NCBI RefSeq assembly: GCF_001956985.1
Contig: NZ_CP019082.1
Span: forward strand, 5,890,001 to 5,954,000
Reading direction: 5' to 3'
DNA from: Paludisphaera borealis
Lineage (GTDB): Bacteria > Planctomycetota > Planctomycetia > Isosphaerales > Isosphaeraceae
Length of the DNA stretch: 64,000 bases
Positions 1 to 64,000 of this stretch are shown here, piece after piece. The position numbers were made by a program, and so were the translations under genes. The stretch's first letter is position 1, and each line of letters starts with the position of its first letter. Below the pieces are notes generated by a model. The model searched no databases and had not been told where the DNA came from. It saw only the letters and a list, made by a program, of their open reading frames with translations.

Positions 1-430
1 GGACGGCACGATCGAGATCCTCGCGACCGACCACGCCCCCCACGCCCGCGAGAAGAAGATGCGCGAGCTGGACCAGGCGCCGTTCGGCATCGTCGGCCTG
101 GAGACGCTGATCCCGATCACCGTCAAGACGCTGATCGAGCCCGGCCACCTGACCTGGCCCGAGGTCATCCGCAAGCTGACGATCAACCCGGCCGAGCTGC
201 TGCGCATTCCGAAGGGGACGCTTCGCCCCGGCGCCGACGCCGACGTCACCGTCATCGACGCCTCGACCACCTGGACCATCGACCCGACCCAGTTCCGCAG
301 CAAGAGCCGCAACACGCCTTACGCCGGCTGGGAAGTCCGCGGCCGCGCCCACACCGTCATCGTCGGCGGCGAGGTCCGCTACACGCTCGGCGGGATCGTC
401 CGGGAAGGGGTCGCGCCCGCCGCCGGCTGA
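1..430 (+). CDS. pyrC: Dihydroorotase, C-terminal part (5' end outside window)
   Basis: The reading frame is open from the left edge and ends in TGA at 428-430, giving 142 residues of a longer protein. It starts with the amidohydrolase signature ATDHAPH, which in dihydroorotases carries the catalytic Asp and substrate-contacting residues. It continues with the family-typical segment GIVGLETLIP and the C-terminal stretch ending in a beta-strand GGEVRY. Dihydroorotase closes carbamoyl-aspartate to dihydroorotate in cytoplasmic pyrimidine synthesis. The N-terminal metal-binding HxH lies outside the window. The complete motif points to an active pyrC/allB-type enzyme; allantoinase is the main alternative, but the LRPGADAD and NTPYAGW segments fit dihydroorotase. 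Confidence 0.9.
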   Translation, partial: DGTIEILATDHAPHAREKKMRELDQAPFGIVGLETLIPITVKTLIEPGHLTWPEVIRKLTINPAELLRIPKGTLRPGADADVTVIDASTTWTIDPTQFRSKSRNTPYAGWEVRGRAHTVIVGGEVRYTLGGIVREGVAPAAG

Positions 431-527
431 TTGATCCGCCCTTGCTTGAATAACGGGTACTCGCCCGCATACACTTTCTTGATGGGGGTTCGATGGATCG
501 ATCACACGAAAGCTGGCCCGCGCAGCC

Positions 528-1307
528 ATGCACTGGCTCATTGACGGCTATAATGTGATGCACGCGGCGGGGGCGGTCGACGGCAAGTCGGGCCGAGCCC
601 GGTTCCGGATCGCCCGGCGGCGGTTCCTCAACGAGCTGGCCGACGGCCTCGGCGCCCTCGTCCACGAGACGACGGTGGTCTTCGACGCCTCCAGGCCCCC
701 CGGTGATTTTCCGGTCGAGTCGGTCTATAAGGGCATCACGGTCATCTTCGCCGTCGCTGACGAAGACGCCGACGCCCGGATCGAGCGGATCATCGCCCAC
801 CATTCGAATCCCAAGGCGCTGACGGTCGTCTCGACCGACCGCCGCGTCCGCCTCGCCGCCACCCGCCGCAAGGCACACGCGCTGCGGGCCGACGACTTCC
901 TCGACCGGATCACGACCCTCGCCCACGAACGCCCCAAGCCGACGGCCGCCGACAAACCCGACGCCAAGCCCCCCGCCGCACTCATGGACGACGCCGAAAA
1001 AGCCCATTGGATGCAAGTCTTCGGCTCGATCGACGACGAGGCCGCCGCCGAACCCCTCGACCCGAAGCCGGCCGGCGTCCAGGAACAGGAACGACCCCGG
1101 CCCAAGACCGATCAACCCCCCAGGCGGAAGGCCGTCGCCAAGCCCAACAAGGCCGCGATGTACGACGCCGAGAAGGCCCACTGGCTCAAGGTCTTCGGCT
1201 CGATCGACGATGACCCCGCCGTCCGCAAAGCCCTCAACTCCGAGCCCACCCTCCTGACCGACGCCGAGATCGCAAAGATCCAGCGCGAAATCGACCTCGA
1301 ACCGTGA
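528..1307 (+). CDS. YacP-like NYN-domain protein with a duplicated C-terminal motif
   Basis: 259 aa. Residues 1-125 form a NYN (PIN-like) domain of the YacP type: LIDGYNV with Asp6, VFDAS with Asp53, an acidic cluster DEDAD at 79-83 and STDRRVR with Asp104. These are the metal-binding acidic residues expected of a nuclease that cuts structured RNA. YacP relatives (B. subtilis Rae1) act at the ribosome A site. The C-terminal half is a low-complexity Pro/Lys/Asp linker containing the motif DAEKAHWxxVFGSIDD twice (155-170 and 213-228), which is not part of the NYN fold and looks like a repeated docking or regulatory segment. The ATG at 528 has no clear ribosome-binding site, but the protein begins exactly at the first strand of the domain. 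Confidence 0.8.
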   Translation: MHWLIDGYNVMHAAGAVDGKSGRARFRIARRRFLNELADGLGALVHETTVVFDASRPPGDFPVESVYKGITVIFAVADEDADARIERIIAHHSNPKALTVVSTDRRVRLAATRRKAHALRADDFLDRITTLAHERPKPTAADKPDAKPPAALMDDAEKAHWMQVFGSIDDEAAAEPLDPKPAGVQEQERPRPKTDQPPRRKAVAKPNKAAMYDAEKAHWLKVFGSIDDDPAVRKALNSEPTLLTDAEIAKIQREIDLEP

Positions 1308-1384
1308 CCTGGCCCCGACCGGGTTTGCCGCGATACGATGTCTTCAACGTCGCCAACCACGACATGGCAACAAGGAGACTTCGG

Positions 1385-2095
1385 ATGTCGACCCTTCTCG
1401 CGATCGGCCTTCTGGCGGTGTTTCCCCAGCAGCAGGACGCTCCACCGATCGCGGCCGACGCTGCGGCGATCCGGGGGGTCGTGATCGACACCAAGAACGG
1501 CGAGGTCGCGTTCGGAGCGACCGTCCAGCATCCGACCGGCAAGCCTTGCATCGACGCCTGGGGGCAGCGCCCGCAGGCGTTCGTCGGGACGAGGGTCGCG
1601 GGGGGCAAGCCCTCCGAGTTCGCCGACCACTTCGTCTTCCTCACCGACGCCGACGTCGAGGACGTCTATCGAGGGCTCGCCGAGGTCGGCCTCCAGATCG
1701 ACAAGCACGTCTCGCGCGCGGAGGGGAAGAAGGTCGCCGGCCGCGAATACCTGAAGGGCGACCCCGTCGCGATCGTCGTGACCTGGAAGGAGAACGGCAA
1801 GTGGGTCGAGAAGCCGTATGAATCGTTCGTCAAGCAGAAAGTCGTCGTCGACGGCAAGGAGGTCGTCAAGCCGTGGACGCCCAAATGGGTCTTCCACGGC
1901 AGCGGCGTGATCCACAAGGAAGCCACCGGCTGCATCGCCTGCCCCTGCGACTGCCCCGGCGGCCTGATCGCCGACGTCCGCAACCCAATCTTCGACCCCA
2001 TGCCGACCGTCTTCTTCGACCTCAAATCCGCGCCTCCCAAGGGGACCAAGGTCATCGTCAAGATCCGGCCCGATTACCAGCCGAAGAAGCCGTAA
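1385..2095 (+). CDS. YdjY-type exported protein with Cys cluster
   Basis: 236 aa from ATG 1385, chosen because AAGGAG at 1372-1377 lies 7 bases upstream and a hydrophobic N-terminus (MSTLLAIGLLAVF) follows at once. The open frame continues upstream, but without ribosome-binding site or signal sequence. The body resembles planctomycete YdjY-domain proteins: a FGATVQHPTGKPC opening, a GDPVAIVVTWKENGK strand, a WVFHGSGVI segment and a late Cys-rich CIACPCDCP motif. The E. coli namesake is annotated as a putative ferredoxin; whether these cysteines bind a cluster is unknown. Function is not established; an exported domain-level role is inferred only from the N-terminus. Confidence 0.7.
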   Translation: MSTLLAIGLLAVFPQQQDAPPIAADAAAIRGVVIDTKNGEVAFGATVQHPTGKPCIDAWGQRPQAFVGTRVAGGKPSEFADHFVFLTDADVEDVYRGLAEVGLQIDKHVSRAEGKKVAGREYLKGDPVAIVVTWKENGKWVEKPYESFVKQKVVVDGKEVVKPWTPKWVFHGSGVIHKEATGCIACPCDCPGGLIADVRNPIFDPMPTVFFDLKSAPPKGTKVIVKIRPDYQPKKP

Positions 2096-2115
2096 CACCC
2101 TCAAGAGACCTTCTG

Positions 2116-2203
2116 GGGAATTCACTCGCTGGCGCTTCGAGCTTGTACGGCGGAGCGTGCTCGGACCCGAATACAAGCTCGAAGCGCCAGCGAGTGAATT
2201 CCC
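2116..2203. repeat. Inverted pair of REP-like repeats (family A) upstream of the RAYT gene
   Basis: Two ~32-base copies face each other: the reverse form at 2116-2147 (ends GCGCTTCGAGCTTGTA) and the forward form at 2172-2203 (starts TACAAGCTCGAAGCGCC and ends GTGAATTCCC), with a 24-base spacer. Each copy contains an internal CTCG...CGAG dyad around a GCGCC loop. The same sequence recurs seven times downstream of the transposase at 2257-2754. That arrangement, two REPs in opposite orientation (REPIN) next to a RAYT, is the known signature of a tyrosine transposase with its own mobilised or maintained repeats. Confidence 0.9.
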
Positions 2204-2256
2204 AGTCGGCCGGAGCCCCAAACCAAACCGCCCCTCAACGGGAGTTCTTCAACCCG

Positions 2257-2754
2257 ATGGCCGGGAACCACTCCTTCAACACCAGCGAGCCGTTGGCCTA
2301 CTTTCTGACCTGGACTACGTACGGAACCTGGTTGCCTGGAGACGAACGAGGTTGGAACCGTCGGCGAGACCACGAGGTCGAACGACCGAATCCCTTGTTC
2401 GCCGAAATGGCTCGATCGCAGATGAGAGAACCCGAGTTCCAGCTCTCAGGCGAGCTTCGGCGAATCGTTGAGGACACCGTACGCAGCCACTGTCGCATCC
2501 GGAGCTGGCCCCTGCATGCCGTCAACGTGCGAACCAACCATGTTCATGTCGTTGTGACCGCGAGCGGATACCGGCCTGAGGCCGTCCGAGATCAACTCAA
2601 GTCCTGGTGTACCCGCCGCTTGAAAGTGGACCTCCCGACACGAGTCCGGTTCTGGACCGAGGGAGCCAGTTGCCGCTGGATCAACAACGAAGAAGACCTA
2701 CAGGCAGCCGTCCTTTACGTTATCGAGGCTCAGGACCAAAGGGGAACGGAGTAA
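2257..2754 (+). CDS. REP-associated tyrosine transposase (RAYT, IS200-like Y1 family)
   Basis: 165 aa, single-domain HUH/Y1 transposase. Visible motifs are the N-terminal [19 protein letters not shown] strand-loop, the metal-binding HUH motif H95-V-H97 in NHVHVVV, and a C-terminal helix with Tyr154 followed by Gln159 (YVIEAQ), the expected nucleophile arrangement. The preceding [10 protein letters not shown] segment is typical of the RAYT branch rather than IS200/IS605 TnpA. Start ATG 2257 lies 12 bases after GGGAG, a slightly long spacing; the frame is open upstream but covers repeat DNA. RAYTs nick single-stranded REP hairpins and are usually single-copy domesticated genes. The gene appears intact, and its flanking repeats make it the probable source of family A REPs in this genome. 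Confidence 0.88.
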
Positions 2755-2774
2755 ACGGCGAGGTGAGAATTGAT

Positions 2775-3119
2775 TACAAGCTCGAAGCGCCAGCGAGTGA
2801 ATTCCCGATAAAACCGAGAAAACTCACTCGCTGGCGCTTCGAGCTTGTATTTCGGCTCCATCCCCCCTCCGGATACAAGCTCGAAGCGCCAGCGAGTGAA
2901 TTCCCGATAAAACCGAGAAAACTCACTCGCTGGCGCTTCGAGCTTGTATTTCGGCTCCATCCCCCCTCCGGATACAAGCTCGAAGCGCCAGCGAGTGAAT
3001 TCCCCGGTCGGCCATGGCGATCCGCAGCCATCCTCTCCACCGGATACAAGCTCGAAGCGCCAGCGAGTGAATTCCCGATAAAACCGAGAAAACTCACTCG
3101 CTGGCGCTTCGAGCTTGTA
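2775..3119. repeat. REP/REPIN array (family A), seven copies
   Basis: Copies in forward (F) and reverse (R) orientation: F 2775-2806, R 2820-2849, F 2874-2905, R 2919-2948, F 2973-3004, F 3045-3076, R 3090-3119. Three nearly identical F-R units of ~75 bases (2775-2849, 2874-2948, 3045-3119) share the inner spacer GATAAAACCGAGAAA, so each can fold into one long hairpin. A lone F copy at 2973-3004 has a different right flank. The units are separated by a repeated ~24-base TTTCGGCTCC... linker, indicating tandem amplification of REPIN plus linker. The array lies between the RAYT stop and sucC. Open frames through it are artefacts of the repeat. Confidence 0.92.
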
Positions 3120-3227
3120 TTTCGGCGCTGCGAGCCTCCGAATCGGGGGGCCGCCGAGGCTGTTCCCCTTGGAATCGCCTTCGAACGCGCGGTACAACCA
3201 ACGGTTGTGATTTCTTCAGATACTTGG

Positions 3228-3256
3228 GGCTGCAGCCCGCAGCCGTCGGTTTTTTT
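3228..3256 (+). terminator. Hairpin with T-run just upstream of sucC
   Basis: GGCTGC (3228-3233), five-base loop, GCAGCC (3239-3244), then GTCGG and seven T at 3250-3256. It is placed 26 bases before the sucC start. It may end transcripts arriving from the RAYT/REP region, or act as an attenuator inside the sucC leader if the promoter lies upstream of it. The stem is only 6 bp. Confidence 0.45.
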
Positions 3257-3281
3257 CTTCTTGGAAACAAGGCCGCATTGC

Positions 3282-4535
<1,254 letters not shown>

Positions 4536-4601
4536 CCGGCGCGAACATCGGCTCGCCGACGAGTTGCAAAACAGCTTCTGGAACAGGCCGGCGCCGTCAT
4601 G

Positions 4602-4733
4602 CCTTCTCCCCTTGCGGGAGAAGGTGGCCGAAGGCCGGATGAGGGGTGGATCATGGGGACTCGCGAACGCGAACGGCGATCGAATCCCCCTCATCCGCCC
4701 CTGCGGGGCACCTTCTCCCGCAAGGGGAGAAGG
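4602..4733. repeat. Palindromic intergenic element, family B (LAGEG type), copy 1
   Basis: A ~132-base imperfect inverted repeat. The left arm starts CCTTCTCCCCTTGCGGGAG and continues to GGATGAGGGG; the right arm starts CCCCTCATCCGCCCCTGCGG and ends GCAAGGGGAGAAGG. The centre is unrelated in each copy. It fills most of the sucC-sucD gap. Further copies lie at 11316-11452 and 47213-47350. It contains no gene and resembles non-autonomous MITE/REP-like elements; translations of it give spurious SPLAGEG peptides. Confidence 0.9.
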
Positions 4734-4786
4734 GGATGCGGCTCCGAATTCGCCAGTAAATACACCGCAAACATGGAAACGAATTC

Positions 4787-5668
4787 ATGAGTATCTTGGT
4801 CGATAAGAACACTCGCCTGATTTGCCAGGGGATCACCGGCAAGTCGGGCGCGTTCCACTCCGAGCAATGCAAGGCGTACGGCACGAACCTGGTCGGCGGC
4901 GTGACGCCGGGCCGGGGGGGCGAGACGGCCCTGGGCGTGCCGGTCTTCGACTCCTGCTATGAGGCCGTCGAGAAGACCGGCGCGAACGCGACGATGATTT
5001 TCGTCCCCGCCCCGGGCGCGGCCGACGCGGTCATGGAGGCCGCCGACGCCGGCATCCCCTTGATCATCGCGATCACCGAGGGCATCCCCGTCCTCGACAT
5101 GGCCCGCGCCGTGGCTTATCTGCACGCCCATCATCCCGAGGTCCGGCTGATCGGCCCCAACTGCCCGGGCGTGATCACCCCCGGCGCCTGCAAGATCGGC
5201 ATCATGCCGGCTTATATCCACAAGCCGGGCCGCGTCGGCCTCGTCAGCCGGTCGGGGACCCTCACGTACGAAGGCGTCTGGCAGCTCACGAACCTCGGCA
5301 TCGGCCAGAGCACCTGCGTGGGGATCGGCGGCGACCCCGTCAACGGCACCAGCTTCGTCGACGTCCTCCGCCTCTTCGAGGCTGACCCCGACACCGACGC
5401 CGTCCTGATGATGGGCGAGATCGGCGGCAACGCCGAGGAGCAGGCCGCCGAGTTCAAGGCGTCGGGAGGCTTCACCAAGCCGCTGGCCGCCTTCATCGCC
5501 GGCCAGACCGCCCCGCCGGGCAAGCGCATGGGACACGCCGGCGCGATCATCTCGGGCGGCTCGGGCAAGGCGTCCGACAAGATCGCCGCGCTCGAAGGCG
5601 CGGGCATCCGCGTCGCCAAGAGCCCCGCCGACATGGGCCAGGCCCTCAAGGACGCCCTCGGCAAATGA
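4787..5668 (+). CDS. sucD: Succinyl-CoA synthetase alpha subunit
   Basis: 293 aa, normal length. The N-terminal CoA-binding Rossmann domain opens [19 protein letters not shown], followed by GGVTPGRGG and VFDSCYEAV. The C-terminal half carries [19 protein letters not shown], and the phosphohistidine loop [17 protein letters not shown] with the active His. Together with SucC it catalyses substrate-level phosphorylation. Its last codon overlaps the next gene (ATGA at 5665-5668), so it is translationally coupled to the Nudix hydrolase. Confidence 0.97.
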
Positions 5669-6258
5669 GTCGGGACGCCGACCCAACCTCGAACCGACCG
5701 GACGGGCCGCCGCCTAACCCCTGGCGGACCCTGAGCGCTCGTCCGGTCTACGAGAACCCCTGGATTCGGGTCCGCGAAGACCAGGTCCTCCGCCCCGACG
5801 GTCAGCCGGGCGTCTACGGCGTGGTCGAGTTCAAGAACCGAGCCGTCGGCGTCCTGCCCGTCGAGGACGACGGTGCCGTCTGGCTCGTCGGCCAGCACCG
5901 CTACCCGCTCAATCAATACTCGTGGGAGATCCCCGAGGGGGGCGGCCCTCCCCACGAAACGCTCGAAGAATCGGCCCGACGCGAGCTGAAGGAAGAAACG
6001 GGCCTCACCTGCGGCAAGCTCGAATTGATCGCCACGAGCCATCTGTCGAACTCGGTCTGCGACGAGATCGCCTTCATCTATCGCGCCTCGGAACTGACCC
6101 CGGGAGAGAGCGAGCCGGAAGGGACCGAGCAGATCGAAGTCAGGCGAGTGCCTTGGGACGAAGCATGGGGAATGCTTCAGAGGGGCGAAATCACCGACTC
6201 GATGTCGGTCATCGCGATCTTGCACGAAGCCGTGCGGCGGTGCGGCGGGCTTGGATGA
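5665..6258 (+). CDS. Nudix hydrolase, ADP-ribose pyrophosphatase-like
   Basis: 197 aa. A complete Nudix box (G-x5-E-x7-REL-x-EE-x-G-L) is present at residues 92-114, preceded by SWEIPEGG, which is typical of the ADP-ribose pyrophosphatase group (NudF/YqkG). It begins four bases inside sucD (ATGA overlap), a strong sign of an operon with sucCD. The likely reaction is hydrolysis of ADP-ribose or a related nucleoside diphosphate linked to another moiety; the exact substrate cannot be read from sequence. Residues 1-20 are a Pro/Asp-rich non-conserved leader. Confidence 0.88.
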
Positions 6259-6264
6259 ACAGAT

Positions 6265-6292
6265 GGAAAAACCAACCCGCTTCCATGCGGGT
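6265..6292 (-). terminator. Rho-independent terminator of the amidase gene
   Basis: Read on the minus strand: ACCCGC, six-base loop, GCGGGT, TGG, then a run of five T. It starts 15 bases after the amidase stop codon, in the convergent gap to the Nudix gene. Confidence 0.55.
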
Positions 6293-6306
6293 CGAGGATG
6301 CATCCA

Positions 6307-7521
6307 TCAATAAACCGGCGTGCCGCCTTGGCCCTGGCTGCTGGGGGCCTTGACCTTCCAGGCGGTGGGGACGGGGCGACGCTCGCGGGCGGGGCGGTCT
6401 TCCTGGACGTTGACGGACGGCGCGGCCAGGATGGATTCGAACGGGAAGTGCTTGCCGGGGCAGACGGTCGGCGTGGCCGCGAGGTGGGCGTGGGTCTCGA
6501 CGTTCTCGTCGACGATCTCGTACTTCCGGCTCAGGTAGCTGACGAGCGCGCGGGCGGCGGCCACCTGGCGGGCGGTCGGCGGGGCCTTGTCGAAATCGCC
6601 GATGAAGCAAATGCCGATGCCGTACTCGTCGATCTCGGCCTTGCGGGCGTTGCGGCAGTGGACGCCGTGCTTCTGGTTGACCCAGCGCTGGGAGACCTCG
6701 ATCTGACCGTCGCCGCTGCCGGTGCCGTTGCCGATCACGAAGTGATAGCCGCAGCCGTCGAACCCCAGCACCTTGCGATGCTCGGCGTCGATCGAATCGT
6801 AGTTGCCGGTCTCGGTCGCGCTGTGGTGCAGAACGACGTACTTCCAGGGGCGGTCGGCCTTGTTGGGGAAGAACAGCTCGTCGCCGCCGTCCTTGCCGAA
6901 GAACGTCTTGAGGCCGTCCTGGGCGCTCGTCCGCCGCACGACGCCGGTCGTCGAGGTCGACCGCAGGCCGCCGTCGACCTTGGTCTTGTACGACGTCGGG
7001 GCCGAGCTGCCGGGCCCTTGAAGCGCCGGCGACGACTTGGCGTTGGATTTCGAGTTCGAGTCGTACGAGGGGCGGAGGCTTCGCGACCGGCTCGTCGACG
7101 TCGCGGACGGGATCGAGTCGAGGTCCGGGTCGCCGATCGTGGCCTTGGGCGGCGTCTCGGGCGAGGCGCTCTTCCGCGAGGTCGGCGTCGTGTTGATGAT
7201 CGGCTCGTCGAGGGCCGGGACGTCCGACGGGATCGACGCGCCCGGCTCGCTGCTGATCGGCTCGCGCGACAGGCCCCCGGGGGCCGAGCCGCCTCGAATG
7301 ATCGTGGTGCCGGGATCGGTGACGACAGTCGTCGAGCCGCCGTCGCCGCCGCAATTGGTGCAGGGCGCCGCCGCGGCCCGAACCCCCGAGAAGACGGGAC
7401 GAAGCGCCGAACGGCGGTGGTTGCAGCCGCCGGCCGTGGTCAGCAATGCGCCGGCGACCGCCGCGACGACCCACGCCTTGCCGGCGCGCACGGCGATCGG
7501 GGCCGATTGTTTCAGGGCCAT
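6307..7521 (-). CDS. Lipoprotein N-acetylmuramoyl-L-alanine amidase (amidase_2/PGRP fold)
   Basis: 404 aa from ATG 7521, selected because AAGGAG lies 7 bases upstream and a lipoprotein signal follows (AWVVAAVAGALLTTAGGC). A Ser/Thr/Pro-rich spacer of ~200 residues leads to an amidase_2 domain: KYVVLHHSATETGNYDSID with the zinc-ligand His, the GYHFVIGNG strand, GVHCRNA, YGIGICFIGDF, and the final zinc site HAHLAATPTVCPGKHFPF. The domain cleaves the bond between muramic acid and the stem peptide. The lipobox suggests it is anchored to a membrane facing the periplasm. Planctomycetes have thin peptidoglycan, which fits a remodelling or recycling role. Confidence 0.88.
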   Translation of the reverse strand: MALKQSAPIAVRAGKAWVVAAVAGALLTTAGGCNHRRSALRPVFSGVRAAAAPCTNCGGDGGSTTVVTDPGTTIIRGGSAPGGLSREPISSEPGASIPSDVPALDEPIINTTPTSRKSASPETPPKATIGDPDLDSIPSATSTSRSRSLRPSYDSNSKSNAKSSPALQGPGSSAPTSYKTKVDGGLRSTSTTGVVRRTSAQDGLKTFFGKDGGDELFFPNKADRPWKYVVLHHSATETGNYDSIDAEHRKVLGFDGCGYHFVIGNGTGSGDGQIEVSQRWVNQKHGVHCRNARKAEIDEYGIGICFIGDFDKAPPTARQVAAARALVSYLSRKYEIVDENVETHAHLAATPTVCPGKHFPFESILAAPSVNVQEDRPARERRPVPTAWKVKAPSSQGQGGTPVY

Positions 7522-8385
7522 TTCCATACTCCTTGCCAGGTTGAACAGTCGCCCGACGTCCCGGGTCGAGCCCTCGACTTCCATGAATCGCAAGAGCGAT
7601 GCCGAACGATCGGCGGAAGCGTTCATGGCGAGGGGCCAAATTCCTGGATTCGTCTCAAGTCTACACGCCGATTGGACGACGTGCGGATTCCGCTCGAAAT
7701 TTTTCGAGATTTCCTCAAGTTCGACCCGTCCGCAGCCTCCGCAGGCCTTGTAAAAAATACAAACGATTGTAATTCTAAGCATCCGTACACGCGAAATCCG
7801 CCCCGCTCATGAACCTGGACCGACTCTCGGGGTCGCGCCGATCGGCGGCGATGCGCGGGCCTTGACGATCATGCCGGACGCCGGAGCCGGGCGGGTTCCG
7901 CCCAGGACGCAGGTCGCGCGGGTCGAGACCGCCGACGGTGGACGACTCGACGGGTCGTCCACACTGGCCACGATGTCCATGGCACCCAGCAACTTTGTTT
8001 CTTCCGGCAAACGCTCGGCTCCCCTTTTCGAGCTGATTTTCCCTCTCCAACTTCTTATTCTATTTTTGAAGTGGTCTATGGACAGAGAGAGAAATAGCGC
8101 CTTAAAGCCTGTTTTGATAATGGCTTGCGCTGTCCATAGTGGCTCCCGGGGCCGGGGCCGGATCTATGGACGCCGTTCAAGTCGTCACAATCGTCGCGAC
8201 CGGACGGAGGCGCGTGCACGCGGGCGCTCAACTGGCGGATCGGGGGGCGAAACGGTATGCTCGACGGATCGAGCGAAGCAACGGCCCCCGGACGCGCGGC
8301 GGGCTTTTTTTCATGACGGGACGGCGATCGGCGAGCCCGCTTCCTGCTTCGACGGATGAATCGCCGGGGCCGGAGAGATCGAGAT
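7522..8385. promoter_or_regulatory. 864-base divergent intergenic region between amidase and leuS
   Basis: No convincing gene. The lowest-GC patch (8030-8130) should hold promoters. A 10-base inverted repeat CTATGGACAG (8077-8086) / CTGTCCATAG (8131-8140) and a third half-site CTATGGACG near 8164 flank a possible promoter (TTTTGA 8112-8117, 17 bases, CATAGT 8135-8140). A terminator-like hairpin lies at 8284-8311. No T-box consensus was found. Confidence 0.35.
8284..8311 (+). terminator. Possible attenuator hairpin in the leuS leader
   Basis: A GC-only stem (GCCC/GGGC plus CCG/CGG with a one-base bulge and six-base loop) at 8284-8304 is followed directly by seven T (8305-8311). There is no gene upstream on the plus strand for it to terminate, and leuS starts 75 bases later, so it may be a transcription attenuator. 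Confidence 0.4.
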
Positions 8386-11265
<2,880 letters not shown>

Positions 11266-11315
11266 GCCGGCTCAGTGGTTGCGGATATCCATCAAGATAG
11301 GCTGTTGCAAACATG

Positions 11316-11452
11316 CCTTCTCCCCTTGCGGGAGAAGGCGGCCGAAGGCCGTATGAGGGGGGGCTCGTCATAGGGGGGTGTTCGAAACTCCTCGGCGATC
11401 GAACACCCCTCATCCGCCCCTGCGGGGCACCTTCTCCCGCAAGGGGAGAAGG
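11316..11452. repeat. Palindromic intergenic element, family B, copy 2
   Basis: Same inverted repeat as at 4602-4733, here between the convergent ends of leuS and lptB. The sequence just left of it (ATCAAGATAGGCTGTTGC, 11291-11308) is shared with copy 3 but not with copy 1, so the element or its insertion context is longer in these two. Confidence 0.9.
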
Positions 11453-11475
11453 GAGTTCAGACCGGCTGCTTCCGC

Positions 11476-12474
11476 TCAATTGTCGTACAGGTCGTCGAGG
11501 TTGAAGTCGGGGGGAAGCTGGGTGACCTGGATCGAGTGCGTGCCCCCCTGGACGTAGCCCTTGGGCTTCTCGTCGGCCTCGCGCGGGGGCGGTTCGGGAT
11601 CGGGGTCGTGATCGTGCTCGACTTCGTCCAGGCTGGGGGCGTGCGGCGGCGAGGGGTCGTGGTCGTCGTGGGTCGGCTCGGAACGGGGCAGGGCGCCCTG
11701 GGTCTTGCCGAGCGACATGACGGGGCGTTGCTTTTCGAGCAGGTGGCCGCCGTCGAACCGCTCGCCGATGTAGTGGCGGCGGACCTCGGCGTTGTTGAGG
11801 ATCTCTTCGCGGTTGCCGTAGGCGAAGACCCGGCCCTCGCGGACCACGTAGCAGCGGTCGGTGACTTCCAGGGTCTCGCGGAACTGGTGGTCGGTCAGCA
11901 GGATGCCGATGTTGTAGGTGTCGACCAGGTCGCGGATCTGCTCCTGGATCTCGGCGACCGTCTTCGGGTCGATGCCCGCGAACGGCTCGTCGAGCATGAT
12001 CAGCTTGGGGTTGGTGATCAGCGACCGGGCGATCTCGGTTCGCCGGCGCTCGCCGCCGGAGACCCGGTGGGCCTGGGTCTTGCGGATCTTCGTCAGGCCG
12101 AACCTGTCGAGCAGATCTTCGAGCCGATCCTTGCGCTGCTTGCGGGTGAGATCCTTGCGGGTTTGGAGGATCGCCTTGAGGTTGTCCTCGACGGAGAGCT
12201 GGCGGAAGACGCTCGAATCCTGGGCGAGATAGCCCATCCCCGCCCGGGCGCGAAGGTACATCGGCAGGCGGGTGATGTCGCGGCCGTCGAACTTCACCGA
12301 CCCGCCGTCGCAGTCGATCAGGCCGATCGTCATGCGAAAGCTCGTGGTCTTGCCCGCTCCGTTGGGTCCGAGCAGGCCCACGACCTCGCCCTGGTCGACG
12401 TCGAACTCGACGCCGTTGACGACCTGCCGGCGGCCGTACCACTTCTCCAAGCCTCGAACTTCCAGCAGGGGCAT
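11476..12474 (-). CDS. lptB: LPS export ABC transporter ATP-binding protein
   Basis: 332 aa. ATG 12474 (MPLLEVRGLEKWYG) follows GGAGG by 8 bases; an ATG five codons upstream overlaps that site and is less likely. It has a complete ABC ATPase: Walker A GPNGAGKTT, Q-loop YLAQDSSVF, signature VSGGERRRTEIARSL, Walker B LIMLDEPFAGID and switch His in TDHQ. AGMGYLAQDSSVFRQLSVEDN and GIDPKTVAEIQ are hallmarks of LptB, which powers lipopolysaccharide extraction from the inner membrane. Unusually, ~85 residues after the NBD form a Pro/Asp/His-rich tail (repeated DHDPDPEP-like stretches) absent from typical LptB (~240 aa). It is the last gene of a minus-strand block with two signal peptidases and lepA. 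Confidence 0.93.
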   Translation of the reverse strand: MPLLEVRGLEKWYGRRQVVNGVEFDVDQGEVVGLLGPNGAGKTTSFRMTIGLIDCDGGSVKFDGRDITRLPMYLRARAGMGYLAQDSSVFRQLSVEDNLKAILQTRKDLTRKQRKDRLEDLLDRFGLTKIRKTQAHRVSGGERRRTEIARSLITNPKLIMLDEPFAGIDPKTVAEIQEQIRDLVDTYNIGILLTDHQFRETLEVTDRCYVVREGRVFAYGNREEILNNAEVRRHYIGERFDGGHLLEKQRPVMSLGKTQGALPRSEPTHDDHDPSPPHAPSLDEVEHDHDPDPEPPPREADEKPKGYVQGGTHSIQVTQLPPDFNLDDLYDN

Positions 12475-12602
12475 CGGTCGATCCTCCATGATCGCGGCGC
12501 GGGCCTAGTGTCTACCGACGGCTATCGAACGGTGGGCGGTGCCCATCCTAAGGTTTTGCAGCCAAGGGGTTTACGTAGCGTGGTTGCCGCCCGCCGTTCC
12601 AA

Positions 12603-14348
12603 CTAACGAATCCACCGCATCCGCTCGAAGTAGGGCCGGAACGGGATGCGCGAATCGCGGCTGATGCGGATGTCGGGACCGAACGGAACCCCGTGCGGCC
12701 AGTAGACGAAGAATGCTTTCCCGGTCACCAGGGGGCGCGGCACTTCCCACGACTTGCGATCGGCCGGGTCCCACGCACGGTCGGCCGAATCCCACCCCCG
12801 GCTGTCCTTGCTTCGAGGACTGTTGTCACCCATCATCATGTACCGATCTTCGCCCAGCTCGTACTCTTCACGGCCGACGTGGGCCAGGTTGGCGAAGGCG
12901 GTCGGATCGGAGAGGAAGTCGAACAGGCCCACGGGGGTGCGCGGCCGCCGATCTTCCCAGACCGGCCCGTAGTCGTGCGTTCCCGGCGTCTGGGTATAGT
13001 AGATATCGCGTTTCAAGACAAGGTCGCTCACGGCGACCGTCGCGTTGCGGGCGCCGACGGCCGCCGGCGCAAGGTCGGCCTCGGTCGGCACCGGGGGGGC
13101 GTCGCCGCGGTCGAACTCGATCCCCTCGCCGACCACCGACCGGCCGTCGACCGAGAGCGTCAGGCGGTCGTCGACGTTGGCGAATTCGAGTCGGTAGCGG
13201 CCGGGCTTCGAGACCGGGGTCTCAAAATGGCCGAGTTGCTCATCCCCGCGCGTGAGCTGGGCCTTGCCGGTCGCCAGATCGATCACGGATCGATGCGCGA
13301 CGCCTCCCTTGATCAGCTCCAGCTTCAGCTCGCCGGCCGCCGAGGCGACTTCGACGCTGGCCGAAAGGGTGAGGTCGCCGACCCAGTGGGGCTGGAGCCA
13401 GGCGTTCTCGGAGTCGCCGCGAAGCTGCCGGGGCAGGTCGGCGGCCTCGGCGGTCAGGTTCGTGTTGTACGAGTAAAAGTCGGTGATCAAGGTCGGCCGG
13501 GCGCGTCGCGAGGGGGTCCGGTCGCTGATCAAGGCGTCCCATTGCTCCAGGTCGGGGACCAGGTGCTGATAGCGGAGGTCGACCCAATCGCCGGTCGGCT
13601 GGTCGCAACGGTAGGTGCTCACCGAGGGCTCGACGATCTTCCAACCCCCCGGCGTCTCCGGCTTCCACCGGGTCCATTCGTCGCGGCCGGCCGTCGCCCG
13701 GGGCCGATGGCGGTCGTCGTAAACGGGGATCTGCATCGCCGCCTGGTGCGCGAGCGTCTTGCGCTGGAGCTTGAAGTCGTCGGCCCCCTTGGGCTTGACG
13801 TAGACGTCGCCGTGGTAGATCCGGATCGTCTCGCCCGGCAGGCCGACGAGCCGCTTGATGTAACTGACCTCGGGCTCTTCGGGGTATCGGAAGACGACGA
13901 CGTCCCACCGCTCGGGCGTGGACGCGCCGGGCAAGAACGGCAGGTCGTAGGGGAACATCGAGACCAGAATCCGGTCCCCCTTGAAGCTGGGCGCGTCGTC
14001 GAGCCGGGTGGCCTGGAACCGGCAGTTGACGCAGGTTCCGGCGTAAACCTGCCGGGGGTAAGGGCTTCCTTCGACTTCCTCGGACGCGTTGACCGCGTAG
14101 ACGAACCCGCACTGGGGGCAGGTGACTTCCTTGTGCCGGCCCATCAGGGTGGGCGCCATCGAGCCCGTGGGGATCACGAACGCCTGCGCCTCGAAGCCGC
14201 GAACGACCAGCGCCAGGATCAAGGCGACGATGATCGCCTCGACCGTCTCGCGATGGCCTTCCTGGGCCCGAAATTCGACCCGGCTGGTCGCGGCGCTGGA
14301 AGCGGTCGAGGTCTTGGTCGTGGCGGTTGCGGTGGCGGTCCGTCCCAT
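12603..14348 (-). CDS. lepB: Signal peptidase I with zinc ribbon and large inserted domain (first of a tandem pair)
   Basis: 581 aa, about twice a typical bacterial enzyme. A membrane anchor at ~36-50 is followed by the catalytic PTGSMAPTL (Ser63). A four-Cys zinc-ribbon insertion follows (CPQC near 77-80 and CVNC ~35 residues later), then box D with the general-base Lys in SYIKRLVGLPGE. About 230 residues of inserted beta-rich sequence resembling a concanavalin/LamG-type sandwich (ELIKGGVAHRSVIDL, RYRLEFANVDDRLTLSVDG) separate box D from box E, MMMGDNSPRSKDSRGW. It removes signal peptides on the outer face of the inner membrane. ATG 14348 is used; a GTG 15 codons upstream is possible. It lies directly downstream of a paralogue with the same layout. 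Confidence 0.9.
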   Translation of the reverse strand: MGRTATATATTKTSTASSAATSRVEFRAQEGHRETVEAIIVALILALVVRGFEAQAFVIPTGSMAPTLMGRHKEVTCPQCGFVYAVNASEEVEGSPYPRQVYAGTCVNCRFQATRLDDAPSFKGDRILVSMFPYDLPFLPGASTPERWDVVVFRYPEEPEVSYIKRLVGLPGETIRIYHGDVYVKPKGADDFKLQRKTLAHQAAMQIPVYDDRHRPRATAGRDEWTRWKPETPGGWKIVEPSVSTYRCDQPTGDWVDLRYQHLVPDLEQWDALISDRTPSRRARPTLITDFYSYNTNLTAEAADLPRQLRGDSENAWLQPHWVGDLTLSASVEVASAAGELKLELIKGGVAHRSVIDLATGKAQLTRGDEQLGHFETPVSKPGRYRLEFANVDDRLTLSVDGRSVVGEGIEFDRGDAPPVPTEADLAPAAVGARNATVAVSDLVLKRDIYYTQTPGTHDYGPVWEDRRPRTPVGLFDFLSDPTAFANLAHVGREEYELGEDRYMMMGDNSPRSKDSRGWDSADRAWDPADRKSWEVPRPLVTGKAFFVYWPHGVPFGPDIRISRDSRIPFRPYFERMRWIR

Positions 14349-14417
14349 GATGGTTGACTTCTCTTTGACGACGGGTGGCGCGAGGGGTGGCACGTCGCGG
14401 ACTTACGACTCACCTTC

Positions 14418-15887
14418 CTAATGAATGTACCGAATCCGCCGGGGATCGGGAATCCAGTAAACCGAACGGCCGAACACCTCAAGCGCCACCACCCGGCCGG
14501 GGAGGTGGACCAGGAACGGCTTGCCGAGGAACATCGACCGCGGGACGACCGGCCCCTGGGCCCAGAACCGGGAGTCGTTGGAGACCGGGCTGTTGTCGCC
14601 GAGGACGAAATATTCGCCGTTCCCGAGCTGGTACGGCTCGGCGACCCCATGCGGACGCCGGCGCAGGCCCCCGAGGCTGCTGGTGTAATAAACGTCGCGG
14701 TAGATTTTCAGGTCGGGGACCGCCAGTTTGCCTCCTCGGACGCCGATCGCGACCGGCGATTCGTCGTTCGACGCGCCTTCCGCGGGGTCGTCGTAATCGA
14801 ACGGCTCGAACAGCGGCTGGCCGTCGATCGCGACCAGCAGCCGGTGGTCGAAGACCGACGCCTCGATCGCGTGCGCGCGTTCCTTCGCCGCTTCCACCGG
14901 CTCCGAAAGTGGATTCGCCAGGGCCAGGACCCGTTCGCCGTGGCCGTTGCGCGTAAGTTCGATCGGGTCGGGCGTCCCGACCGGAATTCGGACCACGAAC
15001 CGGTCGCCCCCGGACCGCACCATCAGGGCCAGGCTCTCGACCTCGGAGGTCACGTTCACCCGGGCCTCGATCGCCAGGTCCTTCACCGGATTGTCGGCGT
15101 GGACGTCGCCGCCGTTGTAACCGTAATAGTCGTGTACGCTGGCGTAGCGGTTCTGGACCGGGTCCCAGTGGCGGTAGACCAGCCAGTCGTCGAGGTCGCC
15201 GTCGTGCGTTGAGACGGCCTCGTGGCGGAAGCCGTCGTCGCCCTGAATCCAGCCGCTGGGGCCGAGCCGGCGACTGGCGCCGCGACGGAAGACCCAGCGG
15301 GGAAAGCGACTTGAGTCGGCCGGGACGTAGCGGCCGTCGTGGACCAGAATCCGCATCGCCCGCACGTCTTCGAGCCGCTTGCGGGCGATCGCGCCATCGA
15401 TCCAGACGTCTCCTCCGGCGATTTTGACCGACTCGCCCGGCAGCCCGACGACCCGCTTGACGTACGCCTGGGACGGATCGGCGGGGAAATGGAAGACGGC
15501 CGCCTCCCACCGCTCGGGGGCCCGAAAATCGAAGAGGAACTTCTGTACGAGCACGCGGTCGCCGTTGCACGGCATCGACGGCTGACTCTCGAAATCCTGG
15601 AACCCGCAGTTCGGGCAGACCGGCCGGGCCAGCGGCCCTTCGTCGTCCAGCCCGACGTCGAACGGGAACTTGCAGTTCGGGCAGTTCAGCTCGCGGTGAT
15701 GCCCCAGCAAGGTCGGGGCCATCGAACCCGTCGGCACCACGTACGCCTCGGCCGAGAAGGTGCGGAACATCAGCACCCCCAGGCACAGGACCACCATCAG
15801 GTCCACTGTCTGGCGGACCACGCCGGCCGTGCCGCTCTCCGGCGCGGGAGCTTCCGCTTCGGTCGTCGGCGAAGGGGTGGTCGTCAT
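14418..15887 (-). CDS. lepB: Signal peptidase I with zinc ribbon and large inserted domain (second of a tandem pair)
   Basis: 489 aa from ATG 15887; upstream in-frame sequence overlaps lepA and is not used. Layout as in the downstream paralogue: anchor VVRQTVDLMVVLCLGVLMF, catalytic Ser55 in VPTGSMAPTL, four-Cys ribbon (CPNC ... CPNC), box D AYVKRVVGLPGE, a ~220-residue inserted sandwich-like domain (LALMVRSGGDRFVVRI ... VFDHRLLVAIDGQPLF) and box E FVLGDNSPVSNDSRFW. The two copies are clearly diverged, so the duplication is old. Position directly after lepA mirrors the lepA-lepB operon of many bacteria. Both copies keep Ser, Lys and box E residues and are predicted active. Confidence 0.9.
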   Translation of the reverse strand: MTTTPSPTTEAEAPAPESGTAGVVRQTVDLMVVLCLGVLMFRTFSAEAYVVPTGSMAPTLLGHHRELNCPNCKFPFDVGLDDEGPLARPVCPNCGFQDFESQPSMPCNGDRVLVQKFLFDFRAPERWEAAVFHFPADPSQAYVKRVVGLPGESVKIAGGDVWIDGAIARKRLEDVRAMRILVHDGRYVPADSSRFPRWVFRRGASRRLGPSGWIQGDDGFRHEAVSTHDGDLDDWLVYRHWDPVQNRYASVHDYYGYNGGDVHADNPVKDLAIEARVNVTSEVESLALMVRSGGDRFVVRIPVGTPDPIELTRNGHGERVLALANPLSEPVEAAKERAHAIEASVFDHRLLVAIDGQPLFEPFDYDDPAEGASNDESPVAIGVRGGKLAVPDLKIYRDVYYTSSLGGLRRRPHGVAEPYQLGNGEYFVLGDNSPVSNDSRFWAQGPVVPRSMFLGKPFLVHLPGRVVALEVFGRSVYWIPDPRRIRYIH

Positions 15888-15930
15888 GGGACGTCGTCCG
15901 CTCCTACCGGGCTCGTGATTTCTCGACGCG

Positions 15931-15952
15931 TCTCGCTGGCGTTTCGGGCTCA
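15931..15952. repeat. Degenerate family A REP overlapping the lepA stop codon
   Basis: TCTCGCTGGCGTTTCGGGCT matches the reverse-form REP core (CTCGCTGGCGCTTCGAGCT) with two mismatches over 19 bases and then diverges. The copy includes the lepA TGA at 15950-15952, so it either contributed or drifted into the end of the gene. Confidence 0.5.
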
Positions 15953-17755
15953 GTCGTCGCTGTCGTCGAGGACCGACAGGAACGCCTCCTGGGAGATTTC
16001 GACGTTGCCCACCTGCTTCATACGCTTCTTGCCTTCTTTTTGCTTTTCCAGCAGCTTCCGTTTTCGCGAAACGTCGCCGCCGTAGCACTTGGCGGTGACG
16101 TTCTTGCGGAGGGCCTGGATCGTCTCGCGGGCGATCACCCGGCTGCCGATCGCCGCCTGGATCGGCACCTCGAACTGGTGGCGGTCGATCTCGCCCTTCA
16201 GCTTCTTGACCAGCTTCCGCCCGCGACGGTCGGCGTGGTCGCGATGGACGACGATCGAGAGGGCGTCGACCTTCTGGCCGGCGACCAGGATGTCGAGCCG
16301 GCAGAGGTCGTCGGCCCGGAAGCCTTGCAGCTCATAATCCATGGTGCCGTAACCTCTTGTGGCACTCTTGAGCTTGTCGTAGAGGTCGTAGATCATCTCG
16401 GCCAGGGGAAGCTGGTAGGTCAGGATCGCCCGGGTGGTCGAGAGGTATTCGGTCTTGATGTAGGTGCCGCGCCGATCCTCGCACAACTGCATGATGGCGC
16501 CGATGTTCTCGGTCGGCAGGATGAAGTTGACCTTGGCGATCGGCTCGCGGAACTCCTCGATGTCGCCGGGGTCGGGAATCCGGGTCGGGTTCGAGATGTG
16601 GAGGATTTCGCCCTTGCGGTTGAGGATCTCGTAGGTGACGTTGGGGGCCGTCTGCACGAGCATCAGGTTGCTCTCGCGTTCGAGCCGCTGCTGGATGATC
16701 TCCATGTGGAGCATCCCCAGGAACCCGCAGCGGAAGCCGAACCCGAGGGCGTCGGACGTCTCGGGCTCGAACGTGAAGCTCGAATCGTTGAGGGCCAGCT
16801 TCTGGAGCGCCGTGCGGAGGTCGTCGAACTGGTTGTGCGAGGCCGGGAAGAGGCCGCAGAAGACGACCTGGACGGGCTCCTCGTAGCCTTCAAGCGCCTC
16901 GGTCGCGCCGCCGGGGACCTGGGTGATGGTGTCGCCGATCCGGACGTCCGACAGCTTCTTGATGTTGGCCGAGACGTAGCCGACCTGGCCGACCCCCAGC
17001 TCATCGCAGGCGACCTCGCGAGGGCGGAACCGGCCCAGGCTGACGACCTCGAAGTCGGTCCCGCCGGCCATCAGGCGGATCTTCTGGCCGACCTTGAGCG
17101 TGCCGTCGACGACCCGGACGTAAACGACCACCCCCTGGTAGTCGTCGAACTTGGAGTCGAAGATCATGGCCCGCAGCGGCTTGTCCGGATCGCCGGCCGG
17201 CGGCGGGACGCGCTCGATGATCGCCCGAAACAGATCGGGGACGCCGAGACCCGACTTGGCGCTGACGGCCAGAACCTCGCTAGGGTCGATCCCCAGCGTG
17301 GTCATGATCTCTTCCTTGATCTCCTCGGGGCGGGAGGCCTGCATGTCGATCTTGTTCAACACCGGCACGATGGCCAGGTCGTTGCCGATGGCCAAGTAGG
17401 CGTTGGCGACCGTCTGAGCCTGGACCCCCTGGGTGGAGTCGACCAGCAGGATCGCCCCTTCGCAGGCGGCGAGGCTGCGCGAGACCTCGTAGTGGAAATC
17501 GACGTGGCCCGGCGTGTCGATCAGGTTCAGCTCGTAGACCTGGCCGTCGAGTGTGTAGTTGATCGCGACGGCTCGGGCCTTGATCGTGATCCCGCGTTCG
17601 CGTTCCAGGTCCATGTCGTCGAGCAATTGCTCGCGGAACTCGCGCTGGGTGATCGCCCCTGACTGCAACAGCAACTGGTCGGCCAGCGTGCTCTTGCCGT
17701 GGTCGATGTGGGCGACGATGGAGAAGTTGCGGATGTATTTGGGATCAAAGGCCAT
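15950..17755 (-). CDS. lepA: Elongation factor 4 (LepA)
   Basis: 601 aa, normal length. GTPase motifs: G1 AHIDHGKST (15-23), G2 RERGITI, G3 DTPGHVDF, G4 NKID, followed by EF-G-like domains and the LepA-specific C-terminal domain (VKKLKGEIDRHQFEVPIQAAIG, then KNVTAKCYGGDVSRKRKLL and KKRMKQVGNVEI). LepA binds ribosomes and remodels stalled or back-translocated complexes. It is the first gene of the minus-strand block lepA, lepB-like, lepB-like, lptB; the 62-base gap to the next gene suggests cotranscription. Confidence 0.97.
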   Translation of the reverse strand: MAFDPKYIRNFSIVAHIDHGKSTLADQLLLQSGAITQREFREQLLDDMDLERERGITIKARAVAINYTLDGQVYELNLIDTPGHVDFHYEVSRSLAACEGAILLVDSTQGVQAQTVANAYLAIGNDLAIVPVLNKIDMQASRPEEIKEEIMTTLGIDPSEVLAVSAKSGLGVPDLFRAIIERVPPPAGDPDKPLRAMIFDSKFDDYQGVVVYVRVVDGTLKVGQKIRLMAGGTDFEVVSLGRFRPREVACDELGVGQVGYVSANIKKLSDVRIGDTITQVPGGATEALEGYEEPVQVVFCGLFPASHNQFDDLRTALQKLALNDSSFTFEPETSDALGFGFRCGFLGMLHMEIIQQRLERESNLMLVQTAPNVTYEILNRKGEILHISNPTRIPDPGDIEEFREPIAKVNFILPTENIGAIMQLCEDRRGTYIKTEYLSTTRAILTYQLPLAEMIYDLYDKLKSATRGYGTMDYELQGFRADDLCRLDILVAGQKVDALSIVVHRDHADRRGRKLVKKLKGEIDRHQFEVPIQAAIGSRVIARETIQALRKNVTAKCYGGDVSRKRKLLEKQKEGKKRMKQVGNVEISQEAFLSVLDDSDD

Positions 17756-18008
17756 ATGTCAGGTCCGATGACGTGGATCGGGCGTCCGGAAGGGGACGGC
17801 CGGCGTCCTTCGTCGTTCGAGCAAACCGTTCGGAAATGGGTTTCACGATGAGGATGATGTCGGGCGTCCGCAAAGAAGCGGCTGAGGGGCGTCGAGTGGT
17901 CGTTGCGCCGCGTCGCGTCCCGCCGATCGGCAAGCCGGGGCGACGTTTCCCGAATCGGGCGTTCAGGGCGGTTTCGATGTCTCGGTCCAACTTGGTGGAG
18001 ATTGTTCC

Positions 18009-18023
18009 GGTGGAGGGTCCACC
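18009..18023. promoter_or_regulatory. Perfect 6-bp dyad upstream of the FIST gene
   Basis: GGTGGA-GGG-TCCACC sits 145 bases before the FIST start codon, just upstream of an AT-rich TTATATT (18033-18039) that could be a -10 box. It may be an operator half-pair; no regulator binding site is recognised. Confidence 0.25.
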
Positions 18024-18167
18024 TGTTAGAGATTATATTGGGTTCAAGGCGTCGCGAGAAGTCGGGTTATGCAGACTCCCATGGATCGTCTCCCCGGTTT
18101 CGACCGTCGGCCCGTCCTCGGCCCCCTCGAAACACGACGCCATGACTCCACGAGAGCAGGTAAGGCC

Positions 18168-19337
18168 ATGAAGTGCGTCTCAGCCCTGTCCACCGCCCGG
18201 AGCACGAGCACGGCGTTCCACCAGATCCTCGAGCGTCTGGACGCGGGGCTGGAAGGGACAACCGCCGACCTGACGCTCGTGTTCAGCTCGAAGCACCACG
18301 CCGACAACCTCGGCAAGATGTCGCAGGCGTTCATCGAGCAAGGGCGGACCCGCCACATCCTGGGCTCGACGGGCGAGGCGATCATCGGCGAGGACCAGGA
18401 GATCGAGGGCAAGCCCGCGCTTGCGGTCTGGTCGATCGAGCTGCCGGGGGTCGAGATCCAGCCGGTCCGGTTCGATCCCGGCGGCGGCTCGCTGCGGCAG
18501 TCGCTGGCGACCCTCCACGACGTCGCCGGTTCGACGCTGATCCTTCTGGCCGACCCGTTCAGCTTCGGCGTCAACGACTTCCTCAAGCTGGCCAACGAGC
18601 ACTCGCCCGGCCTCCGGATCGTCGGCGGCATCGCCAGCGGCGGCGCTGAGCCGGGGGTCAACCGACTGCTGCTCGACGGCGAGACACACCGCGACGGCGC
18701 CGTCGCGATCCGGCTCTCCGGCCCGGTCTCGATCCGGACGGTCGTCAGCCAGGGGTGCCGGCCGATCGGCCACACGATGCTGGTCACCAAGGCCGAACAG
18801 AACGTCATCCGCGAACTCGGCCGCCGGCCCGCCCTCGAAGCCCTCCGCGACGTCTTCCGCTCGCTCCCCCAGCAAGACGTCGACAAGGTGCAGGAAGGGC
18901 TCCACATCGGCCGGGTCATCAACGAGTACCAGGACTCGTTCCAGCGCGGCGACTTCCTCGTCAGCAACGTCATGGGCGCCGACGAGTCGGGCGCGATCCA
19001 GATCAGCGACCTGATCCGCGTCGGCCAGACCGTCCAGTTCCACGTCCGCGACGCCGAGACCGCCGACGAAGACCTCCGCGAAAGCCTGCTCCAGAAGCGC
19101 GGCCCGAAAGAAACCCCCGGCGAACCGGTCGGGGCCCTGATCTTCTCGTGCAACGGCCGCGGCACCCGCCTGTTCGAAACCCCCAACCACGACGTCGGCG
19201 TCGTCCACGAAGTCCTCGGCCCGATCCCCGCCGCCGGCTTCTTCGCCATGGGCGAGCTCGGCCCCGTCGGCGGCCAGAACTTCATCCACGGCTACACCGC
19301 CAGCGTCGTCGTCTTCGAGAAGCCCGCGTCCGGCTGA
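18168..19337 (+). CDS. FIST-domain sensory protein
   Basis: 389 aa. ATG 18168 is chosen because it starts the FIST N domain (MKCVSALSTARST, LTLVFSSKHHA, GSTGEAIIGE); the frame is open 33 codons further upstream without domain content. Residues ~1-215 are the FIST N domain and ~220-385 the FIST C domain (DFLVSNVMGADESGAIQ, GALIFSCNGRGTRLFE, GFFAMGELGPVGGQNFIHGYTA). FIST domains are predicted ligand-binding sensor modules, often in chemotaxis or signalling proteins. Here no output domain, membrane segment or neighbouring signalling gene is attached. Ligand and partner are unknown. Confidence 0.88.
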   Translation: MKCVSALSTARSTSTAFHQILERLDAGLEGTTADLTLVFSSKHHADNLGKMSQAFIEQGRTRHILGSTGEAIIGEDQEIEGKPALAVWSIELPGVEIQPVRFDPGGGSLRQSLATLHDVAGSTLILLADPFSFGVNDFLKLANEHSPGLRIVGGIASGGAEPGVNRLLLDGETHRDGAVAIRLSGPVSIRTVVSQGCRPIGHTMLVTKAEQNVIRELGRRPALEALRDVFRSLPQQDVDKVQEGLHIGRVINEYQDSFQRGDFLVSNVMGADESGAIQISDLIRVGQTVQFHVRDAETADEDLRESLLQKRGPKETPGEPVGALIFSCNGRGTRLFETPNHDVGVVHEVLGPIPAAGFFAMGELGPVGGQNFIHGYTASVVVFEKPASG

Positions 19338-19344
19338 CCCGGAC

Positions 19345-19587
19345 TCACGACGGGATCTGGAGATAAACCCAGGCGATCAGGGCCGCCAGGGCCGTCGTGT
19401 ACATGGTGCACCACACGGCCCCCGCGACGGCCGTCTTGCGCGCCCAGCCCTCCGTCCCTTCCGTCATCCCGACCGCCGCGATCGCGACCATCGGCGAGAA
19501 CGGCAGGGCCCAGAACCCGGCCACGCTCAACACCGCCAGAACCTTCGTCGCCCGCCCGGGCCTCGCAACCGCCGCGCTCGTCGTCAT
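19345..19587 (-). CDS. Small two-TM membrane protein, unknown function
   Basis: 80 aa from ATG 19587, 7 bases after a GGGGGA stretch. Two hydrophobic segments are visible: VLAVLSVAGFWALPFSPMVAIAAVGM and AGAVWCTMYTTALAALIAWVYLQI, separated by a short charged loop GTEGWARKT. It ends 7 bases from the FIST stop, convergently. No family is recognised; a GTG 13 codons upstream is an alternative start. Confidence 0.5.
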   Translation of the reverse strand: MTTSAAVARPGRATKVLAVLSVAGFWALPFSPMVAIAAVGMTEGTEGWARKTAVAGAVWCTMYTTALAALIAWVYLQIPS

Positions 19588-19960
19588 CGCGCCGTCCCCC
19601 GTCTTCGGGTCCCGCTGGATCACCACCCGTCAGAATACGCCTTCCTCCGACATTCGTCAACGGTCGGCGCGCCGTCGTGAAGGCCGCGTACTTGGCGACA
19701 TCATCCGCTGTTGCAATAAGGCATCGCGTCACGCCGCGGGGCGCGCGCCGTCGACATTGTGGCCGGGCGGCATCAATTCACGTCGCGTAATATCAACGCA
19801 TGATTGGTTTATGTTAATGTGCTGCCTGAATCATTCAATCTGGTGATAGGTTCGTCCCCGACGGCGGTTGACGCACCGCCTCCACTCGACACTGAAGGGG
19901 CCAAGTCGCATAGGGCGCTTGCGACCTCTCCAGATGCGGGAAATCCTTGGGGGAACGAGA
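19588..19960. promoter_or_regulatory. Divergent intergenic region before the PEP-CTERM gene
   Basis: 373 bases without a gene. 19775-19850 is markedly AT-richer than the surroundings (TAATAT at 19788-19793, TTTATGTTAATG at 19808-19819) and probably holds the promoter, but no well-spaced -35/-10 pair and no sigma-54 -24/-12 element was found. Confidence 0.3.
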
Positions 19961-20791
19961 ATGATTCGGTTGTCGATGATGATGGGACGGACGGCGGCCT
20001 GGGTCGCCTGCTTGGTTCTTGGACTTGGCGCGGCCGTTCAGGCCGGAACCGTGGACGTGTACTCCAACAACGTCGGGGGCGACGCGGTAGTGGGCGCCTC
20101 CCCGACGGTGGCGATCGGTTCGTCGGGATGGTACTACAGCGACGTGCGGGTCGGCGGAACGGCCGGCATCGATTCGACATTCGCCCGGAGCGGCAACGGT
20201 TCCGTCTTGTTCCAGGGAGACGCCTCCGCCGGCTCTTACAAGGCGGACGTCAGCTATTCCACCGGCGAGTCGCTCGGGAAGCTCTCCGACCTGTCGTCCT
20301 TCAGCTATGACTGGTATCGGTCCGCCGCGAGCACCAACAACGGTATCCAGGCCCCGTCGCTTCGCTTACTGCTCGGCGTCGACGGCGTGTACAAGGGCGC
20401 CCTCGTCTTCGAGCCCTATTACAGCCTGACGACCCCCGGCGACGTCGCCACCGACACATGGGTCCACTCGAATATCTTCGATCCCAACATGTACCTGTGG
20501 TCAAACAAAGACCTTCCGTTCCAGGAGCAGTTCAATCACGATATTGCATTCTGGAAAAGTGAGATCGGCAACTACGACATTCTCGGAGTGTCGTCGGGTA
20601 TCGGATCGGGCTGGTACGGCACCTCTATCGCCGCCGTCGATAATATCCACTTCGGATTCGGGGAAGGCCCGGGCACGACCTACAACTTCGAGGTCGGCGC
20701 CGTTCCCGAGCCGGCGAGCGTGGTCAGCTTCCTGATCGCCGGCGGCTTCGGCCTGGCCGGCGCGGCCTACCGTCGCCGTCGGGCTCGCTGA
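19961..20791 (+). CDS. PEP-CTERM sorting-domain exported protein
   Basis: 276 aa. ATG 19961 follows GGGGGAACG. A signal peptide (AAWVACLVLGLGAAVQA) precedes a ~220-residue beta-rich mature part with no recognised enzymatic motif. The C-terminus is a classical PEP-CTERM tag: the VPEPAS motif, a hydrophobic helix VVSFLIAGGFGLAGAAY and the basic tail RRRRAR. Such proteins are recognised by exosortase and processed at the cell surface, often associated with exopolysaccharide. No exosortase gene lies in this window. The body (SYDWYRS, GVYKGALVFEPYY) resembles a concanavalin-like sandwich, but this is only an impression. Confidence 0.85.
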   Translation: MIRLSMMMGRTAAWVACLVLGLGAAVQAGTVDVYSNNVGGDAVVGASPTVAIGSSGWYYSDVRVGGTAGIDSTFARSGNGSVLFQGDASAGSYKADVSYSTGESLGKLSDLSSFSYDWYRSAASTNNGIQAPSLRLLLGVDGVYKGALVFEPYYSLTTPGDVATDTWVHSNIFDPNMYLWSNKDLPFQEQFNHDIAFWKSEIGNYDILGVSSGIGSGWYGTSIAAVDNIHFGFGEGPGTTYNFEVGAVPEPASVVSFLIAGGFGLAGAAYRRRRAR

Positions 20792-20820
20792 GCCGACGAC
20801 CGACGCATGAAAATCCCCGC

Positions 20821-20862
20821 AAAGGCGGCCGGATCGTCCCACCGACGGTCCGGGCCGCCTTG
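20821..20862 (+). terminator. Terminator after the PEP-CTERM gene
   Basis: AAGGCGGCC-GGA pairs with TCC-GGGCCGCCTT with one bulge, making a ~12-bp GC-rich stem; GTCGTCTTTTC follows. It lies 30 bases after the stop. Confidence 0.65.
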
Positions 20863-20972
20863 TCGTCTTTTCGAAAACTTCCGCCTTGCCATCCGCTTTG
20901 CGCCTATGTACTTTTGTGCGCAGTGTTAGGATGTGCGCTGGGAGGCGGTCTGGACGGGGGAGGGTCGCAACC

Positions 20973-21215
20973 ATGTCCGAGCCGATGGACGACGGCGGGT
21001 GGATGGTTTACCGGCGCGCCTACGGGGAGGCTGCGCGGCTGATCGAGATCGCGCGGTTCGATCACTGTTTCGGCCGCGATTTCGCGGCGGGGCTGGGGGG
21101 CAACGTCGGGGCGATCGTCGCCGAGGTCCGGCGTCGGATGGGGCGCTCGGCCGATCCCGGAGTCGTCGACTCGGCCCTCGACGACGCGCTGGCGGGGCGG
21201 TCGCCGCGGTGGTGA
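20973..21215 (+). CDS. Hypothetical protein, 80 aa
   Basis: ATG 20973 is preceded at 8 bases by GGGAGGG, a strong ribosome-binding site; upstream in-frame sequence is not used. The product is a small, mainly helical protein (MVYRRAYGEAARLIEIARF, GGNVGAIVAEVRRRMGR, VDSALDDALAG) without signal peptide or membrane segment. No family recognised. It ends 11 bases from the convergent membrane-protein gene. Confidence 0.5.
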   Translation: MSEPMDDGGWMVYRRAYGEAARLIEIARFDHCFGRDFAAGLGGNVGAIVAEVRRRMGRSADPGVVDSALDDALAGRSPRW

Positions 21216-21226
21216 CGCGGCGGGCT

Positions 21227-22066
21227 TCACATGGTCCGCGATTGGTCTGATGCGGCGGCGGTCGCGAATTCGATGCGGCGGTCGGGCTCGTTGGGGAGGG
21301 TGTAGAGTTCGTCGTCGCGTTCTTCGATCGCCATCTCGCGGATCTGGCGGTCGGACTGGCGGAGCGCGGCGACGACCAGGGCGGTGACCTGGATCAGGCA
21401 GATCGTCGAGATCAGCTCAGCCCCGAGGAACAGCAGCTTGGTCTGGAGCTGGACTTGCGGGTTCGGCCTGATCGGCCAGCCGGCGCGGAGGTTCGCCAGC
21501 TCGCAGAACAGCAGCAGCCAGATCATCGCGCCGCTGGCGGCCAGGGAGCGCGTCGACTTCGCCGACTCCTCGGCCTGTTCGAGCCCGAGATGGGTCAAAA
21601 AGTCGCCGCTCAAGCTGGCCAGGAGCGCGAACTCGGCCCAGCCCAGCGCGTGACCGAACTGGCTGCGGAACCAGGCCGATTCACCGAGCGCCTGCTTGTC
21701 GCCGAGGTCGAGGAACCAGATCGCCACGTCGATCAGGCACATCGTCATCAGCAGCGACGTCCGGCGCTGCCAGCTCGTGTTGTCCCAGCGTCCCCAGAGC
21801 AAGGTCGTGCCGATCAAGGTCGACCAGGTCGTCAGGGTCGAGATCCACTCCAGGCATCGGGTCTGGTCGATCCAGAACGAGATTCGCGGGTCGCCGAGCT
21901 GGCCGACGACGAGCAAGAGCTGGAGGAACGCGGCCGGAACCAGACCGATCGCCAGGAAGAGGAAGCCCGTCCGACAGAGCATGTAGGTTTTCAAGAAGTC
22001 GTCGTATCGTTGCTCAATCATCGGCCGCGGCGCTCCGAGCCCAGTCGTGGATTCGTGGAGACTCAT
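21227..22066 (-). CDS. Membrane protein of unknown function
   Basis: 279 aa with five to six hydrophobic segments: GFLFLAIGLVPAAFLQLLLVV, STLTTWSTLIGTTLL, LLMTMCLIDVAIWFL, WAEFALLASLSG, AASGAMIWLLLFCELANL and LFLGAELISTICLIQVTALVV, ending in a soluble acidic tail (AIEERDDELYTLPNEPDRR). The start at 22066 follows AGGATGGG closely; ATG 22021 is the alternative. Not assigned to a family. The 75-base gap to the next minus-strand gene suggests a two-gene unit. Confidence 0.65.
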   Translation of the reverse strand: MSLHESTTGLGAPRPMIEQRYDDFLKTYMLCRTGFLFLAIGLVPAAFLQLLLVVGQLGDPRISFWIDQTRCLEWISTLTTWSTLIGTTLLWGRWDNTSWQRRTSLLMTMCLIDVAIWFLDLGDKQALGESAWFRSQFGHALGWAEFALLASLSGDFLTHLGLEQAEESAKSTRSLAASGAMIWLLLFCELANLRAGWPIRPNPQVQLQTKLLFLGAELISTICLIQVTALVVAALRQSDRQIREMAIEERDDELYTLPNEPDRRIEFATAAASDQSRTM

Positions 22067-22141
22067 CCCATCCTACAAGGCGAGCCAACCCCCCGCCAAG
22101 CAATTTGGAGCGCAACCGGCCCAGCGGGACGTCCCCGGGGC

Positions 22142-22519
22142 CTATTCGGAGATCGCCAGGGCGATGTTCCCCCAGGGGGAAGCTGGCTCGTCCGACGCGC
22201 TCTCGATCACGACGTCGAGCACGAGGACGTTCCGCTCGCCGAGGGGAGGAAGGTCGACGTCGAGCCGGCCCGGAGGCGCGGCGTCGACCGCGAGCGAATC
22301 GTCGTTCAGGGTCATCGCGCGGAGGCCTTCGACGGCTTCGAGCACGAGCCGCGCGCGGCCGATTTTCGGCCGGCCGAACTTGCGGACGAGGCGGAGCCGG
22401 CGGGGGACGGGGCGCGATTCCCAGGCGACGGGAAGGGTCAGGGGGGTCGCGTTCGAGGCCTCCGCGTCGAGGTCGTGAAGCTTCCAGCCTCCTCGCAGAC
22501 GGATCAGGTGTTCGGGCAC
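22142..22519 (-). CDS. Hypothetical beta-sandwich protein
   Basis: 125 aa starting MPEHLIRLRGGWKLHD. The alternating beta-strand pattern (PLTLPVAWES, RLRLVRKFGRP, RARLVLEAVEG, RNVLVLDVVIES) resembles the galactose-binding-like/sugar-binding sandwich seen next to glycoside hydrolase family 2, but no catalytic part is attached. Located between the membrane protein (same strand, downstream) and the divergent fabH region. Codon-position GC bias favours this frame over overlapping frames; still, this is a hypothetical protein. Confidence 0.6.
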   Translation of the reverse strand: MPEHLIRLRGGWKLHDLDAEASNATPLTLPVAWESRPVPRRLRLVRKFGRPKIGRARLVLEAVEGLRAMTLNDDSLAVDAAPPGRLDVDLPPLGERNVLVLDVVIESASDEPASPWGNIALAISE

Positions 22520-22880
22520 GTTCGCGGGCTCCTGATGAAGCGAAGGCCGGTTCGTTCCGGCGGTCCCGGATCATCGTTTTTGGATCGGAGTGATCCATAG
22601 GTGGGAAGGAACAAAATCCGCTTTGCTATGGTCTTGGGCATCGTAAGGCATTATAGTCTGGTTCTTCTCGACAGGTTCTCGCCCTCGACGGCGTCGAGCC
22701 GCGGCCCGCGACCCTTGATCGCCCGAAATCCTGTCTCCGTAACATCTCACGACATTGGCGGAGCGATGTCCGACACGCCGTGATTCCCCGATTAATCGAG
22801 AGATATAAAGCAGTATGGCCGGGACGAACGGAGAGATCGGCGGCTCTCAATTGACGGGTTCTGAAGGGCGCGTCGCGACG

Positions 22881-23900
22881 ATGAGCAACGGACAGGCCCA
22901 CATAGCGGCCAGGACTCGCACGCTGCAAGGCGTCCAGATCCTCGGCACGGGCAGCTACGTTCCGGACAACATCGTCAGCAACCTGGACCTCCAGGACACG
23001 CTCGGCTTCGATCCCGAATGGATCGTCAACCGGACGGGCATCCACGAGCGTCGGTTCGCCCTTCCCCACCAGGCGACCAGCGACCTCTGCACGCAGGCGG
23101 CCCGCCGCTGCCTGGAATCGGCGGAATGCGATCCGGCGGACGTCGATCTGATCGTCCTCGCGACCTTCACGCCCGACATGGCGTTCCCCTCGACGGGGAA
23201 TCTGGTGCAGGACCGCCTCCAGCTCAACTGCCCGGCGTTCGACGTCCAGGCGGCCTGCGCGGGGTTCATCTTCGCCCTGGTGATCGGCTCGCAGTTCGTG
23301 GCGACGGGTAACGCCCGCCGCGCGCTGGTGATCGGCGGCGACTGCAACAGCCGGGTCATCAACCCCGGCGACCAGAAAAGCTACCCGCTCTTCGGCGACG
23401 GCGCCGGCGCGGTGCTGCTGGGCCCCGGTTCCGAGGAGCAAGGGCTGGTCGCCTATCAGCTCGGTTCGGACGGATCGGGCGGAGACCTCTTGAACCGGCC
23501 GGCCGGCGGCAGCCGCCTGCCTCCCAGCGCCGAGACGGTCGAGCAGGGGCTGCATTACCTGACGATGGACGGCCGGGCGATCTTCAAGTGGGCCGTCCGC
23601 ATCCTGGCCGACTCGACCCTCGCGGTGCTCAACCACGGCCAACGGAGCGTCGCCGACGTCAAGTGGTTCGTGCCCCACCAGGCGAACGTCCGGATCATCC
23701 ACGCCGCCAGCGACGTGCTCGGCTTCCAGCGCGACGCCGTGTTCAAGAACCTCGAACGCTACGGCAACACGTCCGCCGGCTCGATCCCCATCGCCCTCGA
23801 CGAGCTTCACCGCAGCGGCCGGATCGATCCGGGCGACCTGCTCGTCACCTCCGGCTTCGGCTCGGGCCTGAACTGGGGCACCGTCCTGTTCCGCTGGTGA
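22881..23900 (+). CDS. fabH: 3-oxoacyl-[acyl-carrier-protein] synthase III
   Basis: 339 aa from ATG 22881. An in-frame ATG at 22815 would add 22 non-conserved residues; a TATAAA at 22804-22809 that could be the -10 box would put transcription start near it, favouring the shorter form, but this is not certain. Catalytic triad: Cys126 (VQAACAGF), His266 (VPHQANVR) and Asn296 (RYGNTSAGS). GDGAGAVLLG and GFGSGLNWG also fit KAS III, which condenses acetyl-CoA with malonyl-ACP to start fatty-acid synthesis. It stands alone, away from a fab cluster, so a related ketoacyl-ACP synthase III role is possible. Confidence 0.9.
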   Translation: MSNGQAHIAARTRTLQGVQILGTGSYVPDNIVSNLDLQDTLGFDPEWIVNRTGIHERRFALPHQATSDLCTQAARRCLESAECDPADVDLIVLATFTPDMAFPSTGNLVQDRLQLNCPAFDVQAACAGFIFALVIGSQFVATGNARRALVIGGDCNSRVINPGDQKSYPLFGDGAGAVLLGPGSEEQGLVAYQLGSDGSGGDLLNRPAGGSRLPPSAETVEQGLHYLTMDGRAIFKWAVRILADSTLAVLNHGQRSVADVKWFVPHQANVRIIHAASDVLGFQRDAVFKNLERYGNTSAGSIPIALDELHRSGRIDPGDLLVTSGFGSGLNWGTVLFRW

Positions 23901-23980
23901 GCCGTACAAAGACGAACCGCCATGACGCCGTGACGACATCCGGCCTCATGGAAACGGGGATCGCGGTCGACCGGGTCCGG

Positions 23981-24064
23981 TAGGGGCGCCCCTTGTGGGT
24001 GCCCGGCTCGTTTCATGCCGAGCGTGAGCGGTCGGCGATCGGGCACCCACAAGGGGCGCCCCCA
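23981..24064. repeat. Palindromic intergenic element, family C, copy 1
   Basis: An 84-base inverted repeat: left arm TAGGGGCGCCCCTTGTGGGT-GCCC, right arm GGGC-ACCCACAAGGGGCGCCC. It lies in the convergent gap between fabH and dgkA. A second copy with slightly different arms is at 58780-58863. Confidence 0.85.
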
Positions 24065-24098
24065 CGACAAACACAGACTGGGATTTTCACGGCAGGCC

Positions 24099-24118
24099 GA
24101 AGCGCCAGCGAGTGAATC
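24099..24118. repeat. Degenerate family A REP (partial)
   Basis: 19 bases GAAGCGCCAGCGAGTGAAT are identical to the right two-thirds of the forward REP at 2775-2806; the left part (GGCAGGCC) has lost the TACAAGCTC end. It sits 35 bases right of the family C element in the same gap. Confidence 0.7.
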
Positions 24119-24165
24119 GCGTTCCGGCGATCGAGACCATGCGGAACGGGCTTGCGAGGTAATGG

Positions 24166-24681
24166 CTAGGGAATCCAGCCGAGTTGCTGGGCGAGCTTCC
24201 AGACGAGGACGATCACGGTGACGGCGCCGGAGCTGAAGGCGACGACCAGGACGCCGGCGGCGGCGATCTCGCGGGCGATGGTCAGCCGGGGCTCGTCAGG
24301 ATCGCCGATGGCGCGCGCCAGGGTGTCGACGGCGCTGTGGCAGATCTCGGCCAGGAGCACGAGGCTGCCGGCGAGGATCAGCAGGCACCAGCTCCACTGG
24401 TTCACGCCCAGCAGGCCGGCGACGATCGCGATCATGACGCCGCGGTAGAAGTGGGCGAAGAAGCTGGAATCGCCCCGGATCGCGTGTTTGAGCCCGCGGA
24501 CGCCGGCGACGAACTTGTCTTTCGTGCCGCGGCGGCCGGCCTGGGCGGTGATCCCCGGTGCGTCGTCGAGCTGGAGCTGAAGCCGTCGCTCGTCGAACTC
24601 GGGGACCGGGAGCCTCCCCTTCGGCTCGCCGGCCGAGGGATCGGGGTCGATCGGGTGTTGGGGAGGAGTCGGGTCGATCAT
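24166..24681 (-). CDS. dgkA: Diacylglycerol/undecaprenol kinase (DgkA family)
   Basis: 171 aa; the usual DgkA (~120 aa) occupies residues ~52-165. Recognisable features: KFVAGVRGLKHAIRGDSSFFAHFY (amphipathic surface helix), then three membrane helices including WCLLILAGSLVLLAEICHSAVDTL with the conserved Glu and acidic active-site region, LARAIGDPDEP and a last helix GVLVVAFSSGAVTVIVLVW. It phosphorylates a membrane lipid alcohol, either diacylglycerol from envelope-lipid turnover or undecaprenol. The ~50-residue Pro/Asp-rich N-terminal cytoplasmic extension is unusual. It is transcribed downstream of the lptD-like gene. Confidence 0.85.
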   Translation of the reverse strand: MIDPTPPQHPIDPDPSAGEPKGRLPVPEFDERRLQLQLDDAPGITAQAGRRGTKDKFVAGVRGLKHAIRGDSSFFAHFYRGVMIAIVAGLLGVNQWSWCLLILAGSLVLLAEICHSAVDTLARAIGDPDEPRLTIAREIAAAGVLVVAFSSGAVTVIVLVWKLAQQLGWIP

Positions 24682-24736
24682 GGTTTTGATTACGGATCGC
24701 CTCTTCGCGGGTCGAGGAGGATCGCGCCGGCCGCCG

Positions 24737-27700
24737 TTATTGCGTCGGCGCGAGCCGTGAATCGAACTGGTTCAGACCCACCCCCGAACCGAGCCTGAGC
24801 ATCGGGGAGAGTCGCGGCGAGATCTGGAACGCGAACATATAGCTCTGGCGTTGCGGATCGACCGACAGGCCCAGCGAGAACAGGTAGTCGGCTCCGATCC
24901 TCGTGAACGAGAACATTGTACCGAGCGGGACCTTGTTGCCGAAGTCGTACGAGTTCGAGAACGTGCCGTACCACTTGGGGCTGAGCCAGTAGCTCATCGA
25001 CGCGTTGAGGGCCGACGTCTGGATGGTTCCGGTGTTGATGACGCTGTAGCCGAGGAAGACGTTGCCCCGAGGCGGCCGCGAGAGCGAGACGCCCGTGGTG
25101 ATGATGTTCATGCCCTTGGGATTGAATCCCGGGACGGTGGCGTTGTCCAAAGGCGCGCTCCCCTGGACGTTCCAGAAGTCGAACAGGCCGGACGAGAGGA
25201 TGCTGGTCCGGTCGCCCAGGAACCATTGGTAGTTGTACTGGGTCTGGCCCCAGGGCTTGCCGAAGTTGTCGCGCTGGGAGTTGGGGAAGTAGGTCGTCGA
25301 GGCGTCGAGCGTCATCCAGTCGACGATTCGCCGCTTCCCTTCCGGCCCGCGCTTGGTCTGGAGCCGCTGGTGGATGCCGAACTGGGCGGTCTCGATCGTC
25401 CCCTGAATGTCCGTCGACCCCGTGATCGGCGAGAGCTGCCGACGGAGCATCAGGTGGCGGGGGTCGTAGGGCGTCGGCAGGATGCCGCCGGTCCAGTTCG
25501 TGATCGCGAAGTAGCGGCGCACCATCTCATAGGAGTTGTCGTCCAGGTCGTCCTGGACGGCGATGTTGTTGAGCGGCTGGTTCGCGTAGGCGGTGCGGTA
25601 GTCGCCGAAGAAGCTGATCTTGTTGTTGAGGCCGTGGATGTTGAGGATCTCGTTTTCCGCGTTGGGGTAGAGCTTCCACGCGGTCGACTCGGCGTGAATG
25701 CCGGCGGCCCCCCAGTATCGTCCCATCGCCCCGGTGCTCTGCTGCCCGTTCACTCCGCCGCCGATCTGGTTGGTCCAGCCGACGACCTGACCCTGGACGT
25801 AGGGGTTGATCCGGATCACGTCGTAGATGTTGATCGGTACGTCGAGCTCGTGATTGGTGTAGCCTCGGCCCGCCGAGAAGACGCCGCTGGTGTTCGAGAT
25901 CGGATCGTACGGCATATAGGCGAACAGGTTTTTGTTGTTCACCATGATGTCGGTGTGCGTGTTGGCGTAGTCGACGCCCGAGTGCTGATAGTGGATCAGC
26001 CGGCCGTCGAAGAACGAGTCGCCCAGCCGGTAGTAGTCGAGCCGGGGCAGCCACTGGGTTTCGGTGTTGAAGTTCTGGAGGTTCGCCTCGGCCCAGATGC
26101 TCGCGGCCCAGTTGTTCTTCTGCCACTGGCCCTGGACGAGCGTCTCCTGGTCCATGCCGATGTCGAACAGCCGCTTGTAGTATTCCTCGATGAAGTAGCG
26201 GTCCGAGCTGTACGCGGCCTCGAGCTGGACGAACAGGTCCTCGTACTGGTGCTCCTCGTCGTCGGGCAGAAACCGCTGCTTGTGGCGCATGTTGAACCGG
26301 CCGCGGATGTCCTGGAACGCGGGGACGCCCGACCGCTGGTAGCCGGCCTTGCCCGCCCCGGCCGGACCGTTGGTGACGATCGCCGGCCCCACGCCGAGGA
26401 CGTCGATGCCTTTGTCTTGAAGTCCCCAGATGTCGAAGTAGCCGAAGTAGTCGTGCGTGGCGGTCTGCTCGCCGCTGTTGGCCTTACGGTACGGGTCGCT
26501 CAGATCGCGGATCAGGTCCGAGCCGAACCATCCCAGCTCGCTGCCGAGCGCGGGGAACGTCTTGGTCCGGGCGCTCAGGTAGTCGACGTCGATGTTCCAG
26601 GAGTCGATCCAGTTCGGCCGGCGGAGGCCGAAGACCTTGAAACCGTTCCAGTCGCTGAGGACCTGCTGGCCGAAGTAGTTGTTGGACCGGAACCCGATCA
26701 TGCGCAAGGGCATGTCGAGGTCGTCGATCTCGCCGCTGAACCGCGGCCAGTAGAAGATCGGCACGCGACCCATGTAGAAGAAGTTCGTCCGCGCGTCGTA
26801 CCGCCAGATCTGCTCCGGGGGGGCCTCGACGTCGTTCGGTCCCTTGATCACCTTGCCGGTGTTGGGATCGGTCGCCGGCGCGGTCCGCTGCGACAGGGTG
26901 ATCGAACGGTTGTAGAACTTGTACGCCGGGTCGGGGAACCGGCTGCCGGTCGAGACCGACTTGTCGGCGCGGATCTCGGGATTCGTGCCGAGCATGAGCG
27001 AACCGTCCGGCCCCTGGACCAGCGATCGGAACTGGTCGATCCGGGGCGACTTGACCTTCATCGGACTGATCAGGTTGGGGGCGAACAGGTTGACCTCGGC
27101 GTCGAGCGCGACGAAGCGGTCGGTGACGAAGTCGTAATAGGCTCGCTTGGCGCGGTAGGTCCGCTGGTCGGCCTTGCCGGCGAACTTATTCTCGTCCTGG
27201 CGGAAGATGACGTTGCCTTCGAGGTAGACCTCCATCGGCTGGTCGGCGTCTTCGATCAGCTCGCCCTGGGGGCCGGTCCTCGGCTGTCCCTTCTCGGGGT
27301 CGGGCTTGCGCCAGACCACGGCGCTCTCGGCCTCGATGTCGACGGTGCCGAACTTGGGAATCGTGCTGACGATGTTGACGCCGCCGCGATAGATGCCCGT
27401 CCGCACGCCTTCGGGAGTGGGGGGGAGCAGCTTGGCGTCGGTCGGTCGGCCGCTTCGCGGCCAGATCGAGGTGATTCGCTGGGTGCCGGGTGTGATCGGC
27501 GCGCGGAACCCCGGAGCCGGCGCGGCGGCGGCCGGAGGGGCCTCGTCGTCCTCGTCGTCGTCGCCCGGCCGGGCCGCGCGCGGCTCGTCGGGACGAATCG
27601 GCGGGGCGGGCTCGGTGTCGACCTCGCCCGGCAACGCTTCCAGCTGGGGGGCGATGTCCTCGTTGTTTCGTGCTTTCGGCGCCTGGGGCTCGTCCGCGGG

Positions 27701-28495
27701 CAAAGGCTCGGGCGCGGGCTCGTTTTCACCTTCGATGGGGGGCAGGTCGATGTCGGGCGGCCCGGATTGGCCCGGGGCCTGCGCGCGGTTTACGGCCGGG
27801 TCGCGACGCGGTTTGGGTTGGTCGGCCGTCGGCGACGGCTCGGCGACCGTATCGGCGATGGTAGCCTGCGCCTCGACGAGGTCCTGGCGGCGGTCGCCGT
27901 CGCGGGTCGGCTTTCGGGTGTCGACGGCCGACATGGCGGCGACGAGATCGGCCGGGAGTTCGCCGGGGGCGTCGTCGACCCGCGCCGGCTTCGCGGGGGC
28001 CTCGACCTTGTCCGGAAATCCGCACCGCGCGACGATCGCCAATCCCTGGGGCGGGCCCGGCAGTTGCTTCAGGCCAGCCGCGTCGTAGGGCGTCATCTTC
28101 ACATCGTGGACGGTGCGCAGCGTGAGGCGGCCTTGCTTTCGCGGCGTGTCGTGATCGCTCGTCAGGCGGACCTCGCCTTCGGCGTAGACCTCGGCTTGGT
28201 AGACTTTCGCCGTCTCGTGCGGCTGCTGGGAGATCCGCACGACGATGCTGCTCGCCCGCAGGCCCTGAAGCCCTTGCATGGCCGCCGCTTCGCCCGAGAG
28301 GACGATCCACCTGCCGTCGGGCCCATCCCATACGACGATCCGCCGCGCCGCCAGGTCGATCGGGTCGCTGAGACCTTCCAGACCGGAGGACGGATCTTCG
28401 GCCGCCGCGGCCAGGCCGCGAGCCCAGATCGTAAGGATGAAGCTCAACCACACGCGGAACCGCGCGGGATTTTTGGGTTGGTCGTGCTTTCGCAC
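24737..28495 (-). CDS. LptD-like outer-membrane LPS assembly protein, very large
   Basis: 1252 aa from GTG 28495, with GGGAGG four bases upstream and a signal-like segment FRVWLSFILTIWARGLAAA; the frame is open 84 codons further, but that part carries no motif. Residues ~45-200 may be a divergent OstA-like jellyroll, followed by ~200 residues of Pro/Glu/Asp-rich linker. The next part (VNIVSTIPKFGTVDIEAESAVVW, MEVYLEGNVIFRQDENKFAGKADQRTYRAKRAYYD) is the typical OstA/LptD periplasmic repeat, and the rest is a long run of amphipathic strands with aromatic pairs (WFGSDLIRDL, YYRLGDSFFDGRLIHYQHSG), as in an LptD beta-barrel. With lptB, kdsB and the heptosyltransferase in this window it supports an LPS-bearing outer membrane. 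Confidence 0.8.
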   Translation of the reverse strand: MRKHDQPKNPARFRVWLSFILTIWARGLAAAAEDPSSGLEGLSDPIDLAARRIVVWDGPDGRWIVLSGEAAAMQGLQGLRASSIVVRISQQPHETAKVYQAEVYAEGEVRLTSDHDTPRKQGRLTLRTVHDVKMTPYDAAGLKQLPGPPQGLAIVARCGFPDKVEAPAKPARVDDAPGELPADLVAAMSAVDTRKPTRDGDRRQDLVEAQATIADTVAEPSPTADQPKPRRDPAVNRAQAPGQSGPPDIDLPPIEGENEPAPEPLPADEPQAPKARNNEDIAPQLEALPGEVDTEPAPPIRPDEPRAARPGDDDEDDEAPPAAAAPAPGFRAPITPGTQRITSIWPRSGRPTDAKLLPPTPEGVRTGIYRGGVNIVSTIPKFGTVDIEAESAVVWRKPDPEKGQPRTGPQGELIEDADQPMEVYLEGNVIFRQDENKFAGKADQRTYRAKRAYYDFVTDRFVALDAEVNLFAPNLISPMKVKSPRIDQFRSLVQGPDGSLMLGTNPEIRADKSVSTGSRFPDPAYKFYNRSITLSQRTAPATDPNTGKVIKGPNDVEAPPEQIWRYDARTNFFYMGRVPIFYWPRFSGEIDDLDMPLRMIGFRSNNYFGQQVLSDWNGFKVFGLRRPNWIDSWNIDVDYLSARTKTFPALGSELGWFGSDLIRDLSDPYRKANSGEQTATHDYFGYFDIWGLQDKGIDVLGVGPAIVTNGPAGAGKAGYQRSGVPAFQDIRGRFNMRHKQRFLPDDEEHQYEDLFVQLEAAYSSDRYFIEEYYKRLFDIGMDQETLVQGQWQKNNWAASIWAEANLQNFNTETQWLPRLDYYRLGDSFFDGRLIHYQHSGVDYANTHTDIMVNNKNLFAYMPYDPISNTSGVFSAGRGYTNHELDVPINIYDVIRINPYVQGQVVGWTNQIGGGVNGQQSTGAMGRYWGAAGIHAESTAWKLYPNAENEILNIHGLNNKISFFGDYRTAYANQPLNNIAVQDDLDDNSYEMVRRYFAITNWTGGILPTPYDPRHLMLRRQLSPITGSTDIQGTIETAQFGIHQRLQTKRGPEGKRRIVDWMTLDASTTYFPNSQRDNFGKPWGQTQYNYQWFLGDRTSILSSGLFDFWNVQGSAPLDNATVPGFNPKGMNIITTGVSLSRPPRGNVFLGYSVINTGTIQTSALNASMSYWLSPKWYGTFSNSYDFGNKVPLGTMFSFTRIGADYLFSLGLSVDPQRQSYMFAFQISPRLSPMLRLGSGVGLNQFDSRLAPTQ

Positions 28496-28755
28496 GCTGC
28501 CTCCCGAGATTCGACCGACGTGACGGGTACGGACGGCCTTCCCTGGCCGGACCGCGATCGGCCCTCGCTCACGCACCGAACCGCGTCTACGAACGGACTC
28601 CGGCTGTCGAAGCCGAGGTCGGAAACCACGCGTTTCCCTGCTGGTTCGCCTGGAATCAGGCGACGGACGGGAGCAGGGATCAAGTTCAGAGATGAGAGCG
28701 ATGGGACGATCGTCGGGGAAGGTAGCCGGTACCGACCCGCCGGTCAAGGCGGAAG

Positions 28756-28782
28756 TACGAGCCCGAACCGCCAGCGAGTGAG
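28756..28782. repeat. Degenerate family A REP
   Basis: TACGAGCCCGAACCGCCAGC-GAGTGA matches the forward REP consensus with three substitutions over 26 bases, including the conserved left end. It lies between the HNH gene stop and the lptD-like gene. Confidence 0.7.
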
Positions 28783-28786
28783 TGGC

Positions 28787-29389
28787 TCAATCGGCGTCGA
28801 GCAGCGGGACGTTCCAGTAGGCGTCGCTCAGGAACCGCGACCAGCTTGCGATCCGGACCGTCGAGGCGTCGTACAGCGGCTTCCAGGCCGGGCGGAACGG
28901 GGCGCGGCGGAGCTTCATCGCGGCTTGGTCGGGCGTGCGGTTCGCCTTCTTCGAGTTGCAGGCGACGCACGCCAGAACGCAGTTCTCCCAGGTCGTCTGC
29001 CCGCTCTGGGCGCGCGGGACGACGTGGTCGATCGTCAACTCCTCGGTTCCGGGCTTCGTTCCGCAATACTGACAGGTCGCATGATCGCGCTTGAACAGGT
29101 TGCGCCGGCTGAACGTCACGGTGTTGAACCGGGGACGGTCGTGGCGCGTCAGGGTCAGCACTTCGGGCACCCGCATGCGGAACCGCACAGTGCGGATGAA
29201 CAGCTCGTCGTCGCGTGGCGTCAGCTTCGCCCAGTCGGCCCAGGAATAGAGCTGAAAGTCGTCGGGATCGACGACGTGGGCGGCCTGGTTCCAAAGTAGG
29301 ACCAACGACCGAGCGACCGTGGCGACGTGCACGGGTTGCCAGTGGCGATTGAGCACCAGCGTGGGCCGTTGTAGTACGCTTACCCCCAT
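28787..29389 (-). CDS. HNH endonuclease, McrA-like
   Basis: 200 aa from ATG 29389 (GGAGAG about 9 bases upstream). The N-terminal part (VLQRPTLVLNRHWQPVHVATVARSLVLLW) is the conserved leader of a widespread bacterial HNH family. The nuclease domain spans ~110-160: the zinc pair CQYCG, the catalytic IDHVVPRAQSGQ and the second Cys pair CVACNSKK. These are the ββα-metal residues of HNH enzymes. Members of this family are standalone chromosomal genes of unknown biological role; no methylase or phage gene is adjacent. Confidence 0.88.
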   Translation of the reverse strand: MGVSVLQRPTLVLNRHWQPVHVATVARSLVLLWNQAAHVVDPDDFQLYSWADWAKLTPRDDELFIRTVRFRMRVPEVLTLTRHDRPRFNTVTFSRRNLFKRDHATCQYCGTKPGTEELTIDHVVPRAQSGQTTWENCVLACVACNSKKANRTPDQAAMKLRRAPFRPAWKPLYDASTVRIASWSRFLSDAYWNVPLLDAD

Positions 29390-29643
29390 GATCGAGGCTC
29401 TCCACTCACGCCGTGGTTGCGAGGAGGACGAACACCGCGTCATTCATCAAGCGAAGCCTTGGCCGTCTCTCATCATACCCGAATGCCCGGCCCACTCCGC
29501 AACTTATCTTGTCCGCCGCGATGCGTTCGATGCTTCTGAGGCCGAGTTCCCTTCCCCAACCTCGGCCGAGAAACTAGATTGATCGACACGGCGCGCCGCC
29601 GGTGGTTCACGCCGGGCGCGCCCGATTCATCTGGAGGTCGTTC

Positions 29644-30930
29644 ATGGCGCTCAAGGCCGAGATCATCTCGATCGGCAGCGAACTGGTCAGCGGGCAGAGC
29701 CTCGACACCAACAGCCAGTGGCTGAGCCGCGAGCTGGGCTCGCTGGGGATTCCCACGGCGTTCCACACCACCATCGGCGACGATCTCGACGACAACGTCG
29801 GCGTGTTCCGGACCGCCGCCGAGCGGGCCGACCTGGTGCTGACGACCGGCGGCCTGGGCCCGACGCAGGACGACCTGACGCGCGACGCGTTGGCCCTCGC
29901 GGCGAACGTCGGGCTCCGCGAAGACCCCGAATCACTCGCCGCGATCGCCGCGATGTTCGCCCGCCGTCATCGGACGATGAGCGAGCGGAACAAGGTGCAA
30001 GCGCTCTTCCCCGAGGGCGCCGACCCGCTGCCGAACGCGATCGGCACCGCGCCGGGGATCTGGATGGGCCTCGGTCGGGCGACGTTCGCCTGCATGCCGG
30101 GGGTCCCTTCCGAGATGCGGCTGATGTTCCAGGAGCAGGTGATCCCCCGGCTTCGGCTCCGCCACTGGATCGAGCGGATCATCGTTCATCGCAAGATCTC
30201 GCTGTTCGGACGCGGCGAGTCGGACATTGAGGCCGAGGCGCTCGACCTGACCGCGCGCGGCCACGTGCCGGAAGTCGGCATCACGGTCCACGACGCCACG
30301 ATCAGCTTCCGGATTCGCGGCGAGGGCCTCACGCCCGAGGCGGCCTGGAGCCAGACTGAAGAGACCGCCGACCTGATCCGCAGTCGGTTCGGCCCGCTGG
30401 TGCTCGGCGAGGGGACGACCGACGTCGCCGACGCCCTCGTCGCCGAGTTGACGCGCACGGGCGCTTCGCTGGCCACGGCCGAGTCGTGCACCGGCGGACT
30501 CGTCGCCCACTTGATCACCGCGATCCCCAACGTCAGCCCGTTTTATCCCGGAGGCGTCGTCAGCTACTCCAACCAGGCCAAGACGAACTTCCTGGACGTG
30601 CCGGCCGAACTGATCCAGGCCCACGGCGCGGTGAGCCCCGAAGTCGCCGTGGCGATGGCCCAGGGCGCGCTCCGACGGTTCGGCGCGGACGTCGCCGTGA
30701 GCACGACGGGCGTCGCCGGGCCAGGGGGGGGAAGCCCCGAGAAGCCCGTCGGCCTCGTCTATCTCGGCCTGGCGACGCGCGATCACGCCGAAGCGCGCCG
30801 CCTCGAAATCGGCCCCGAACAGCCCCGCGACGTCATCCAGAGCCGGTCGTCCAAGCAAGCCCTCAATTGGGTCCGGCTGACCCTGCAAGCCTGGCCAGAC
30901 AAGGCCGGGAGCGACGCCGGCTCACGGTGA
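29644..30930 (+). CDS. cinA: CinA family protein (ADP-ribose/NMN pyrophosphatase-deamidase type)
   Basis: 428 aa; ATG 29644 follows GGAGG by 6 bases. Residues ~1-170 are the COG1058/MoaB-like domain (AEIISIGSELVSGQSLDTNSQ, TTGGLGPTQDDLTRDAL, GVPSEMR). Residues ~265-420 are the PncC/CinA C-terminal nicotinamide-nucleotide amidohydrolase domain (TAESCTGGLVAHLIT, GGVVSYSNQAKTNFL, GVAGPGGGSPEKPVGLVY). It recycles nicotinamide mononucleotide formed in DNA ligation. Both domains look intact. Its 3' end overlaps the convergent gene at 30922 by 9 bases. Confidence 0.95.
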   Translation: MALKAEIISIGSELVSGQSLDTNSQWLSRELGSLGIPTAFHTTIGDDLDDNVGVFRTAAERADLVLTTGGLGPTQDDLTRDALALAANVGLREDPESLAAIAAMFARRHRTMSERNKVQALFPEGADPLPNAIGTAPGIWMGLGRATFACMPGVPSEMRLMFQEQVIPRLRLRHWIERIIVHRKISLFGRGESDIEAEALDLTARGHVPEVGITVHDATISFRIRGEGLTPEAAWSQTEETADLIRSRFGPLVLGEGTTDVADALVAELTRTGASLATAESCTGGLVAHLITAIPNVSPFYPGGVVSYSNQAKTNFLDVPAELIQAHGAVSPEVAVAMAQGALRRFGADVAVSTTGVAGPGGGSPEKPVGLVYLGLATRDHAEARRLEIGPEQPRDVIQSRSSKQALNWVRLTLQAWPDKAGSDAGSR

Positions 30931-31719
30931 CGGCACCGCGCGTTCGATCCGGTCGCCCTGGAGGGCCCAGCCGTTCCAGAGCCGGCTGACGGCCGGGTGA
31001 TGGGTGCGGGTCCAGGCGGTCGCCTCGTCGAGCGCCGCGAGTCGTCCGGGGGCGTCGGCCGCCAGGGCCTTCTCGAAAAGCTGGGCCAGCTCGCGAGCGG
31101 GGCCGGGCTCGGCGGCGACGCGTTCGATCTCGGCTTTCGTGTCGGGGTCGGGGCGGGTCTGCAAGGCGAGGGCGTAGAGCGTCCAGAGCCGGAGTTGCGG
31201 GTCGCCGAGGCGGCAAAGCTCCGCGAGCCGCTCGCGCGACAGAGTGTGGCCCTCGGTCGCCGCGTAGGCCAGCGGGCGGGCGAGGACGATCCGCAGCCAG
31301 TCGGGCCAGTCTTCGCTGCGGGCCACGGCCGAGACGTAGCCGAGCGGGTCGGCGGCCACGAGGTCGGCGCCGACCCCTTCGGCCAGGATGTAGCGGGCCA
31401 GGTCGGGAAGCTCGCGGTGGAGGCTGAGATCCCACAACTGCCAGGGCTCGACGCGAGCGTCTCGCCTGAGATCGAGCGCAGCCTGAATCCGGCGTTCCTC
31501 CGGGGCCTCGCGGTCGTTCAGGATGTAGACGTTCCGCCAGACCGGACCCATCGTCCAGACCCGGTAGCCGAACCAGCCGACCAGGGCAAGCAGCACGACC
31601 AGGCCGCCGAGGCCGACGTACAGCAGCGAACCGTACTTCTCGGCCTGGGACTTGCGCGGCGGGTCGGGCGTGACGATCGGCAGCGAGGGGAACGAGAACG
31701 GAGCGCCGTTGGAATTCAT
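30922..31719 (-). CDS. Single-pass membrane protein with helical repeats, unknown
   Basis: 265 aa. An N-terminal cytoplasmic leader (PPRKSQAEKYGS), one membrane helix (LLYVGLGGLVVLLALVGWFGYRVW), then ~200 residues of paired helices (AALDLRRDARVEPWQLWDLS, LPDLARYILAEGVGADL, RERLAELCRLGDPQLRLWTLYALAL) resembling a HEAT/TPR-type solenoid. No family recognised. Converges on cinA with a 9-base overlap. Confidence 0.65.
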   Translation of the reverse strand: MNSNGAPFSFPSLPIVTPDPPRKSQAEKYGSLLYVGLGGLVVLLALVGWFGYRVWTMGPVWRNVYILNDREAPEERRIQAALDLRRDARVEPWQLWDLSLHRELPDLARYILAEGVGADLVAADPLGYVSAVARSEDWPDWLRIVLARPLAYAATEGHTLSRERLAELCRLGDPQLRLWTLYALALQTRPDPDTKAEIERVAAEPGPARELAQLFEKALAADAPGRLAALDEATAWTRTHHPAVSRLWNGWALQGDRIERAVPSP

Positions 31720-31899
31720 GATCCGGCTATGTCTCTCTCTCGCATCGGCCGTGTTTGACCCGAGCGCCGATGGGACCTAGAGTTCAACGAAACCCTCAGC
31801 GCATCGATGGTCCTTGCGCGGGCTGAGCCTTCTTTCGTACCCCGGTCGTCCCCGAGACGACAAGGGGCCTTTCTGGATTTCACCCGGGGGCCTCCAAAA

Positions 31900-32082
31900 A
31901 TGCGAGCACTGACGCTCGGCTTGTCGAGGCGGGACGACGGAGCGACCGCCGCGGAATACGCGATCATGCTGGCGCTGATCATCGCGGTGGTCATCACCGC
32001 GATTCAGGCCGTGGGCAACACCTCCTCGGGCGTCTGGGCGAACGACGTCGGCAAGATCCAGAACGCGATTCAGAGTCGTTGA
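31900..32082 (+). CDS. Flp/Fap-type type IVb pilin
   Basis: 60 aa. The pattern RRDDGATAAEYAIMLALIIAVV is the Flp prepilin signature: Gly before the cleavage site, a conserved Glu-Tyr pair, and a hydrophobic helix, followed by a short tail (ITAIQAVGNTSSGVWANDV). ATG 31900 gives the usual short basic leader; the frame is open upstream. Flp pilins are assembled by tad systems for adhesion. No tad gene is present here, so the assembly machinery must be elsewhere; orphan flp genes are common in planctomycetes. Confidence 0.85.
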   Translation: MRALTLGLSRRDDGATAAEYAIMLALIIAVVITAIQAVGNTSSGVWANDVGKIQNAIQSR

Positions 32083-32203
32083 CCCGAAGTCGACCGAGCC
32101 AGGAAACAGCCGCGATGCTAAGATGGGATCGGCCTTGCGGAAGTGCCCGACGCCCGAGTCGAAGCGATCGGGAGATGACTGTTGGCCAGGTTGCGCCGAT
32201 CCG

Positions 32204-33382
32204 ATGAAACTGAAACGTCAGCCCGAAGATTTCCAGGTCGAAGAACTGCCGCGCGTCACGCTCGCGCCCCAAGGGCGGTTCACGTACTACAAACTAACCA
32301 AGCGCGGCCTGGGAACGCTTGAGGCGATCGAGGCGATCCGCCGGCACTGGAACCTCCCCGGACGGAGCGTCAGCTACGGCGGTCTCAAGGACCGCCACGC
32401 CGTCACGGTCCAGTACCTGTCGATCTTCGACGGCCCCGACGTCTCGCTGCACCAGGCGTCCCTGGAGCTGGAGCCGCTGGGGAAGCTCGAACGGCCGTAC
32501 ACGCCTCAAGACTTCACCGGCAACCGGTTCGAGATCGTGCTCCGCGACATGACCGCCGAGGCTGCGGCCCGAGCCGGGACGCAGCTTGAGGCGCTGTCGC
32601 GCGACGGCCTGCCCAACTACTTCGACGATCAGCGGTTCGGCTCCGTGGGGTTCTCGGGCGAGTTCATCGCCGAGGCCTGGTTGAAAGGCGACCACGAGCG
32701 CGCCCTGCGGCTGGCGTTCGCCGAGCCGAACCCGTTCGACCGCCCGGACACGAAGGCGCGCAAGGCCACCCTCCGCGAGTGCTGGGGCGACTGGGCGGCG
32801 GCCAAGGCGGGGCTCGACCGCTCGTCCGAGCGGAGCATCGTGACCTACCTCGTCGATCATCCGACCGACTTCCGAGGGGCTTTCGCCCGGCTCCGTCGCG
32901 AGCTGCGAAGCCTGTATTTCGCGGCCTTTCAGAGCCATCTGTGGAACCTGGTCCTGGCCGGCTGGATCGAGCGGAACACGCGCGTCGAACAGCGGTCGCC
33001 CGTCGATCTCAAGGTCGGCGTGTTTCCGTTCCCGGTCGGGCTCGACGAGGACCAACGGAAAGCGATCGCCGCCGTTCCGCTCCCGCTGCCGTCGTCGCGG
33101 AACAAACCAGGCGACGGGCCAGTGGACGAGATCACGACCGACGTCCTCGCCGCGTTCGGCCTGACGTGGACGGACATGCGGGTGAAGCATCTCAAGGACG
33201 TCTTCTTCTCGAAGGGCTCGCGCGATCCGCTGCTCGTTCCCGAGAACGTGAAGACCGAGGTCTTCAAGGACGATCTGCACCGCAACAAGCAGGCGATCCG
33301 GCTGGCGTTCGAGCTGCCGAAGGGGTCGTACGCCACGATCCTGGTCAAGCGGATCACCGAAGCGGCGGGGAGCGGGTCATGA
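32204..33382 (+). CDS. truD: tRNA pseudouridine(13) synthase
   Basis: 392 aa from ATG 32204 (MKLKRQPEDFQVEE, the canonical TruD start); no clear ribosome-binding site. The catalytic motif GGLKDRHAVTVQYLSI with the nucleophilic Asp is at ~65-80. YFDDQRFGSVGFSGEF and NLVLAGWIE are further TruD landmarks, along with C-terminal MRVKHLKDVFFSKGSR. It isomerises U13 in the D-arm of tRNA-Glu. It overlaps the next gene by four bases (ATGA), making a two-gene pseudouridine-synthase operon. Confidence 0.95.
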   Translation: MKLKRQPEDFQVEELPRVTLAPQGRFTYYKLTKRGLGTLEAIEAIRRHWNLPGRSVSYGGLKDRHAVTVQYLSIFDGPDVSLHQASLELEPLGKLERPYTPQDFTGNRFEIVLRDMTAEAAARAGTQLEALSRDGLPNYFDDQRFGSVGFSGEFIAEAWLKGDHERALRLAFAEPNPFDRPDTKARKATLRECWGDWAAAKAGLDRSSERSIVTYLVDHPTDFRGAFARLRRELRSLYFAAFQSHLWNLVLAGWIERNTRVEQRSPVDLKVGVFPFPVGLDEDQRKAIAAVPLPLPSSRNKPGDGPVDEITTDVLAAFGLTWTDMRVKHLKDVFFSKGSRDPLLVPENVKTEVFKDDLHRNKQAIRLAFELPKGSYATILVKRITEAAGSGS

Positions 33383-34080
33383 CTCCCGAGATCCTCTACG
33401 AAGACAACCACTGCCTGGTCGTGAACAAGCCGGCCGGCATGCTCTCGCAGGGCGACGAGACGGGCGAGCCGAGCCTCGTCACATGGACGGCCGACTACTG
33501 GAGAGAGCGCTACAACAAGCCCGGAAACGTGTACGTGGGGCTGATTCACCGTCTTGACCAGCCAACGTCGGGCGCGGTGTTGCTCGCGCGCACCAGCAAG
33601 GCGGCCGGCAGGCTGGCCGAGCAGTTTCGCAAGGGGGAGATCGTCAAGGTCTACTGGGCGATCGTCGAGGGAAGCATGGACGAGCCCGAGGGGGAGTGGG
33701 TCGACTACCTGGAGAAAGACCGTGATGCGAATCGGGTCCGGGTCGTGACCGACGAAGGCGAGGGGAAAGTGGCGAGGGCGTCGTGGAAGGTGCTTCGCGT
33801 CGGGCCGGCCGTGACGAAGCTGGAACTGCGGCCGTCGACGGGGAGGAGCCACCAGTTGCGGGTGCAACTCGCGGGACGGGGGAAGCCGATCCTGGGCGAT
33901 CGGAAATACGGGGCGTCGCGGATGCTACGGGCCGAGGACGGCGAGTATCGCATCGCGCTTCATGCGCATGAGATCTCGTTCACGCACCCGACGCGGGGGG
34001 AAGTGATTTCGATCGTCGCGCCGGTCCCGGGAGACTGGCCCGAGTCTTCGCGAGCATGGTCGGAATCACCGTCCGACTGA
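33379..34080 (+). CDS. RluA-family RNA pseudouridine synthase
   Basis: 233 aa, starting in the ATGA overlap with truD. RluA-family motif HRLDQPTSGAVLLA with the catalytic Asp, an N-terminal LYEDNHCLVVNKPAGM and a C-terminal ELRPSTGRSHQLRVQLA. No S4 domain. The target uridines (23S or tRNA) cannot be inferred. The last 101 bases are overlapped by the convergent gene ending at 33980, an unusually long tail-to-tail overlap. Confidence 0.92.
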   Translation: MTPEILYEDNHCLVVNKPAGMLSQGDETGEPSLVTWTADYWRERYNKPGNVYVGLIHRLDQPTSGAVLLARTSKAAGRLAEQFRKGEIVKVYWAIVEGSMDEPEGEWVDYLEKDRDANRVRVVTDEGEGKVARASWKVLRVGPAVTKLELRPSTGRSHQLRVQLAGRGKPILGDRKYGASRMLRAEDGEYRIALHAHEISFTHPTRGEVISIVAPVPGDWPESSRAWSESPSD

Positions 34081-35635
34081 AATACGCCAGCGGGAACGTG
34101 AGGCCCGTCAGGACCATCGCGGCGAACGGCTGCCAGGCGTCGGGATCGCCGGCGAACGAGGCCCGGACGAGGCTTTCGGTCTTCCGCATCGCATCGGCGA
34201 CTGGCGTGGGGGGGGCGGACGGAGAGGCCGCTTGCGGCGGCGTCGCCGGCTTGGGCGCGGGCGCCGGAGCGGCGGGCGGAGTCGCCGGCGCGGCCGGGGC
34301 CGCCGGGGCCGGGGCCGCCGGAGCGGAGGTCCGGGGCGCGAGCTGGCGGTCGACGGCGTCCTGAACGAGCTTCCACGAGGCGGCGTCGTTCAGGCCCAGT
34401 TCCTCGGCCTCGCGGCGCGCGATGTCGGGGCTGACCTTGTCGGTCAGGATGCGCCGGATGTACCACATCGCGCCGGCGCGGCGTCCGTCGTCGTCGAAGA
34501 AGTAAAGCGGCCGGGCGTCGTTGAGCGAGAGTTCGAACGAGAAGCGATCGAGCTGTTCGCGGTTCAGGTTGTCGAGCTTGACCGGAAACGCGACGTAGCG
34601 AAGCCCGCGGCTCGCGGCTTCGCCGATGAACGCGGGGCTGGTCTGCGACGAGTCGCGGAGGTCGAGGACGGTCTTGTAGCCTTTCTCAACAAGCCAGCCG
34701 AGGCCGACGGCCGACGGGCCGCTGCCTCCCGCCAGCTTGAGGTCGACGGCGACGAACCGGGCGATGCCGATGGCGTCGCCCGAGGTCGTCGCGACGTCCG
34801 GGGCCGGCGCCGCCGGCGCGGCGGCGGCGAGGGCCGCCTCGGCCTCCCGGGCCGAACGACCACCGGGATGGTCGTTCGCCGAGGAGACGGCCGGGGCCGA
34901 GGCCGGGGCCGAAGCCGCGGCCTGGGGTTTGACGGCGGCGGGGGCGACCGGCGGGCTGTCGCCCCGTCCGGTCACGTCCGCCGGAAGATCGAGGGGCGGC
35001 AGATGGTCGAGGACGTTGTCGCTGTCGCCGATCGCCGCGTTCTTGTTGCTCGTCCGGACCGCGTCCTGCGACGACCGGGCGGTCGACGCGGGAGACGAGA
35101 CGAGCGTGTGGGCCAGATTGTCGCCGCGACCGAGGCCGCCGGCCGGACGCTGGGCGTCGTAGCCGATGGGCGGTTTGCGGACGCTCGAATCGGTCGAGCT
35201 TCGGCTGCCTCGTCCCGGGGCGGGCCCGGGTTGGGCGCTGGGACGATCGTCCAGCGGCCGGAGGTCGGTCGCCGGCGCGTCGCTCGACGGCACCGGGCCG
35301 CCCTGGATAACCTGGGTGCCGGCGCCGAGCGGCACGGCGGGGGCGACGCCGATCGGCGCGCCGTACTCCATGGGGACTTCGGAACCGATCTCGGACCCGC
35401 AGCAGCCCGCCGCGGCGGGCGCTCCTCGTCGGAACGTCTCCATGATCCGGGTCTTCGTTCGTCCGACGAAGCCGCAGGGGCTACAGAGGCCCACGCCGCT
35501 CGAGCGGCAGCCGGTCTGAAGCAGAGCGGCGACCACCATGCACGACAGGACGACCGCCCGCACCGCCTGGCGGCGACTTATCGACGGCCGGGCGCGGATA
35601 ATGCCGCGCTCGCGCAACCATCTCAAGCTGAACAT
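33980..35635 (-). CDS. Lipoprotein with inactivated tyrosine-phosphatase-like domain
   Basis: 551 aa from ATG 35635 (GGGAG 9 bases upstream). An N-terminal signal with lipobox (VVLSCMVVAALLQTGC) precedes ~240 residues of Pro/Ser/Ala-rich, Cys-bearing linker. Residues ~295-410 follow a dual-specificity-phosphatase fold: GLGWLVEKGYKTVLDLRDSS, GLRYVAFPVKL, LSLNDARPLYFF. The signature loop that should read HC-x5-R is FFDDDGRRAG, so the nucleophilic Cys is Phe380 while Arg386 is kept. After an Ala/Pro tract comes a hydrophobic segment ~504-524. It is probably a surface or periplasmic pseudophosphatase. The final 101 bases overlap the convergent rluA-type gene. Confidence 0.7.
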   Translation of the reverse strand: MFSLRWLRERGIIRARPSISRRQAVRAVVLSCMVVAALLQTGCRSSGVGLCSPCGFVGRTKTRIMETFRRGAPAAAGCCGSEIGSEVPMEYGAPIGVAPAVPLGAGTQVIQGGPVPSSDAPATDLRPLDDRPSAQPGPAPGRGSRSSTDSSVRKPPIGYDAQRPAGGLGRGDNLAHTLVSSPASTARSSQDAVRTSNKNAAIGDSDNVLDHLPPLDLPADVTGRGDSPPVAPAAVKPQAAASAPASAPAVSSANDHPGGRSAREAEAALAAAAPAAPAPDVATTSGDAIGIARFVAVDLKLAGGSGPSAVGLGWLVEKGYKTVLDLRDSSQTSPAFIGEAASRGLRYVAFPVKLDNLNREQLDRFSFELSLNDARPLYFFDDDGRRAGAMWYIRRILTDKVSPDIARREAEELGLNDAASWKLVQDAVDRQLAPRTSAPAAPAPAAPAAPATPPAAPAPAPKPATPPQAASPSAPPTPVADAMRKTESLVRASFAGDPDAWQPFAAMVLTGLTFPLAYFSRTVIPTMLAKTRASLPGPARRSKSLPPASGA

Positions 35636-36185
35636 CTCATGAATCTCCCGTGTTGAAGGGCCCCGCAGCAGGAAGCACCGCACAACGCCCGATGGGGAGG
35701 ATTGCGAACGGCAGGCGATTTCGGTGGGAGGTCGCCATGACGCAAGCACTCTCGTCCACGGAGAAACCGCGCCCGGATTTTCGGCCGCGCGGGGCGCATC
35801 GGCCGATCGGTCCGGAGGGGGACGGAGGCAGACCCATGGCTTGGGGAATGGTGCGCGCATCGGGATGCTCGTGGGGCCGAATCAATTGGATCGAAAGTTC
35901 CCGGACGCAAATTCAAGTTGCGGCCGGACCGGCGTCTGGGCCACTCGCCGATCACCTTCGTCCAGAAGACAAGGCGAAGTCTCGAGCACCTGCGACACGG
36001 TCCGAAACCCCGGGGCTCCAGGGCGTGCAACCGTCTCGACGACCCCGGTCTCTCTGGGCCGTCACCGAAACTTAGCCGACGATCTCGGCGTTGCCAAAGA
36101 ATCCCGAACGCTTCTACAATGAGCCCGTAAGTCCAGCTCATTAAGTCGTTAAAGTTTCCCAGGCTTGACGCCGAATGCGGGCCGA
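35636..36185. promoter_or_regulatory. 550-base divergent intergenic region
   Basis: Lies between the minus-strand lipoprotein gene and the plus-strand GT-C genes. Several short open frames on both strands have no protein-like character. The right end contains the promoter annotated at 36091-36120. Confidence 0.4.
36091..36120 (+). promoter_or_regulatory. Sigma-70-type promoter for the GT-C operon
   Basis: TTGCCA (36091-36096), an 18-base spacer, TACAAT (36115-36120). Transcription would start near 36127, about 60 bases before the first start codon of the two-gene glycosyltransferase unit. Confidence 0.5.
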
Positions 36186-37550
36186 ATGTCTCCTTCAGAA
36201 CCCTTACGACCCGCACGTATTTCGCCGTCGGCAAGGTCGCTGGCGGGTCTCGCCGCCGTCGTCTTCGCGGCGTCGCTGGCCTTTTTCGCGTGGGACCTCC
36301 GCGACGCCCCGTTCGTGGATGAATATGCGTATATCTCGCAGAGCTATTACGCCGACCTGTTCCTCGACGGCAAGACCAACGACCGCGCGTGGCTCGACCT
36401 GCCGGCGTACGACCTGGTTCCGCTTCCCAAGTATCTGATCGGCCTCGCCCTTCGCGCCGAGGGCTTTGGCAGGCCGGGGCCAGCGGCGGCCCGCCTCTGG
36501 TACAACGACACGTCGAGCGTGTTCGGAACCCAGAGCGTCTTGACGTCGGCCCGGGTTCCGTCGATCGTCCTCGGGGCGATCGGCTGCGTCGCGATCTTCG
36601 CCCTGGGCGTGATGGTTCGCGACGTGCAAGTCGGCCTCGCCGCCGCATTTCTGCTGGCCGTCAACCCGCTCTACCGGTTGCACGCCCACCGAGCGATGTC
36701 GGAAGCCCCGTGCGAGACGTTCTTGTACCTCGCGCTCGTGATCGCGGCGTGGTGCTGGGGCCGGGCGTTCGGACCTCGTGACGAGGCCAAGCCGTGGCTG
36801 TCGATCGGGTTGGTCGCGGTCGGAGGCGCCGCCGGGCTGTCCGTGCTGGCGAAGTTCAACGGGCTGCTGGCGCTCATGACGCTCGCCGCGTGGGTCGTGC
36901 TGGGATGGTCGTTGCCAGGCCGGTCGTGGACGGCGAAATTGAGCTTCGCGGTCGGCTCGTGTCTGGCCGTCGCCGTGGCCTGGGTCGTCTTCCTCGGGCT
37001 CAATCCGTTCATGACGGCCCGTCCGCCCGGCCCCTTGCAGGCCGAAGCGCGACAGCTCGCCGAGTTGAGCGCCTGGCAGCGGTTCCGGCTGCTGATCGAC
37101 CACCGCCGCACGATGTCGCAGGGGCAGCAGAAGGCGTTCCCGCATAATGCGCTGACGACGTTGCCCGAGCGGGCGAAGGTCGTCGCCGCGCAGGGGTTCG
37201 GCCGCTTCGGCCCGCTCGGCCCGGCGACGACCGACTCGACGCTCCGGTTCGATCTCGGGCAAGACGGCGGCGCGTTCGTCTGGCTGCCGGTCTGCCTGGC
37301 GGGCCTGGTCGGTTCGATCGTCCTGGGCCTTCGCCAGTATCGCGCCGGCGAAGCGCCGCTCGCCTGGGCGCTGGCGACATGGGCGCTGCTGGCCCTCGCC
37401 GTGGTGACGCTCTACATTCCGATGGCCTGGGATCGATACCAGCTTCCGATCCAGGCGCCGTTCTGCTTGCTCGCGGCGATCTTCTTGACGGCGAGCGGCG
37501 AGGCGATCGTGAAACTGGTTCGGCCTGCCCGGACGGAGTCGAGGGTTTGA
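36186..37550 (+). CDS. GT-C-fold membrane glycosyltransferase (PMT/ArnT-like)
   Basis: 454 aa. After a first membrane helix (AGLAAVVFAASLAFFAW) comes the DLRDAPFVDEYAYISQ loop with the Asp-Glu pair expected of the catalytic acidic motif in GT39/GT83-type enzymes. About eight more hydrophobic helices follow, with RLHAHRAMSEAPCETFLYLA between them. Such proteins transfer a sugar from a polyprenyl-phosphate donor to a lipid or protein acceptor at the outer face of the inner membrane. The stop overlaps the start of the next membrane gene (TGATG). ATG 36186 chosen; a TTG 7 codons upstream is possible. Confidence 0.72.
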   Translation: MSPSEPLRPARISPSARSLAGLAAVVFAASLAFFAWDLRDAPFVDEYAYISQSYYADLFLDGKTNDRAWLDLPAYDLVPLPKYLIGLALRAEGFGRPGPAAARLWYNDTSSVFGTQSVLTSARVPSIVLGAIGCVAIFALGVMVRDVQVGLAAAFLLAVNPLYRLHAHRAMSEAPCETFLYLALVIAAWCWGRAFGPRDEAKPWLSIGLVAVGGAAGLSVLAKFNGLLALMTLAAWVVLGWSLPGRSWTAKLSFAVGSCLAVAVAWVVFLGLNPFMTARPPGPLQAEARQLAELSAWQRFRLLIDHRRTMSQGQQKAFPHNALTTLPERAKVVAAQGFGRFGPLGPATTDSTLRFDLGQDGGAFVWLPVCLAGLVGSIVLGLRQYRAGEAPLAWALATWALLALAVVTLYIPMAWDRYQLPIQAPFCLLAAIFLTASGEAIVKLVRPARTESRV

Positions 37551-39052
37551 TGGATCGAGCCTGGTTTCGCACTTACGTCGGCGTGTTCATGATCCTGATC
37601 GGGAGCTACGCCTTCTTCTGGCACTCGCGCGACTGGAACACGTCGAGCCGGCTGATGCTGACGTACGCGCTCGTCGATCACGGCCGGCTCTCGATCGACG
37701 GGCTGGAGGACCAGACCGGCGACCGCGCGAAGTTCCAGGGGCATTACTACAGCGACAAGCTGCCCGGCTATCCGCTCCTGGCGACGGTCCCCTGCGCCTT
37801 CGCCGAGACGGTGCTGGGCCTACCGTCCCATCCCCTGGGCGGCCCCGCGATGGCGTTCTGGGGGACCGACTACTGGGTGACGCTGGCGACCTCGGGCGTG
37901 CTGTCGGCCTTCACGGCGGTCTTGCTGGCGAGCTTCGCCCGCGATCTCGATTGCTCGCGACGCCAGGCGGCGGTCGTCGCCCTGGCGTACGGTCTGGCGA
38001 CGCCCGCTTATGTTTACGCCACGCTCGCGTACGGCCATCAGACGTCGGCCTTCGCGCTGCTGGCGGCCTTCCTCTTGCTCTCTCGACACGGCGAGGGCCG
38101 GAACATCCTGCGGATCTTCCTGGCCGGACTGCTGGCGTCGTACGCGGCGGTGGTCGAGCTTCAAGTGGGGCCGGTGTCGGCGATTATCGGGTTCTACCTG
38201 ATCGGCCAGTGCCTGGCCCGGACCTGGAAGCCGGCCGCGATCGTTTATTTCGGGCTCGGGGCGCTCGTGCCGACGCTCGTGCTTTTGCTCTACAACCTGC
38301 TGGCGTTCGGCAATCCGCTGGACATGGGCTACTTTCATCACGCGACGGCTCAGTTCGCCCGCGTGCATAGTAAGGAGAACCCCCTCGGCCTGCGAACGCC
38401 CGACTGGAATCTCGTGGTTCCGCTCCTCTGGGGACGCTATCGCGGCCTGTTGTTCTACGCGCCGATCGTCGTGCTCGCGTTGCCGGGGTGGGCTGTTTTG
38501 ATCGGTCGGCGACGGTTCGACGTGGCGGCGGTTTCGCTGCTCGCCTGTGTTGCCGTGTTCGTCGTCAATCTGAGCTACCCCGAGTGGACCGGGGGATGGT
38601 CGACCGGGCCCAGGCTGCTCGTCCCGCTGCTGCCGTTCGCCATGATCGCCGTCGCCTCGGCGTTGACTGCGCCGGGGGCGTGGGGGAAGGCGTTCCTGGC
38701 GCTGGCGGTGGGACTGGCGATCGCCGGGGGCGTGCTGATGCTGCTGTTCCAGGGCGTCGGCGCGCGGATTCCTCAGGACGTGGCCGACCCGCTCGTCGAG
38801 GTCGTCTGGCCGCTCTGGACCGGCCGGACGCCGCTCCCCATGTGGTGGACCGGCGACCGGTTCACGCGGAATCTGTCGAATCTGGCCGTGGGAGCCTGGC
38901 TCGGGCGACTTCCAACCGCCTGGCAGTGGGTCCAGTTCCTGCCGCTCGTCGCGTTCCAGACGGTGGGCGTCGCGTACCTGTTCAGGATCGACGACGAACC
39001 GTCTCCCGGGGCGTCCGCTTTGAAATCAACCTGCGTCAAACCTGCGTGTTGA
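37550..39052 (+). CDS. Polytopic membrane protein, probable GT-C glycosyltransferase
   Basis: 500 aa, start overlapping the previous stop by one base. It has about eleven hydrophobic segments (TYVGVFMILIGSYAFFW, VTLATSGVLSAFTAVLLASF, LRIFLAGLLASYAAVV and others). YYSDKLPGYPLLATVP at ~65-80 is the loop often seen in ArnT-like transferases (SDKxPG). YNLLAFGNPLDMGYFHH and WTGGWSTGPRLLVPLLPF also recur in these families. Works presumably with the upstream gene in glycosylating an envelope component; donor and acceptor unknown. The stop lies within the end of the convergent 62-aa gene. Confidence 0.68.
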   Translation: MDRAWFRTYVGVFMILIGSYAFFWHSRDWNTSSRLMLTYALVDHGRLSIDGLEDQTGDRAKFQGHYYSDKLPGYPLLATVPCAFAETVLGLPSHPLGGPAMAFWGTDYWVTLATSGVLSAFTAVLLASFARDLDCSRRQAAVVALAYGLATPAYVYATLAYGHQTSAFALLAAFLLLSRHGEGRNILRIFLAGLLASYAAVVELQVGPVSAIIGFYLIGQCLARTWKPAAIVYFGLGALVPTLVLLLYNLLAFGNPLDMGYFHHATAQFARVHSKENPLGLRTPDWNLVVPLLWGRYRGLLFYAPIVVLALPGWAVLIGRRRFDVAAVSLLACVAVFVVNLSYPEWTGGWSTGPRLLVPLLPFAMIAVASALTAPGAWGKAFLALAVGLAIAGGVLMLLFQGVGARIPQDVADPLVEVVWPLWTGRTPLPMWWTGDRFTRNLSNLAVGAWLGRLPTAWQWVQFLPLVAFQTVGVAYLFRIDDEPSPGASALKSTCVKPAC

Positions 39053-39224
39053 TGAGCAGGAGGACGGCCGTGGTGCCGATCAGGACGCCGAGAATCCAGA
39101 AGCAGAGGCGGAGGGATCGCATCCAGATCAGCGGCCACGACTCGTGGCGCGAGGCGCTGTAGACCAGGCTGAAGGCGACGACCAGGGGCAAGATCAGCCA
39201 GTAGAAGTTGGACGAGGCGTTCAT
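39036..39224 (-). CDS. Small two-TM membrane protein
   Basis: 62 aa: an N-terminal helix FYWLILPLVVAFSLVYSA, a charged loop SRHESWPLIWMRSLRLC and a second helix WILGVLIGTTAVLLLINT. It begins in a one-base overlap with the stop of the upstream 179-aa gene, so the two are coupled, and it overlaps the convergent membrane-protein gene by 17 bases. No family name can be given. Confidence 0.65.
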   Translation of the reverse strand: MNASSNFYWLILPLVVAFSLVYSASRHESWPLIWMRSLRLCFWILGVLIGTTAVLLLINTQV

Positions 39225-39763
39225 CAGACGGTTCCCTCCACCTTGACGCCCGCCGTCGCGGCCGTCGAGCCGGTTTCGGCGACTTCGGCCTCATCGACGT
39301 ACGCGGGGCCTTCGTAGGCGTCGTAGATGGCGAGCACGTTGAGCAGGCCGGCGGCGGTCGTGTAGATCGTGCCGATGTCGACCAGCTTGCCGAGCCGGGC
39401 GTGCAGGCCGTTGATCACGTTCTGCGGCGGCTCGGCCATGAATCCCCACAGGAAGTTCGAGTCCGGCCTGAAGTGGCGGATCGTCCCCTGGATCAGCGCG
39501 GGGAGCGCGGGGAGGCCGGCGAAGAACTGGCCGATGTAATACAGCGAGAACTTCTCGGGATTGCTCAGCGGGTTGACCCATCGCCAGTAGACGATTTTGC
39601 CTTCCCCGAGGGCGAAGCCGACGAAGTAGATGCTCAGGATGCAGATCGCGTACAGCCAGGCCTTGCCCTTGCGGCCTTGATAAAAATGGCCGAGGCCCGG
39701 GATCAGCCAGGCGAGGAACGCGGCTCTTAACGGATCTCGGAGGGGAATCGGCTGCTGGCTCAT
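39224..39763 (-). CDS. Membrane protein, DUF6677-like
   Basis: 179 aa. Starts MSQQPIPLRDPLRAAFLAWLIPGLGHFYQGRKGK, the leader of a planctomycete family that I believe is DUF6677; the PGLGHFYQGR motif also resembles TM2-type domains. Helices LYAICILSIYFVGFAL, YYIGQFFAGLPALPALI and an IYTTAAGLLNVLAIYDAYEGP segment follow. Function unknown. It is coupled to the 62-aa gene downstream. Confidence 0.7.
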   Translation of the reverse strand: MSQQPIPLRDPLRAAFLAWLIPGLGHFYQGRKGKAWLYAICILSIYFVGFALGEGKIVYWRWVNPLSNPEKFSLYYIGQFFAGLPALPALIQGTIRHFRPDSNFLWGFMAEPPQNVINGLHARLGKLVDIGTIYTTAAGLLNVLAIYDAYEGPAYVDEAEVAETGSTAATAGVKVEGTV

Positions 39764-39876
39764 GGGCGGGGAGGTCGTCCGATAGGGAAATTGTGTCCAC
39801 GATACGCGACCGACGTCGATCCTAACACGAATCCCAAGCCGTCATCCAGCCCTGGCGCTCCGACGACGGCGTGGGA

Positions 39877-40656
39877 CTAGCTCCAGGGAACCTGGCACTC
39901 GCGGGCCGCGCCGTCGACGACCTCGGACGAGACGGCTTCGAGACCGCGCGACGCGGCGGCCATCAGGGCGAGCGACGCCAGGCGATCGAGGCCCCGAGGG
40001 ACGCCCGACGAGAGCGCGTGCAGCCGGACGATCGCCGGGGGGGTGAAAAGCGGGTCGCCGCAGCCCGCGGCGGCGAGCTTCGCGGCCAGGTAACGCTCGA
40101 CCTCGGATCGCGTGAGGCGGTCGAGGCCGATCGTCAACGCCCAGGGGAGCGCCGGCTCGGGCTCGTCACGCTCGCGGACGGCCAGAATCACGGTCGCCGA
40201 CCCGCCGTCAAGCTGCGCCAGCCGCAGCAAGTCGGGCCGGTTCGACTCGTCCCACAAAGCCTCGGCGCCGTCGACGGCCAGCACCACGCGCCGGCCTTCG
40301 AGCGAGCAGACCTGGACGGCGCGCTCCAGCCTCCTCCAGCTCGCCGCACGGTCGCCTTGAGACGCGACGGCCGGCGCGCCGAGGCGGCCGGCCAGCTCGT
40401 TCCAGAGCCCGACGGCGTCGAAAGGATGGAAGGCCAGGGCGATCCGGCGGCCGGCCCGGCGGCTTTCGGCGACCGCCTGCACCAGGACCGTCGACTTTCC
40501 CAGCCCGGCCTCGGCTCGCAGCACGCCGAGCCGCTGGCCCGACTCGATCGTGTAGGCCAGCCGCGAGACGGCCTCCAGGTGCGAGGGCAGGGCGACGAAC
40601 GGCGATCCGCCGTCGTGGAAGGGTTCTCGATTCAGGCCCCAGTGTCGTTTCCACAT
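39877..40656 (-). CDS. ExeA/GspA-type AAA ATPase
   Basis: 259 aa. MWKRHWGLNREPFHD is the typical start of ExeA/MshM-like ATPases (YxxHFGLxxxPF). P-loop AEAGLGKST and Walker B VVLAVDGAEAL are present; a C-terminal lid (RLHALSSGVPRGLDRLASLALMAA) carries the sensor Arg. ExeA proteins help assemble secretin complexes; others serve in transposition (TniB). No secretin or peptidoglycan-binding domain is present, so this is a minimal single-domain form. It stands divergent to rsmE. Confidence 0.78.
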   Translation of the reverse strand: MWKRHWGLNREPFHDGGSPFVALPSHLEAVSRLAYTIESGQRLGVLRAEAGLGKSTVLVQAVAESRRAGRRIALAFHPFDAVGLWNELAGRLGAPAVASQGDRAASWRRLERAVQVCSLEGRRVVLAVDGAEALWDESNRPDLLRLAQLDGGSATVILAVRERDEPEPALPWALTIGLDRLTRSEVERYLAAKLAAAGCGDPLFTPPAIVRLHALSSGVPRGLDRLASLALMAAASRGLEAVSSEVVDGAARECQVPWS

Positions 40657-40763
40657 CCGCTTGGAACCCTCGATCGCCGGCCGGCCGATTGCCGGTTCGG
40701 GCGACTTGCTCTAGGATCGGAACTCACCGAGATCGTACGCGAAACCGCCTTCGGAGCCTGTTC

Positions 40764-41492
40764 GTGTCCAACCGTTTTTACTGTCCGACGCCGTCGCGCG
40801 AGGGGAAATTCCGGCTCGACGCCGAGGAATCGCGGCACCTGCTGCGGGTCTGCCGGCACACGGTCGGCGATCGGGTCGAGCTGTTCGACGGCGCGGGCCT
40901 GTCGTACGTCGCCCGCGTGGTCGAGTGCGGGAAAGACGCGGCCTGGCTCGAACCTGAAGGCCCGCCGACGTCCGATCCCGCGCCCCCTTGCTTGATCGAG
41001 ATCGGAACGGCCGTACCCAAGGGCGATCGCTTCGACTGGCTGGTTGAGAAGGCCGTCGAGCTGGGAGTCGCCCGGCTCGCGCCGCTGATCACCGAGCGGT
41101 CGGTGGTCGATCCGCGCGGATCGAAGCTCGACCGGCTGCGGAAGACGGTCGTCGAGGCTTCGAAGCAGTCGGGCCGGAGCCGGCTCATGGACATCGACGC
41201 TCCCACGAATCTGAGGGCGTTCCTCGAACGGTCCGACGGCCTGAAGCTTCTGGCCGACCCGGCGGGCGTCTCGCCCGAGGGCTGGCCGGCGATCGTCCGG
41301 GGCGCGGTCGTTCGGCTCGCCGTCGGGCCCGAGGGGGGCTTCACGGAAGCCGAACGCGCGCTGGCCGTGTCGCTGGGCTGGCGTCCGATCCGCCTGGGGC
41401 CCAATATTTTACGGATTGAGACCGCCGTGCTCGCCGGGGCAGCCGCGATTCTGGCCCGTTGCGAACCGGGTGACGATCAGCCGGTCCACTGA
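40764..41492 (+). CDS. rsmE: 16S rRNA (uracil(1498)-N(3))-methyltransferase
   Basis: 242 aa from GTG 40764, with GGAG 8 bases upstream. N-terminal PUA-like domain (RFYCP, LDAEESRHLLRVCRHTVGD), then a SPOUT knot: DWLVEKAVELGVARLAPLITERS, KLDRLRKTVVEASKQSGRS, and the SAM-binding VGPEGGFTEAERALA with LGPNILRIETAVLAG. It methylates U1498 of 16S rRNA. The 3' end overlaps the convergent VOC gene by 16 bases. Confidence 0.94.
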   Translation: MSNRFYCPTPSREGKFRLDAEESRHLLRVCRHTVGDRVELFDGAGLSYVARVVECGKDAAWLEPEGPPTSDPAPPCLIEIGTAVPKGDRFDWLVEKAVELGVARLAPLITERSVVDPRGSKLDRLRKTVVEASKQSGRSRLMDIDAPTNLRAFLERSDGLKLLADPAGVSPEGWPAIVRGAVVRLAVGPEGGFTEAERALAVSLGWRPIRLGPNILRIETAVLAGAAAILARCEPGDDQPVH

Positions 41493-41890
41493 CCGCCCGA
41501 GTTGTCCTGGTAGATCGACCAGACGAAGCCGTCGGGATCGCGGAGGGCGAACTCGCGCCATCCCCAGTCCTGGTCGGTCGGCTCGCCCGAGATGCTGATT
41601 AAGGCTCCCTGGTCGATGCAGTGCTGGTGGAAGCCGTCGACGTCGTCGACCTGGAGCTGAAGGTGGATTCCCACGCCGAGCCGGGTGTCGGCGAACTCCT
41701 CCGCGTGCGGCTCCTGGGGATGGAGCATCAGCGTGAATTGGCCGATCCGCAGGATCGCCAGGGTGAGCGGCCCGTTGTCCTCCTCGGCGTGCATTTGCAG
41801 CACCTCGGCGCCGACCACCTCGTTATAGAACTCGAGCGACCGGCGAACGTCTTTGACGTACAAGAAGACGCTCGTGACCGTGGCCGCCAT
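41477..41890 (-). CDS. VOC-family (glyoxalase/bleomycin-resistance fold) protein
   Basis: 137 aa; start ATG 41890 after GAGAGGGGG. Two βαβββ modules: VTSVFLYVKDVRRSLEFYNEVVG ... FTLMLHP and GIHLQLQVDDVDGFHQHCIDQGA ... REFALRDPDGFVWSIYQ. Possible metal ligands include His68 and a C-terminal Glu. This superfamily covers glyoxalases, dioxygenases and resistance proteins; the substrate cannot be named. Confidence 0.85.
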   Translation of the reverse strand: MAATVTSVFLYVKDVRRSLEFYNEVVGAEVLQMHAEEDNGPLTLAILRIGQFTLMLHPQEPHAEEFADTRLGVGIHLQLQVDDVDGFHQHCIDQGALISISGEPTDQDWGWREFALRDPDGFVWSIYQDNSGGQWTG

Positions 41891-42014
41891 GGAAACCCCC
41901 TCTCCAGACATGGTTGGATCCGCCTTTCCCTAAGGATTTTCGCGCAGAATACACCTAAGTCCGTAATCTGACAATCGAAACTAAGGCCGACGCCCCGCCG
42001 CCGTGATCGCCGAT

Positions 42015-43028
42015 TCAACCTGCGGGAGATGCGCGCGAATCTGCGGGCCGGGGCGGGTCGACGCCGCCTAAAAAATCAACGGTCCGGCGAATGGCCGGCA
42101 GCAGGTAGCCGACCGCCGAGTAGTGGCCGCAATCGCACCAGACGATCGGCGGCTTTCCCCCCGCTTCCCAGAGCGCTTTCGCCGAGGCCGGCGGCACGAC
42201 TTCATCGACGTTGCCGGCGATCATCAGCACGCGCTTACCTGCCATGCCGGCCGCGTATGTGAGCGGATCGTACGGGTCGGTCAGCCTTTTAAGATCGTCG
42301 ACCGTTCGGCCTGACTCCGTCCACATCTTGCGAAACGGCGCGGTCTCGGGCATGTCCCAGAGGACCTTCGACAGGTCGCCGCCGGCGAGCAACAGCGCGC
42401 CGCTGCGGATCTGGGGATCGACCGAGACGACCAGCGACGAGACGATTCCGCCCAGGCTGATCCCCGTCACGCCCAGCCGATCGGGGTCGACGTCGGGGCG
42501 CGTCGCCAGCCATCGCGCGGCCCGGCGGACGTCGCAGACCCCTTGCCGCATCGATCGCATCGACCGCTCGATGTCGTCCGATAGGAATTTCCGGGGGACC
42601 GGACCGGGGCCTCCGGTGGGCCGACGCTCGCCATAATAGGGGAGCTTGACGAACAGCGCCGCGACCCCCCGGTCGGCCAGACGGGCGGCCATGTAGCGGG
42701 AGAGCGGGAAATCGGACCCCAGAATATGAAGGACCACGACCGCCGGCCGCTTGCCGGAAAAGCCGACGGGAGCGAAATACTCGGCGTGAACCACGTTGTT
42801 CGCCGCGTCGGGCGTCTCGATCGGCGACGGAAAGGTCAGCCGGGAAACGGTATAGCGCGGCGTCGAGAAGACCGGAGTCCGCTCGTAGGCGAAAATCGCC
42901 GGCTCAAGCCGGAAGGGGGCCGGAACCGAACCCTCTTCAGGACCCGGTCGGAAATCGACCTCGCCGCGGTCGACGTCGACGGCCGACACGGCGACGCCGG
43001 CCCAGATCACGAGACAGGATAAGAACAT
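42015..43028 (-). CDS. Exported alpha/beta hydrolase
   Basis: 337 aa with an N-terminal hydrophobic segment (FLSCLVIWAGVAVSA). Fold landmarks: PAVVVLHILGSDF (oxyanion region), nucleophile elbow GISLGG, acid GNVDEVVPP and His in CGHYSAVG. The closest general class is dienelactone-hydrolase/acetyl-xylan-esterase-like hydrolases. Lone gene, divergent from the heptosyltransferase. Confidence 0.8.
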   Translation of the reverse strand: MFLSCLVIWAGVAVSAVDVDRGEVDFRPGPEEGSVPAPFRLEPAIFAYERTPVFSTPRYTVSRLTFPSPIETPDAANNVVHAEYFAPVGFSGKRPAVVVLHILGSDFPLSRYMAARLADRGVAALFVKLPYYGERRPTGGPGPVPRKFLSDDIERSMRSMRQGVCDVRRAARWLATRPDVDPDRLGVTGISLGGIVSSLVVSVDPQIRSGALLLAGGDLSKVLWDMPETAPFRKMWTESGRTVDDLKRLTDPYDPLTYAAGMAGKRVLMIAGNVDEVVPPASAKALWEAGGKPPIVWCDCGHYSAVGYLLPAIRRTVDFLGGVDPPRPADSRASPAG

Positions 43029-43139
43029 CGGCGGTCGGTCCTCGGTTCGGTCAGGAAGGCGATTGCCGGGTTGTGCTCAACGGACGTCCGAGCTACGCTA
43101 CGTCGCCAAGAAAGCATAGGGAAAGGGAGTTCCCCGGCG

Positions 43140-44207
43140 ATGGGATCATTATCGGAAGACGTAACCCGTCTGGCACCTGAACGCATCTGCATCATCAAGC
43201 CTAGCTCGCTGGGCGACGTCGTCCACTCGCTGCCGATCCTCCCGGCGCTCCGGACGCTCTGGCCCACCGCCCACATCAGTTGGGTGGTCAATTCGGCCTT
43301 CCGAGGCCTGATCGAAGGCCATCCCGACCTTAACCGAGTGATCGCCTATGACAAGGGCGGTTCGGGCGTCACGAGGCGCGGCGTGCTGGCGATGTCGAAG
43401 CTTTGCGGCGAGCTGGTCAAGGACGAGTTCGACCTGACGATCGACCTGCAAGGGCTGTTGCGGTCGGGGATCATGACGGCGGCCACGGGCGCGGCCCTGC
43501 GGGTGGGGCTCGACGACGCCCGTGAAGGCGCCGGGTGGTTCTACACGCATCGGGTTTCGGCCTCCCGACTCTCGGTCCACGCCGTCGACCGCGTGATGAG
43601 GGTGGCCGAGGCGCTCGGGGCGGCGCCCGCCGAGCCTTCGTTCCATCTGCCGATCCGCGAGTTGGACGAGGAGTGGGCTCGGAAGACCTTGGCGAGTATT
43701 CCCGGGCCTCGCCTGATCCTGAACATCGGCGCGCGTTGGCTGACCAAGCGGTGGCCGGTCGAGCATTTCGCCGAGATCGCGCGGCGAGCGGCCGCCGAGT
43801 TCGGCGCCGGGCTGATCGCCGTGGGCGGTCGCGAGGATCGCGAGCTGGTCGACGCGCTGCGAGAGAAGCTGGCCGGCGCGCCGATCGTCGACCTCTGCGG
43901 GGCGACGAGCCTGCTTCAGCTTGCGGCACTGGCGAAGCAGTCGGACCTGTACCTCTCGAACGACACCGGGCCGATCCATCTTGCGGCGGCGGCCGGAGCC
44001 TCGGTGGTGGGGATCTACACCTGCACCGATCCCAAGCTGACCGGCCCGTACGGCCCGCGCGCGGCGGTGGTCAAGAGCTGCGTCTGGTGCGCCCCGAGCT
44101 TCGTCAAGAACTGCGACCGCCTCGAATGCTTCACCGAGCTGTCGCCCGACCGCGTCTGGCCGACCGTCCACGCACGGCTGGCCCGCGCCCGGAGTTCGGC
44201 GGCCTGA
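43140..44207 (+). CDS. Heptosyltransferase-like glycosyltransferase (GT9)
   Basis: 355 aa from ATG 43140 (GGGAG ~11 bases upstream). GT-B fold: N-terminal RICIIKPSSLGDVVHSLPILPALR and C-terminal LILNIGARWLTKRWPVEHFAEI, YLSNDTGPIHLAAAAGASVVGIY, and the PYGP motif. These match ADP-heptose:LPS heptosyltransferases (WaaC/WaaF). It would add heptose to the inner core on the cytoplasmic side, consistent with kdsB and lpt genes nearby. Which heptosyltransferase it is cannot be told. Confidence 0.88.
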   Translation: MGSLSEDVTRLAPERICIIKPSSLGDVVHSLPILPALRTLWPTAHISWVVNSAFRGLIEGHPDLNRVIAYDKGGSGVTRRGVLAMSKLCGELVKDEFDLTIDLQGLLRSGIMTAATGAALRVGLDDAREGAGWFYTHRVSASRLSVHAVDRVMRVAEALGAAPAEPSFHLPIRELDEEWARKTLASIPGPRLILNIGARWLTKRWPVEHFAEIARRAAAEFGAGLIAVGGREDRELVDALREKLAGAPIVDLCGATSLLQLAALAKQSDLYLSNDTGPIHLAAAAGASVVGIYTCTDPKLTGPYGPRAAVVKSCVWCAPSFVKNCDRLECFTELSPDRVWPTVHARLARARSSAA

Positions 44208-44295
44208 GCCGCGGTGGGAAAGACGAACACGCGGCATTATGATGGGTTAGTGGACGAAAAAGGCACCGTGAGCAGTGGGGCGTCGAGAGCCGCGG

Positions 44296-47175
44296 ATGAC
44301 ACGATCACGCTACATCGTCGGAATCGATCTGGGGACGACCAATTGCGCCGTGGCGTACGTCGACACGAAGGGGCGTGAGCGGCCGGCGGCCGACATCCGG
44401 CCGTTCAACGTGCCGCAGCTCGTCGCGCCGGGCGAGACCGCGCCTCGGCCGACGCTCCCCTCGTTCCTGTACCTGGCGGGCGGCCCTGAGCTTCCAGCGG
44501 GCGCGGCGCTTCTGCCCTGGAGCGAGGGGAACGACCGGATCGTCGGCGAGTTCGCCCAGCTTCAAGGGGCGAAGGTGCCGAGCCGGCTGGTGTCGAGCGC
44601 CAAGAGCTGGCTCTGCCATCCGGGCGTCGATCGCGAGGCCGCCATCCTCCCCTGGGGCGCTCCCACCGGGATCAAGAAGGTCTCGCCGGTCGACGCCTCG
44701 GCGGCTTACCTGATCCACATCCGCGATTCGTGGAACCACGCGATGGCCGGCGGCGACGCCGCGCGGAATCTCGAAGCGCAGGAGGTCGTCCTGACCGTCC
44801 CCGCCTCGTTCGACGAGGCCGCGCGCGAGCTGACGATCGAGGCCGCCAAACGCGCCGGGCTGGCTTCGGTCACGCTGCTGGAGGAGCCCCAGGCCGCGTT
44901 CTATTGCTGGATCGTCACCCACCAGGACCGCTGGCAGCGCGAGGTTCGCGCCGGGGAGTTGATCCTGGTCTGCGACATCGGCGGCGGCACGACCGACTTC
45001 AGCCTGATCACCGTGACCGAGACGCCGACCGGCCCGGGCTTTCGGCGGGTCGCCGTCGGCGATCACCTGATGCTCGGCGGCGACAACATCGACCTCGCCC
45101 TGGCCCACCACGTAGAGCGGAAACTCGGCGGGCTGCGGCTCGACTCCGAGCAGTGGAGCGCCCTGCGGTTCGCCTGCCGGACGGCCAAGGAGAAGCTCCT
45201 GCTTGACCAGCGGCCGCCGATCGAGCGCTGGCCGGTGACGATCGCCGGACGCGGTTCGAAGCTGATCGGCGGCAGCATCCAGTCGGAGCTGACGCGCGAC
45301 GAGGTCCGCGAGATCGCCATCGCCGGCTTCTTCCCGATGGTCGAGCGCGGCACCGAGCCCGACCGAGGCGCGAAGCTCGGGCTCCAGGAGTTCGGCCTGC
45401 CGTTCGTCGCCGATCCGGCCGTCCCCAAGCACCTCTCGGCGTTCCTCCGCCGCCACCGGGCCGAGGCGATCGGGCAGGGGGGGCAGCAGCCCGACGACCG
45501 CCCCGCGCGGCCCGACGCGATCCTGTTCAACGGTGGCGCGCTCACACCCGACAGCCTTCGAGAGCGGATCGTGCGAGTCGTCGGCTCGTGGTTCGCCGAC
45601 GATCCCGGCCCGCCTTACGCCCCGCGCGTGCTGACGAACGTCTCGCTCGACCTCGCCGTGGCCCAGGGAGCGGCGTATTACGGGGTCGTCCGTCGCGGCG
45701 GCGGCATCCGGATCGGCGGCGGCACCGCGCGGTCGTTCTACGTCGGGCTTGAAACCGGCGACCCGACCAAGCCGTGGCTCTGCGTCGTCCCCCGCGACGT
45801 CGAGGAAGGGGACGAGGTCGACGTCGCCGGGCGCGACTTCGATCTGTTGATGGGACAGCCGGTCGTCTTCCCGCTGGCCAGCAGCTCGGTCCGGCCCGAC
45901 GATCGGCCGGGCGATCTAGTGGCCGCCGACCCCGACTCGATCCGCGAGCTGCCGCCGCTGCAAAGCCTGATGCGCGTCGGCCGCAAGGCCAAGGCCGAGC
46001 GCGTGGCCGTCCGCCTCGCCGCGCGGGTGACCGAGATCGGCACCATCGAGCTCTGGTGCCAGTCGCGGACCGACGACCGCCGCTGGCGGCTCCAGATCCA
46101 GCTTCGCGGGCCGTCCGGCCAGACGACCCCGCAAACGTCCGTCTCCGTGGCGGGCGTCGAGACCGACCGGATCATCATCGAGCAGACCGAGCTGGATGCG
46201 GCGATCGCGGCGATCCAGACCGCCTTCCAGTCGTCGGCCGGCGCCGCCAGCTCGGAAACCGGCCCGTCGCGGCTCGTCAAGCGGCTCGAAGAGATCCTCG
46301 ACGTCCAGCGCGACGGCTGGCCGCCGTCGGCCCTGCGCGCGTTCTGGGAGCCGCTCCGCGACCTGGCCGACCAGCGGACCAAGAGCCCGCAGCACGAATC
46401 GCGATGGTACAACATCGTCGGCTACGCGCTCCGGCCGGGCCGAGGCTTCCCGCTTGACGAGATCCGCATCAAGGCCCTCTGGCCGGTCTTCCATCAAGGG
46501 GTCCGGCACGGCAAGGACGTCCAGTGCTGGGCCGAGTGGTGGATTCTCTGGCGGCGCGTCGCGGCCGGTCTGAATCGCCAGCATCACGACGAGATCCATC
46601 GTCGGCTCGCCCCATTCCTGCTCCCCGCGAAGGGCGTCAGCGCCTCGAAGAAGGCCGGCCGGCCCAAGCCCGAGGCGCACGAGACGGCCGAGATGTGGCG
46701 GTGCGCGTCGAGCCTCGAACGGCTCGCGCCCGAGGTCAAGGAGCAACTCGGAAGCGTCCTGGTGAAGGAGCTGGCCCGGCCGGCGCCGGCCGGCTACGTG
46801 CTCTGGTGCCTGGGAAGGCTGGGGGCGCGGGTGCCGCTGTACGGCCTGGCGAATACGGTCGTGGGCCGCGAGAAGGCCGAGCGCTGGGCCGAAGCTTTGC
46901 TCGCCCGCGAGTTCGCCGCCGGTCGCGAGACCGCCGACGCGATCTTCGCCCTCAGCCAGATCGCCCGCTACTCCGGCGACCGCGCCCGCGACCTGGCCGA
47001 CCCGATCCGCGACCGCGTGCTCGACCGCCTGTCGACCCTCGGCGCCGACGACGACGTCTTGAAGCCCGTCCGCGAGTACCACGAACTCGAAGCCGCCCAG
47101 GAAGGCCAGGCGCTCGGCGACGCCCTGCCGATCGGCCTCCGCCTGCGGACGGAGACCACGGCTGAGGAATCGTGA
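44296..47175 (+). CDS. Hsp70-family protein with long C-terminal DUF3731-like region
   Basis: 959 aa from ATG 44296; a GTG 7 codons upstream is an alternative. The actin-like ATPase covers ~1-470: phosphate-1 YIVGIDLGTTNCAVAYVD, VVLTVPASFDEAARELTIEAAKRAG, LLEEPQAAFYCW, phosphate-2 LVCDIGGGTTDFSL. It lacks the usual DnaK substrate-binding domain; instead ~500 residues follow with LEEILDVQRDGWPPSALRAFW and WYNIVGYALRPGRGFPLDE, a module I recall as DUF3731 in proteobacterial and planctomycete Hsp70 homologues. Role unknown, presumably a specialised chaperone; no GrpE/DnaJ next to it. Confidence 0.85.
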   Translation: MTRSRYIVGIDLGTTNCAVAYVDTKGRERPAADIRPFNVPQLVAPGETAPRPTLPSFLYLAGGPELPAGAALLPWSEGNDRIVGEFAQLQGAKVPSRLVSSAKSWLCHPGVDREAAILPWGAPTGIKKVSPVDASAAYLIHIRDSWNHAMAGGDAARNLEAQEVVLTVPASFDEAARELTIEAAKRAGLASVTLLEEPQAAFYCWIVTHQDRWQREVRAGELILVCDIGGGTTDFSLITVTETPTGPGFRRVAVGDHLMLGGDNIDLALAHHVERKLGGLRLDSEQWSALRFACRTAKEKLLLDQRPPIERWPVTIAGRGSKLIGGSIQSELTRDEVREIAIAGFFPMVERGTEPDRGAKLGLQEFGLPFVADPAVPKHLSAFLRRHRAEAIGQGGQQPDDRPARPDAILFNGGALTPDSLRERIVRVVGSWFADDPGPPYAPRVLTNVSLDLAVAQGAAYYGVVRRGGGIRIGGGTARSFYVGLETGDPTKPWLCVVPRDVEEGDEVDVAGRDFDLLMGQPVVFPLASSSVRPDDRPGDLVAADPDSIRELPPLQSLMRVGRKAKAERVAVRLAARVTEIGTIELWCQSRTDDRRWRLQIQLRGPSGQTTPQTSVSVAGVETDRIIIEQTELDAAIAAIQTAFQSSAGAASSETGPSRLVKRLEEILDVQRDGWPPSALRAFWEPLRDLADQRTKSPQHESRWYNIVGYALRPGRGFPLDEIRIKALWPVFHQGVRHGKDVQCWAEWWILWRRVAAGLNRQHHDEIHRRLAPFLLPAKGVSASKKAGRPKPEAHETAEMWRCASSLERLAPEVKEQLGSVLVKELARPAPAGYVLWCLGRLGARVPLYGLANTVVGREKAERWAEALLAREFAAGRETADAIFALSQIARYSGDRARDLADPIRDRVLDRLSTLGADDDVLKPVREYHELEAAQEGQALGDALPIGLRLRTETTAEES

Positions 47176-47212
47176 GGTTCGGACAGCCATCAAGATAGGC
47201 TGTTGCGAGCAT

Positions 47213-47350
47213 GCCTTCTCCCCTTGCGGGAGAAGGTGGCCGAAGGCCGGATGAGGGGTGGTCGTAATAGGATGGGGGCATCGAACGCCTTGGCGATCGA
47301 ATACCCCTCATCCGCCGCTGCGCGGCACCTTCTCCCGCAAGGGGAGAAGG
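47213..47350. repeat. Palindromic intergenic element, family B, copy 3
   Basis: Same inverted repeat as at 4602 and 11316, in the convergent gap between the Hsp70 gene and the esterase gene. The left flank CCATCAAGATAGGCTGTTGC (47188-47207) is shared with copy 2, so the element may extend to about 47187-47350. Confidence 0.9.
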
Positions 47351-47367
47351 GAATTCGTCTTCGGCCC

Positions 47368-48687
47368 TCAGCGGATCGATCGGACCCAGCCCGACACGTC
47401 GCGGATCACGCGCTCGTCGACGATCCCCGGCTTGCCGTACTCGGCGGGGGTCGCCTTGCCTTCGCCTTTCTGGAAGCAGTGGTTGAGATCGGGATAGAGG
47501 TGGAAGGCCGTGTTGGCCCGCCCCTTGAGCGCCTGGCGGAACGCATCGAAGTCGACCTCGGTAACCTGATAGTCGCGGCCCCCCTGGAGGACCAGCACCG
47601 GCAACTTGGCGAGGCTGCCGGCGAGCTTGGCCGACTGGACGGCGGCCATCGACTTCCAGTAATACACCGACGCGCCCAGGATCTTCTCGTCGTCGCGGGC
47701 CTTGCCCGCCTTCATCCGGGCCAGCGCTTCGTCGATCGTCTTGTCCTTGGCGAGCTCGACGGCCTGGTCGGGGTCGACCTTTTTGATATGGTCGAGCTGA
47801 TCGCGGATCAACTCGTGCGGGGGACGGTTCGAGGCCGCCATGAGGATGACGCCGGCCAGCTTGCCGTCTTTCTGAGCGATCAGCGGGGCCAGCGTGCCTC
47901 CCAGACTGTGTCCCAGGACGAAGACGCGGTCGGGGTCGATCCCCGACATCCGCCGGGCCTGGGCGATCGTCGCAAGGACGTCGTCGACGACCTCTTCCTT
48001 GATCGTGATCTTGGCCACGACGGCCGGGTCTGCCACATACCGCGCGACATGCGCCTTGGTCCGTTTGTCGTACCGCAGCACGGCGACGCCCCGGCTCGAC
48101 AGGCCGTGGGCCAGGTCGCGAAACGGCGTGTTGGGGCCGATGGTCTCGTCGCGGTCCTGCGGGCCCGAGCCGTGGACCAGGATCACGAGCGGCGACTTGG
48201 CCGTTCCCTTCGGCCGGGTCAGAACGCCGGGCAACGGCCAACCCTCGGCTCCGACCGTCACCTTTTCCTCGGTGAATTTGCTCCGGTCGACGTACGGCGG
48301 ATCGGCCCGCTTGGTGGCTCCCTCGGCCGTCTTCGAGTCCTCGGCGGGGACCAGGAAGAAGCCTTCGATCTTCCCTTCGGCGTTGAAGCTGACCAGGGCG
48401 TCGAGGGCCGTGGATTTGAACTCGCAACGGATCTTCGCCCGCCGCGACTTGCCGACCTTGTCCTCGCGCGGCTCGCCCGTCTTCGTGATCGGGCCGAGCT
48501 GCTTGATCAGGCCTTCCCAGGTCTGCGACAGCTTGGCCGGCGGCAGCACCTCCTTCATCTTGGCGTCGAAATTCGCACTCGCCTCCTCGAATCTGGACGC
48601 CTGGCATTTCTCAAGAAACGTCCGCGCGTCGTCCTTCACGTCCCCCGCGACCACCATCATCAGCACGATCGGCAGCACTTGAAGCAT
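47368..48687 (-). CDS. Exported esterase: DUF3887-like domain plus alpha/beta hydrolase
   Basis: 439 aa from ATG 48687, with AGGTGGG 8 bases upstream. A signal peptide (MLQVLPIVLMMVVAG) precedes a ~100-residue domain (RTFLEKCQASRFEEASANFDAKMKE, LSQTWEGLIKQLGPI) of the DUF3887 kind. The hydrolase domain has LVILVHGSGPQDRDETIGPN (oxyanion), GHSLGGTLAP (Ser), LVLQGGRDYQV (Asp) and LNHCFQKG (His). Similar two-domain proteins are annotated as serine aminopeptidase/esterase of unknown substrate. Confidence 0.85.
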   Translation of the reverse strand: MLQVLPIVLMMVVAGDVKDDARTFLEKCQASRFEEASANFDAKMKEVLPPAKLSQTWEGLIKQLGPITKTGEPREDKVGKSRRAKIRCEFKSTALDALVSFNAEGKIEGFFLVPAEDSKTAEGATKRADPPYVDRSKFTEEKVTVGAEGWPLPGVLTRPKGTAKSPLVILVHGSGPQDRDETIGPNTPFRDLAHGLSSRGVAVLRYDKRTKAHVARYVADPAVVAKITIKEEVVDDVLATIAQARRMSGIDPDRVFVLGHSLGGTLAPLIAQKDGKLAGVILMAASNRPPHELIRDQLDHIKKVDPDQAVELAKDKTIDEALARMKAGKARDDEKILGASVYYWKSMAAVQSAKLAGSLAKLPVLVLQGGRDYQVTEVDFDAFRQALKGRANTAFHLYPDLNHCFQKGEGKATPAEYGKPGIVDERVIRDVSGWVRSIR

Positions 48688-48833
48688 GGCGATTCCCACC
48701 TTTCGTCCGAGCTTCGCATTTAGACGGATTTCTAATTATCGTCCAGACGGAGGAAATCGCAAGCGGGATGAAGCCCGGACCGGCCCTATTGGAGCTGGCC
48801 ACAGTGAGGTCGGTCCGGAATCGAGCGAGCGGG

Positions 48834-50441
48834 TCAGGGGAGGGGGACCGGGGGCTTGAGGGCCGGGATTTCGAGGGTCCGGGCGGTTTTGGTCTTCAGG
48901 TTGACGACCTTGATCTTGTGGTTGTTGGTGTCGGCGACGTAGAGGTTGTCGCCGACGACGCTGAGTCCGCCGGGCTGGTAGAACGTCGGGGGGACGTCGG
49001 TGTCGCCGGACTCGTTGGTGCCGACGAAGGTGGCGACGGTGGCGGTGGCGGGGTCGCAGGCCTTGACCTTGTTGTTGTAGGTGTCGGCGATGAACAGCTT
49101 GCCGTCGCCGTAGGCGAGGCCGAGGCAGTGCTGGAGCCGGACCTGCTCGGGCCCCTTGCCGTCGCGGTCGCCGTAATCGAAGAGGCCCTTGCCGACGATC
49201 CGGCCGACCTTGGGTTCGGGGCCGCTCAGGCCGGTGATGATCCGAACGCCGGAGACTTCGGAGTCGGCGACGAACAAGTGTTTCCCGTCGGTGGCCAGGC
49301 CGCTGGGCTGGGCGAAATTCGAGTCTCTGAGGTCGCCGTCGAGGATGTTCTCGCGCCCGGAGCCGGCCCACGAGCGGACCGTGCCGTCGGCCGGGTCGAA
49401 TTTCCAGATCTGGTGCGGGCCGGCCATGGCGATGTAGATGGTCCGCGAGCCGGGGATCTGGATCACGTCCCAGGGGCTCGAAATCTGCGACGTCTTGCCC
49501 GGCCCGACGAAGACGTGTCGGGGATCGTGCTGGGCTTGCTGGCCGTCGCCGACGACGGTGGTCACTTCCTTCTTTTTGAGGTCGATCGCGCGGATCGCGT
49601 GGTTCTCGGTGTCGGCGACGTAGAGGACGTCGCCTTCAAGGCACATGCCCTGCTGGCGGTTGAACCGGGCCTTGGCGTACGAGCCGTCGACCAGTCCGTG
49701 GCCGCCGTCGCCGATGACCACCGGGTCGCCGCCGTTCAGGTCGGTCTGGACGATCCGGTTGTGGCCGGTGTCGGAGATGAACAGGCGGTTGCTCCCGGCG
49801 TCGGCCAGGACCTTGCCCGGGAAGAGCAGGGCCTTGTCGGCGTACTGGCTTTCCTCGGTGGCGAACTCGATTGGCTTCTCGTTGAGCTTGCCGGCCTTGC
49901 GGAACTTGGCGGCCAGCTCGCCGATGACCCTGTCGAAGAGCTCGTAATTGCCTTCGCCGCTGCGCGAGCCGACGACGTTGCCGTCGGGATCGATCAAGGT
50001 GAGCGTCGGCCAGCCGCTGGCGCCGAACCGCTCCCAGATCCTCATCTCGGCGTCGTTGGCGACCGGATGCTTGATCCGGTACTCGGCGACCTTTTTTCGG
50101 ATGTTCTCGGTGTCGCGCTCGGCGTCGAACTTGCCGGAATGCACGCCGATGACGACCAGCTCCTTGCCGTACTTCTTCTCAAGCTTTTCGAGGTCGGGGA
50201 GGATGTGGTGGCAGTTAATGCAGCAGTAGGTCCAGAAGTCGAGGAGGACGATCTTCCCCTTCAGCGACTCCAGCTCGATCGGCCCCGAGTTGATCCAGCC
50301 GACCGCGCCGTCCAGGCTGGGCTTCGGCTCGGCGGGCTCCTGGAGCGAGCCGCCGTAAATGGACGTCGACCCGGCGAGCAAGGCGACGGCCAGGGTCAAC
50401 CAGCCCCAAAGGCCGACATTCTCGAACCGACGTCCCTGCAT
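48834..50441 (-). CDS. Thioredoxin-like/NHL-repeat protein (NHLRC2 type)
   Basis: 535 aa from ATG 50441, preceded by GAGGAG at ~8 bases. N-terminal signal anchor (WGWLTLAVALLAGSTSIYG), a TlpA-like thioredoxin domain with VLLDFWTYCCINCHHILPDL (Cys pair), and a six-bladed NHL propeller: repeats such as NRLFISDTGHNRIVQTDL, DVLYVADTENHAIRAIDL, KHLFVADSEVSGVRII, GKLFIADTYNNKVKACD and DNLYVADTNNHKIKVVNL. The architecture equals animal NHLRC2 and many bacterial homologues. Predicted periplasmic or surface redox protein; partner unknown. Confidence 0.92.
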   Translation of the reverse strand: MQGRRFENVGLWGWLTLAVALLAGSTSIYGGSLQEPAEPKPSLDGAVGWINSGPIELESLKGKIVLLDFWTYCCINCHHILPDLEKLEKKYGKELVVIGVHSGKFDAERDTENIRKKVAEYRIKHPVANDAEMRIWERFGASGWPTLTLIDPDGNVVGSRSGEGNYELFDRVIGELAAKFRKAGKLNEKPIEFATEESQYADKALLFPGKVLADAGSNRLFISDTGHNRIVQTDLNGGDPVVIGDGGHGLVDGSYAKARFNRQQGMCLEGDVLYVADTENHAIRAIDLKKKEVTTVVGDGQQAQHDPRHVFVGPGKTSQISSPWDVIQIPGSRTIYIAMAGPHQIWKFDPADGTVRSWAGSGRENILDGDLRDSNFAQPSGLATDGKHLFVADSEVSGVRIITGLSGPEPKVGRIVGKGLFDYGDRDGKGPEQVRLQHCLGLAYGDGKLFIADTYNNKVKACDPATATVATFVGTNESGDTDVPPTFYQPGGLSVVGDNLYVADTNNHKIKVVNLKTKTARTLEIPALKPPVPLP

Positions 50442-50713
50442 GGCTTCTGCTCCTCGTCGAGGGATGCGCGTAGGTAGGTGGGATGGAGTCATTTCGACTT
50501 CGGACTCATTGTAAACGACTGGCCGCCGTTCGACAGGACTTTCCGGTCTCGGTCCGATCGAGCTGTGGGACCGTAGGATCAACGACGGGCGTTCCAACGC
50601 TCGGCTTTCGCGGTTGGCCGGTCGCCCCTCGCGATGTTAAGATGAAGTGTGGGCGGTGGAGGATCGACGAGGCATGTCGGGGTCGCGACGTTTACGGCGC
50701 GCCCCTTTCGGCC

Positions 50714-51736
50714 ATGCCAAACCCGTGCAACAGGGCGATCATTGTGAGCCAGGACAAGTCTCTGATCTGCACGTCGTCGAACCGGGTCGATCCCTACGGG
50801 GAGCTGAAAGTCTTCGCCGGGAGCGCCAGCGGAGTGCTGGGGAAGTCGATCTGCGAGCACCTCGGGGTTGATCTGGCGAAGTCGGAGACGAAGACGTTCA
50901 GCGAAGGCAACGTATTCGTCCGGGTGCTCGAAAACGTCCGCGGCCGCGACGTGTACGTGATCCAGGGGACCGAGTATCCGGTCAACGACAACTTCATGGA
51001 GTTGTTGTTCTGGATCGACGCCTTCAAGCGCGCCAGCGCCACGCAGGTCACGGCCGTGATCCCGTTCTTCTCCTACGCCAAGGGGGACAAGAAGGACGAG
51101 CCCCGGGTGTCGATCCGGGCGCGCGTCTGCGCCGATTGCATCGAGGCGGCCGGCGCCGACCGGGTCTTGACGCTCGACCTGCACAGCCCGCAGATCCAGG
51201 GGTTCTTCAAGATCCCCGTCGACCATCTGTACGCGATGCCGGTCCTCGTCGACTACTTCCGGCGCAAGGAGATCCCCGACCTGGTCGTCGGCTCGCCCGA
51301 CGTCGGCTTCGGCAAGCAGGCGTACAAGTTCGCCGAGATGATCCACGCGCCGGTCGTCTTCGGCAACAAGGTTCGACGCGGCCACGACGAGAAGGCCGAG
51401 ATGCTCGACATCGTGGGCGACGTCAAGGACAAGAACGTCCTGATCGTCGACGACTTCACGATCACCGGCGGCACCCTGATCGAGATGGCCCAGGCCTGCA
51501 AGGAGCGCGGGGCGCGCGACGTCTACGCCTGCGTCTCGCACGGCGTCTTCTCCAAGGGCTCGGCCGAGAAGCTTGCCCGCTCGCCTATCAAGGAGCTGGT
51601 CCTGACCGACACGATCGGCTACCGGTTCGAGCCGCTCCCCCCGTGCTGCAAGGTCGTGAGCATCGCCAACCTCTTCGCCGACGCCATCATGTCGATCCAC
51701 CGCCGAGAGAGCGTCAGCCGCCTGTTCAACTACTGA
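50714..51736 (+). CDS. prs: Ribose-phosphate pyrophosphokinase (PRPP synthase)
   Basis: 340 aa from ATG 50714; the start is uncertain because no ribosome-binding site is visible and ATG 50642 is also in frame. ~28 extra N-terminal residues (AIIVSQDKSLICTSSNRVD) precede the usual KVFAGSASGVLG start. Landmarks: TFSEGNVFVRV, DLHSPQIQGFF, SPDVGFGKQAYKFAE and the PRPP loop VLIVDDFTITGGTLIE, which is related to but not identical with class I synthases (VDDMIDTAGT). It transfers pyrophosphate from ATP to ribose-5-phosphate. The last 36 bases are duplicated at 53031-53066. Confidence 0.9.
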   Translation: MPNPCNRAIIVSQDKSLICTSSNRVDPYGELKVFAGSASGVLGKSICEHLGVDLAKSETKTFSEGNVFVRVLENVRGRDVYVIQGTEYPVNDNFMELLFWIDAFKRASATQVTAVIPFFSYAKGDKKDEPRVSIRARVCADCIEAAGADRVLTLDLHSPQIQGFFKIPVDHLYAMPVLVDYFRRKEIPDLVVGSPDVGFGKQAYKFAEMIHAPVVFGNKVRRGHDEKAEMLDIVGDVKDKNVLIVDDFTITGGTLIEMAQACKERGARDVYACVSHGVFSKGSAEKLARSPIKELVLTDTIGYRFEPLPPCCKVVSIANLFADAIMSIHRRESVSRLFNY

Positions 51737-51750
51737 GCCGGCGTCTGCGT

Positions 51751-51788
51751 GCGAACGAAGCAAGTCGGACGGGCCTGACTTCGTTCGC
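51751..51788. terminator. Hairpin between prs and the convergent 108-aa gene
   Basis: Perfect 10-bp stem GCGAACGAAG / CTTCGTTCGC with an 18-base loop, 15 bases after the prs stop. No T-run on either strand. Placed in the middle of a convergent gap, so a bidirectional terminator or RNA 3'-end stabiliser. Confidence 0.5.
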
Positions 51789-51814
51789 TCGGGCTCGCCT
51801 GGCGTGCACGGTCA

Positions 51815-52141
51815 TCAGGGAGGCGAGGGCGCTGTAAGCGCCGGGTTGGGCGGGTCCGGCTCGACCCACGAGAACGGGCGCGAGGCGGCGTCCTGGTATT
51901 TCTCGATGAGCCCGGCGTAGTAGGCCGCGACCGCCTGCCACGCCTTGGCCGCTTCGGGATCATTCGCCTCGAGGAATTGGAGGGCGTGATCGCGGGCCGC
52001 CGCCTCGTTCAGCAGGGCGGACTGCTGGCGGGCGATCATCGTATGCTGCCTCCGGTCCTCCATCGCGAGGCAGCTTGCAATCAGGGCGACGACGGCGACG
52101 ACCGCCATCCACCGTCTTGTCGTCATCCGGCCGCGTCGCAT
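51815..52141 (-). CDS. Small exported or anchored protein, unknown
   Basis: 108 aa. N-terminal basic stretch (MRRGRMTTRRW) followed by a hydrophobic segment AVVAVVALIASCLAM, then a helical, Gln/Ala-rich body (IARQQSALLNEAAARDHALQFLE, AAKAWQAVAAYYAGLIEKY) and a Pro-rich tail. ATG 52126 is an alternative start. No family recognised; 16 bases from the next minus-strand gene, likely one unit with it. Confidence 0.6.
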   Translation of the reverse strand: MRRGRMTTRRWMAVVAVVALIASCLAMEDRRQHTMIARQQSALLNEAAARDHALQFLEANDPEAAKAWQAVAAYYAGLIEKYQDAASRPFSWVEPDPPNPALTAPSPP

Positions 52142-52157
52142 GGCTCACCCGTCGCCG

Positions 52158-52805
52158 TCAACGGCCCTCGTCCTTCGAAGAACCTAATTCCAGCTTGGCC
52201 CGATACTCCTCGCTTTGTCTCCGGAGTTCGGCGCGATGGGCTGCTCCTTCGCGCAAAAGCACCGCGTCCTCAGCGTACATTTTCGATCGCTCGGCCCAGG
52301 TCACCGATTCCCACGACTCGCCGCGGGCGTCTTTGGCGAGGCTTTCCGCGGCCAGCGCCTCAAGGCGGGCTGCTTCCTCGAGCGGCTCAACCTCTCCATT
52401 CCGAAACACTCTCTTGATGAGGGCTTCGGTCTGATCCCATTTAAAGGTCAGTGCTGCCCTGATGCGTTCGCGCTCGCTCTGAGACTGGGCGAGGAGGGGA
52501 TAGATCGGGGCGATCAGTGCGATTACTAGCATCAACTCCCATAGCTTGCCCGGCTTTCGCTGCGCGAAGATTCCCCAAGGGGAGTCCGGATTTCGGAGTG
52601 GCCGACGAGAGGCGAGGATCTGGAAGATGGGCAAGACGACGGCCATGTAGCACATCGCCAATGTCATGTAAGTGGTCGCGGGGAGATAGATGCTCCCTCT
52701 CTCCCATTCCCAGAACCAGAGGATGATGTGACCGACAGCCGTGCATAGGAATGCCGCCAGGTAGACCATCGTCAAGACGCGGAGTTGGACAGGTGTGGGT
52801 CGCAT
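52158..52805 (-). CDS. Membrane protein with cytoplasmic coiled coil, unknown
   Basis: 215 aa; AAGGAG is 7 bases before ATG 52805. Three hydrophobic helices (VLTMVYLAAFLCTAVGHIILWFW, TYMTLAMCYMAVVLPIFQIL, LWELMLVIALIAPIYPLL) are followed by ~110 charged helical residues (ARLEALAAESLAKDARGESWE, HRAELRRQSEEYRAKLELG). No family recognised. Cotranscribed with the 108-aa gene. Confidence 0.65.
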   Translation of the reverse strand: MRPTPVQLRVLTMVYLAAFLCTAVGHIILWFWEWERGSIYLPATTYMTLAMCYMAVVLPIFQILASRRPLRNPDSPWGIFAQRKPGKLWELMLVIALIAPIYPLLAQSQSERERIRAALTFKWDQTEALIKRVFRNGEVEPLEEAARLEALAAESLAKDARGESWESVTWAERSKMYAEDAVLLREGAAHRAELRRQSEEYRAKLELGSSKDEGR

Positions 52806-52956
52806 TCCAGTTCTCCTTATATCTCCTCCATCCTACCGTGCGTCCATGGTGGTTGGTAGCCGACGGCCCCGGGTCGTCCTGGGAATGGGAGCCGGCCCTG
52901 CTCACCTCGCCGAGTCCCCCACGACCTGGCCGAACGGGTGCGTCACGGCGGCCTCA

Positions 52957-53027
52957 GGTGGCTGTGGCGGGATGCCATGGTGTGGACGCCCCGGCCCCCG
53001 CGTCTGTGGCATTTCGTCACAGCCACC
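52957..53027. repeat. Inverted repeat, possible fourth palindromic element
   Basis: Arms of 21 bases (GGTGGCTGTGGCGGGATGCCA at 52957-52976/77, and its inverse at 53007-53027) pair with three mismatches around a GC-rich centre. Only one copy is seen in the window. It lies in the ~400-base gap 52806-53206, next to the duplicated prs end. Confidence 0.6.
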
Positions 53028-53030
53028 CGC

Positions 53031-53066
53031 CGCCGCGAGAGCGTCAGCCGCCTGTTCAACGACTGA
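53031..53066 (+). pseudogene. Fragment duplicating the 3' end of prs
   Basis: 36 bases identical to 51701-51736 at 34 positions, encoding RRESVSRLFND and a stop (prs: RRESVSRLFNY and stop). Upstream sequence in this frame is not PRPP-synthase-like, so only the tail survives. Either a remnant of a decayed prs copy or a short segmental duplication. Confidence 0.6.
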
Positions 53067-53206
53067 CACCGAGCCAGGCGGCCCGAGGCGGACGGCGATT
53101 GGTTTCGACCGACCTCGGCACGTTTATTGCGATCTCTTAATCTCGGCCGAGTGATGGTGGTCGCACCATGCTGACGGCCGGGAGATCACAATTCAGGAGA
53201 TCGACG

Positions 53207-53416
53207 ATGGCTGATAAAGCAAAGCATCCCGCCTCGGAGCATCACCATCAGGCGGCGGCCCACCATCACGCCGCGGCGCATCACCATCACGCCGCGGCGC
53301 ACCATCACGACATCGGCGAGCACGCGGAGGCCAAGCAACACGCGACCGCCGCCCACGAGCACAGCGAGAAGGCCCACGCCCACACGAAGACGGCCCACGA
53401 GCAATCCCATAAATGA
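53207..53416 (+). CDS. His/Ala-rich small protein
   Basis: 69 aa; AGGAGA lies 7 bases before ATG 53207. About one third His: clusters HHH, HHH, HHHH, HHH spaced by AAA, then H-x-A/K-x-H patterns (EHAEAKQHATAAHEHSEKAHAHTK). No signal peptide or membrane helix. Similar small His/Ala-rich proteins occur in proteobacteria without known function; metal (Ni, Zn, Cu) buffering is a reasonable inference. The upstream region has a weak promoter-like TTGGTT/TTTATT pair (53099-53128). Confidence 0.65.
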   Translation: MADKAKHPASEHHHQAAAHHHAAAHHHHAAAHHHDIGEHAEAKQHATAAHEHSEKAHAHTKTAHEQSHK

Positions 53417-53553
53417 CCGTCGGAACCGCCGCGCCGTCGCCGGTCGCCGCCAGGCGGACCGGCGAGGCAATCGGTCCAAATCATTCTCCTCACGAAGCGA
53501 GGCGGTCGCGGTTCCGTGTGAGGAACGCGCGGATTGTCCTTGCGGCTGGTAAG

Positions 53554-54201
53554 TCACGCCCCTGCGGCGGGGGGGGGAAGCTGGATGGCGTCGGGCCCGG
53601 GCAGGTCGGCTTGGGTCAGGCCCGAGACGACCAGGAGTCGTTTTTGGCCGTCCGGCAGCACTTCGATCGTGGCGTTGAGGATGGGGCGCTTCTCGTTCTC
53701 GAAATACGCGTGCTTGCGCCCAATCATGAAGCGGACGAAATCGATGGCCGCCTCGACCTCGTCCTCGTCCGCCGGCACGCCTTCATACCGGCCTTCGAGT
53801 AATAAGCTCCGAACCTCCGCCTCGTCCACCGCATCGGAACTCAGAGCGAGGTTCCAGGCCAGGCTCGCCACGAGCAACATACTCGACAGGGCCCTCTCGC
53901 TCTGCTCTTCATCCCAGACAGGCCGGACGAATTCCTTCAAGACGACCGACATCTTCAATCGCCCGAACTCGTTGAGGTCCTCCGAGTCGAAGTCGAAGGG
54001 CTCATCGGGGGCAAGCACTCCGCGTTCGTAGAAGACGCGCAGGTAGTCGAGTTCGGTCGGTTCGTATAATTCATCGAACTCGCCGATGTAGCTCGGCCCC
54101 CAGTCCTTCGTCTCCGAGTGCAGGATCGGTGGGGCGCGACGCGCCTGGTTCTTCTCGGAGAACAACCGCTTCGGCTTTTGCGCTTTCTTGTGTGATGACA
54201 T
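53554..54201 (-). CDS. Hypothetical acidic protein
   Basis: 215 aa from ATG 54201 (GAGAGGGG ~7 bases upstream). A basic N-terminus (MSSHKKAQKPKRLFSEKNQARR) leads to an acidic helical body (FDSEDLNEFGRLKMSVVLKEFVRPVWDEEQSE, ADEDEVEAAIDFVRFMIGRK) and a Pro-rich end. No family recognised. The sequence around its start codon is repeated 94 bases upstream in decayed form. Confidence 0.55.
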   Translation of the reverse strand: MSSHKKAQKPKRLFSEKNQARRAPPILHSETKDWGPSYIGEFDELYEPTELDYLRVFYERGVLAPDEPFDFDSEDLNEFGRLKMSVVLKEFVRPVWDEEQSERALSSMLLVASLAWNLALSSDAVDEAEVRSLLLEGRYEGVPADEDEVEAAIDFVRFMIGRKHAYFENEKRPILNATIEVLPDGQKRLLVVSGLTQADLPGPDAIQLPPPAAGA

Positions 54202-54259
54202 GATCGATCCCCTCTCCGCGCGGGCGCGATTTAAGATCGTTGCGACGGGGCGGAAGGAG

Positions 54260-54322
54260 TCAGGTTCGTTTTTGCGATTTCTCGTGTGACGACACGACCC
54301 ACCTCCTCGCCACGCGGACGCT
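54260..54322 (-). pseudogene. Decayed duplicate of the 5' end of the gene starting at 54201
   Basis: 54271-54321 aligns without gaps to 54177-54227 at 40 of 51 positions, including the ribosome-binding region, the start codon (ATG changed to GTG at 54293-54295) and the first codons. The duplicate reads MSSHEKSQKRT and then stops at 54260-54262, against MSSHKKAQKPKR in the intact gene. Confidence 0.6.
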
Positions 54323-54451
54323 TGGGGACTTTCCCCTCGATTTTCCCGCCGGAACGCCGACGCGTTATTTTCTTGGTCTCGCGAAGTGGCCCGGCGGGGC
54401 GGTTGCGGGTACGCTTGATGACAGCGATCCCACGGCTTATGAGGAATGTTC

Positions 54452-54907
54452 ATGCCCCTGTACGTCGACGCCGACGCCTGTCCGGTGAAAGAGGAGATCT
54501 ACCGGGTGGGCCGGCGCTATGAGCTGAAGGTGTTCGTGGTGGCAAACTCGGTCATCCGGGTCCCTGCCGAGCCGCTGATAGAGATGGTGGTCGTGAGCGG
54601 CGGGTTCGACGTCGCCGACGACTGGATCGCCGAGCGGGCCGTGAAAGGGGACGTCGTCGTCACGTCCGACATCCCGCTCGCGGGGCGCTGCATCGAGACC
54701 GGCGCGCGGGTGCTCGGCGCCAAGGGGTTCGAGTTCACCGAGGACGCGATCGGCGACGCCCTGGCGACCCGCGCCCTGCACGACATGCTCCGGCAAGGCG
54801 GGACCTTCGGCGGCGGCCCGGCTCCATTTGCGAAGACCGACCGCTCGCGATTCCTGTCGAAGCTCGACGAACTCGTCCACGCGGCTCGTCGCGATTTGCG
54901 GACCTGA
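54452..54907 (+). CDS. YaiI/YqxD family protein (DUF188)
   Basis: 151 aa. ATG 54452 lies 6 bases after GAGGA; ATG 54446 is within the ribosome-binding spacing and less likely. Conserved features: [20 protein letters not shown], a [28 protein letters not shown] core, and the C-terminal [22 protein letters not shown]. The family has a NYN/PIN-like fold with acidic residues and is of unknown function, possibly RNA-directed. Normal length. Confidence 0.92.
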
Positions 54908-54937
54908 GTCGATTGCGCCGATCGGATCGATTTCCCG

Positions 54938-55255
54938 TCATTCCAGATCCTGATCGGCGTTCCACTCGACGGACACCGTCCTGTCGGAGATCCTCCAGAA
55001 CGGATCGCCGCAGACGGCTCGCCCCCTCCGCTTGCGCCCGGTTGAGTCGACGACGCAAATCTCGAAGACCCTCATCCGATCCGGGAGGAACCAGGGCGGC
55101 TTCCATTTCGTCGGTCGAATGTCAATCAACTCGATGTGTTCGGATTTAGCCCATTCGCTCAGGGCTTGGAGAGCCTTGCGAGTTAGCCATCGCAAGTGCG
55201 CTACGCACAATCTCAAAAACACCACGAAGACGAGGACAATGAAAATCGCATCCAA
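54938..55255 (-). CDS. Hypothetical membrane-anchored protein
   Basis: 105 aa starting at a TTG (55255), so the start is uncertain. One N-terminal helix (IFIVLVFVVFLRLCVAHLRWL) precedes a small soluble domain (IELIDIRPTKWKPPWFLPDRMRVFEICVVDSTGRKRRGRAVCGD) that looks like a real beta-sheet protein. Base composition is less GC-rich than in the neighbours. No family recognised. Confidence 0.45.
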   Translation of the reverse strand: MDAIFIVLVFVVFLRLCVAHLRWLTRKALQALSEWAKSEHIELIDIRPTKWKPPWFLPDRMRVFEICVVDSTGRKRRGRAVCGDPFWRISDRTVSVEWNADQDLE

Positions 55256-55318
55256 GTGATGGATCCAGAGTCGGCAATGACCTATCCATAATCGTCGTCC
55301 AACGGAGTATTAGAACGC

Positions 55319-56077
55319 TCAGCCCGGATGCGCCCGTCGCCAGCGTTCGACGAAGCGTCGGTAGTCTTCAGGGGTGTCGACGCCGATGCTCGACTCCTCG
55401 ACGACGCCGATCGCGATCGGGTATCCGGCTTCGAGCACGCGGAGCTGTTCGAGCTTCTCGGCCGCTTCGAGAGGCGAGCGGGGCAGGCCGCTGATCTTGA
55501 ACAGGAAGTCGCGGCGGTAGGCGTAAAGGCCGAGGTGGAGGAACGCGGCCGGCGGCTCGGCCGTCGGGAAGTCGGGGAGGCCGTCGCGGTGGCAGGGGAT
55601 CGGGCTCCGCGAAAAATAGAGGGCCCGGCCGCGCGTCGAGACCACGACCTTGACGCACGAGGGGTCGTGATAGATCGCCCCGTCGCGGATCGGGGTCGCC
55701 AGCGTGGCCATCGGGGCCTCGGGGTCGTTTTCCAGGAGCTTGATCAAATGATCGATCGTCGATCCTTCGATCTCGGGCTCATCCCCCTGGATGTTGACGA
55801 TGATCGCGGCTTCGGGGAGGAGGGAAGCCGCCTCGGCGACGCGGTCGGAGCCGGTCGCATGGTCGGCGCGGGTCATGACGAATTCGCCGCCGAAGGCCGC
55901 GACCGCGTCGGCGATCCGTCGATCGTCGGTGGCGACTACGACGCGTCCCAACGATTTCGCGCGTCGTGCGGCTTCCACCACGTGCTGAATCAGTGGCCGC
56001 CCGGTGTCGGATAAAAGGGGTTTGCCGGGGAGTCGGGTCGAAGCGAACCGCGCCGGAATCACCGCGACATTTTCCAT
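55319..56077 (-). CDS. kdsB: 3-deoxy-manno-octulosonate cytidylyltransferase
   Basis: 252 aa from ATG 56077 (AAGGA 4-5 bases upstream). Motifs: VIPARFASTRLPGKPLL (CTP-binding loop), VVVATDDRRIADAV, TRADHATGSDRVAEAA, IVNIQGDEPEI (metal Asp), HLGLYAYRRDFL and the C-terminal GVDTPEDYRRF. It makes CMP-Kdo for LPS inner core. Together with the lpt and heptosyltransferase genes it shows a Kdo-containing LPS pathway. Confidence 0.96.
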   Translation of the reverse strand: MENVAVIPARFASTRLPGKPLLSDTGRPLIQHVVEAARRAKSLGRVVVATDDRRIADAVAAFGGEFVMTRADHATGSDRVAEAASLLPEAAIIVNIQGDEPEIEGSTIDHLIKLLENDPEAPMATLATPIRDGAIYHDPSCVKVVVSTRGRALYFSRSPIPCHRDGLPDFPTAEPPAAFLHLGLYAYRRDFLFKISGLPRSPLEAAEKLEQLRVLEAGYPIAIGVVEESSIGVDTPEDYRRFVERWRRAHPG

Positions 56078-56757
56078 TTTTCCTTCGGACCTCGGCTTGG
56101 ATCGAATCCGATACAAGGGGCACCGGAGGAGACCTGTTCTCAACCGGCGCCGACCTGATTCGCCCTCACTCTAGTGCGTCCCATGATGGGGCACAATACG
56201 GAATGGGAAGCGGTCGGGGAGGGATGGCCGTCGTCGTGATCGAGCCCAAGGCTGGGCCGAGGCGTCGTCGGTCGAGCCGGTGCGAGTGGAACCGCGCCGG
56301 TGGAGGAAGGCCGCATGTCGGCCCTCCTCCGATCGAGTCGGGCACGATGGAAACCGCCCGGCTCACCTCAAGGAGTTTGTAGCCGAGTCGCCGGTCCCAG
56401 GCGAAGGGTCGAGGGTGTCCCCAGCCCCTTGAGTCCCAACCTGGTCCGCCGTCGATTCTCCGCGCTCGGGCTGAAGGGCCCAAGGCGAAGGAGGAGATCC
56501 ACGCGGTCGTCGAAGTCACCGGACCTCGCGTCGCGCTCCTCGTCCGCCCCGAGAGCCCTTCTCGCGCCTCACAACCTTGTCACGCGCTCCGTGGAACTTC
56601 GTCCGAGTTTGACTCGGGCGGACTCTCCGGGTTTCGAGTCTCCGCCGGACAGCAACGGCAGGGGAGTCGACGCCCGCCATGGAAGGGGAGCGTTCACAAC
56701 CGAATCGCGGGGCGGCCTGAGCCAATGGTTTGGCGGCCGTCTGGGGAGATTCGCTCT
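56078..56757. other. 680-base divergent intergenic region between kdsB and the subtilase
   Basis: No convincing gene in either strand, although several frames are open (including one of 117 codons on the minus strand with no protein-like composition). A strong hairpin GGAGGAAGGCCG / CGGCCCTCCTCC (56302-56330, one mismatch, no T-run) is the only distinct structure. Confidence 0.4.
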
Positions 56758-58620
56758 ATGGCTTGGACCCTGAATGGCAACCGTCCTCGAGACCCAAAGC
56801 GCAGGCGGCAACATGTCGGGCTCGAAGAGCTTGATGTGCGGCAACTGCTCTCGGCCGGGCTCGGGACGAGCCTTCCGAATCCTGGCGCAGCTAAGCATTT
56901 TGAAGCTGCCCATCACACACGGATCGTCGCGGCCCACGCCACCACTCCGACCAAGGTCAACGCCAACGTCCAGTTGAAGGCGGCCAGGCTAAACGCCCAA
57001 GCGGCCCGGACCGGCGCGGCGAATGCGAATGCGTTCGCGACGCGTGCCGCCGCTTTCCAGCGGGCGACGCTGTCGCGGACCACCGAGACGCCGGCCGGAA
57101 CGGTCGCCACCGGCACGCCGACGGTCTTTGATCCGATCATCGGCGCGGCCCAGACGCGACAGAACTACAACATCGACGGCAGCGGCCTGACCGTGGCGGT
57201 GATCGACACCGGCGTGGACTACAACAACAAGGCCTTGGGCGGCGGCTTCGGCGCCAACTCCCGGGTGATCGCCGGTTACGACTTCGCCAAAGGCTCCGGC
57301 GACCCTCTGGCGACCACGTCGCAGCACGGCACCTCCGTGGCCGGCCTGATCGCGGGCTCCGATCCCAGCCACCTGGGCGTCGCGCCCGGGGTCGACGTCG
57401 TCGCGCTCAAGGTCACCGGCGACAACAACGCGGCCGACCTCACCAGCATCGCCAGTGCCTTGCAGTGGGTCGTCGATCATCACAGCGAGTACAACATCTC
57501 GGTCGTGAACATGTCGCTGTCCAACGGCGGCAACTACGCCCGCAACTGGTTCGCCCAGGACGCGGGGGTCGGTCAGCAGATCACCGGGCTCGTCCAGCAG
57601 CTCAAAACCATGAACATCGCCGTGGTCTCGGCCACCGGCAACAGCTTCACGGGTCAACAGGGCGAGGGCTTCACGGCGGTCGTCGACGGCGTGATCAGCG
57701 TCACTGCCACCGACTCGAACGACAAGCTGCTCTCGAACGCCCAGCGGCTGGGCACGGCGCTCGGCGGGGCGACGGCCACCGACATCGCCGCTCCCGGCGC
57801 GGGGATCGTCGCGCCCTCGGGCGACAACGGCTACTCGACCGTCGACGGCACGAGCTTCGCCGCTCCGCTGGTCTCGGGCTCGGTCGTGCTGCTCCAGCAG
57901 CTCTACATGTCGCGGTATCACACGCTGCCGACCGTCGATCAGATCACCGGCTGGCTCAAGCAGGGTGCCACCCCGATCTACGACGCCACGACGGGCATCA
58001 GCCTTGGCCGTCTTGATCTCGCCAAGTCGGCCTCGCTCGTCCCCGGAGCTTCCACGACGCCGCCCGTGGTCGTCACGCCTCCCGTTGTCACGCCGCCCGT
58101 GGTTGTCACGCCGCCTGTGGTCGTGACGCCGCCCGTTGTCACGCCGCCCGTTGTCACGCCGCCTGTTGTCACGCCGCCTGTGGTCGTGACGCCGCCTGTG
58201 GTCGTGACGCCGCCCGTTGTCACGCCGCCTGTGGTCGTGACGCCGCCTGTGGTCGTGACGCCGCCGACGACCCCCGTGGAAACGCCGCCGACGACCCCCG
58301 TGGTGACGCCGCCGACGACCCCCGTGGTGACGCCGCCGACGACTCCGGTCGTCCCGCCGAGCATCCCGGTCTCGTACGTTCCGGAGACCCAGAACCCCCC
58401 TACGGCGCCCACATCGCCCGCGCAGCAGACGCTCGACGTCGTGCTGTATCTCAACGGCAAGCCGCTCAGCTCCAACGACGCCGTGCAAGCCGCTTCAAGC
58501 TCGAAGCTCGGCCAGTCGGGACTTGGGCAGCTCGTCCAGGCGATGAATAAGTGGGCGAATTCGTCGGACGGAACGAAGGCGGTCAGCCGCGTGCGAGCCT
58601 GGAACGCCTCGAAGAGCTGA
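56758..58620 (+). CDS. Subtilisin-like serine protease with LEPR-XLL-type N-terminus and Pro-rich tail repeats
   Basis: 620 aa from ATG 56758 (GGGGAG ~10 bases upstream). Residues 22-33, LEELDVRQLLSA, match the planctomycete N-terminal motif LExLExRxLLSA seen on extracellular proteins. Subtilase triad: Asp150 (VIDTGVD), His190 (QHGTSVAG), Ser366 (DGTSFAAP), with oxyanion Asn295. From 435 to ~532 runs a repeat of twelve PPVV(V)T units followed by four PPTTPVxT units (58060-58353), a cell-wall-spanning or linker-like region. The C-terminal ~90 residues (LDVVLYLNGKPLSSNDAV) are unassigned. Predicted secreted or surface protease. Confidence 0.9.
   Translation: MAWTLNGNRPRDPKRRRQHVGLEELDVRQLLSAGLGTSLPNPGAAKHFEAAHHTRIVAAHATTPTKVNANVQLKAARLNAQAARTGAANANAFATRAAAFQRATLSRTTETPAGTVATGTPTVFDPIIGAAQTRQNYNIDGSGLTVAVIDTGVDYNNKALGGGFGANSRVIAGYDFAKGSGDPLATTSQHGTSVAGLIAGSDPSHLGVAPGVDVVALKVTGDNNAADLTSIASALQWVVDHHSEYNISVVNMSLSNGGNYARNWFAQDAGVGQQITGLVQQLKTMNIAVVSATGNSFTGQQGEGFTAVVDGVISVTATDSNDKLLSNAQRLGTALGGATATDIAAPGAGIVAPSGDNGYSTVDGTSFAAPLVSGSVVLLQQLYMSRYHTLPTVDQITGWLKQGATPIYDATTGISLGRLDLAKSASLVPGASTTPPVVVTPPVVTPPVVVTPPVVVTPPVVTPPVVTPPVVTPPVVVTPPVVVTPPVVTPPVVVTPPVVVTPPTTPVETPPTTPVVTPPTTPVVTPPTTPVVPPSIPVSYVPETQNPPTAPTSPAQQTLDVVLYLNGKPLSSNDAVQAASSSKLGQSGLGQLVQAMNKWANSSDGTKAVSRVRAWNASKS
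58060..58353 (+). repeat. Short tandem repeat encoding PPVVVT/PPVVT and PPTTPVVT
   Basis: Alternating 15- and 18-base units built on GTGGTCGTGACGCCGCC and GTTGTCACGCCGCCC, twelve in all, then four 24-base PPTTPVxT units. All in frame with the subtilase, so copy-number change would alter tail length without frameshift. Confidence 0.9.
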
Positions 58621-58678
58621 GCGCGGGCGGGGCGTCGCCTTGGGCGACTGCTCCGGGTTACAATCCAGATCCGTCTCA

Positions 58679-58720
58679 AGGCCCCGCGCCGGCAATCGAG
58701 CGCGGGGCCTTTTCGTTTTT
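58679..58720 (+). terminator. Rho-independent terminator after the subtilase gene
   Basis: AGGCCCCGCGC / GCGCGGGGCCT, an 11-bp perfect GC-rich stem with a ten-base loop, followed by TTTCGTTTTT. Located 58 bases after the stop. Confidence 0.85.
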
Positions 58721-58733
58721 AGCGAGGTTTACC

Positions 58734-58879
58734 GTTTGGGTTGCACAAACCTGGTGTGCGCAGGAAGCCCGTATCTCTGTAGGGGCGTCCCTTGTGGGCG
58801 CCCGATCGGCGTCGGCAACCGCGGCGGCCTTGGCGACTCGGGCGCCCACAAGGGACGCCCCTACGAGTGCAACCCAAAC
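58734..58879. repeat. Palindromic element, family C, copy 2, with outer terminal inverted repeats
   Basis: The inner part 58780-58863 is an inverted repeat with arms TAGGGGCGTCCCTTGTGGGC and its inverse, related to 23981-24064. It is enclosed by perfect 13-base inverted repeats GTTTGGGTTGCAC (58734-58746) and GTGCAACCCAAAC (58867-58879). The outer pair is absent around copy 1. The whole ends 33 bases before the SDR gene. Confidence 0.85.
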
Positions 58880-58912
58880 GCAAACCGCTCTAGCAGGTCG
58901 AGGTAAAGAGCC

Positions 58913-59644
58913 ATGAGTCAGAAGCTGGAAACCGCGGTGGTCACCGGAGCGGGCAGCGGCATCGGCCGCGGGATCGCGCAGGCGTTGTCGGCGATGGGTC
59001 TGCGGGTGGCCCTCGTCGGCCGCGACCCCAAGAAGCTCGAAGCGACGCAAGCGCTGCTGGCCAACGGCGACCGCGCGATCCTCGCCCCGTGCGACGTCGC
59101 CGATCGCGCGGGGGTCAAGCGGATGGTGGAGACGGTCGTTTCCGCGTTCTCCTCGATCGACGTGCTGATCAGCAACGCCGGCACGAACGTCCGCCACCGG
59201 GGTCTCGACGTGCTGTCGCCCGAGGATTGGGATCGCATGATCGCGACCAACCTGACGGGCTCGTTCAACCTGCTCCACGAGGTCTTGCCGGGGATGCGGG
59301 AGCGAAAGAACGGCCTGGTGATCCAGGTTTGCTCGATCTCGGGCGTGCGCGCGAGCACTCTGGGCGGGGCGGGTTACTCGGCGTCGAAGTTCGGCCAGTC
59401 GGCGCTCGGGCTCTGCCTGGGGCGCGAGGAGCGCGAGCGGGGGATTCGCTCGACGGTGATCTACCCGGGCGAGGTGAACACGCCGATCCTCGACGCCCGC
59501 CCGGTCCCCGTCGGCCAGGAGCGTCGCGCGGCGATCCTTCAGCCGGAAGACGTCGCGGCGGCCGTGAAGTTCCTGGTCGAGCTGCACCCCCGCGCCCGGG
59601 TGCCGGAACTCGTCATCACGCCGACCGTCGACGATTTCTTCTGA
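58913..59644 (+). CDS. Short-chain dehydrogenase/reductase
   Basis: 243 aa, classical SDR. NAD(P)-binding VTGAGSGIGRGIAQAL (TGxxxGxG), NAG motif LISNAGTN, and the active site Ser in CSISG with Tyr-x3-Lys in GYSASKFG. The Arg following the first strand (GRDPKK) hints at NADP preference. VIYPGEVNTPIL is the usual post-active-site loop. Closest in style to 3-oxoacyl-ACP-reductase-like or unspecific SDRs; substrate unknown. Ends convergently 18 bases from the ABC gene. Confidence 0.9.
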   Translation: MSQKLETAVVTGAGSGIGRGIAQALSAMGLRVALVGRDPKKLEATQALLANGDRAILAPCDVADRAGVKRMVETVVSAFSSIDVLISNAGTNVRHRGLDVLSPEDWDRMIATNLTGSFNLLHEVLPGMRERKNGLVIQVCSISGVRASTLGGAGYSASKFGQSALGLCLGREERERGIRSTVIYPGEVNTPILDARPVPVGQERRAAILQPEDVAAAVKFLVELHPRARVPELVITPTVDDFF

Positions 59645-59661
59645 GGACGACGCGGGGCGGA

Positions 59662-61635
59662 TCAGGCGGGGACTTGCCCCGCCTCGATCTCGCCGGTCGC
59701 GTAGGCGTTGAACTCGGTGTAAAGGATGTGGCGGAACAGCTTGCTGTCGGCCTGGAGCTGCGCCGGCGAGGCCATCTCGACGAGCCGGCCGTTGTCGAGC
59801 AGGACCACGTTGTCGCAGGCCTGAACGGTCGCCAGCCGGTGCGGCAGGATGATCAGCGTGGATTCGACCGCGAGTCGAGACAGGGTGTCGTCGAGCAGGA
59901 GCCGGATCTCGTCGTCGATCGGCGAGGCCGGCTCTTCGACGATCAGGATCGACGGGTCGTGCAGATAGGCTCGGGCCAGGGCGATCCGAAGTTGCTCGTC
60001 GGGCTTGAGGTAGTGGCCGAGCGGGCCGATGATCGTGTCGTACCCGTGCGGCAGATCCTGGATGAAGTGGTGGGCGTGCGCGATCTTGGCGGCTTCGATC
60101 ACGCGCTGGAGCGTGTTCCGGGGGTCGCCCAGGCCGATGTTCACGAGGATCGAGTCGGTGAAGACCATGTCGGCCTGAAGGACCGTCGCCACCTGGGCCC
60201 GGACCGATTCGAGCGTCATCTCGCGGAGGTCGCGGCCGTCGATCCGGACGCGGCCCGAATGCGGGTCGATGAGTCGGGGGATCAGGCAGGCGAGGGCCAG
60301 CTTGGAATCGTCGTCCATGCCCATGACGGCCGTGCGGGCGCGGGCGGGGATTTCGAGCGTGACGTGGTCGAGGAGCGTCCGCCCGGAACGACTTTCGAGC
60401 GTCACGTCCTCAAGGGCGATCTGCTCCTTGAGCGGCGCCAGGAACTCCGCCCCGACGTTCTGATGCAGCTCGGGCGAGCGCTCCAGGAACTCGAAGATCT
60501 CGGCCGCCGAGCGATCGGCCAGGCGGACCGTCCGGCGCATCCGGAGCCAGTCGGCGATCGGCAGGGCGAGTCCCGCCAGCGACGCGGTCAGGATCAGCAT
60601 CGTGGCGATCGAGATATGTTCCTTGACGAGGATGTTGTAGCCGAGCAGGCCGAGCGCCGCGACCGTGGCGGCGCCGTAGAGCAGCGCGGTCGTGGTGGAG
60701 GGCCTGGCGTCGGTGAGCATCCGGCGGGAGTCGGCCTCGCGAAACCGCTCCAGGTGTTCGTCGAACCGCTGACGGTCGTAGGTCTCGACCCCGTAGACGC
60801 GCACGGTCCGCAAGAGGCCGAGATCCTCGTGGAGCAGGCAGATCTGGACCGAGGCGTCGCGCAGGGCCGAGTCGTGGGCGAGCCGGGCGTCGCGGTCCAT
60901 CACCCGCGAGGTCATCCAGACGAGAAGACCCAACGACGTCAGGAACAGCGTCAGGATCGGCGAGGTCAACAGGGCGATGGTCGAAAGGCCGACCCCGAGC
61001 ACGAGCATCCGCGGCACGACGTCGAAGTCGGCGACCAGGGCGTCGCGGACGTCGTTGACCTCGCGCGTCCAGATGTTGACGACGGGGCCGACGCCCTCGG
61101 TCGGCAGCGACGACTGGCCCAGCCGGTACATCTGGCGATGAATCTGGTTGCGGAGATTCGTCGTCAGCCCGGTCACGGCGCGGGCGATCGCCGCCCGCCG
61201 CATCTGCCTCAGGATCGACAGCAGCAGAATGAAGACCAGGCCCGCCGCCAGCAACGTCGCCAGCGCCCCGAGGTTGTTCCGCAGCGGCGCCACGACGCCG
61301 GTCAGCCGGTCGAGAACCCGGGCGCCGACGCGATGGACCGGATTGGGGCTGTGGAGATTGCCGCCGATCAGCGGGAAGAGTCCCGAGTCGCCGTATTGCT
61401 CGTACTGGACCGACTCGCCGACCTGGCGGCTTCGACTCCAGGCCGGCAGACCGGGGACGTCGCCGTGGGTGACGTTGATCTCGCCTCGCGAGGCCAGCAG
61501 CGAGGCGAACAGGGCCGCCGTCACCAGGAGGGCCAGCGCCACCAGCGATTCGACCACCCCGAGAATTCGGGCGACCAGGGCGTCTCGGTTGGAGCGGAGG
61601 AGTTTACGGGCTCGAAGGTAGGCTGCCGCTTGCAT
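59662..61635 (-). CDS. ABC transporter half-transporter with degenerate nucleotide-binding domain
   Basis: 657 aa. An N-terminal ABC exporter-like membrane domain (~25-400; helices GVVESLVALALLVTAALFAS, LATLLAAGLVFILLLSIL, FDVVPRMLVLGVGLSTIALL, IALLTSPILTLFLTSLGLLVW, TALLYGAATVAALGLLGYNIL and others) precedes an ABC-like domain 406-657. The NBD keeps Gln487 (Q-loop) and His599 (switch). But Walker A is GMDDDSKLA (439-447) instead of GxxGxGKST, the signature is LKPDEQ (544-549) instead of LSGGQ, and Walker B is IVEEP with Asp replaced by Glu. ATP hydrolysis is doubtful; a regulatory or partner role is inferred. Confidence 0.75.
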   Translation of the reverse strand: MQAAAYLRARKLLRSNRDALVARILGVVESLVALALLVTAALFASLLASRGEINVTHGDVPGLPAWSRSRQVGESVQYEQYGDSGLFPLIGGNLHSPNPVHRVGARVLDRLTGVVAPLRNNLGALATLLAAGLVFILLLSILRQMRRAAIARAVTGLTTNLRNQIHRQMYRLGQSSLPTEGVGPVVNIWTREVNDVRDALVADFDVVPRMLVLGVGLSTIALLTSPILTLFLTSLGLLVWMTSRVMDRDARLAHDSALRDASVQICLLHEDLGLLRTVRVYGVETYDRQRFDEHLERFREADSRRMLTDARPSTTTALLYGAATVAALGLLGYNILVKEHISIATMLILTASLAGLALPIADWLRMRRTVRLADRSAAEIFEFLERSPELHQNVGAEFLAPLKEQIALEDVTLESRSGRTLLDHVTLEIPARARTAVMGMDDDSKLALACLIPRLIDPHSGRVRIDGRDLREMTLESVRAQVATVLQADMVFTDSILVNIGLGDPRNTLQRVIEAAKIAHAHHFIQDLPHGYDTIIGPLGHYLKPDEQLRIALARAYLHDPSILIVEEPASPIDDEIRLLLDDTLSRLAVESTLIILPHRLATVQACDNVVLLDNGRLVEMASPAQLQADSKLFRHILYTEFNAYATGEIEAGQVPA

Positions 61636-61821
61636 GCGTGAACTCCCCGCGGGGGTCCAAAGGGGTGGATTCGAGTCTCCGCTCCGTCGTGCCTGGGACG
61701 ATCCTCGATCCGGAACGCGGGGCGCGAGACTCGGGAACCGAGTCTCGGTCTCGTCATCCAGCGGAATCGACGCCGCCTGACGAGCGACGTCGATCGCGCC
61801 GGGGTCGATCTCGGTCCAGCC

Positions 61822-62634
61822 TCACGCCAGATCGCGGTCCTCGAAGAGCAGGAACGCGAAGAAAAGCGCTGCTCCACTGTACAACACGCAGCAGCCGAAC
61901 GCCGGAAGAACGTATCCCACCCAGGGGATTACGGCGCCCGTCGAGATCGACGGCCCGGCGTTGAACAGTTCGAGCGGCGGCAGAACCCACCCGAAGAGCT
62001 GGGCCATGAAGTGGATCAACTGCTGGCCGTTCTTGGTCGCTTCGACGAGCACCGGGCTGAGGTGGCCGAGGAAGAAGACCATGATGCAGACGATCAGGTT
62101 GACGAGCATCGGCAACCGGGTCGAGATCGCCACGCTGATCGCGGTCAGGATCGTCACCTCGAAGAAGCCCAGCGCCAGGCCCGGCAGAACCTGCATCACC
62201 TGCGCCAGCCGCTTGGCGTTCTCGGCCGCCCCGGCCGTCTCACGCATGTCGTAGGCGTTCTTGTACCAGACGCCCGCGGCGAACAGCGCGCCCAGCAGCA
62301 GGTAGAGGGCCAGCACGCCCAGCTCGATCCCGAGGAACTTGCCGATGATGAACTGGCGGCGGTTGATCGGCTTGGAAAGCAGGGTGATGGCCGTTTTGCC
62401 CTCGATCTCCTCGGCGACCGTCGAGCTGGCCGTCAACAGAGCCAGCAGCATGCAGAAGAAGGAGATGGTCGTCAGACCGGTGTCCTTGTACATCTTGATG
62501 TCTTCGCCGAACGTGAAGTACGGGACGAAGATCGTGGCGACGAGAAGCGCCGCGGCGAAGAAGGCGATCACGAAGAACGCCGGCTGCCGGATCGTTTCCT
62601 TGGCGGTCGCGACCGCGATGGTGAGTGATTTCAT
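61822..62634 (-). CDS. ABC-2-type (NosY-like) permease
   Basis: 270 aa from ATG 62634; the frame continues upstream but MKSLTIAVATAKETIRQPAFFVIAFFAAALL is the typical start of this family. Six hydrophobic helices, with EEIEGKTAITLLSKPINRRQFIIGKFLGIEL between helices 2 and 3, a hallmark of ABC-2 permeases. Its partner ATPase is not adjacent: the gene 187 bases downstream encodes its own membrane domain and a degenerate NBD. Substrate unknown. Confidence 0.82.
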   Translation of the reverse strand: MKSLTIAVATAKETIRQPAFFVIAFFAAALLVATIFVPYFTFGEDIKMYKDTGLTTISFFCMLLALLTASSTVAEEIEGKTAITLLSKPINRRQFIIGKFLGIELGVLALYLLLGALFAAGVWYKNAYDMRETAGAAENAKRLAQVMQVLPGLALGFFEVTILTAISVAISTRLPMLVNLIVCIMVFFLGHLSPVLVEATKNGQQLIHFMAQLFGWVLPPLELFNAGPSISTGAVIPWVGYVLPAFGCCVLYSGAALFFAFLLFEDRDLA

Positions 62635-62704
62635 AGTGCTCTGGTCGGAAGGTAGGTCGAAGAGAACGAAAATCGATGATGACGATCGGCCGTTCCGGCC
62701 CGGA

Positions 62705-62983
62705 TCAGCGGCGGACGACGAATCCCGTGAACGTGGGGCCGTCGATCCGCTCGGTCGAGGAATCCAGCTCTCTGATGAAACCGCCCAGCTCCGACTGGAT
62801 CGATGCGACGAACCGGTCAAGCTCAGCGGAATCCCCCTCGGCGGCGGCCTCGACCCGGCCGTCGGGAAGATTGCGAACATACCCCGCGACGTCGAACCCA
62901 CGCGCCAGCCAGGTCGTCGTCGCCCGAAACCCGACTCCCTGAACCCGTCCCGAAAAGAAGATTCGTCGACGTTCAAGGGGCAT
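62705..62983 (-). CDS. acyP: Acylphosphatase
   Basis: 92 aa, full-length. Signature GRVQGVGFR (12-20) with the phosphate-binding Arg20 and GYVRNLPDGRVE with catalytic Asn38. It hydrolyses carboxyl-phosphate bonds such as acetyl or 1,3-bisphosphoglyceryl phosphate. It lies 70 bases upstream of the ABC-2 permease on the same strand. Confidence 0.95.
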   Translation of the reverse strand: MPLERRRIFFSGRVQGVGFRATTTWLARGFDVAGYVRNLPDGRVEAAAEGDSAELDRFVASIQSELGGFIRELDSSTERIDGPTFTGFVVRR

Positions 62984-63142
62984 GGGAAGACGCGCGTCTC
63001 TGGGGTGGCCGCGTCCGGACGGGTGGTCCGGCCGCGCGAGGGGTCACGCAAGATACACCAGAATCTTATCTTAGCGGCAAGAGGAGAGCCCCGGCAAGAG
63101 TCGGCGAGCGAACCCCTTTAGGACCGGGGCTGAAATACAAGA

Positions 63143-63184
63143 GAGCGCCGGAGGGACCGCGAGAAACGGTCCGCCGGCGCTCCG
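63143..63184 (-). terminator. Terminator of the gene at the right edge
   Basis: Read on the minus strand, GAGCGCCGGCGGACCG pairs with CGGTCCCTCCGGCGCTC (two mismatches), followed by TCTTGTATTTC. Located 45 bases after the stop at 63231. Confidence 0.55.
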
Positions 63185-63230
63185 GGTTGTCTACGTTCGA
63201 TCGAGCGAAAGGGTTCACTCGATTGATGAT

Positions 63231-64000
63231 TTACAGCCCGTTGAGGTCGGCGCTCTCGACGACCGCCTGGCCGGCCTGGATCGGCAGCAGGGCCGACCGC
63301 GCGGGGCCGACGCCCACCGCCGCGAACGGGACGCTCGGGGAGCCCGGCGAGGTGCCGGCGCGGAGCCGGACCGACGCCAGGGTGAACGGCAGCCGGTTCT
63401 CGACTCGAAGCATCGTGCTGGTCACGGTTCGCTTGGCGGGCGTGACCGTCACGAAGGTTCGGACCAGCTCGGATTCGAGGCTCTGAACCAGGCTCGACGA
63501 ATCGAGCACCGCGAGCGACGAGTGGTCGCTGAACGCGGTCTTGCCGAGCGGCCGCCAATGGTCTTCGCTGGAGCAGTAGCTGACGTTCACGCGGCCGCGA
63601 GTCTCGCCGATCTCGGAGGTGGCGACGGTGAGCCTCACGAACAGGGCCGGGGCCTTGGCCGAGGGGGGCTGGTCGCCGTCGACCGACTGGATCGGCAGCC
63701 CGAGGAGGCGAAGCCCTTCGAGCTTGCCGTTCAGCCGCTTCGCGTCGGCGGCGAACGCGCCTTCAGCGACGATCTGGACGTAGACGCGGCCTTCGGTCAG
63801 AAGCGAGGGGTCGACGAGGTCGGCGTTCGACGCGTCGACGGCGTCGACGAACCGCGCCGCCAGCGCGATCTCGTGATCGTTGACGACCTTGCCGTCGCGC
63901 GAGGCCATCGCCTCGAAGGCGACGCCGTTGCAGATCCGCCACATCGACGCCTGCGCGACCCCCTGACTGGTGCCCAGCAGGGCGAGGCTGCGAAGCGCCT
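63231..64000 (-). CDS. Hypothetical protein, partial (5' end outside window)
   Basis: The frame is open to the right edge; 255 codons are visible. Residues near the edge read LALLGTSQGVAQASMWRICNGVAFEAMASR, followed by a domain with ARFVDAVDAS, EGRVYVQIVAEG, and a beta-rich C-terminal part (LVRTFVTVTPAKRTVTSTMLRVENRLPFTLASVRLR). No catalytic motif is recognised; the ending resembles a planctomycete exported or scaffold protein of unknown function. Confidence 0.6.
   Translation of the reverse strand, partial: ALRSLALLGTSQGVAQASMWRICNGVAFEAMASRDGKVVNDHEIALAARFVDAVDASNADLVDPSLLTEGRVYVQIVAEGAFAADAKRLNGKLEGLRLLGLPIQSVDGDQPPSAKAPALFVRLTVATSEIGETRGRVNVSYCSSEDHWRPLGKTAFSDHSSLAVLDSSSLVQSLESELVRTFVTVTPAKRTVTSTMLRVENRLPFTLASVRLRAGTSPGSPSVPFAAVGVGPARSALLPIQAGQAVVESADLNGL

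Follow-up and report, generated by a model that had tools for sequence, protein, structure and literature searches.

A conserved ABC-exporter half-transporter with an altered nucleotide site, encoded beside a NosY-like permease in Planctomycetia

The defining feature of ABC exporters is ATP-driven movement, and a full-length exporter gene in which the residues that handle ATP are altered raises the question of whether the gene is decaying or is kept for some other job. Such a gene, termed pseudo-ABC, lies on the reverse strand at positions 59662-61635 of the window, by which we mean the whole stretch of 64,000 nucleotides of Paludisphaera borealis DNA that was analysed. A preliminary description of this stretch had proposed that all of the ATP-binding motifs in the encoded protein have drifted, and that this reflects selection for a non-hydrolysing role and not decay.

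The protein and its nucleotide site

Pseudo-ABC is encoded by one open frame and is composed of 657 amino acids, with the TMD followed by the NBD in a single chain. Pfam places ABC_membrane at residues 125-354 (E 8.6e-14) and ABC_tran at residues 422-570 (E 9.2e-10), and the presence of both within one chain identifies the protein as an exporter half-transporter by descent and fold. NCBIfam matches to MsbA, HepA and similar exporters were all sub-threshold. The AF2 model has a mean pLDDT of 83.8, with the ten-residue blocks of residues 401-640 at 86-96, and preserves both the NBD fold and the exporter arrangement. It resembles ABC exporters over its full length, the full-length rows reaching VIA-align Z values of about 28-31 across some 460-530 residues. 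The helix after the P-loop begins at residue 442 in the model, which we take to be about one turn earlier than the helix of the P-loop Lys in canonical NBDs. Within window positions 60481-61635, the model suggests that a long stretch separating membrane helices 1 and 2 (residues about 50-120) is probably an extracytoplasmic loop.

The motifs of the nucleotide site, all on the reverse strand, are mostly altered. Sequence and family comparison place the Walker A remnant, GMDDDSKLA, at residues 439-447 (60295-60321), and just the first Gly (G439) and the Lys (K445) are left of G-x-x-G-x-G-K-S/T. The signature position at residues 543-548 (59992-60009) reads LKPDEQ where the canonical column letters are LSGGQR, and the end of Walker B at residues 566-569 (59929-59940) reads VEEP, in which Glu567 takes the place of the Asp and is followed by the catalytic Glu568. 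Ser415 (60391-60393) occupies the A-loop position. The Q-loop Gln487 (60175-60177) and the switch His599 (59839-59841) are both kept. The protein consequently lacks what marks an active ABC ATPase, namely a Walker A of the form GxxGxGK[ST], an LSGGQ signature and a Walker B Asp-Glu. These readings bear out the preliminary description, which had reported a Walker A without the P-loop glycines and the Ser/Thr, the LKPDEQ signature and the Glu-for-Asp change in Walker B. Every motif that it named is altered, with the first Gly and the Lys of Walker A and the catalytic Glu surviving, and the Ser at the A-loop position adds a further change. Its statement that the gene is full length and the fold kept likewise agrees with the 657-residue frame, the Pfam domains and the AF2 model.

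Loss of motifs and constraint across the class

The altered motifs are not peculiar to this gene. A family-level search returned an orthologue at E ≤ 1e-60 in 40/45 genomes, and an order-level search covered the identical 45 genomes. The Walker A stretch of these orthologues is G/S-x-D/E-E/D-D-S/A-K-like and never canonical. Orthologues in five other genomes of the same genus likewise lack GK[ST], and 20 hand-picked best matches from other families of the class, which are 31-40% identical, are all degenerate. By comparison, seven paralogues in the same genome as pseudo-ABC carry GK[ST].

A profile was built from 47 members, of which 45/47 match ABC_membrane and 47/47 match ABC_tran (E ≤ 0.01). 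It splits the proteins that were read without overlap: 100 score at least 464 bits and none of them has GK[ST], while the 37 that score under 425 bits comprise 35 with GK[ST] and two fragments of family members. The 440-bit threshold was chosen afterwards, once it was seen that no score fell between 424 and 464 bits. The motifs were then compared between the 100 orthologues, which come from 99 of the 196 class genomes that score and whose loci were hand-picked from score-ordered lists and not drawn at random, and the 35 intact canonical paralogues, from which the two fragments (L173 and the second half of a split copy in genome G255) were omitted.

GK[ST], the A-loop Tyr and the P-loop Gly4 are each found in 0/100 family members compared with 35/35 canonical paralogues, and the P-loop Gly6 (1/100 versus 35/35) and the Walker A Ser/Thr (2/100 versus 35/35) are nearly as scarce. 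The signature Ser is kept in 8/99 family members (35/35 canonical) and the first signature Gly in 0/99 (34/35 canonical), with the second Gly present in 48/99 of the family. The Walker B Asp remains in 1/98 (35/35 canonical). Three positions persist in about half of the family: the Walker A Lys (47/100 versus 35/35), the Q-loop Gln (50/99 versus 34/35) and the switch His (49/98 versus 35/35). The D-loop Asp is retained in 86/98 (34/35 canonical). The loss of residues is non-random, as the Walker B Asp has become Glu in 90/98 and the catalytic Glu never varies (98/98, compared with 34/35 in the canonical set). On these column counts, the contacts to adenine, to the phosphates, to Mg and to the opposing signature are lost. 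Of 84 columns with conservation of at least 85% across the family, 48 are common to the canonical paralogues and are structural, and 16 are family-specific; the family-specific conserved columns include E567, P569, D582, D583 and R587. A sequencing or assembly artefact is ruled out by the agreement between independent genomes.

At E ≤ 1e-132 the profile matches 196/297 genomes of the class, 172/266 of the good ones and 95/154 genera. The count of 196 is a lower bound, as genomes G033 and G034 were missed by the cut-off; each has a far more diverged copy (245 and 274 bits), directly behind the permease gene F01 described below, with no Walker A and with VEEPS kept. Outside the class, 0/330 sampled genomes of the phylum (391 in total) match at the same cut-off; the best score there is 411 bits, and the top two proteins proved canonical when read. 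A scan for close relatives that included other phyla gave four loci: three belong to planctomycetes, and the fourth, in a genome of the Longimicrobiaceae, is a short match at 33%. A maximum-likelihood tree of 74 proteins puts the family on one side of a branch with SH-aLRT 100; this tree omitted a fragment, the three most distant paralogues of the same genome and alternate family rows, and retained the motif columns. A larger tree that included the fragment, mislabelled, gave the family split a support of only 58, the lower value being due to that mislabelling. The proposed pseudo-ATPase family probably arose before the families sampled within the class separated from one another.

Selection was estimated with a simple Nei-Gojobori script. 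Over 10 close pairs, dN/dS of pseudo-ABC ranged from 0.043 to 0.295 over the whole gene and from 0.027 to 0.156 in the NBD, and the NBD value lay below that of the TMD in 10/10 pairs, with the TMD of one pair (G040-G042) at 0.447. For the canonical paralogue the whole-gene range was 0.030-0.202 over 8 of the 10 pairs, and the NBD was lower in 6/8. The two ranges are similar, and no sign of relaxed selection in the pseudo-ABC NBD was seen in the 10 close pairs. The preliminary description had suggested an alignment with planctomycete homologues and an estimate of dN/dS as checks, and had held that canonical homologues in sister species together with relaxed selection would indicate a decaying gene. 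Neither was found: the altered residues are family-wide, with no canonical orthologue among the 100 read from 99 class genomes. Its proposal of selection for a non-hydrolysing role and not decay is therefore supported, the non-hydrolysing part being deduced from the residues present. Its point that the Q-loop and the switch His remain is correct for this protein (Q487 and H599) and fails for the family as a whole, about half of which has lost each of them. Since the relatives have lost identical residues, pseudo-ABC appears to be an old protein kept for another job.

The neighbouring permease F01

F01, a NosY-like ABC-2 permease of 270 amino acids counted from MKSLTIAV (a start chosen by alignment), is encoded at window positions 61822-62634 on the reverse strand, directly upstream of pseudo-ABC and separated from it by a gap of 186 bp. 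Its model has the fold of NosY (Foldseek 7o0y_D, E 3.7e-5, TM 0.61), and its profile matches NosY weakly by sequence (E 5.9e-4). F01 lies directly upstream of the family gene, and on its strand, in 40/48 loci; in the larger set it is directly upstream in 85/100. Five of the 15 family genes without F01 upstream stand at a contig end with 0-2 bases before them, two have 759 and 1160 bases, and the two genes are apart in spite of at least 2 kb of upstream sequence in eight genomes (G079, G106, G165, G180, G219, G222, G097 and G105). Upstream of the canonical paralogues F01 was found in 0/35 cases, of which 27 have at least 900 bases upstream and eight have less and are weakly tested; in the family, 6/100 rows have under 900 upstream bases.

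F01 is single-copy in 288/297 genomes of the class, including 193/196 with pseudo-ABC, and so is tied to pseudo-ABC by position only and not by presence. Its occurrence in many class genomes that have no pseudo-ABC implies that it works there without it. Among 20 F01 loci selected because pseudo-ABC was missing or distant, an adjoining pseudo-ABC was seen only in G033 and G034. No exporter partner half was found next door in the 48 loci, where F01 is the recurrent neighbour, and the pair persists over several families as the other genes around it change. Neighbouring genes for NAD kinase, inositol monophosphatase, acylphosphatase and a transglutaminase were considered and set aside, each occurring only in part of the class and together forming no coherent pathway. 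Two simple patterns (P-loop and DEP) detected no ATPase, and in particular no NosF-like motif, beside 15 relatives of F01 outside the class, nor did the P-loop/DEP pattern among the few class neighbours of F01 that were scanned. ParB-like and metallophosphoesterase-like ORFs, as read from the letters, recur alongside these outside-class relatives (L224-L238).

Several other features of the region were recorded. F02, which has no Pfam match, extends on the reverse strand from window position 63231 to 64000 and beyond, and is found upstream of the pair in many family-level loci; its cluster is present in 23/48 loci. A subtilase-like frame at window 56725-58620 has catalytic motifs that are recognizable by eye and a long linker of TPPVV repeats. 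The palindromic repeat at window 58779-58864 is a dispersed hairpin (REP- or MITE-like) element: with up to 2 mismatches allowed, the same genome contains its 25-base arms 44 times in forward and 49 times in reverse orientation (control 0 and 0), and the arms are often paired at a spacing of about 61 bases.

Possible roles and comparison with known systems

We propose, with a probability of roughly 0.55, that pseudo-ABC is an ancient, constrained pseudo-ATPase of the ABC-exporter type that does not hydrolyse ATP and is probably a structural or regulatory partner of F01. Judged from its residues, the protein is predicted to be without the usual ATP binding or hydrolysis. As it has neither Walker A nor signature, an ATP site would be absent from a homodimer, and pairing with a canonical half would leave a heterodimer without any consensus site; the combination of no ATP site with a kept NBD fold favours a non-hydrolysing structural or regulatory partner. 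Gene order points to F01, which is the most likely partner because the gene pair is conserved. Against this partnership stand the many class genomes that have F01 but no pseudo-ABC and the eight in which the two genes are apart. In such a scheme the nucleotide site would have been erased and the fold maintained by selection, with pseudo-ABC pairing with itself or joining the NosY-like F01 in a complex. Within the complex it might serve as a scaffold or regulator, or might relay a signal from the membrane part to the NBD-like part, and energy could be supplied by an ATPase encoded elsewhere, or none may be required. Some binding of nucleotide or another anion may occur, since the Walker A Lys, the Q-loop Gln and the switch His persist in about half of the family. 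We advance more tentatively the bolder idea that a whole exporter has turned pseudo-ATPase, and that the invariant Glu together with E567, P569, D582, D583 and R587 forms a new surface which scaffolds or regulates an ATPase-orphan NosY-like permease. If true, this would be the ABC-exporter counterpart of the pseudokinases.

It is unlikely, in our estimation, that pseudo-ABC works alone as a homodimer that needs no ATP, serving as a passive conduit, a lipid scramblase or a sensor, with F01 a mere genomic neighbour. The TMD and coupling loops are kept (ABC_membrane in 45/47), as such a role would have it, and F01 does occur without pseudo-ABC; however, the pair outlasts its changing neighbours over several families, and an NBD more constrained than the TMD would be odd in a plain conduit. 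More doubtful still is the proposal that pseudo-ABC supplies the degenerate side of a heterodimeric exporter, the active side coming from a canonical paralogue encoded at an unlinked locus, for example G000:C1:6366172. That paralogue is present in 24/24 genomes searched and is the best-scoring canonical relative of pseudo-ABC in its own genome, and the best structural matches of pseudo-ABC include the heterodimeric exporters TM287/288, TmrAB and MsRv1273c/72c. However, the two genes are unlinked, and each site of a heterodimer pairs the Walker A of one half with the signature of the other. Because pseudo-ABC has lost both, neither site would be consensus, and the usual degenerate-site heterodimer, in which one consensus site remains, is disfavoured. 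The solved MsRv1273c/72c structure has ATP at both sites and a Walker A in each half (PMC12038006).

We regard it as improbable that the NBD has acquired a new way of binding nucleotide or another ligand, by means of the acidic E567-E568 pair together with a helix dipole that is still present. The conservation of that pair and the family-specific charged positions D582, D583 and R587 would suit this idea, although E568 may be merely structural, 100/100 family members lack the A-loop Tyr and the P-loop Gly4, and 53/100 lack the Walker A Lys. Decay is ruled out: the lost motifs do vary between families, the G255 copy (L161, G255:C1:1461709-1463028) is split over two frames by a frameshift or assembly error and those of G033 and G034 are much more diverged, but the full-length frames, dN/dS values well below 1, invariant Glu and class-wide persistence all speak against it.

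What was first described as a single gene thus belongs to a class-wide family of pseudo-ABC proteins beside which a permease gene is conserved, and no description of the family was found among the titles and abstract openings searched in the open-licence literature. An ATP site erased throughout a bacterial class, in a protein otherwise held under strong selection, would reveal what the exporter fold is capable of without ATP, and the family is a natural experiment for telling structural NBD residues from catalytic ones. It also counsels caution, as PF00005 used alone labels dead ATPases as pumps.

With homodimeric exporters of the MsbA/Sav1866/Atm1 type, pseudo-ABC shares domain order, fold, and the structural residues of the ICL and NBD; it differs from them by lacking Walker A, the A-loop Tyr, the signature Ser-Gly and the Walker B Asp. 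TM287/288, TmrAB, TAP and MsRv1273c/72c resemble it in having NBDs with non-canonical ATP-site residues. In TM287/288, TmrAB and TAP, Walker A is kept and ATP is bound at both sites. Such degenerate-site heterodimers keep one consensus site and pair with a second exporter half, whereas pseudo-ABC has lost Walker A and signature and has F01 as its neighbour. To our knowledge, non-canonical ABC exporters usually keep at least nucleotide binding. CFTR, SUR and others place the exporter fold in non-pump roles with ATP binding retained, and pseudo-ABC differs from these in the loss of nearly all of its ATP-binding residues. The NosDFY system offers the closest parallel to the permease, F01 resembling NosY by fold and weakly by sequence; unlike in NosDFY, the gene that adjoins F01 is the exporter-type pseudo-ABC.
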